Part shown: piece by piece, positions 1 through 23,697 of the stretch
How the letters are laid out: the number at the start of each line of letters is the position of its first letter
Numbering within the stretch: position 1 is the first letter of the stretch
From: a virus
DNA: 23,697 nt
Reading direction: 5' to 3' (one strand)
IMG/VR virus record: IMGVR_UViG_3300042868_004720
Location: 1-23,697 of that record
Notes under the pieces: generated by a model
Told to the model about the DNA's origin: nothing
Databases searched by the model: none
The model's input: the letters and a program-made list of their open reading frames with translations, nothing else
Translations under genes and position numbers: made by a program

Positions 1-996
1 AAAACGATATTAGAAAAACAGGAAAGACATAAAGAAATGATTACAGAAATGGCAAAATATTCAAGCGAAGCAGATTATAAATCAAATAAATCAAAAGTTA
101 TGATAAATAAAAAAGAAATTAAAACAAATGATTATCATTTATTAAATGGTGATTGTGTTCAAGAAATTAAAAAAATAGAAGATAATAAAGCCGATTTAGT
201 AGTTTTTAGCCCCCCATTTGCTGAATTATATGTTTATTCAGATAAAGAAGAAGATATGGGTAATGTTAGCGACTATAAACAATTTGAAAACCATTTTAAA
301 TTTTTAATCCCTGAATTAAAAAGAACTTTAAAACCTGGGCGTATATGTGCTATTCATTGTATGGATTTACCAATTCAAAAAGGCAAAGAAGGTTATATTG
401 GTTTACGTGATTTTAGCGGTATGTTAATTGAATGGTTTCAAGAACATGGATTTATTTATCATTCAAGAACTACACTATGGAAAAATCCAGTTACTGAAAT
501 GCAAAGAACAAAAGCATTAGGATTGCTTCATAAAACAATTAAAAAAGATAGTTCAATGACAAGAGTAGGTATTCCAGATTACGTATTGTTTTTTAGAAAT
601 GAAGGAGATAATTTAATACCAATTACACATCAAGATACAGATTCAACTAAAAAAGATTACTTACCTGTTGAGTTGTGGCAGAAATACGCTTCTCCAGTTT
701 GGTATGATATTGACTATTCAAGAACTTTACAATATAGAAGTGGTCGCGACGGTAATGATGAAAAGCATATATGTCCTTTACAATTAGATACAATTGAAAG
801 AATATTACATTTATATTCAAATGAAGGTGAAACGGTATTGAGTCCTTTTGGTGGGATAGGTAGTGAAGGGTTTTGTGCTTTAAAAATGAATAGAAAATCA
901 ATTTCAATTGAATTAAAAGAAAGTTATTTCGCTTTAAATGCAAAAAATCATAAAGATTGTATTGAAGAAAAAAATAGCACTTTAACATTATTTTAA
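1..996 (+). CDS. DNA methyltransferase, beta-type motif order (5'-partial)
   Basis: Methylates DNA with S-adenosylmethionine, probably to protect phage DNA from host restriction. Counting from the ATG at 37, the catalytic motif IV is S-P-P-F at residues 58-61 and the AdoMet-binding motif I is F-G-G-I-G at 271-275 near the C-terminus. Motif IV before motif I is the beta-class order, and S-P-P-F/Y is commonest in N4-cytosine enzymes, although some N6-adenine enzymes share it. The reading frame is open without a stop from base 1, so the ATG at 37 is probably internal. From memory, related phage and prophage proteins carry this domain at the C-terminus of a DEAD/SNF2-type helicase, so the missing part could be such a helicase (inference). 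No restriction endonuclease is next to it. The minimal alternative is a free-standing 319-residue enzyme starting at 37. Confidence 0.85.
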   Translation, partial: KTILEKQERHKEMITEMAKYSSEADYKSNKSKVMINKKEIKTNDYHLLNGDCVQEIKKIEDNKADLVVFSPPFAELYVYSDKEEDMGNVSDYKQFENHFKFLIPELKRTLKPGRICAIHCMDLPIQKGKEGYIGLRDFSGMLIEWFQEHGFIYHSRTTLWKNPVTEMQRTKALGLLHKTIKKDSSMTRVGIPDYVLFFRNEGDNLIPITHQDTDSTKKDYLPVELWQKYASPVWYDIDYSRTLQYRSGRDGNDEKHICPLQLDTIERILHLYSNEGETVLSPFGGIGSEGFCALKMNRKSISIELKESYFALNAKNHKDCIEEKNSTLTLF

Positions 997-1018
997 TAAC
1001 CAATAAAAACAAAATAAA

Positions 1019-1228
1019 ATGAAAAAAGTAATCTTAGTATTAGCAACAGCTTTAACATTATTTAGCTGTGAGAAAGAAAACCAAACTTGTGGTTTAATTA
1101 TTGATGATAACGTACATGACAATTCTATAACAATTAGAAAGCGTAACGGATCAATTGAAACAATAGTACTTTATCCTGGCGATTGGGTAAATGCTCACGT
1201 TGGAAGTGAAATATGTGTACAGAAATAG
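1019..1228 (+). CDS. small phage-encoded lipoprotein
   Basis: A 69-residue protein with a type II (lipoprotein) signal peptide: basic M-K-K start, hydrophobic core at residues 4-15 and lipobox L-F-S-C with the lipidated cysteine at 17. The mature part is only about 52 residues. The residues after the cysteine (E-K-E) are charged, as in Bacteroidota lipoproteins exported to the cell surface, so it may sit in the outer membrane. Further cysteines are C24 and C66. I do not recognise the mature domain. It starts 22 bases after the methyltransferase, has an A-rich upstream region, and is followed by a strong terminator, so it ends the upstream operon. Small phage lipoproteins often block superinfection, but nothing in the sequence proves that role here. 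Confidence 0.75.
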   Translation: MKKVILVLATALTLFSCEKENQTCGLIIDDNVHDNSITIRKRNGSIETIVLYPGDWVNAHVGSEICVQK

Positions 1229-1248
1229 CACTAATTAAAAAATAATTT

Positions 1249-1281
1249 AAAGCCACTCAAAAATAATGGGTGGTTTTTTTG
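1249..1281 (+). terminator. intrinsic terminator after the lipoprotein gene
   Basis: Stem CCACTC (1253-1258) pairs with GGGTGG (1268-1273), with one T-G wobble and a nine-base loop. Seven T residues follow at 1274-1280, and A residues upstream extend the pairing into the T-run. It lies 20 bases past the lipoprotein stop and separates this operon from the replication operon. Confidence 0.8.
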
Positions 1282-1293
1282 TTTTGGTAAATA

Positions 1294-1341
1294 CGGAAAT
1301 TCCCGCTTTTATGAAAATGGTAAAAACGTTTTGAAACGTAT
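1294..1341 (+). promoter_or_regulatory. palindromes upstream of the replication promoter (possible operator)
   Basis: The non-coding stretch between the terminator and the -33 box contains GGAAATTCC (1295-1303, symmetric about its central A), the perfect ten-base palindrome AAAACGTTTT (1323-1332), and a second ACGT (1336-1339) exactly ten bases, one helical turn, after the first (1326-1329). Such sites could bind a regulator or initiator. No iteron array is visible, so an origin is not supported. No convincing ORF is present here. Confidence 0.3.
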
Positions 1342-1363
1342 TTATGAAAAAAGATAAAAAAAC

Positions 1364-1393
1364 TTTGTAATTAAAAAATAATAGTTATATTTG
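1364..1393 (+). promoter_or_regulatory. Bacteroidota-type promoter for the replication operon
   Basis: The -33 box TTTG is at 1364-1367 and the -7 box TATATTTG at 1386-1393, with an 18-base spacer, matching the Bacteroidota consensus TTG...TAnnTTTG. The expected start of transcription is near 1398-1400, immediately before the first arm of the leader RNA. This is the best-matching promoter in the window and should drive 1534 onward. Confidence 0.8.
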
Positions 1394-1398
1394 TGTAT

Positions 1399-1490
1399 CG
1401 AAGCGTGGAAACTCCGAAAAAAATTTATTAAAAAACGAATACAAAAGCTAACTGATAAGGTTTCCACGCACCTTTGAAGTTGGCTTTTTT
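1399..1490 (+). ncRNA. structured leader RNA A (pseudoknot-capable, terminator-like end)
   Basis: A 10-bp perfect inverted repeat, GCGTGGAAAC (1403-1412) with GTTTCCACGC (1460-1469), crosses a second stem, AAAAGCTAAC (1443-1452) with GTTGGCTTTT (1479-1488, one wobble). The second stem ends in a T-run (1485-1490). The order a-b-a'-b' is that of an H-type pseudoknot with loops of 30, 7 and 9 nt. The 5' end coincides with the predicted +1 of the upstream promoter, so it is either a free RNA of about 90 nt or a regulated leader (attenuator) for the gene at 1534. Leader B (4551-4627) has the same topology with different stem sequences. I do not recognise it as a known RNA family. Confidence 0.6.
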
Positions 1491-1533
1491 ATTAACTAAA
1501 CTTTTGTTTGTTTTTATAAAACATTCACAAATT

Positions 1534-1731
1534 ATGGCGGTAAGAGTTAGATTTTATGATTCGTTAGAATCTAAAGAAATTACATTTTTAGAATGTAAAA
1601 AAATTGAACCTTTAAATGTAATAGGTATTCGTGTTGACGATTCATCTTGTTCGGTTCCTGTATTATTAGACAAACAATCTTCTATCAGATTAGTTCGTGA
1701 ATTACGTAAATTAATTTCTGAATTAGATTAG
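1534..1731 (+). CDS. hypothetical protein, first gene of the replication operon
   Basis: A 65-residue protein of unrecognised family, with a mostly beta-type first half and a charged helical C-terminus (R-L-V-R-E-L-R-K-L). I chose the ATG at 1534. The frame continues upstream to a TTG at 1474, but that start lies inside the second stem of leader RNA A and would add a peptide encoded by the terminator T-run, so it is unlikely. The gene is the first after leader A and is separated by two bases from the initiator-like gene, so its expression may depend on read-through of the leader. Confidence 0.65.
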   Translation: MAVRVRFYDSLESKEITFLECKKIEPLNVIGIRVDDSSCSVPVLLDKQSSIRLVRELRKLISELD

Positions 1732-1733
1732 TC

Positions 1734-2351
1734 ATGAGAAAGGCATTTAACTTTTTTCATAGTTACTATGAAGTAGCTAAGGAATTAAACGATAAAGATA
1801 GGCTTGCTTTTTTAGATGCAATTTTAAAAAAACAATTTACTGGTTGTGAAACTGAGTTAACAGGTATGTCAAAGTTTGCGTATCTATCTCAAAAACATTC
1901 TATTGACTCACAAATAAAAGGTTATTTTGATAAAACAAAAGACCCTATGTTTGACCCATTACAAGACCCTTGCCAAGGGGGTAGCGTAGACCCTATTAAA
2001 GCCCCTTCGGTACAAGAGAAAGAGAAAGAACAAGAGAAAGAACAAGACGTATACACTCATCCACTTCAAAAATTTATTTTAGATAATTTACCAACGGTGT
2101 CTAAACTTGAAATACAATTAACAAATGAACAATGTGAAAAGTTAATTGGTGAATTTAATAAAGACTCGATAAAAGATATTTTAGAAAGTATGGAAAATTC
2201 AAAACAACTTACTAAAAAATATAAATCGGTGAATCTTACAATTAGATCGTGGATTAAAACAAGACAACAAAATAATCCTATGTTTGGTAAAATTGAAACT
2301 TATTTGCCAAATCAAAGTAAAGGTATTTCATATTTTGATCAAACTAAATAA
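1734..2351 (+). CDS. replication initiator-like protein (DUF6291-type N-terminus)
   Basis: A 205-residue protein. Residues 1-60 resemble the DUF6291/phage replisome-organiser N-terminus: F-x-x-S-Y-Y-E-V-A-K-E-L, then D-R-L-A-F-L-D-A-I, then the E-L-T-G segment. A low-complexity linker of repeated E-K-E-Q (about 95-105) leads to a C-terminal helical domain (about 120-180) containing K-K-Y-K-S-V-N-L-T-I-R-S-W-I, which resembles the C-terminus of phage initiators that recruit the helicase. The usual glycine-rich G-K-K-G-G-R segment after the N-terminal domain is missing. It ends two bases before the primase-helicase gene, which fits a role in origin recognition or helicase loading. The family assignment is from memory of patterns. 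Confidence 0.5.
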   Translation: MRKAFNFFHSYYEVAKELNDKDRLAFLDAILKKQFTGCETELTGMSKFAYLSQKHSIDSQIKGYFDKTKDPMFDPLQDPCQGGSVDPIKAPSVQEKEKEQEKEQDVYTHPLQKFILDNLPTVSKLEIQLTNEQCEKLIGEFNKDSIKDILESMENSKQLTKKYKSVNLTIRSWIKTRQQNNPMFGKIETYLPNQSKGISYFDQTK

Positions 2352-2353
2352 TT

Positions 2354-4135
2354 ATGGTGAATGAATTTTTAGAAATAGGAATAATCCCAAAAGGTAATTC
2401 AGTAGAGCAAAAGGTAACTTGTCCAAATTGTGTTAGAATAGGCAAAACAAACATAAAAGATACTTGCCTATCAATTAGCCTTGAAAGTGGTTTATACAAT
2501 TGTTTCAAATGTGGATGGAAAGGAAACGTTAAAAAAAGAGAATTAAAACAAATGACTTACATTAAACCAACAAAACAAAACTTTACAAAGTTATCAGATA
2601 AAGCACTTGAATTATTTACACAACGTGGGATATCTCAAAGTGTAGTAATGGATAATAAGATTGTAATGTCAAAAGACGGTCAAAGTGTTATATTCCCATA
2701 TATTCGAAATGGTGAATTAATAAACTACAAACAAAGATTTATTGATAAAAAAGATTTCAGACAGGGAAAAGATGCTGAGCCGATAATGTATAATTATGAT
2801 CGTTGCGTAAATCAAAAAGAGATTATTATTTGCGAAGGTGAGTTCGATTGTTTAGCATTTGAAGAGGCTGGATACACAAACGTAACTTCAGTTAATCAAG
2901 GCGCACCAAACGAAAACGACACTAACGTAGATAAGAAATTAGAATGTATTACAAACTGTTATGAATTATTTGAAAATGCTGAAAAAATATACATAGCAAC
3001 AGATAATGATGCAAACGGCAGAAGATTGAGAGATGAGTTAATTCGTAGGTTTGGAGCAGAGAAATGTTTTTTAATCGATTTTAACGATTGTAAAGACGCG
3101 AATGAATACTTGATTAAGAATAATAAATTAAAGCTCGCAGAATTGCTTAAAATAGCAAAAGAAGTGCCTTTGGACGGAGTGTTCACCGCTCAAGACGAAA
3201 AGATGACAATGTTAGATAGTTTTCGTAATGGTAAAAAACGTGGTCAAACAACACACTGGAAGGATATTGATATAGCGTGGACGTGGCGAACTGGTGAGGT
3301 TACTATATGGACTGGTTACCAAAATGAAGGTAAATCTTTATTTCTTCAAAGTTTATGTTTACTTAGAGCTTTTCACGACAATGAAACATTTGCGTTTTTT
3401 AGTCCAGAGAATATTCCTATCGGTGATTTCTTTGACGATTTAATAGAAACTTTTGTTGGCAAGTCAACAGATCCACATTACAAACACAATCAAATGGGTG
3501 AAACTGAGTATTTAAATTCAATTGATTTTTTATCAAAGCATTTTTTTATGATTTATCCTCCTAAAGATTTTGAGTTTGAAACGATTTTAGAACGTGCAAA
3601 ATATTTAGTTAGAAGAAAAGGAATAAGACACTTAATTTTAGATCCTTATAATACTATTGAACACAAAATGAAGCACGGAGAAAGAGAAGATTTATACATA
3701 TCTCGTTTTATGAGTGAATTAAAACGCTTTGCAGTAGCAAATGATATAGGTATTCATTTAGTAGCACACCAATTAACACCGCAAAAAGATACAAATGGAA
3801 GGTATTTAAGACCAGATTTAAATAGAATCAAAGGTGGTGGTACATTTTCAGATAAAGCGGATAATGTTAATTTTGTATGGAGACCAAATAGAGCTTTAGA
3901 TTTTAGTGATACAGAAGTAGTTTTTGGAAGTCAAAAGATTAAGAAACAAAAGTTAACAGGAATACCACAGGATATAATTAATATTAACTTTCAAAGAAAA
4001 ACGAATAGATATTATATTGGTGGCAAAAGTCCTTTTGATGACATTGACTGGATATTAAATAGAGTTCACGAACCTAAACAAGAAGAAATAACATTTTTAA
4101 AACCTAATACAGAATTTGATGAAACACCCTTTTAG
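2354..4135 (+). CDS. bifunctional DNA primase-helicase (T7 gp4-like)
   Basis: Makes RNA primers and unwinds DNA at the phage replication fork. The N-terminal zinc-binding domain has C23, C26, C50 and C53 (C-P-N-C and C-F-K-C). The TOPRIM primase core has the E-G-E-F-D motif at 161-165 and the metal-binding D-N-D at 217-219. The C-terminal RecA-like helicase has a Walker A G-Y-Q-N-E-G-K-S at 321-328 and a Walker B-like hydrophobic stretch ending I-L-D-P-Y, followed by an A-H-Q segment typical of the DnaB/gp4/Twinkle family. Its length of 593 residues is close to that of T7 gp4 (566). It follows the initiator-like gene by two bases, and no separate DnaB or primase gene is present. No DNA polymerase gene is visible in this window. 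Confidence 0.93.
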   Translation: MVNEFLEIGIIPKGNSVEQKVTCPNCVRIGKTNIKDTCLSISLESGLYNCFKCGWKGNVKKRELKQMTYIKPTKQNFTKLSDKALELFTQRGISQSVVMDNKIVMSKDGQSVIFPYIRNGELINYKQRFIDKKDFRQGKDAEPIMYNYDRCVNQKEIIICEGEFDCLAFEEAGYTNVTSVNQGAPNENDTNVDKKLECITNCYELFENAEKIYIATDNDANGRRLRDELIRRFGAEKCFLIDFNDCKDANEYLIKNNKLKLAELLKIAKEVPLDGVFTAQDEKMTMLDSFRNGKKRGQTTHWKDIDIAWTWRTGEVTIWTGYQNEGKSLFLQSLCLLRAFHDNETFAFFSPENIPIGDFFDDLIETFVGKSTDPHYKHNQMGETEYLNSIDFLSKHFFMIYPPKDFEFETILERAKYLVRRKGIRHLILDPYNTIEHKMKHGEREDLYISRFMSELKRFAVANDIGIHLVAHQLTPQKDTNGRYLRPDLNRIKGGGTFSDKADNVNFVWRPNRALDFSDTEVVFGSQKIKKQKLTGIPQDIININFQRKTNRYYIGGKSPFDDIDWILNRVHEPKQEEITFLKPNTEFDETPF

Positions 4136-4142
4136 AGAGCAA

Positions 4143-4298
4143 ATGACAGATAAAGAATACATATCTTATTTAGAACTTGAAAACAAGTTTTTAAAAGATA
4201 AACTATTCAACCAAACGAATGATTTAAACAAATCATACAACAAAGGTTTAGAGCAAGGTTATAATGAAGCATTAAAAGAATTTAGTAAAAAAGATTAA
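4143..4298 (+). CDS. hypothetical small coiled-coil protein
   Basis: A 51-residue, highly charged and probably all-helical protein (Y-L-E-L-E-N-K-F-L-K-D-K-L), not recognised. I chose the ATG at 4143, just past the primase-helicase stop. An ATG at 4119 would add eight residues and overlap the upstream gene by 17 bases, an overlap length seen elsewhere in this genome, so it is a real alternative. The next gene begins directly at the base after its stop codon. Confidence 0.55.
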   Translation: MTDKEYISYLELENKFLKDKLFNQTNDLNKSYNKGLEQGYNEALKEFSKKD

Positions 4299-4532
4299 AT
4301 GAAGAAACGAATCAAATTCATCAAAGGGGTTCTAATCCCAAAAGTATCTGAAATATACGAAGTAGATGCCTTAGATATAAATTGGCATATAAAAACGAAA
4401 TACAACTTTGAATCTTACACATTAATAGATGCTGAGCAATTAGATGAAATCATATGTATGTTAGATCAGATGTTGTTAGAAAAGAATTATGATATAAATG
4501 AAGATTACTACAATAAATTGAAAAGAATTTAG
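4299..4532 (+). CDS. hypothetical protein
   Basis: A 77-residue protein of unrecognised family, with a basic N-terminus (M-K-K-R-I-K-F-I-K) and an acidic helical second half. The stop of the preceding gene is immediately followed by this ATG, so the two are co-translated. It is the last gene of the replication operon. The promoter of the next unit (-33 box at 4518) lies inside its last codons. Confidence 0.65.
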   Translation: MKKRIKFIKGVLIPKVSEIYEVDALDINWHIKTKYNFESYTLIDAEQLDEIICMLDQMLLEKNYDINEDYYNKLKRI

Positions 4533-4546
4533 TATCTTTATGTTCG
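4518..4546 (+). promoter_or_regulatory. Bacteroidota-type promoter for the HNH/ninG unit
   Basis: TTG (4518-4520) and a -7 box TATGTTCG (4539-4546, one mismatch to TAnnTTTG) are separated by 18 bases, the same spacing as the promoter at 1364-1393. Transcription should begin near 4551, exactly at the first arm of leader RNA B. An overlapping TATCTTTA at 4533 fits worse because no TTG lies at the right distance. Confidence 0.55.
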
Positions 4547-4550
4547 TGTA

Positions 4551-4627
4551 GTTGCGGACACAGTAAGAAATTTAATAAATGCTATTAGTGAGTAGAGACC
4601 GCAACCTCGAAAGCTAATAGCTTTTTT
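4551..4627 (+). ncRNA. structured leader RNA B (same topology as leader A)
   Basis: GTTGCGG (4551-4557) pairs with CCGCAAC (4599-4605), and GCTATTAG (4581-4588) pairs with CTAATAGC (4614-4621). The two stems cross in the order a-b-a'-b', and six T residues follow (4622-4627). Loops are about 23, 10 and 8 nt, close to leader A. After the first stem both leaders carry a similar C-C-T-x-x-G-A-A loop, while the stem sequences differ, which is what compensatory change in a shared structure looks like. A local hairpin AAAGCT/AGCTTT (4610-4624) could form instead at the 3' end. The homing endonuclease ATG begins only five bases after the T-run. Confidence 0.6.
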
Positions 4628-4632
4628 GTTTT

Positions 4633-5187
4633 ATGGAAGAAATTTGGAAAGATATAATTGGTTATGAGGGATTATATCAAGTTAGTAATTTAGGACGTGT
4701 AAAGTCTTTATCAAGAAAAATAAGATATATTAATCATTATAATAACCAAGAATATTTTAGGTTAACAAAAGAAAAAATGATTTCAATTGGTAAAACAAGG
4801 GGATATAATAGTATTAATTTGTCAAAAAATGGAATACATGTTACATGTAGATTATGTAGATTAGTTGCAATTCATTTTATAGAAAATAAAGAAAATAAAT
4901 CTGATGTAAATCATATTGATGGTAATAAAGAGAATGATTGTGTTTTAAATTTGGAATGGAATACAAAAAAAGAAAATATGCAACATGCTGTAAAAACAGG
5001 ATTATGGAAACCTAAAAAAGGTTCAGATAATTGTGGTTCAAGAAAAGTTATATGTATAAAAACAAATAAAATATATGATACAATTTTAGATGCTGCAATA
5101 GATAATAATATAAGTTCATCTCATTTATCAAGGGTATTACGAAATATTTATGTTAATAATACAACTTTAAGACATTATGAAATGTAA
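4633..5187 (+). CDS. HNH homing endonuclease (NUMOD4-HNH-NUMOD1)
   Basis: A 184-residue free-standing homing endonuclease that cuts a specific DNA site and promotes its own spread. The NUMOD4 motif is at residues 1-25 (I-W-K-D-I-I-G-Y-E-G-L-Y-Q-V-S-N-L-G-R-V). The HNH domain spans about 70-125 with V-N-H-I-D-G-N (H94) and the N-L-E-W-N-T segment. A C-terminal NUMOD1-like DNA-binding helix pair covers about 138-180. The gene sits between leader RNA B and ninG, and its last 11 bases overlap the ninG start, so it may have invaded a leader-ninG unit (inference). No group I intron is evident around it. The coding sequence looks even more AT-rich than its neighbours, consistent with acquisition. 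Confidence 0.9.
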   Translation: MEEIWKDIIGYEGLYQVSNLGRVKSLSRKIRYINHYNNQEYFRLTKEKMISIGKTRGYNSINLSKNGIHVTCRLCRLVAIHFIENKENKSDVNHIDGNKENDCVLNLEWNTKKENMQHAVKTGLWKPKKGSDNCGSRKVICIKTNKIYDTILDAAIDNNISSSHLSRVLRNIYVNNTTLRHYEM

Positions 5188-5725
5188 AAATTGTAATATT
5201 CAATTTGCACCTAAATATTTTAATCAAAAATATTGCTTACAAACAAATGAGTGTATAAAATCATTTAATCTATACGCTAAGGAACTAAACGAAAAGAAAG
5301 AAAAAAAAGACTGGCAAAAGCGTAAAGCGAAAATGAAATCTGATATTATGACTCTCAGCGACTGGCTAAAGATAGCACAACAGCATTTTAATACTTTCAT
5401 TCGTAACAGAGATAAAGACAAAGGTTGTATAAGTTGTGGAAAAGAATTGAGAAAAGGAAATACAGATGCAGGCCACTACTTTTCAAGTGGTGGTCATTAT
5501 AATGTTAGGTTTAATGAAGATAATGTTCACGGACAATGCTCAAGACCTTGCAATAAAGATAAGTCAGGCAATCTTATTGAATACCGAAAAGGTTTAATTA
5601 ATAGAATAGGCATTGAAAGACTTGAAAAACTCGATCAAATAGCAAATGAAACTCGTAAATTCACAATAGATGAAGTCAAAGAAATAGCGGAAAAATATAA
5701 AAGATTAAATAAAATGATAAAATAA
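5177..5725 (+). CDS. ninG: NinG-type recombination nuclease
   Basis: A 182-residue homologue of lambda NinG (Rap), a structure-specific endonuclease that acts on branched recombination intermediates. Visible are an N-terminal zinc-binding cluster (C3, C6, C20, C26), a basic K/E/R-rich linker, W-L-K-I-A-Q-Q-H-F-N, then R-D-K-D-K-G-C-I-S-C-G, the D-A-G-H-Y motif, and a C-x(n)-C-N pair in G-Q-C-S-R-P-C-N, all in the order known for the family. The start overlaps the end of the homing endonuclease by 11 bases. It works logically with the ERF annealing protein at 6230. Confidence 0.88.
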   Translation: MKCKNCNIQFAPKYFNQKYCLQTNECIKSFNLYAKELNEKKEKKDWQKRKAKMKSDIMTLSDWLKIAQQHFNTFIRNRDKDKGCISCGKELRKGNTDAGHYFSSGGHYNVRFNEDNVHGQCSRPCNKDKSGNLIEYRKGLINRIGIERLEKLDQIANETRKFTIDEVKEIAEKYKRLNKMIK

Positions 5726-5734
5726 TTATAAAAA

Positions 5735-5767
5735 AGTTATTTAATTAAATATTTATTATTATATTTG
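5735..5767 (+). promoter_or_regulatory. promoter for the recombination-accessory operon
   Basis: The -7 box TATATTTG is at 5760-5767. There is no clean TTG -33 box, but AGTTATTTA (5735-5743) lies at nearly the same distance as AGTAATTTA in the thyX promoter. The sequence from the -7 box to the ATG is almost the same in the two promoters. Expected +1 is near 5772, giving an A-rich leader of about 18 nt before 5790. Confidence 0.65.
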
Positions 5768-5789
5768 TAGAAACAAAAACGAAAAGCAA

Positions 5790-6053
5790 ATGAATTTGGA
5801 AGAAGTACAAAGCTATTTTAAAGAGCAAATTGCTCTGGGTAACTATGAAGTAACAGATAAATATCAAGCTTCATTTGGTTACAAAAAACTATGGGTATCT
5901 GTATTGGTAAGTGAAAGACCATTTATGATTGAGATAACACCAAAAGGTAATGTAGAACAACTGGGGGATGTATCAGAGAATTTTATCCAGTTAGGTAAAT
6001 TTAGTAACGAACAACAACAAAGAATATATGAGAGATACGAACACGAATTGTAA
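5790..6053 (+). CDS. hypothetical protein
   Basis: An 87-residue acidic protein of unrecognised family with a predicted alpha-beta layout: helix, then strands around K-L-W-V-S-V-L-V and F-M-I-E-I-T, then a C-terminal helix rich in Q and E. It is the first gene of the operon from the promoter at 5760, with a short A-rich leader containing G-A-A-A-C-A-A-A-A-A. The next gene overlaps its end by 26 bases. Confidence 0.65.
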   Translation: MNLEEVQSYFKEQIALGNYEVTDKYQASFGYKKLWVSVLVSERPFMIEITPKGNVEQLGDVSENFIQLGKFSNEQQQRIYERYEHEL

Positions 6054-6228
6054 AGGAATAACGTTAAAACTTACACTTGAAGCAAATAATCAGGTATTAA
6101 GATTTAAACGAATATCTAACTTTATAAAGGGCTACAATGAGCGTAAGCCTTTTTACACAAACAAAATAATTGAGTTATTTGCTCAGTTAAGTGATGAACA
6201 AATTATTGAACTATTAAAAGCAAAATAA
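6028..6228 (+). CDS. hypothetical protein
   Basis: A 66-residue basic protein, not recognised. It starts inside the last 26 bases of the preceding gene and ends one base before the ERF gene, so translation is probably coupled in both directions. The C-terminal half looks helical (I-I-E-L-F-A-Q-L-S-D-E-Q-I-I-E-L-L). Confidence 0.6.
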   Translation: MRDTNTNCKGITLKLTLEANNQVLRFKRISNFIKGYNERKPFYTNKIIELFAQLSDEQIIELLKAK

Positions 6229-6229
6229 A

Positions 6230-6724
6230 ATGATTTACGGAAAATTAGCAAAAGCAAAAAAAGAAATGGGTAAAGTTTTTAAGAATAGCAAGAACCCGCA
6301 CTACAAAAATTCATATGTGGATATTAACGGACTTCTTGAAGCAGTTGAACCAATCCTATTAGAAAATGGTTTACTACTCTTACAACCTATTTTAAATGGA
6401 AAAGTAATAACACAAATAATAGATGTAGAATCTGGTGAAAAGATTGAAAGCATAATTGAGTTAGATGGTGCAATGAATGCTCAGCAACGTGGTTCTCAAA
6501 TTACATATTATAGAAGATACACTTTACAAAGCATTTTAAGTTTGTCAACTACAGATGACGACGGTAATTTAGCAAGTCAACCGCAAAAGCCTTTAATGAG
6601 TGATGCGCAATACGAAAAGTTTATCGAGCGTTTACAATTAGATCCAAAGGTATTAGACAAAGCACGTCAACAATTTGTATTCACGACTCAACAAGAGATT
6701 GAGATAAAAGAGATATTAGGATGA
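6230..6724 (+). CDS. ERF-family single-strand annealing protein
   Basis: A 164-residue recombinase of the ERF superfamily (P22 Erf-like), which anneals complementary single strands during recombination and genome circularisation. The N-terminal core shows the pattern K-N-P-H-Y-K-N-S-Y-V-D-I-N-G-L-L (about 21-36) and the family signature G-S-Q-I-T-Y-Y-R-R-Y-T-L (88-99), followed by D-D-D-G-N (109-113). It is short for the family, with a small C-terminal tail. Neighbours Gp157 and the DUF3127 protein are common partners in such phage recombination modules. Its stop overlaps the next ORF by ATGA. Confidence 0.9.
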   Translation: MIYGKLAKAKKEMGKVFKNSKNPHYKNSYVDINGLLEAVEPILLENGLLLLQPILNGKVITQIIDVESGEKIESIIELDGAMNAQQRGSQITYYRRYTLQSILSLSTTDDDGNLASQPQKPLMSDAQYEKFIERLQLDPKVLDKARQQFVFTTQQEIEIKEILG

Positions 6725-6873
6725 GTAGAGTATATGATTTTTACAGAACACCAGACCAAAGCGAAATTGAGCATGAAGAAATGCTAAGTTATTTGGAATG
6801 GTATCAAGAACAAAAAGAGAAACAAAACGAAAAGCAAAAAGAAGATGAAAACACTATATCAGATAAACAATGA
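6721..6873 (+). CDS. small charged hypothetical protein
   Basis: A 50-residue ORF read directly from the bases. Its ATG overlaps the ERF stop as ATGA, and its 3' end overlaps the Gp157 gene by 29 bases. The N-terminal half contains Y-D-F-Y-R-T-P-D, and the C-terminal half is a K/Q/E-rich helix. The K/Q/E stretch is encoded by bases 6818-6839, which repeat the A-rich leader of the promoter at 5760 and lie just upstream of the Gp157 start. The tight ERF-to-Gp157 fit supports a real gene, but no family is recognised. Confidence 0.6.
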   Translation: MSRVYDFYRTPDQSEIEHEEMLSYLEWYQEQKEKQNEKQKEDENTISDKQ

Positions 6874-7333
6874 TTATTACGACCTAATAAGTCAAATAGA
6901 GTTAGCAGAAGGTGAACTAACACCTGAGTTAGAAAGTGCTTTAGAAATCAATAAAAACGAATTAGAAGTAAAATCTATTGCGTATGTAGAAGTAATTAAG
7001 CAACGAGAATCATTTAACACACGCATAGATGATGAAATAAAACGATTACAGGCATTAAAAAAGCAAAATGATAATCTTATACTACGATTAAAAAATAACC
7101 TTTTAAATGCAGTTAATTTGTTTGGTAACTTTGAAGCAGGATTTTTGAAATTTAGCACAAGAAAATCAAAACAAGTAGAAGTGAATTGCGACCCTAACGA
7201 CTTACCAAAAGAATTTAAAGTGGTAAAAGTAACTGAAACACCAGATAAGAATGCAATTAAGAAAGCAATAGAGCAAGGTCAAGAAGTTTCAGGGTGTAGA
7301 ATAGTAGAAAACATAAATCTAACAATCAAATGA
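6845..7333 (+). CDS. Siphovirus Gp157 family protein
   Basis: A 162-residue protein of the Gp157 family (first described in Streptococcus thermophilus phages), of uncertain function and usually found next to recombination or SSB genes. The N-terminal two thirds form a long coiled coil with the family's L-x-x-I-x-x-D-Y-Y start and the R-I-D-D-E-I-K-R-L segment. The C-terminal part carries F-L-K-F-S-T-R-K-S, L-P-K-E-F and P-D-K-N-A-I-K-K-A-I-x-x-G, the usual family ending. It overlaps the upstream 50-residue ORF by 29 bases and the downstream RlpA gene by ATGA. Confidence 0.85.
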   Translation: MKTLYQINNDYYDLISQIELAEGELTPELESALEINKNELEVKSIAYVEVIKQRESFNTRIDDEIKRLQALKKQNDNLILRLKNNLLNAVNLFGNFEAGFLKFSTRKSKQVEVNCDPNDLPKEFKVVKVTETPDKNAIKKAIEQGQEVSGCRIVENINLTIK

Positions 7334-7653
7334 AAAAATTAATATTAATAGGGGCGTTATTCCTAACGTCCTTTACTTTTAACGCGACTTATTACGGAGA
7401 AAACTTTCACGGCAACGTAACTTTCTCAGGTGAAAAGTTCGATATGAATAAAATGACAGCAGCAAGTAATCATTTTCCAATAGGCACGAAACTAAAGGTA
7501 ACAAACAAAGAAAACGGAAAGAGTGTTATTGTACGAATTAATGACAAAGGTGCTATGTCAAAGTATACGATTGATTTATCGAAAGCCGCATTCAAACGAA
7601 TAGCAGAATTAAAAACAGGAATAATTGATGTCAAGGTTAAAGTTATAAAGTAA
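7330..7653 (+). CDS. exported RlpA-like double-psi beta-barrel protein
   Basis: A 107-residue protein: signal peptide (M-K-K, hydrophobic core 4-17) followed by a compact RlpA-like barrel. Family landmarks are A-T-Y-Y-G (19-23), F-H-G near 26, the K-M-T-A-A-S segment, P-I-G-T-K-L-K-V-T-N, V-R-I-N-D-K-G with the conserved aspartate, and I-D-L-S-K-A-A-F. Bacterial RlpA proteins bind or cleave naked peptidoglycan glycans, so this protein could act on the wall during lysis or alter septation. It lacks a lipobox and an SPOR domain. It is unusual in a recombination operon. Catalytic activity cannot be read from the sequence. Confidence 0.8.
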   Translation: MKKLILIGALFLTSFTFNATYYGENFHGNVTFSGEKFDMNKMTAASNHFPIGTKLKVTNKENGKSVIVRINDKGAMSKYTIDLSKAAFKRIAELKTGIIDVKVKVIK

Positions 7654-7755
7654 TCCAACTAAAAGCCTTCCTTAAAAGTTGACGAATGAGTAAAGCTAAT
7701 ACAGTGGTGTGTATTTTCATTGGTAGCCGAGTTGGATAAATTAATTTAATGAAAA
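7653..7755. other. non-coding region with crossing inverted repeats
   Basis: The 166-base gap before thyX holds two 8-bp perfect inverted repeats that interlock: ATCCAACT (7653-7660) with AGTTGGAT (7730-7737), and TTTTCATT (7714-7721) with AATGAAAA (7748-7755). A small hairpin AATACA/TGTATT (7698-7703, 7710-7715) lies between them. The a-b-a'-b' order is that of leaders A and B, but there is no promoter in front and no T-run behind. It could be a 3' UTR structure of the upstream operon or a protein-binding site. Not a tRNA: no T-arm can be folded. Confidence 0.35.
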
Positions 7756-7765
7756 GTAATAAAAA

Positions 7766-7797
7766 AGTAATTTATAAAGATATATTGATTATATTTG
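7766..7797 (+). promoter_or_regulatory. promoter for thyX and the nucleotide-metabolism operon
   Basis: The -7 box TATATTTG is at 7790-7797, with AGTAATTTA (7766-7774) upstream in place of a classical TTG -33 box. From -7 to the start codon it closely matches the promoter at 5760 (ATTATATTTGTWGAAACAAAAA), so the two units are probably co-regulated. Expected +1 is near 7802, leaving about 18 A-rich bases before the thyX ATG. Confidence 0.7.
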
Positions 7798-7819
7798 TTG
7801 AAACAAAAAGCAAAGCAAA

Positions 7820-8458
7820 ATGAATGTTCAATTGTTAGAAACCTTTGGTAATGACTTAATGGTTGTGAATGCAGCAAGAGTTAGTTACGGAAAGAAGAAA
7901 GAAGTATTTGATTTAAATGACGAAAAATTAATCAAATATTTAGTAAATCACAAACACACTTCAGTGTTTAGACATCCACAATTACAATTTAGAATTAGAT
8001 GTAGTATTTACGTGGAAAGACAATTATTTAAGCATCAGGTTGGAATGAGTGCAAATAGTATTTCAGGACGTTATGTCGATTTCTCAGATACTTACACTAA
8101 AATCGAAACGTGGCGTAAACAATCTACAGATAGTAAACAAGGAAGTGATGGAAGCCTATGTTTGGTAAGTCAAGAAATTTGTAATATCATTCAAGACGAA
8201 ACAATACAATTTTGTAAGGATCAATACGACAGGTTAATTAAATTAGGTGTAAGCAAAGAACAAGCGAGAAGCGTATTACCATTGAATCTAAACACTCAAT
8301 TTATATGGACAGGCAGTCTACTATCATTTATCCATTTATTTAAGCTTAGACTTAAGAATGACGCTCAGCAAGAAACAAGGAAAGTAGTTGAATTGATGTT
8401 ACAACAAGTAAAAGAGAATGGAAGTTTTGAACAATCATTAAAAGCATTTGAATTATGA
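7820..8458 (+). CDS. thyX: flavin-dependent thymidylate synthase
   Basis: Makes dTMP from dUMP using methylene-tetrahydrofolate, FAD and NADPH, supplying thymidine for phage DNA. The 212-residue length fits ThyX. Landmarks are V-N-A-A-R-V-S-Y-G (16-24), H-x-S-V-F-R-H (46-52), and the signature region K-H-Q-V-G-M-S-A-N-S-I-S-G-R-Y (71-85), followed by the C-terminal A-R-x-V-L-P-L-N segment and A-Q-Q-E-T-R-K. The usual R-H-R opening of the signature reads K-H-Q here, and the F-E-H usual upstream reads F-R-H, so this is a diverged branch. It is the first gene of its operon, with stop/start overlap (ATGA) to the next gene. Confidence 0.88.
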   Translation: MNVQLLETFGNDLMVVNAARVSYGKKKEVFDLNDEKLIKYLVNHKHTSVFRHPQLQFRIRCSIYVERQLFKHQVGMSANSISGRYVDFSDTYTKIETWRKQSTDSKQGSDGSLCLVSQEICNIIQDETIQFCKDQYDRLIKLGVSKEQARSVLPLNLNTQFIWTGSLLSFIHLFKLRLKNDAQQETRKVVELMLQQVKENGSFEQSLKAFEL

Positions 8459-8742
8459 AAGCAAAAAGTAAAAGAGAATTAACACCAATACAAATAGACA
8501 CGTTAAATAGTATCTTTCAGTGTTGTTTGCTATTCCAAGTTTCATTACACAATTTAGAAAGTGTAAGTGATAGTGTAATATTTGTTAGAGAAAACAAAAG
8601 ACAACTAAACAAAACTTTGAAATGGTTAGAATCAATAGTTGAAACTTTAACCGCTCAGTTAGATATCTTTGAATCTGAAGAGTATGTTAAGATAGTAGCA
8701 GAAGTAGAAAAGCTTAGTAAATCCATTAAATTACAAGTATGA
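8455..8742 (+). CDS. hypothetical helical protein
   Basis: A 95-residue protein predicted to be almost entirely alpha-helical (heptad-like leucine and valine spacing from about 13 to 90), with two adjacent cysteines (C22-C23). No family recognised. It overlaps the thyX stop and the next start by four bases each (ATGA). Confidence 0.6.
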   Translation: MKAKSKRELTPIQIDTLNSIFQCCLLFQVSLHNLESVSDSVIFVRENKRQLNKTLKWLESIVETLTAQLDIFESEEYVKIVAEVEKLSKSIKLQV

Positions 8743-8933
8743 TAAAAGAGAATGAGTATTACCAAAATTGCACGCGCAAACAATTGGTAAAAGTAATTAA
8801 AAGCGAAGGTAACACCTTAATGTATCGAGTGATACATTCAGATTGTTATAACACGAAAACGGAATTCGTGAATACAAAAGTAAGGTTTGAAAATATTTAT
8901 TTAAAAGTTAATAACCCAGCACAATGGAACTAA
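8739..8933 (+). CDS. hypothetical protein, small beta-rich
   Basis: A 64-residue basic protein not recognised. The alternation of short hydrophobic strands (K-V-I-K, L-M-Y-R-V-I, V-R-F-E-N-I-Y-L-K-V) suggests a small beta-barrel such as an SH3- or KOW-like fold, which is inference only. It overlaps both neighbours (ATGA upstream, 10 bases downstream with the DUF3127 gene). Confidence 0.55.
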   Translation: MIKENEYYQNCTRKQLVKVIKSEGNTLMYRVIHSDCYNTKTEFVNTKVRFENIYLKVNNPAQWN

Positions 8934-9283
8934 ATGGTAAAGTAAAGAAAGTATTTCAAACTGTAAAAGTTACAGAGAAGTACTCAAAAAGAGAAGTAGT
9001 AATAACTACCAAAGATGGTATTTACGAACATGATATACTACTACATTGTAGTAACAATCAAACCGATTTATTAGATGGTATTCGAGTAGGTGATAATGTA
9101 GATTGTAAATTCAATTTAAAAGGTCGTGAATGGACTAATCCACAAGGTGAAGTAAAGTATTTCAATAGTCTTGAGTTATGGCAGATAAACGTACAAACGA
9201 AAGAAGAAACTACATTAGTAGCAAAGCCAACAGCTACTCAGGTAGTGAATGAAGTTGAAGATAACGGAGATCTACCTTTCTGA
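8924..9283 (+). CDS. DUF3127 OB-fold, SSB-like protein
   Basis: A 119-residue protein of the Bacteroidota DUF3127 family, thought to be a single-strand DNA-binding OB-fold. Visible family features are M-E-L-N-G-K-V-K-K-V at the start, K-R-E-V-V-I-T-T, the G-D-N-V-D-C-K-F-N-L-K-G-R-E-W strand pair and the F-N-S-L-E-L-W-Q-I segment. The last residues, E-D-N-G-D-L-P-F, mimic the acidic tip of bacterial SSB (D-D-I-P-F) that recruits partner proteins. No other SSB is seen in the window, so this probably covers ssDNA in replication and in ERF-mediated annealing. Its stop overlaps the next small ORF (TGATG). Confidence 0.8.
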   Translation: MELNGKVKKVFQTVKVTEKYSKREVVITTKDGIYEHDILLHCSNNQTDLLDGIRVGDNVDCKFNLKGREWTNPQGEVKYFNSLELWQINVQTKEETTLVAKPTATQVVNEVEDNGDLPF

Positions 9284-9426
9284 TGAATAAAGCAAAATTA
9301 TATAGATGGGGGATAGGTTCTAATCCCCTTTCAAAAATTCAATTGTTTTTAAAACGAAAGTTTAAAAGAACGCAATTATTAAAAGATATTAAACGAAAAT
9401 ATTATAAGAATGAAGAATACGATTAA
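9283..9426 (+). CDS. small very basic hypothetical protein
   Basis: A 47-residue ORF read from the bases. Its ATG shares an A with the DUF3127 stop (TGATG), and its end overlaps the MazG-type gene by 17 bases. Lysine and arginine make up about a third of residues (K-R-K-F-K-R-T), which suggests nucleic-acid binding, but no family is recognised. The perfect packing between neighbours supports it. Confidence 0.55.
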   Translation: MNKAKLYRWGIGSNPLSKIQLFLKRKFKRTQLLKDIKRKYYKNEEYD

Positions 9427-10093
9427 AGAAAATGATGTGTTAGTATGTAAACACGACTTTATAGATGATTACAGATTAATGTTTGAGAAAGGAAAAGAGT
9501 ACATGGTAAACGCAACCGAAAATTATTTCTTTTTAACAAGTGATTTTTATAAAGGTTACGAGTTAAACGAAACACTACAAAAGTATTTTAAACTAAAAGA
9601 AAAAACAGATAGCATAGTAGAAGATGTAATAAACCAATTTCGTAAACGTAGCCAGGTAGGTATTGAAAAGTATGGAACTACTTTAGCAGAAAACAACCAA
9701 GACGATTTTTTTGAGCATACTAAGCAAGAGCTTATGGACGCTGTTAACTACATTCAGAAGTTACAAACACAACGAAAAGAAAACACACAAGAAAAGGTTA
9801 TTGAATGGGCAAAAGAAAGACAATTGGTAAAGTTAGGTAATGCGCCGAAACAATTAATCAAACTATCTGAGGAGGTTGGAGAGTTAGGTAGTGCCTTTTT
9901 GAAAAATGATTTTAACGAAATTAAAGATGCAATAGGGGATATTCAAATCGTACTCATAATACTTTCTGAACAATTAGGAATAGACTATAACAAATGCTTA
10001 GAAGATGCTTATAACGTTATTAAAGATAGGAAAGGACGCACTGAAAATGGAACATTCATAAAAGATGAAAATAACGACAAAGAAAATAATTGA
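9410..10093 (+). CDS. MazG-type nucleotide pyrophosphohydrolase, multi-domain
   Basis: A 227-residue protein that probably hydrolyses (d)NTPs or ppGpp-like nucleotides to monophosphates. Three parts are visible: an N-terminal small beta domain (1-62) with V-L-V-C-K-H-D-F and K-G-K-E-Y; a helical segment (about 68-118) with G-I-E-K-Y-G-T-T-L and E-L-M-D-A-V-N-Y, as in phage MazG-like/dATP-hydrolase domains; and a C-terminal MazG domain (about 125-212) with the metal-binding E-E-V-G-E-L (154-159) and E170, D173, D177 in N-E-I-K-D-A-I-G-D. The two all-alpha NTPase-like segments in tandem are notable. It sits in the thyX operon, fitting control of nucleotide pools. Confidence 0.78.
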   Translation: MKNTIKENDVLVCKHDFIDDYRLMFEKGKEYMVNATENYFFLTSDFYKGYELNETLQKYFKLKEKTDSIVEDVINQFRKRSQVGIEKYGTTLAENNQDDFFEHTKQELMDAVNYIQKLQTQRKENTQEKVIEWAKERQLVKLGNAPKQLIKLSEEVGELGSAFLKNDFNEIKDAIGDIQIVLIILSEQLGIDYNKCLEDAYNVIKDRKGRTENGTFIKDENNDKENN

Positions 10094-10232
10094 TATTTTA
10101 GTTAGAGATTATTATTACGATAGAGAATATTTGACTAAAAACGAATATTATATAGAAGTAATAAAAGATACTCGCAACGTAATAAACGACATTTTAAAAT
10201 ATCAAAAAGGAATTAATATAAAAGGAAAATAA
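10065..10232 (+). CDS. small hypothetical protein
   Basis: A 55-residue ORF read from the bases, overlapping the MazG-type gene by 29 bases in another frame. It is basic, rich in tyrosine and isoleucine (R-D-Y-Y-Y-D-R-E-Y), helical-looking, and not recognised. The stop at 10230-10232 is followed by a T-rich stretch and an intrinsic terminator, so it is the last gene of the thyX operon. Confidence 0.55.
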   Translation: MKITTKKIIDILVRDYYYDREYLTKNEYYIEVIKDTRNVINDILKYQKGINIKGK

Positions 10233-10274
10233 TTAGTATATTTACATCGCTTTCGCTTTTGCTTTTTTCCAGTC

Positions 10275-10304
10275 AGCCCTAACATTAATTTGTTAGGGTT
10301 TTTT
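10275..10304 (+). terminator. intrinsic terminator closing the thyX operon
   Basis: Perfect 8-bp stem CCCTAACA (10277-10284) / TGTTAGGG (10291-10298) with a six-base loop, followed by six T residues (10299-10304). It is the cleanest terminator in the window. The 42 bases before it are pyrimidine-rich (repeated GCTTT) and contain no gene. A TATATTTA at 10237-10244 has no partner -33 box. Confidence 0.88.
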
Positions 10305-10314
10305 ATTATATTTG
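10289..10314 (+). promoter_or_regulatory. promoter overlapping the terminator, for the packaging operon
   Basis: The -7 box TATATTTG is at 10307-10314, directly after the terminator T-run. The only TTTG upstream (10289-10292) is inside the terminator loop and stem at a short 14-base spacing, so the -33 contact may be weak or the promoter may need an activator. The predicted +1 near 10319 coincides with an ATG, implying a leaderless message. Confidence 0.55.
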
Positions 10315-10318
10315 TCAT

Positions 10319-10411
10319 ATGAAAGTAAAACTTAAGCCAAAGTACTGTTTAATCTACATTGAAAGTGATTTTTACAACGGTGGAATAGAAATAATTTATT
10401 ATCTTAATTAA
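10319..10411 (+). CDS. 30-residue ORF, possibly leaderless
   Basis: The ATG lies five bases after the -7 box, where transcription is expected to start, and the ORF of 30 residues (M-K-V-K-L-K-P-K-Y-C, then Y-I-E-S-D-F-Y-N-G-G) ends one base before the ATG of the next gene. No family recognised. The exact fit between promoter and next gene argues for a translated peptide, possibly a leader for the operon. Its shortness keeps this uncertain. Confidence 0.45.
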   Translation: MKVKLKPKYCLIYIESDFYNGGIEIIYYLN

Positions 10412-10412
10412 A

Positions 10413-10649
10413 ATGAAATACGAAATATTAGCCCTTTTCACGAGTGTAATATTACACCACGAACTAAACATAGGTTACTACTTAAGAAAGGTCACAGGAA
10501 CGAGAATAAGTAAACCTATCAAACCATTAGATTGCTTCCCTTGTTTTACCTTTTGGATTAGTCTTCCATTTGGTTTGATTTTAAACGATCTTTATTTACC
10601 TTTAACAACGTTTTTAATAGCAAAAATATATGATACTATCAGCAATTAG
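10413..10649 (+). CDS. small membrane protein with C-x-x-C-x-x-F-W motif
   Basis: A 78-residue hydrophobic protein with probably two membrane segments (about 1-16 and 48-74) around a basic loop (R-K-V-T-G-T-R-I-S-K-P-I-K). The C-F-P-C-F-T-F-W motif at 41-48 opens the second segment. Similar short membrane proteins with this cysteine-tryptophan motif occur in Bacteroidota prophages, in my recollection, without known function. A holin role is conceivable but there is no endolysin next to it. Confidence 0.6.
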   Translation: MKYEILALFTSVILHHELNIGYYLRKVTGTRISKPIKPLDCFPCFTFWISLPFGLILNDLYLPLTTFLIAKIYDTISN

Positions 10650-10896
10650 TTTTGAATCTTACGAAAAGATAAAAGACAAACAAAACGAATCTAAGTTAAC
10701 AGATAACGAATTCTTACTTTTGAACGAAGTATATTCCGAAATAACGAAAAGACCAGTTACTAAAGGGTGTAATAACTGTTTACTTTCTGCATGGAAAATT
10801 ATAGAGAATTGGAAAGTTAGATTTTACGAAGAAACAAAATCAAAGTATTCAGTAGAACAACCAAAGAAAACGAGAACACGTAAAACAAAAGCGTAA
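10630..10896 (+). CDS. hypothetical protein
   Basis: An 88-residue protein not recognised. The middle has T-K-G-C-N-N-C-L (44-51) followed by a helix with W-K-I-I-E-N-W-K-V, and the C-terminus is strongly basic (K-K-T-R-T-R-K-T-K-A), suggesting nucleic-acid contact. It overlaps the membrane protein gene by 20 bases and the HAD gene by one base (TAATG). Its place just before the terminase genes suggests it belongs to the packaging operon. Confidence 0.6.
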   Translation: MILSAISFESYEKIKDKQNESKLTDNEFLLLNEVYSEITKRPVTKGCNNCLLSAWKIIENWKVRFYEETKSKYSVEQPKKTRTRKTKA

Positions 10897-11186
10897 TGAA
10901 AGTATCTTTTGACTACGATGGAACTTTAAGCACAAGAAAAGGAAAAGACTTAGCTATAAAAGAAAAAGCTAACGGAAATGAACTTTATCTTATCTCAGCA
11001 AGAAGTAAAGCAGGTTTACAACTATATAAAGACTGTCAAGAAGTCGGAATTAATAAAGATAAAATATACCTAACTGGTTCAAACGAAAAAAAGATTGAAA
11101 AGATTAAAGAATTAGGTATACAAAAACATTACGATAATAACAAAGACGTAATAGATAAATTAGGATCAATAGGAAAACTAATATAG
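10896..11186 (+). CDS. HAD-like phosphatase, small phage type
   Basis: A 96-residue protein with the HAD motif I F-D-Y-D-G-T-L (nucleophile D6, acid D8), a motif II serine in L-I-S-A-R-S (S34), and a late H-Y-D-N-N-K-D segment standing where motif IV is found. It lacks a cap domain and is about half the size of typical HAD enzymes. Small HAD proteins of this type are frequent in phages, and substrates may include nucleotides or polynucleotide 3'-phosphates. It overlaps the preceding gene by one base and ends one base before the terminase small subunit gene. Confidence 0.75.
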   Translation: MKVSFDYDGTLSTRKGKDLAIKEKANGNELYLISARSKAGLQLYKDCQEVGINKDKIYLTGSNEKKIEKIKELGIQKHYDNNKDVIDKLGSIGKLI

Positions 11187-11187
11187 T

Positions 11188-11592
11188 ATGGCAAAGCATA
11201 AATACATAGAGACTCCAGAAAAGCTATGGGAACTATTTGAAAAGTACAGAAACAAAGTACACGAAAATCCACGTTACAATTATCAATTAGATAAAATAGG
11301 TAATGTAATTCCAGTTCCTTTAAGAGTGCCTTTAACTATTGAAGGTTTTAAAAACTTTTGCTATAACGAAATAGGAAGCATCAAACATTATTTAGATAAT
11401 ACAGATAAAGCATATGAAGAATATCGACCTATCTGTTCACGTATAAAAGAAGAAATAAGGCAAGATCAGATTGAAGGTGGTATGGTAGGTCAATACAATC
11501 CAAGTATTACACAACGTTTAAACGGACTTACAGAGAAACAACAGATAGAGCAAACGATTATCGAGAAATTCGATTTTGATGGCAACGATTAA
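11188..11592 (+). CDS. terminase small subunit (gp3-like)
   Basis: A 134-residue protein of the DNA-packaging gp3-like small terminase type, which recognises the packaging site and feeds DNA to the large subunit. The pattern E-K-L-W-E-L-F-E-K-Y-R (11-21), P-L-T-I-E-G-F-K-N-F-C (around 50), the long helices, and the C-terminal M-V-G-Q-Y-N-P-S-I-T-Q-R-L-N-G-L are characteristic of the group. Its position immediately before the large terminase and a 14-base overlap with it support this. Confidence 0.85.
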   Translation: MAKHKYIETPEKLWELFEKYRNKVHENPRYNYQLDKIGNVIPVPLRVPLTIEGFKNFCYNEIGSIKHYLDNTDKAYEEYRPICSRIKEEIRQDQIEGGMVGQYNPSITQRLNGLTEKQQIEQTIIEKFDFDGND

Positions 11593-12775
11593 AGGTTATA
11601 AGCCCCACGAGAAACAGAAGCTAATACACCACTCAATCAATAACGAGCCGTATAAGTATTATGTTTTGAATATTGGCCGTCAGTTTGGAAAGACCATGTT
11701 AGGTATCAATCAGATGCTATACTGGGCTATTAACCATAAAGGTTGTTCTATTGCATGGGTTACTCCGATATACAAACAATCTAAGAAGGTATTCGATGAA
11801 ATGGAAGGTGTAACCGCTCGAAGTGGACTATTCCAATACAATCGGTCAGATTTAACAATAACAGGCTTAGGAAGTAAAATTCAGTTCTTTTCTGGTGAAC
11901 GTCCTGACAATATTCGTGGTAACACATTCGACTATCTTATAATTGATGAGTATGCTTTTACACGTGCTGAGTTATGGAGCGAAGTACTAAGTGCAACTGT
12001 ATTAGTAAAAGGTAAAAAGGTTATATTTATATCCACTCCTAAGGGTAAGAATCATTTTTATAAGATGAGTCTACAACCGAACTACGATGAAAGATACAAA
12101 TACTTTCATTATACGTCCTTTGACAATCCTATGATTGACCCAAACGACTTAGAAGAAAGAAAACGTAACCTCCCAAGCCACATCTTTGAACAGGAATATT
12201 TAGCTAAGTTTATAGACAATGCAAGTGGACTATTTAAGAATGTGGACCAATCTGTTTTTGAAGGTACAGAAAACAAAGGTAATCTTTATGGTGGTTTAGA
12301 TATTGGTAGAGCGGATGATTACACGGTGCTAACTATTTTGAATTCTAACTATGAAATGATATACGTTAATCGTTGGCGTCACTTAGAATGGTCAAAGATA
12401 ATAGATGAAGTTAGCGAAGTTATAAAACACTACAACGCAAAGGTAATGGTTGAAGTGAATAACCAGGGAGACGTGTTCTTTGAGATGCTTCAGAATAGAA
12501 TATATAACTATGTAGAGCCTTACGTAACATCGGTTAAGTCTAAACCTATAATGATTGAAGACCTATCGGTATTATTCGAGAATAAAGAAATAAAAGTATT
12601 AAACCAAAACTGGCTAATAGACGAACTAAACGCATTCACGTATGTGTACAATGAGAAGACCAGGAGAGTGCAATACGGCGCGCCACAGGGTGTACATGAT
12701 GATGGTGTGATGTCGTTAGCGTTAGCAGTGCAATCAATTAAAACAATAAGCAATGGGTATTTTGAAGTATATTAA
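11579..12775 (+). CDS. terL: terminase large subunit
   Basis: The 398-residue packaging motor ATPase and nuclease. The ATPase has a Walker A-like G-R-Q-F-G-K-T (33-39), the Walker B L-I-I-D-E (120-124) and the coupling motif I-S-T-P-K-G (about 150). The nuclease half has G-L-D-I-G-R-A-D-D (about 238-246) and the C-terminal H-D-D-G-V-M-S acidic pair. The start is the ATG at 11579. A TTG directly before it would add one residue. It overlaps the small subunit gene by 14 bases and the next gene by 23 bases. The packaging strategy cannot be deduced from the protein alone. Confidence 0.95.
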   Translation: MATIKGYKPHEKQKLIHHSINNEPYKYYVLNIGRQFGKTMLGINQMLYWAINHKGCSIAWVTPIYKQSKKVFDEMEGVTARSGLFQYNRSDLTITGLGSKIQFFSGERPDNIRGNTFDYLIIDEYAFTRAELWSEVLSATVLVKGKKVIFISTPKGKNHFYKMSLQPNYDERYKYFHYTSFDNPMIDPNDLEERKRNLPSHIFEQEYLAKFIDNASGLFKNVDQSVFEGTENKGNLYGGLDIGRADDYTVLTILNSNYEMIYVNRWRHLEWSKIIDEVSEVIKHYNAKVMVEVNNQGDVFFEMLQNRIYNYVEPYVTSVKSKPIMIEDLSVLFENKEIKVLNQNWLIDELNAFTYVYNEKTRRVQYGAPQGVHDDGVMSLALAVQSIKTISNGYFEVY

Positions 12776-13364
12776 TATTAAAGCTCCAAAGTCAATGAAT
12801 GACTTAAGGATTGAACATTTACAAGCGTTGACGAATCCAAAGTTTACTACTGGTAACTTAGACTTAAAAGATATAATAGACTTTTTAAGCGTGCTTACAA
12901 GCGGTACAGTAAACGAATTAAAGAAAGTGAATATATCAGAGCTAAAAGATATTTACGTGCATTGTATAAGCTTATTTAAGGATTATAAGGTAACAGAACC
13001 AGAGAAAGAAATTGAAGTGTTAGGAAAAAAATACGAGTTAGTCGACCCTAAAAAAGTTGGTGTAGGTTGGCATATAGATGTAAGTAATTCAGATATGCAA
13101 GCAAACCCAGCAAGGTTAGTAGCTTTAATGTATATTGAGAAAGGCACAAATTACGGCGATTTAGACCAAAATGGTAATATGATATACTCAAACCAGGAAC
13201 GAGAAAAGATATTCAAACAGCATTTGCCACTACCCATCTACTTGAATGTGGTTAGTTTTTTTTTGCGACAATCAATCGTATTAATCGAGAGTTATACGGA
13301 GAACCCAAAGAAGACGAAACTAAGGTTGATAAGAAATCTTCTCGCTATACGTGGGAGAAAGTAA
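12753..13364 (+). CDS. probable tail assembly chaperone, zero-frame product
   Basis: A 203-residue protein, mostly helical in its first 90 residues, not matched by a clear sequence motif. I call it a tail chaperone because a nine-T slippery run (13256-13264) near its 3' end leads by a -1 shift into a sensible 81-residue extension, the gene arrangement used by lambda G/GT-type chaperones. After the slip site the zero-frame tail is short and very basic (K-K-T-K-L-R-L-I-R). The gene lies among tail genes, but the tape measure is about 6 kb downstream rather than next door, which is atypical. It overlaps terL by 23 bases. Confidence 0.6.
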   Translation: MGILKYINIKAPKSMNDLRIEHLQALTNPKFTTGNLDLKDIIDFLSVLTSGTVNELKKVNISELKDIYVHCISLFKDYKVTEPEKEIEVLGKKYELVDPKKVGVGWHIDVSNSDMQANPARLVALMYIEKGTNYGDLDQNGNMIYSNQEREKIFKQHLPLPIYLNVVSFFLRQSIVLIESYTENPKKTKLRLIRNLLAIRGRK

Positions 13365-13507
13365 TCCACTTTTTAAGTAAAGAATACAACACCAGTTGGG
13401 AAGATATAGTTAAATGGAATGTTTATAAATTCAATCATCGATTAAATTTTATTAACTTTGAAAAACAACAAGAAATAAAGACAATACAACGTGGCAGTAG
13501 AAGTTGA
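12753..13507 (+). CDS. frameshifted long form of the tail chaperone (-1)
   Basis: Reading 170 codons in frame and slipping back one base on T-TTT-TTT (zero-frame codons AGT TTT TTT TTG) gives a product of about 251 residues ending at the TGA at 13505-13507. The extension has normal protein character: A-T-I-N-R-I-N-R-E-L-Y-G-E-P-K-E-D-E, then S-R-Y-T-W-E-K-V, then S-W-E-D-I-V-K-W-N-V-Y-K. It fills an otherwise empty gap exactly up to the next gene, which it overlaps by 17 bases. Slippage by RNA polymerase on nine T residues, or a real indel, would give the same reading. Confidence 0.6.
13256..13264 (+). promoter_or_regulatory. slippery homopolymer for -1 frameshifting
   Basis: Nine consecutive T residues, containing the classical X-XXY-YYZ heptamer as T-TTT-TTT in the zero frame. 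The bases after it (GCGACAATC...) show no obvious strong stem-loop by eye. Confidence 0.6.
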
Positions 13508-14042
13508 TGTAGTTAATAATATTGATTTTGGGGAAGCTGAAGCAATCCTTTCTAACAAGTCGGACAATCCACTTGCTCAACTATTATTCGACCTTACAAA
13601 CGAACTTATTGCTGATTTATCAAAAGAGTTAGACAAACATAGAGCCACAGGAAATTTAGCATCTTCAATCGTACCTACTCAGCTTAATCCTGCGCAAATA
13701 GAAGTAACAGCACCTTATTACTGGAAGTATTTAAATTATGGTGTAAATGGTATTATTAAGAACAACGGCGCACCAACTCATGGACCAGCCCCAAAGACTG
13801 AGAAAACATTTTATCAAGCTATAAAGAAATGGTTATACGATAAAGGTATTACACCACCTGAAGGTATAACAATAGAGCAATATGCCGGAATGATTAAGAA
13901 TTCAATTCGTATGAAAGGTATTGAAGCCACTCACTTTTACGATAAGGTTGTAACACCGCAACGAGTAGAAGAAATGAGTAAACCAATCTCAGCATTGATA
14001 AAAGAAAGTATTATAACGATAATTAAAAAACCAAGCACATAA
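13491..14042 (+). CDS. neck/tail-completion-like protein (HK97 gp10-type)
   Basis: A 183-residue protein resembling the HK97 gp10/tail-completion group that joins head and tail: an N-terminal helix pair (about 25-55), then T-G-N-L-A-S-S-I (55-62), I-E-V-T-A-P-Y-Y-W-K-Y-L-N-Y-G-V (73-88) and a proline-rich G-A-P-T-H-G-P-A-P loop. The S-L/A-S-S-I strand followed by Y-W-x-Y-x-x-x-G is the recognisable pattern. The start is GTG, since no ATG exists near the N-terminus, and it lies inside the frameshifted extension of the upstream gene. It shares one base with the next start (TAATG). Confidence 0.65.
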   Translation: MAVEVDVVNNIDFGEAEAILSNKSDNPLAQLLFDLTNELIADLSKELDKHRATGNLASSIVPTQLNPAQIEVTAPYYWKYLNYGVNGIIKNNGAPTHGPAPKTEKTFYQAIKKWLYDKGITPPEGITIEQYAGMIKNSIRMKGIEATHFYDKVVTPQRVEEMSKPISALIKESIITIIKKPST

Positions 14043-15289
14043 TGGCAGTAACATTTACAAAACAACCGGCATACGTAACACCTTCTGACAATCCTGTGGA
14101 GTTTGTCTTTAGGCAACCTTTATTAGTAGGTGGCGCGCCTAAGTATAATATCTCATTTGTTGTTGAAGTTTTTCTCAGTGGTGGCAGTATAGGAAAGTTT
14201 GAAGTATATTCCGAAGCTCAAGACTCAACCTATGTTTATGGTAAAGTGGATGTTAGCAATATAGCATCGCCATTTGTACCTACTCAAAACTTGAAGCCTT
14301 CAACTGCTGTAACAGTTTACAATCCGATAGGTTATAGCTTTATCTATATAACTGTATCTGAAAAGTATTCAACTGTTATAGATGCAACTCCTACAATAGT
14401 ATCGACAGCAACGAGTGAAGATATAGCATTGTTTAAAGGTAAGCTTTCAAGGTCGGAGTTCTTGAACTGGGATTACACAAAGTACCAGAAAGCTGTAAAC
14501 AAACAACTATTAACAGATAGAAGTTATACATTAGTAGGCGGTGTTATTAATGTGTATACTGATACTATTAAAAAAGAAGATAGTTATTCGTTTAGTTGGT
14601 ATGATAATACTTATGGACAAACTAAAATTGATTATAAGGTTAGATACGTTTATAGTGACTCTACAAATGCGACTATAACAACGTATGAAGAAACTAACTT
14701 GACTGGCAATCAGGGGTTAATGGGAGCTATTTACTTTAATTTAGATAATCATGTTAGTTTAGGATATCTTACAAGTGGACAAGCTTCGAATTGCGCTAAC
14801 GTTGCAATAGCAATCCAAAACACTTCAGGGCTTGGAATAATGCCTATTACCATATTGAATTTCGACAATACTTGTTTCTTCAATGGGGCTACCTTAAAGT
14901 TTATGAATAAATATGGAGCTTATGATAGTTACCTATTCACTTACAACAAACGTTATTCTGCAAATGTAAAAGCTTTTGAGTTTGAACGTTCACAAGGTGT
15001 ATGGAATGGTACTACATATTCACAAAGTAATACTAACACAGGCCGTTTAAGCTATCTAAAACAAACGACAAAGAAACTTGAACTTAGTTCCGATTGGTTA
15101 GATGAGATAAAACAAAATTGGTTAACTCAAATGTATGATAGCCCTGTAGTTTATATTAACGAAGGGGAAGAAAATGAAAGTGTAACTATTACTAACTCAA
15201 GTTACCAAATAAAACAGGATAAACATGATGAGTTATTTAATGAGATTGTTGAGATTGAATTTACACCAGAAAACTCTATACGTATATGA
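14042..15289 (+). CDS. structural tail protein, Bacteroidota phage type
   Basis: A 415-residue beta-rich protein lacking signal peptide and membrane segments. The first 120 residues look like a beta-sandwich (F-V-F-R-Q-P, Y-N-I-S-F-V-V-E-V-F). The C-terminal half contains the F-M-N-K-Y-G-A-Y-D-S-Y-L-F segment and a final E-I-E-F-T-P-E-N-S-I-R-I, which I associate with virion proteins of Bacteroidota phages and prophages. It sits between the neck-like protein and the 732-residue tail protein with single-codon overlaps on both sides. The exact role (tail tube, tip or hub) cannot be settled. No catalytic motif is seen. Confidence 0.55.
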   Translation: MAVTFTKQPAYVTPSDNPVEFVFRQPLLVGGAPKYNISFVVEVFLSGGSIGKFEVYSEAQDSTYVYGKVDVSNIASPFVPTQNLKPSTAVTVYNPIGYSFIYITVSEKYSTVIDATPTIVSTATSEDIALFKGKLSRSEFLNWDYTKYQKAVNKQLLTDRSYTLVGGVINVYTDTIKKEDSYSFSWYDNTYGQTKIDYKVRYVYSDSTNATITTYEETNLTGNQGLMGAIYFNLDNHVSLGYLTSGQASNCANVAIAIQNTSGLGIMPITILNFDNTCFFNGATLKFMNKYGAYDSYLFTYNKRYSANVKAFEFERSQGVWNGTTYSQSNTNTGRLSYLKQTTKKLELSSDWLDEIKQNWLTQMYDSPVVYINEGEENESVTITNSSYQIKQDKHDELFNEIVEIEFTPENSIRI

Positions 15290-17484
15290 ATAGTAAATTA
15301 ATTGTTAGCGGTGTACAGCTTGACTTATCCGACAATATAGCCGTACCATTGAACTTGTCAATAAGTGACTTTAAAGAGCCTGAGAAACGCAAAAGAAGTT
15401 ATTCAAAGAGTATCAAATTAGCAGGAACGTCAAACAACATGGCTTTCTTTTTGAGTGCCTACTCTTTAAGCATGGATATAATTAACAGCTCAAACGTATC
15501 TTTTGATCCTGCTATCCGTAACCCTTGCGAGTTTTACAAGAATGATTTACTTATTTTCAAAGGTAAATTGAAACTAAATGAAGTAATTATACAAGATAAG
15601 AACTATTATTTTGACTGTACTTTGTTTAGTGATGCTGTAGATATATTCTCAAAGCTTAAAGATAAGAAGCTTAATGAGTTAGACTGGTCCGAATACGATC
15701 ACAATTTAACACCTACATTTATCCGTAATAGTTGGTCAAGGAGAGTTTACAAGAATGGATCATATATAGATAATTTTGGGAGTGATAATTATGGTTATCA
15801 ACCTAAATCATTTGGTTACATTTACCCAATTGTGGATTATGGGTTTCCAAAGTTTCAAAACTCAGAAGTGATTTTTAGAGTTAATCAATTATACCCATTC
15901 ATATACGTTAAAGAAGCTTTACAAAAAACGTTAGACTATGCTTTGCGTGGTGAAAATATACAGATAGATTATACGACTTCATTCTTTACGAATGAAAATA
16001 TGAAGCGTTTGATATATGGTTATGGTGGCGGTGAACAATTGAAGTTAAATGATAATCAAATAAATCAATCTTTAGTATCTGTTAGTGATGCAACAAAAAC
16101 AGAAGTTATATATGGAAAAAGTAATGGATTTGGTAAAATATATAATTTAATAAAAGATTTTACTTATACTACATTTGTTCAAAATGATAACATTATAAGT
16201 AAACCAACTGGTCAAGTTACATTTAACGTACCAAGTATATACACATTGAATTTTTCGAGTAACGTACAAGTATTTTATTCTGGTTCAGCAAGTAATCTAT
16301 CTAAAATAGACAATACTATAACTGTATATGTAGATAATGTTTCAACATATATTTACAGATGGAAACAAGACTTTGGTTCTAAAAATATTTCTTTTACTAC
16401 TGATTTAAATTTGAAAGCAGGTCAAAAAGTTTATTTAGAATTTCAAATAAATGCAATAGTTCCAATTGTAGCTGGTGTAACTCCTACTTTTTCTTTAACA
16501 GCAGGTAACACTGATTTTACATTTACAGCAAGTAAAAGCATACCTTTAACAGACGATTCCCCTATATCACTAACTACATCTATCCCAGATATTAAATGTA
16601 GTGACTTCTTAAAGGGTATAATGAACTTGTTTTATGCTTATATGAGTGATCCAATATACGACCCTGTTACAAACAAGTCAACAATTATAATCGATAGCTT
16701 TAGAAATTACTATAAAAGTGCTTCAGATTACGATAACTGGACCGATAAAGTTGACAATTCACGTGAAATTAAAATACAAAGCAACTCACTTGTTGAAGGT
16801 AGTAACTATTATTACAAGTTTTCAGATGAAAAAGACTTCTTTAACACTGAATATAAACGACTAACAGGGTTAAATTATGGTGAAAAATCTATTCAATTAA
16901 GCACTTGGGCAACTGGTGATGTTAAATTTGAACTACCTTTTAACACTTATGTACCTGTTAAAATTGCTAATTCTAATTTAATTTACCCTAAGGTGATAGA
17001 TCAGTCAATAGATAGCAGTGGTCAATCTGTAACTAAACCATATAAAGGTAAAGGAATGCTATGTTTTTACAATGGTTTAAGAAACGGAAATATAATTATT
17101 AAGAAAGCAAACGATGATAACGGCTTAAACGAGCCTTCATTCCCATTTATACACCACATAAGATACAAGAACAATCAAAATTTCGAGCCTTTATTTGATT
17201 TACACTTTGCATCACGTAATTACACTTTTGATAGTTTACAGGTTATTCCTGACCAAATGAACACATACGACTATTACCATGCAAGATTTGTAAATGAAAT
17301 AACGTCACAAAATTCTAAATTACTATCTTTATACTTAAATTTAGATTACAAGGATATTAATTCGTTAGACTTTAGCAAACTAAAAATGATAGACGGCATA
17401 CTATACAGATTGAACGCAATAAAAGACTTTGATTCAGATGCTTATGGAACTACTCAAGTTGAACTACTTAAATTCTTAGGTTAA
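15286..17484 (+). CDS. large tail/baseplate protein
   Basis: A 732-residue beta-rich protein, probably part of the tail tip or hub. The N-terminus (V-S-G-V-Q-L-D-L-S-D-N-I-A-V-P-L-N-L-S) and the K-R-S-Y-S-K-S-I-K-L-A-G segment (37-48) are shared, in my recollection, with tail proteins of Bacteroidota phages. The C-terminus (L-D-F-S-K-L-K-M-I-D-G-I-L-Y-R-L-N-A-I) resembles the end of tail hub proteins. A central region (about 280-430) looks like repeated immunoglobulin-type strands and may be an inserted carbohydrate-binding domain. No peptidase motif is seen. It overlaps neighbours by ATGA upstream and TAATG downstream. Confidence 0.6.
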   Translation: MNSKLIVSGVQLDLSDNIAVPLNLSISDFKEPEKRKRSYSKSIKLAGTSNNMAFFLSAYSLSMDIINSSNVSFDPAIRNPCEFYKNDLLIFKGKLKLNEVIIQDKNYYFDCTLFSDAVDIFSKLKDKKLNELDWSEYDHNLTPTFIRNSWSRRVYKNGSYIDNFGSDNYGYQPKSFGYIYPIVDYGFPKFQNSEVIFRVNQLYPFIYVKEALQKTLDYALRGENIQIDYTTSFFTNENMKRLIYGYGGGEQLKLNDNQINQSLVSVSDATKTEVIYGKSNGFGKIYNLIKDFTYTTFVQNDNIISKPTGQVTFNVPSIYTLNFSSNVQVFYSGSASNLSKIDNTITVYVDNVSTYIYRWKQDFGSKNISFTTDLNLKAGQKVYLEFQINAIVPIVAGVTPTFSLTAGNTDFTFTASKSIPLTDDSPISLTTSIPDIKCSDFLKGIMNLFYAYMSDPIYDPVTNKSTIIIDSFRNYYKSASDYDNWTDKVDNSREIKIQSNSLVEGSNYYYKFSDEKDFFNTEYKRLTGLNYGEKSIQLSTWATGDVKFELPFNTYVPVKIANSNLIYPKVIDQSIDSSGQSVTKPYKGKGMLCFYNGLRNGNIIIKKANDDNGLNEPSFPFIHHIRYKNNQNFEPLFDLHFASRNYTFDSLQVIPDQMNTYDYYHARFVNEITSQNSKLLSLYLNLDYKDINSLDFSKLKMIDGILYRLNAIKDFDSDAYGTTQVELLKFLG

Positions 17485-18095
17485 TGGATATTCCAGGCAC
17501 ACAAACAATACCGTACAATGAAGATTATTCATTAATGATTTATCAAAATGATATCTTAACGAATGATACGTATTTTTTCACGTCTAAATATTATGGTGAC
17601 ATTGTTAATTTTGAAGCATTTGACACGTATAACGGAGAGTTTAACACTCAATTGATTTATGATTATGATCCTATAGCTGATACTGCTTCGAAGGCTTGTT
17701 TAAATTTTAACGATTACATTGTAGATCCATTTAATGGTAATGATGATTATTATTTACCTTCTGTAGATGAATTACAAGCAGTTTATAATGCTGGTTATAT
17801 ACCTTCAGGGAGTTATTTAATTTGGACATCTACGGAATATAATGATGAATATGCTTATGCTTTGAATGTAGCAACAGGTTTGTTTGAAGATGTAAGTAAA
17901 TTTGATTTTATCTACGCTATGCCTATTCGTAAAGTGTATTTAAATGATGTTATAACGATTGAAAGAATGAACCTATTAAGCTCACAAGCGCCGATTTTAA
18001 ATGGTGGTGTGAATAATGCGGATGAAGATGTATATAAAATGTTAGGTGGTATAAATGGTATAAGTAAAAATTCTAAAATTTTGATAAATGAGTGA
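17484..18095 (+). CDS. tail-associated protein with DUF1566 (Lcl C-type lectin-like) domain
   Basis: A 203-residue protein placed between the tail hub and the fibre. Residues about 90-150 read Y-Y-L-P-S-V-D-E-L-Q-A-V-Y-N, then I-W-T-S-T-E-Y, then A-Y-A-L-N-V-A-T-G and a closing M-P-I-R-K-V. This is the pattern of the DUF1566/Lcl domain (R-L-P-T-x-x-E-L, W-S-S-T-x-x, R-x-V-R), which has a C-type-lectin-like fold. Such folds display binding surfaces in phage receptor proteins, so host attachment is a plausible role. No diversity-generating retroelement is in the window. The C-terminal 45 residues are low-complexity. It overlaps the next gene by eight bases. Confidence 0.5.
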   Translation: MDIPGTQTIPYNEDYSLMIYQNDILTNDTYFFTSKYYGDIVNFEAFDTYNGEFNTQLIYDYDPIADTASKACLNFNDYIVDPFNGNDDYYLPSVDELQAVYNAGYIPSGSYLIWTSTEYNDEYAYALNVATGLFEDVSKFDFIYAMPIRKVYLNDVITIERMNLLSSQAPILNGGVNNADEDVYKMLGGINGISKNSKILINE

Positions 18096-19437
18096 CGAAA
18101 CAAGAAGGATAATAATTAAGAAGGGACAAGGTTCTCCGACTATTCCAACGTCTAACGACCATAGAGATGGTAGTTGGTTAAGTACTGATATTTATGAAGG
18201 TGAGTTGTATTTAGACACTGTAACAGGATTGAACTATACACGTTATGATGATACGATTGTAGATTTATTTCCTTCGTCTTCTGGACTTGCAGGCAATGAA
18301 TTTGTGTTTGTATTTTCAAAGTTAGATTTACCAACGCCTGTGAGTGGTGTAATTACATTAGTTGACAATTATACATACTTCATTACAAAGACAATTGACT
18401 TAACAGGCGATAGAATTGTAGGAGGTGTTAATAGTGTAATCATAGGGGGTTCATCTGAAAACTGTATTTTAAAATCTACAGGATTAAGTTCATCTACTGC
18501 ATTGATAACGTCTGTTTATTCTTTGCCTATTCGTAATATTACGATAACTCACGGAACCGCATTAAATTTGGACGGTGACGGTACAACAACCGCACTTGAC
18601 TGGTTTGGAGTGAACTTTACAGATTGTACTACTGTAGGGACTATTAAGGATTACACAAACTTTGTAATGAGTGATAGTGCTTTTTTGAATAGTGGTAACC
18701 TTACTTTTGACGGAACTATTGGAACTATTGGAATGAGTAACTGTCTTTTTGATTGTGCGAGTACTTCAACAGCTTTAATACTTCCGAGTACCCTAACTGT
18801 ATCGAGACGTTTCAGGATTATTTATTCGTCTTTTGTAGTGCTAACCGGTGAAACAGGAATTAACCTAAATGCAAGTGCAACCGTATCGAGTGAACGTTAT
18901 ATTTTAGATACAGTAAACTTTTCTGGTGGTGGTACTTACTTAACAGGCGTAACACACACGGATAATAAGTCTTTGTTTGTCAATTGCGTTGGTATTACTA
19001 ACACATCGACAAAAGGGTTCATGTATATGCTTAATAACACTACAGATACAGCTATAGGTCCATCTAATACGAATGTTTGGGTTAAAGCGAGTGGTGCAAC
19101 TACATCAGGAACTAATTCAAAGTTTACACACACAACAAATAGACTAACATACAACGGAGCTTTTACAAATTCATTTTTAGTAACAGTAAACGCAACTGTT
19201 AGGAGTGCTGGAACTAATCAATCTATTTCTATTGGAGTGGCTAAAAATGGAACTATAATAACTGAAAGTGAAGGTATAGTTAGAACAGCAACGGCAAACG
19301 TTGAACACGGGGGTAGCACTCAAGCGGTATTAGAAATGGTTGCAAACGACTATATAGAATTGTTTGTTAGAAATACAAGTTCAACAGATATTCGAGTAAC
19401 AGATTTTAACTTTAACGTTGTAAAAATACCAGTATAA
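18088..19437 (+). CDS. tail fibre / receptor-binding protein
   Basis: A 449-residue protein rich in T, S, N and G. The N-terminal 60 residues, including D-G-S-W-L-S-T-D-I-Y-E-G-E-L-Y-L-D, match the virion-anchoring start common in phage fibres. Residues about 85-320 are strand-turn repeats (N-I-T-I-T, F-V-M-S-D-S-A-F, L-I-L-P-S-T-L) typical of a right-handed beta-helix. The last 110 residues (F-L-V-T-V-N-A-T-V-R, S-I-S-I-G-V-A-K-N-G, D-Y-I-E-L-F-V-R-N) resemble a TNF/C1q-like jelly-roll that trimerises and binds receptors. No catalytic residues are evident. Its stop shares one base with the tape measure start. Confidence 0.7.
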   Translation: MSDETRRIIIKKGQGSPTIPTSNDHRDGSWLSTDIYEGELYLDTVTGLNYTRYDDTIVDLFPSSSGLAGNEFVFVFSKLDLPTPVSGVITLVDNYTYFITKTIDLTGDRIVGGVNSVIIGGSSENCILKSTGLSSSTALITSVYSLPIRNITITHGTALNLDGDGTTTALDWFGVNFTDCTTVGTIKDYTNFVMSDSAFLNSGNLTFDGTIGTIGMSNCLFDCASTSTALILPSTLTVSRRFRIIYSSFVVLTGETGINLNASATVSSERYILDTVNFSGGGTYLTGVTHTDNKSLFVNCVGITNTSTKGFMYMLNNTTDTAIGPSNTNVWVKASGATTSGTNSKFTHTTNRLTYNGAFTNSFLVTVNATVRSAGTNQSISIGVAKNGTIITESEGIVRTATANVEHGGSTQAVLEMVANDYIELFVRNTSSTDIRVTDFNFNVVKIPV

Positions 19438-21629
19438 TGGCACAAGAAGAAATAATATTTAAAGTAGGAGTTGATACAGGCACCGCGAAAAGTGATGTTG
19501 ACAAAGTAGGTGATTCAGTTGAAAACGTAGGTAAGGAAACTAAGAAAACAGCTGGCTCATTTACTTCATTAAGAAAGGAGTTAAAGGACCTTACTATTCA
19601 GTTGCAAAACTTAGACCCTGCATCAAAAGAGTTTGAAAAGGTAGCACAAAGGGCTGGTCAAATTAAAGAACAAATGCGTGGAGTTGCGGATGCAATTAAC
19701 GACGCCGACCCTGAAGTATTTGGGGGTAAGTTTCAACGAACTGCCGAAGGAATTGCAGGAGCTTTCTCAGCGGTAACAGGCGCACAGGCTTTATTCGGTC
19801 AACAATCTGAAGAAATAGAAAAGCAAATGTTAAAAGTTCAAGGTGCTATTGCTTTAACGCAAGGTATTAGTGCAATGAAAGAATTGAGAAACGACGCTAC
19901 CGATTTAGCAAAAGATCTTAAAACAAAACTTATTACTGCTTTTCAATCTTTAAATGCCACACAAATGGCAAATGCTAAAGATTTAGGAACTATGACAACG
20001 TTACAAAAGGCTTATAATGTTGTGGTGGGTAGTTCAACTGGTGTATTAAAAAACCTTAGAATTGCTTTAGCAGCGACAGGAATAGGTGCTTTGATACTTG
20101 CTGTAGGTTATTTGATTGCAAATTTTGACAAGCTTAAAGGTTCGATGAGTCAAAGTTTAACCAATGCAAAGAACTTTGAACAATCAACAACAAGACAAGC
20201 CGAAGCGGCAAGGTATGCAAGTGATAATTTTGCGGAGTATGAAAGAACATTAAAACGTTTAGGTTATACAGAAGAAGAAATTAGCAATAAAAGAAAAGCA
20301 CGTTTTAAAGATGCTATCGATAAAACAGAAAAAGAAATTGGAGCTTCAAGAAAAGTTTACGATGAACAATTAAAGAATTTAAAAATAGTTGAAGTCTTTG
20401 ATAAGATAGGTTTTAATGCTACAGGTCGTTTATTATTTGGCGATGAAGAAACAGCAAAAGCACAACAACAAAAAGTTAAAGAATTAAATCAAACTTTAAC
20501 TAAGCTTAAGAATGATCAATTTGATTATAATGCACAAATAAAAGCAGATAGGCAAAAAGATTTAGAAGACCAAAAAGCAAAATCAAAACAGGCAAATGAT
20601 GAAGCTATAAACAAACAAAAAGAACGTAGAGCAAGACTTAAAGCAGAAGCCGAAAAAGAAGCTCAAGAACGTTTAAACTTACAACGTAAATTAGAAGATT
20701 TAACAGTTGCCAATATTGACGATGTAAACACACGTGAGATAATGTCTTTGAAATTAAAGCATGACCGCGAACGCGAAGAGCTTATCAAACAATATGAAGG
20801 TAAAAAAGGCTTAAAGGAAAAGTACGATGCTTTAATGTTAGAGTTGGATGTTCAACAAGAAAATGAAAGAGCTGAATTAAAGAAACAACAAGAACAAGCT
20901 CAAACAGAAAATGATAAAGCTAAAAAAGAAAAAGAAAACTTAGATAAACGTTCACAACTCGAAGCGGAGTTAATTAGAGCAGATGAAGATTTTAATTTAA
21001 AACAACAAAAAAGAATTGAATTAGAGAATTTAGATTACGAACAAAAGAAAGCAAATACAGAGCTAACAAATGGTGAGCAACTATTACTTAAAGCACAACA
21101 CGAAGCGAACATTAATGCAATAAATGATGAGTCTGCAGAACGCCAAAAACAAACAGATTTAGCTTTACAAGAGTCTAAGAAAGAATTAATGAATGCGGTG
21201 GGTAGTATTTTCGGAGAGCTTGCTGGAATGTCTAAACAAGCATCTGGAATTCAAAAAGCTTTCGCTATTACTCAGGTTGCTATTGATACGGCAACGGCTT
21301 TATCTGGTTTAACAGCTATATCATTTAGCCCTACAAATGGGGATAATGTGGTTAACCCATTTGGTCCATATATTAAATTAGCAACAGGTACTGCAAAAAT
21401 TATTGCTAATATGTCAAGAGTAAAATCAATATTAGGAAGTGGTGTAAGTGTACAACCGCCACAAATAGGTGGTGCAAATGCTAATTTAGGAGTAGGTGCA
21501 AATAATGCAACACAAGGCACGCAAACGCAAGTTAATGCACAAAGCACCTATAAGGTTGTAGTAGTTGACTCAGATATCACTAAAATGCAAGAAAAGACGA
21601 AAAAAACTGAATTAATTTCTACTATTTAA
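19437..21629 (+). CDS. tail tape measure protein
   Basis: A 730-residue protein that sets tail length and helps DNA delivery. The N-terminus has the typical V-G-V-D-T-G-T-A-K-S-D-V-D-K-V start. A hydrophobic segment at about 205-228 (A-L-A-A-T-G-I-G-A-L-I-L-A-V-G) could insert in the membrane. A long K/E/Q-rich coiled coil covers about 370-560, and a second hydrophobic stretch lies at about 590-630. At about 1.5 angstroms per residue it implies a tail of about 110 nm, as in siphoviruses. It comes after the fibre and before the head genes, unlike the usual order in which it precedes the tail tip. Confidence 0.85.
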   Translation: MAQEEIIFKVGVDTGTAKSDVDKVGDSVENVGKETKKTAGSFTSLRKELKDLTIQLQNLDPASKEFEKVAQRAGQIKEQMRGVADAINDADPEVFGGKFQRTAEGIAGAFSAVTGAQALFGQQSEEIEKQMLKVQGAIALTQGISAMKELRNDATDLAKDLKTKLITAFQSLNATQMANAKDLGTMTTLQKAYNVVVGSSTGVLKNLRIALAATGIGALILAVGYLIANFDKLKGSMSQSLTNAKNFEQSTTRQAEAARYASDNFAEYERTLKRLGYTEEEISNKRKARFKDAIDKTEKEIGASRKVYDEQLKNLKIVEVFDKIGFNATGRLLFGDEETAKAQQQKVKELNQTLTKLKNDQFDYNAQIKADRQKDLEDQKAKSKQANDEAINKQKERRARLKAEAEKEAQERLNLQRKLEDLTVANIDDVNTREIMSLKLKHDREREELIKQYEGKKGLKEKYDALMLELDVQQENERAELKKQQEQAQTENDKAKKEKENLDKRSQLEAELIRADEDFNLKQQKRIELENLDYEQKKANTELTNGEQLLLKAQHEANINAINDESAERQKQTDLALQESKKELMNAVGSIFGELAGMSKQASGIQKAFAITQVAIDTATALSGLTAISFSPTNGDNVVNPFGPYIKLATGTAKIIANMSRVKSILGSGVSVQPPQIGGANANLGVGANNATQGTQTQVNAQSTYKVVVVDSDITKMQEKTKKTELISTI

Positions 21630-21663
21630 AATCTAATCATTAAATTTGACTAAAATCTAATCA
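21627..21663 (+). repeat. 13-base direct repeat before the head genes
   Basis: AAAATCTAATCAT occurs at 21627-21639 and again at 21651-21663, 24 bases apart, in the only real gap between virion genes. The spacing is close to two helical turns. It may be a regulator site or the remnant of a duplication. Confidence 0.6.
21640..21647 (+). promoter_or_regulatory. possible -7 box of a head-gene promoter
   Basis: TAAATTTG matches TAnnTTTG and lies between the two direct repeats, with an expected +1 near 21653. No TTG is found about 18 bases upstream, so this is a weak or activator-dependent candidate. Confidence 0.3.
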
Positions 21664-21666
21664 TAA

Positions 21667-22188
21667 ATGTTACCTTTTTTTGAATTAGTTGTGAATGAAA
21701 ACGATGAAACAGGAGTTGACTTTAACTCTTTTGTTTTAAGACCAGCTCACAATAAACCTTATTTTGCTTTCAATAAGGACGTGAAAGAACACTTTGTTTT
21801 TAATGAAGAAAAAAGAATTGTAACAGGTGTTATGATTTCAGCTAATACACCAATTTATAGAAGTAATCCAGATCGTTACGTATTGTTTAAACCTAAAACT
21901 ATAAAGATTATTCGTGAGAAAAATAAAAAGTTAGGCTTTGCAAACAACGTGAATATCGAACACGACTCAAATAGAGTAATAGAAGGTGTTAGAATGTTGT
22001 CCGATTACATAATTACCGATTTAAAACAAATACCTAAACAATTCGCATCTTTTAATTTACAAGTTGGTACATGGATTCGCTCGTACAAAGTTGACAATCC
22101 TACAATTTGGAATAAAATTAAAAAGGGTGAGTTTAGTGGGTATAGTGTTGAAGGCTTATTCGAACAAATAGAACTTAAACTAAAATAA
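21667..22188 (+). CDS. prohead protease, XkdF-like serine peptidase
   Basis: A 173-residue protein of the XkdF/S78-like prohead protease type, which processes the scaffold and capsid during head maturation. Visible are D-E-T-G-V-D-F-N-S-F-V-L (13-24), R-I-V-T-G-V-M-I-S-A-N-T-P-I-Y-R (50-65), the N-I-E-H-D motif with likely catalytic H99, G-T-W-I-R-S-Y-K-V (134-142), and G-E-F-S-G-Y-S-V-E-G with likely nucleophile S160. It directly precedes the scaffold-like and capsid genes, the expected order for a head module. Confidence 0.85.
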   Translation: MLPFFELVVNENDETGVDFNSFVLRPAHNKPYFAFNKDVKEHFVFNEEKRIVTGVMISANTPIYRSNPDRYVLFKPKTIKIIREKNKKLGFANNVNIEHDSNRVIEGVRMLSDYIITDLKQIPKQFASFNLQVGTWIRSYKVDNPTIWNKIKKGEFSGYSVEGLFEQIELKLK

Positions 22189-22195
22189 AATAAAT

Positions 22196-22684
22196 ATGAA
22201 CAAACAAGTAAAATCTATTTTCGATTTCTTTAAAAAAGAAGATGAAGTAAAGATTACATTTTCAGAAGTTCAAACAATTGACGGTATCACTTTATTCTAT
22301 GAAGGTGACTTGGCTGTTGGAACTCCTGTTTTTGTATTAGATGCGGAAAACAACCAAATACCAGCTCCAGAAGGTGACTTCCAAGTTGAGTATGAAGAAA
22401 AGGTATGGGTTGTATCTGTAGATGTAAACGGAGTTATTACTGCATTAGAAGAAGTAATGACTGAAGAAACTCCAGAGCCAACACCAGCTCCTGAGATGAT
22501 GTCTAAAGAAGAATTTTCGTCTATGACTGAAAAGATTATCAATGATATTGATGAGAGATTCAAAGCATTAGAAGACAAATTCAATGAGTTGGCAAATGTA
22601 AAAGATTCTAAATTCAAAGACGAAAGAAAAAAAGTTGAAGAGTTCAAATCTTTAACTGTGAAAGAAATATTAACTAAAAAATAA
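22196..22684 (+). CDS. putative scaffolding protein
   Basis: A 162-residue acidic protein. Residues about 18-80 form a small beta domain (V-Q-T-I-D-G-I-T-L-F-Y-E-G-D-L-A-V-G-T-P-V-F-V-L). They are followed by a proline/glutamate-rich linker (T-P-E-P-T-P-A-P) and a C-terminal coiled coil (about 105-155), the kind of helical tail through which scaffolds bind capsid subunits. It sits between the protease and the major capsid gene, with short A-rich gaps of seven and eight bases, as scaffolds do. The function is inferred from position and architecture. A head decoration protein is the alternative. Confidence 0.6.
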   Translation: MNKQVKSIFDFFKKEDEVKITFSEVQTIDGITLFYEGDLAVGTPVFVLDAENNQIPAPEGDFQVEYEEKVWVVSVDVNGVITALEEVMTEETPEPTPAPEMMSKEEFSSMTEKIINDIDERFKALEDKFNELANVKDSKFKDERKKVEEFKSLTVKEILTKK

Positions 22685-22692
22685 AAAACAAA

Positions 22693-23661
22693 ATGAGATT
22701 ACAAAAAACACTAAAAGAAAAATTTGGATACGATGTATCTGGTTTAGCAGCGTGGAAAGATAACAACCTTCCTAACATCACTGCAGATTTATTATCTACT
22801 TCTACTTTCTTAGACAAATTAATGTTAGAAGAGGGTGTGAAAGGTTCGAGAGAAATTGCTCTTTTATCTTCATCTGTAGCGTTACAAGCTAAAGCTGCAT
22901 GTACACCATCTCCAGATGGTTCTGTAGTATTTACTGAAAAGGTTTTAACTACTAAGCCACTTTATATGGGTGTTGAGTTTTGTAATGAAACTTTGAACAC
23001 TAAAATGACTCAGGTGTTGAACGCTTTAGGAATGAAGAACCAAGAAGGACAATTGCCAGCGCCACTTGAAACTATCTTAATGGCTTACTTAACTAAGATG
23101 TTACAGAAGAAAGCTGAGAGATTAGTTTGGTTAGGAGACACTGCATCTTTAGATCCAGATTTAGTTCACTTTGATGGTTTAGTTAAAGCATTGAAAGCCG
23201 ACACTGCTGTATTGAAAACTACTACTACATACGCAACTTTAACTTCTACAAACGCGTATGATGCTGCATACGAAGTGTTCACTAAAATACCTGCTGAGAT
23301 TTTTGACAACCAAATGGATATCGCTCTTTACACAGGACGTACTGAAGCATTGAACATTATTGCTGCGTGGAATACTTCTAACCCTTACGATCGTATTCAA
23401 CCAGTTAACGAAGGTGGTGCTTTAAGATTCACTTTGCCACAAACTAACGTTGAAGTGTTAACCGTACCATCTTTGGATGCATCAAACGAAATCTTTGCTG
23501 TACCTGTATCATTGGTATTCTTAGGTACTGATTCAAGAGAAGATGAAAATTTCGATATCAAATACGATTCTTACAACGAGAAATTAAAAGTTGATACTTC
23601 TTTCAGATTAGGAGTTCAATATGTATTCCCACAATATTTCGTAAGAGTAAAAAGAGCTTAA
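22693..23661 (+). CDS. major capsid protein
   Basis: A 322-residue protein that builds the phage head, of a type common in Bacteroidota phages and presumed to have the HK97 fold. Recognisable are the N-terminal Y-D-V-S-G-L-A-A-W region, a long helical stretch with K-K-A-E-R-L-V-W-L-G-D-T (the spine-helix region), the Y-D-A-A-Y-E-V-F segment, and a beta-rich C-terminal part with V-L-T-V-P-S-L, then S-F-R-L-G-V-Q-Y-V-F-P-Q-Y-F-V. Codon use is more regular than in early genes (many CCA, GGT, TCT), as in highly expressed genes. It is followed by a terminator. Confidence 0.88.
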   Translation: MRLQKTLKEKFGYDVSGLAAWKDNNLPNITADLLSTSTFLDKLMLEEGVKGSREIALLSSSVALQAKAACTPSPDGSVVFTEKVLTTKPLYMGVEFCNETLNTKMTQVLNALGMKNQEGQLPAPLETILMAYLTKMLQKKAERLVWLGDTASLDPDLVHFDGLVKALKADTAVLKTTTTYATLTSTNAYDAAYEVFTKIPAEIFDNQMDIALYTGRTEALNIIAAWNTSNPYDRIQPVNEGGALRFTLPQTNVEVLTVPSLDASNEIFAVPVSLVFLGTDSREDENFDIKYDSYNEKLKVDTSFRLGVQYVFPQYFVRVKRA

Positions 23662-23672
23662 TTATTAACATT

Positions 23673-23695
23673 GGGGAGCTAATCACTCCCCTTTT
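23673..23695 (+). terminator. intrinsic terminator after the capsid gene
   Basis: GGGGAG (23673-23678) pairs with CTCCCC (23686-23691) across a seven-base loop, and four T residues follow before the window ends. It would limit transcription past the capsid gene and help define the 3' end of an abundant message. Confidence 0.8.
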
Positions 23696-23697
23696 AA

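Follow-up and report, generated by a model that had tools for sequence, protein, structure and literature searches.

A kissing-hairpin RNA family with a built-in terminator, found ahead of replication genes in Bacteroidota phages

The locus and the parts of the RNA

The window considered here is the whole 23,697-nt stretch of virus DNA that was analysed (IMG/VR record IMGVR_UViG_3300042868_004720), and it contains a replication module of flavobacterial type. Its positions 1399-1490 encode a structured RNA of about 90 nt that lies directly downstream of a Bacteroidota promoter. A preliminary description had noted at this place two interlocking 10-bp stems followed by a T-run, immediately behind a promoter, and had taken them for a pseudoknot-capable RNA heading the replication operon, either a free RNA or an attenuator. 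On inspection of the sequence, both stems are present: 1403-1412 (GCGTGGAAAC) pairs with 1460-1469 (GTTTCCACGC), and 1443-1452 pairs with 1479-1488, a stem that can be extended to 1443-1453/1478-1488 with one G.U pair and is followed by TTTTTT. The promoter is likewise confirmed and is of the Bacteroidota type. The pseudoknot reading is supported in a refined form, since the RNA is best read as two hairpins with kissing loops (a loop-loop pseudoknot) with a core of 8 bp, 1403-1410/1462-1469. The loop of the 5' hairpin P1 (K, 1403-1410) pairs with the apical loop of the terminator hairpin (K', 1462-1469), within which a minimum-free-energy (MFE) fold found the inner stem P3, whereas P1 was added by comparison with relatives. 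The features of the region are as follows, with their basis in brackets.

1364-1393, plus strand: Bacteroidota-type promoter, TTTG (1364-1367), 18-nt spacer, TATATTTG (1386-1393) (sequence)
1398-1417, plus strand: P1, 5' hairpin with K in its loop; weak in this copy, UCG 1398-1400 with CGA 1415-1417 (annotation; in the C-type alignment 5/5 P1 pairs covary)
1403-1412, plus strand: K, 5' arm of the kissing helix; the 8-bp core 1403-1410 can zip up to 10-11 bp (sequence, covariation)
1416-1429, plus strand: A-rich single-stranded linker, GAAAAAAATTTATT; family consensus AAAGAAATT or AARRWATT (alignments, tally of linker forms)
1443-1488, plus strand: P2, terminator hairpin, 1443-1453 with 1478-1488 (fold, covariation)
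1457-1474, plus strand: P3, inner stem AAGGU/ACCUU (1457-1461/1470-1474), with K' in its 8-nt apical loop (MFE fold, covariation)
1460-1469, plus strand: K', 3' arm of the kissing helix, core 1462-1469 (sequence, covariation)
1485-1490, plus strand: T-run of the intrinsic terminator, putative 3' end of the short RNA (sequence)
1534-1731, plus strand: first gene behind the leader, encoding a 65-aa protein from a small family seen repeatedly between RNA and replication initiator (AlphaFold pLDDT 83)
1734-2351, plus strand: DUF6291-type replication initiator / replisome organizer (Pfam DUF6291 below cutoff; PHROG replisome organizer)
2354-4135, plus strand: TOPRIM primase / DnaB-like helicase (Pfam)
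4533-4540, plus strand: promoter-like TATCTTTA of the second copy, off consensus (sequence)
4546-4627, plus strand: second family member (sequence; covariance model R1), with P1 4546-4549/4558-4561, K 4551-4557/4599-4605, linker AAGAAATT 4565-4572, P2 4581-4589/4613-4621, P3 4595-4597/4606-4608 and T-run 4622-4627

Across the family the TAnnTTTG element ends about 8-14 nt before K, as it does here (1386-1393, with K from 1403), and transcription probably starts near 1399. The spacing from the end of TTTG to the T-run has a median of 90 nt (5-95% range 81-99). A sigma-70 scan did not list 1364-1393 among its predictions. Between close relatives TATATTTG differs at 0.2% of sites against 14-21% in the RNA body, in a comparison for which a promoter match was an inclusion requirement. 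About 110 nt upstream of the promoter, a separate terminator-like hairpin (1249-1277) is found behind a lipoprotein-like small ORF (1019-1228), so that the leader may be insulated from upstream transcription.

The linker GAAAAAAATTTATT is a close variant of the form seen between P1 and P2 throughout the family; the frequency of AAAGAAAT among linkers is inflated because it was part of the search pattern, and the divergent forms come from unselected loci. The K:K' helix, of 6-11 bp in the family, crosses the terminator stem here as elsewhere. In some relatives (L058, L091, L048, L055) the 7-nt hairpin loops consist entirely of K and of K', which is the classic kissing-loop geometry. When pseudoknot plus T-run were scored at equal geometry, 1399-1490 reached 29, and none of 202 dinucleotide shuffles of the window (both strands) reached 27 or more.

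The preliminary description had also seen the same topology recur at 4551-4627. This is a genuine second member, with bounds now at 4546-4627: the covariance model R1 matches 4528-4627 with 29.7 bits (E 0.028 in 0.92 Mb), and the copy scores 23, a value expected 0.015 times per window from dinucleotide shuffles. It has diverged from 1399-1490, and its linker fits the family form. R1, which is a C-type model, did not report 1399-1490, probably owing to the longer spacer of the A-type group. Directly behind the second copy, the ATG of a NUMOD4-HNH endonuclease gene (4633-5187) lies at 4633.

Covariation among relatives

A search with the primase-helicase brought up 16 related virus contigs that have a matching architecture before their replication genes, with different stem sequences. 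A pattern search using promoter, linker and T-run only gave 107 distinct matches, and the pseudoknot was present in 46 of them compared with 0.1% of shuffled versions. The census comprises 67 distinct instances from virus contigs and cultured phages.

As MAFFT was unable to align the family directly, hand-set segments padded with N were used for structural alignment. In an alignment of 12 sequences, whose rows had been preselected by a pairing scan, 96.7% of cells were paired, double changes occurred in 25 of the 28 pairs and all four helices covaried, the kissing helix at 6/8 pairs. The covariation score was 0.885, against 0.24 in shuffles and at most 0.12 with slid partners. Two fairer tests were added. 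The model R1 was built from C-type members and holds P1, P2 and P3, without K and without the promoter; 23 of its 27 usable matches outside the training set nonetheless contain at least 7 consecutive loop-loop pairs, for which swapped partners give a chance level of 9% and shuffled loops one of 4%. A covariation scan of the R1 matches, all against all, recovered the K pairs unaided and gave no rival helix, the strong helix-forming covarying pairs all lying in P1, K, P2 or P3.

The A-type group, which includes 1399-1490, covaries alone: K has 80/80 cells paired and 4/8 pairs doubly changed, P2 98/100 and 5/10, and P3 50/50 and 2/5. K also changes with compensation between near-identical cultured phages, lillamy having GTGAGACG/CGTCTCAC as K/K' and snusmum and mumin GTGGAACG/CGTTCCAC, with two changes in K and two matching changes in K'. 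An exception is L076 (9890-9979), in which K and K' are mismatched and pair only partially; its 3' half equals that of L067 while its 5' half differs, and it is either a recent recombinant or an assembly chimera.

Judged by these sequence comparisons, 1399-1490 is a member of a widespread, covarying family of structured RNAs of Bacteroidota phages. Its members are built of two hairpins, a conserved A-rich linker and a kissing helix of 7-9 bp, the second hairpin being an intrinsic terminator, with a promoter directly before. Inverted repeats and T-runs abound in AT-rich phage DNA, which would suit a chance or DNA-level inverted repeat without an RNA role. Against this stand the shuffle nulls, the strand-specific promoter and T-run and the compensatory changes across dozens of phages; such an origin is extremely improbable, and covariation refutes it for the entire family.

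That flavobacterial phages might harbour a new structured RNA family had been suspected from the two copies in the window, and a covariance-model search for covarying homologues had been proposed. Covarying relatives proved abundant and reach Parabacteroides phages too, and no Rfam family corresponds to them: none of the 4227 Rfam families gave a gathering-score match, the sole weak Bacteroidota match being 6S-Flavo, on the wrong strand and with 17.3 bits against a cutoff of 85. The structured RNAs of Bacteroidota in Rfam include 6S-Flavo, Flavo-1, Bacteroidales-1 and Bacteroides-1 (PMC2864571), which the RNA at 1399-1490 resembles in phylum but does not match at gathering score. A literature search conducted outside subscription journals found no description of a kissing-hairpin RNA family. 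This is a real and apparently undescribed RNA family, of the kind of structured leader/terminator RNAs.

Carriers and downstream genes

Eight cultured flavobacterial phages were picked by name or primase similarity, without regard to the RNA, and all eight carry one element within or heading the replication region: Tenacibaculum JQ, Cellulophaga phi10:1 and phi19:1, Flavobacterium lillamy9-1, 11b and FCL-2, Polaribacter P12002L and Croceibacter P2559S. In the Parabacteroides phages PD691P6 and PD691P4 the element lies 14 nt before an initiator-like ORF, and the DNA of PD482P1 and PD691P3 is identical there. At the places searched, Riemerella phages and Bacteroides fragilis-type phages lacked the element: it was absent near the homologous gene of PJL1 and CRP19 (Riemerella) and at the initiator of B124-14, BK649P1 and BF3-TP1 (Bacteroides), and none with a promoter was found anywhere in B40-8. 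A prophage or host origin was rejected: the C-type pattern, which matches at least 15 viral contigs, gave 19 matches in 84,980 species genomes, none of them with the structure. R1 found no member in 400 genomes of the Polaribacter family, a weak negative given the strict filters; 4/4 control records were recovered. At this limited search sensitivity, no member was found in bacterial species genomes.

A same-strand ORF, counted as a simple ATG ORF, starts at most 60 nt from the T-run in 61 of the 67 instances, compared with 15% at random positions, and the next long ORF is on the opposite strand in only one. The usual order is RNA, small ORF of 60-80 aa, replication initiator or helicase loader, and primase-helicase. 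The first large ORFs most often match replication initiation, O-like, DnaD-like loader and primosomal families, and the initiators behind the RNA include DUF6291, HTH_36, Phg_2220_C, DUF7833-like and Lin1244-like families. From the T-run to +150 nt, TAnnTTTG promoters occur at the background level of 0.8/kb with no enrichment, so most downstream genes are without another consensus promoter.

The 65-aa protein of the window has a predicted beta-beta-beta-beta-alpha fold (four strands, one helix) with a weak resemblance to a single PUR repeat (E 0.64), and it is a candidate RNA partner and no more. It belongs to a fast-evolving family of 60-80 aa found between RNA and initiator (1534-1731; L003, L024, L025, L031, L032, L057, L158, L160). 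A second small-protein family holds the equal position at other loci (L004, L021, L083, L086, L100, L102, L118), and a C-terminal pattern is common to both. Between terminator and small ORF, a short conserved AGTTACTGGTTATCTAAAAACCTTTA and its variants recur, cultured phages included (L024, L025, L031, L158, L160, L166, L170); it may belong to the leader or act as a translation signal.

Homing endonuclease genes (NUMOD4-HNH, GIY-YIG) often lie directly behind the RNA, as in the window and at L007, L048, L051, L077, L091 and L132, as if the leader position were a favoured insertion point, or an expression source, for them.

Phage FCL-2 and the FCV-1-type phages have upstream DNA in common and diverge from the RNA onward, which indicates that RNA and replication genes are exchanged together, as one cassette. 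In these Flavobacterium columnare phages (L164 = FCL-2 against L174-L177 = FCV-1, V186, FCOV-S2, FCOV-F9) the border of the exchange is at the RNA. The T-run of the FCV-1 type is degenerate (GGGGCTTAACTTTTT). Among other relatives, RNA type and initiator type, with the downstream genes, are reshuffled (L004 and L005 against L016; the window against L002). The initiator is therefore unlikely to be the ligand of the RNA and was rejected as such.

Possible functions

While the structure of the RNA at 1399-1490 is established, its function as a leader is what we infer. The reading that we prefer, with about even confidence, is a cis-acting 5' leader that throttles the replication operon via a kissing-stabilised terminator, a ~90-nt RNA being released. 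RNA polymerase would start at about 1399, the nascent RNA would fold P1 and then P3, and K would then meet K'. Most transcripts would stop at about 1490, at P2 and the U-run, and yield the ~90-nt RNA; expression of the small ORF, the initiator and the primase-helicase would come from those that read through, or from upstream transcripts passing the terminator. Terminator strength would be set by the kissing complex, which together with the AAAGAAATT-like linker may offer a shaped site for a regulator, which might be a host factor for transcription or RNA binding, or else the small protein of the neighbouring gene. The purpose would be to cap and time the synthesis of replication proteins.

That such a leader limits replication-gene expression is suggested by its position next to same-strand, mostly replication-type genes, by the missing second promoter and by the built-in terminator, and between FCL-2 and the FCV-1-type phages a change of RNA goes with a change of replication genes. 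Nevertheless, RNA and initiator types reshuffle between relatives, behind some second copies lie homing endonucleases and not replication genes, and the unbiased covariation scan contains no conserved antiterminator helix. A classical two-state attenuator is unsupported, as no conserved helix excludes the terminator, and if there is a switch, it has to lie in a factor or in how stable the kissing complex is. For the same reason a free-standing phage small RNA stays close behind as a tentative alternative, in which the product would be the terminated transcript of ~90 nt itself, working in trans on RNA polymerase, on a nuclease or on a host RNA, or as an RNA-protein particle, its location reflecting early expression and modular inheritance. 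This RNA has its own promoter and a strong terminator at fixed spacing, the whole molecule covaries with no antiterminator alternative, and one RNA type is found before different genes. Yet the nearness to same-strand ORF starts far exceeds that of random positions, most instances precede one functional gene class and none was seen as an isolated unit elsewhere; position favours a leader over a free RNA.

It is unlikely that the promoter and RNA mark or prime a replication origin (a transcription-activated origin, a primer or an R-loop), with the structure controlling primer release. The constant place heading the replication module would agree with this, and the element of JQ (35967-36051) contains the cumulative GC-skew minimum of that phage (36013). 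However, JQ alone fits, the minimum missing the element in lillamy, FCL-2, 11b, P12002L and P2559S; second copies sit before HNH genes, and an RNA ending in a U-run is a poor primer. Similarly improbable is a plasmid-like system of copy-number control and incompatibility in phages, in which the released ~90-nt RNA would encounter, in trans, nascent leaders that share its K type. If true, replication-gene expression would fall as genome copies rise, related phages with the same K would interfere mutually, and K would be kept changing. A few of the closest pairs do suggest a fast diversifying K, but this is unsupported in aggregate: over 65 close pairs the divergence per site is 0.21 in K and 0.19 in the terminator stem, and a difference this slight does not favour the copy-number reading.

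Among known phage RNAs, the put RNAs of HK022 are promoter-proximal, have two hairpins, act in an early operon and occur twice per genome. Put does not itself end in a terminator but reads through later ones; its sequence and structure are not known to be related to those of the present RNA. Lambda OOP is a short terminated RNA beside phage replication genes and is antisense to cII-O, whereas the kissing-hairpin RNA is sense and has a kissing pseudoknot. In the repZ and repA leaders of plasmids, a pseudoknot activates translation beside a leader peptide and is opposed by an antisense RNA. Such leader pseudoknots belong to IncI-alpha, IncB and IncL/M plasmids (Asano & Mizobuchi 1998, cited in PMC10724649), and the likeness is that two distant hairpin loops pair into a pseudoknot in the leader of an initiator gene. 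The phage pseudoknot differs in forming part of an intrinsic terminator. Nor is there any enrichment of antisense promoters: antisense TAnnTTTG occurs at 0.5-0.6/kb in and just behind the element against a background of 0.85/kb, and antisense regulation in the manner of pT181 or ColIb-P9 was rejected, no sign of a countertranscript promoter having been found. The pT181-type transcription attenuators of plasmid rep genes (Novick 1989, also cited in PMC10724649) likewise have an intrinsic terminator ahead of a replication-initiator gene, within its leader. Whereas pT181 has mutually exclusive helices and an antisense RNA, no alternative helix was found in the phage RNA. By analogy, the function would most resemble the pseudoknot or attenuator control of plasmid initiator genes, with the defining features tested here (antisense promoter, exclusive helices) absent.

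Almost nothing is known of replication control in Bacteroidota phages, and one easily recognised RNA before initiators of several unrelated families, in cultured phages, offers a direct handle on it. For each cultured carrier (lillamy, FCL-2, phi10:1, phi19:1, JQ, 11b, P12002L, P2559S, PD691P6) it predicts where a transcript starts, where it ends and that a kissing helix forms, and in metagenomic phages it marks the replication module even where the initiator has diverged so far that it cannot be named. In these phages, the RNA probably limits or times the expression of the replication genes.
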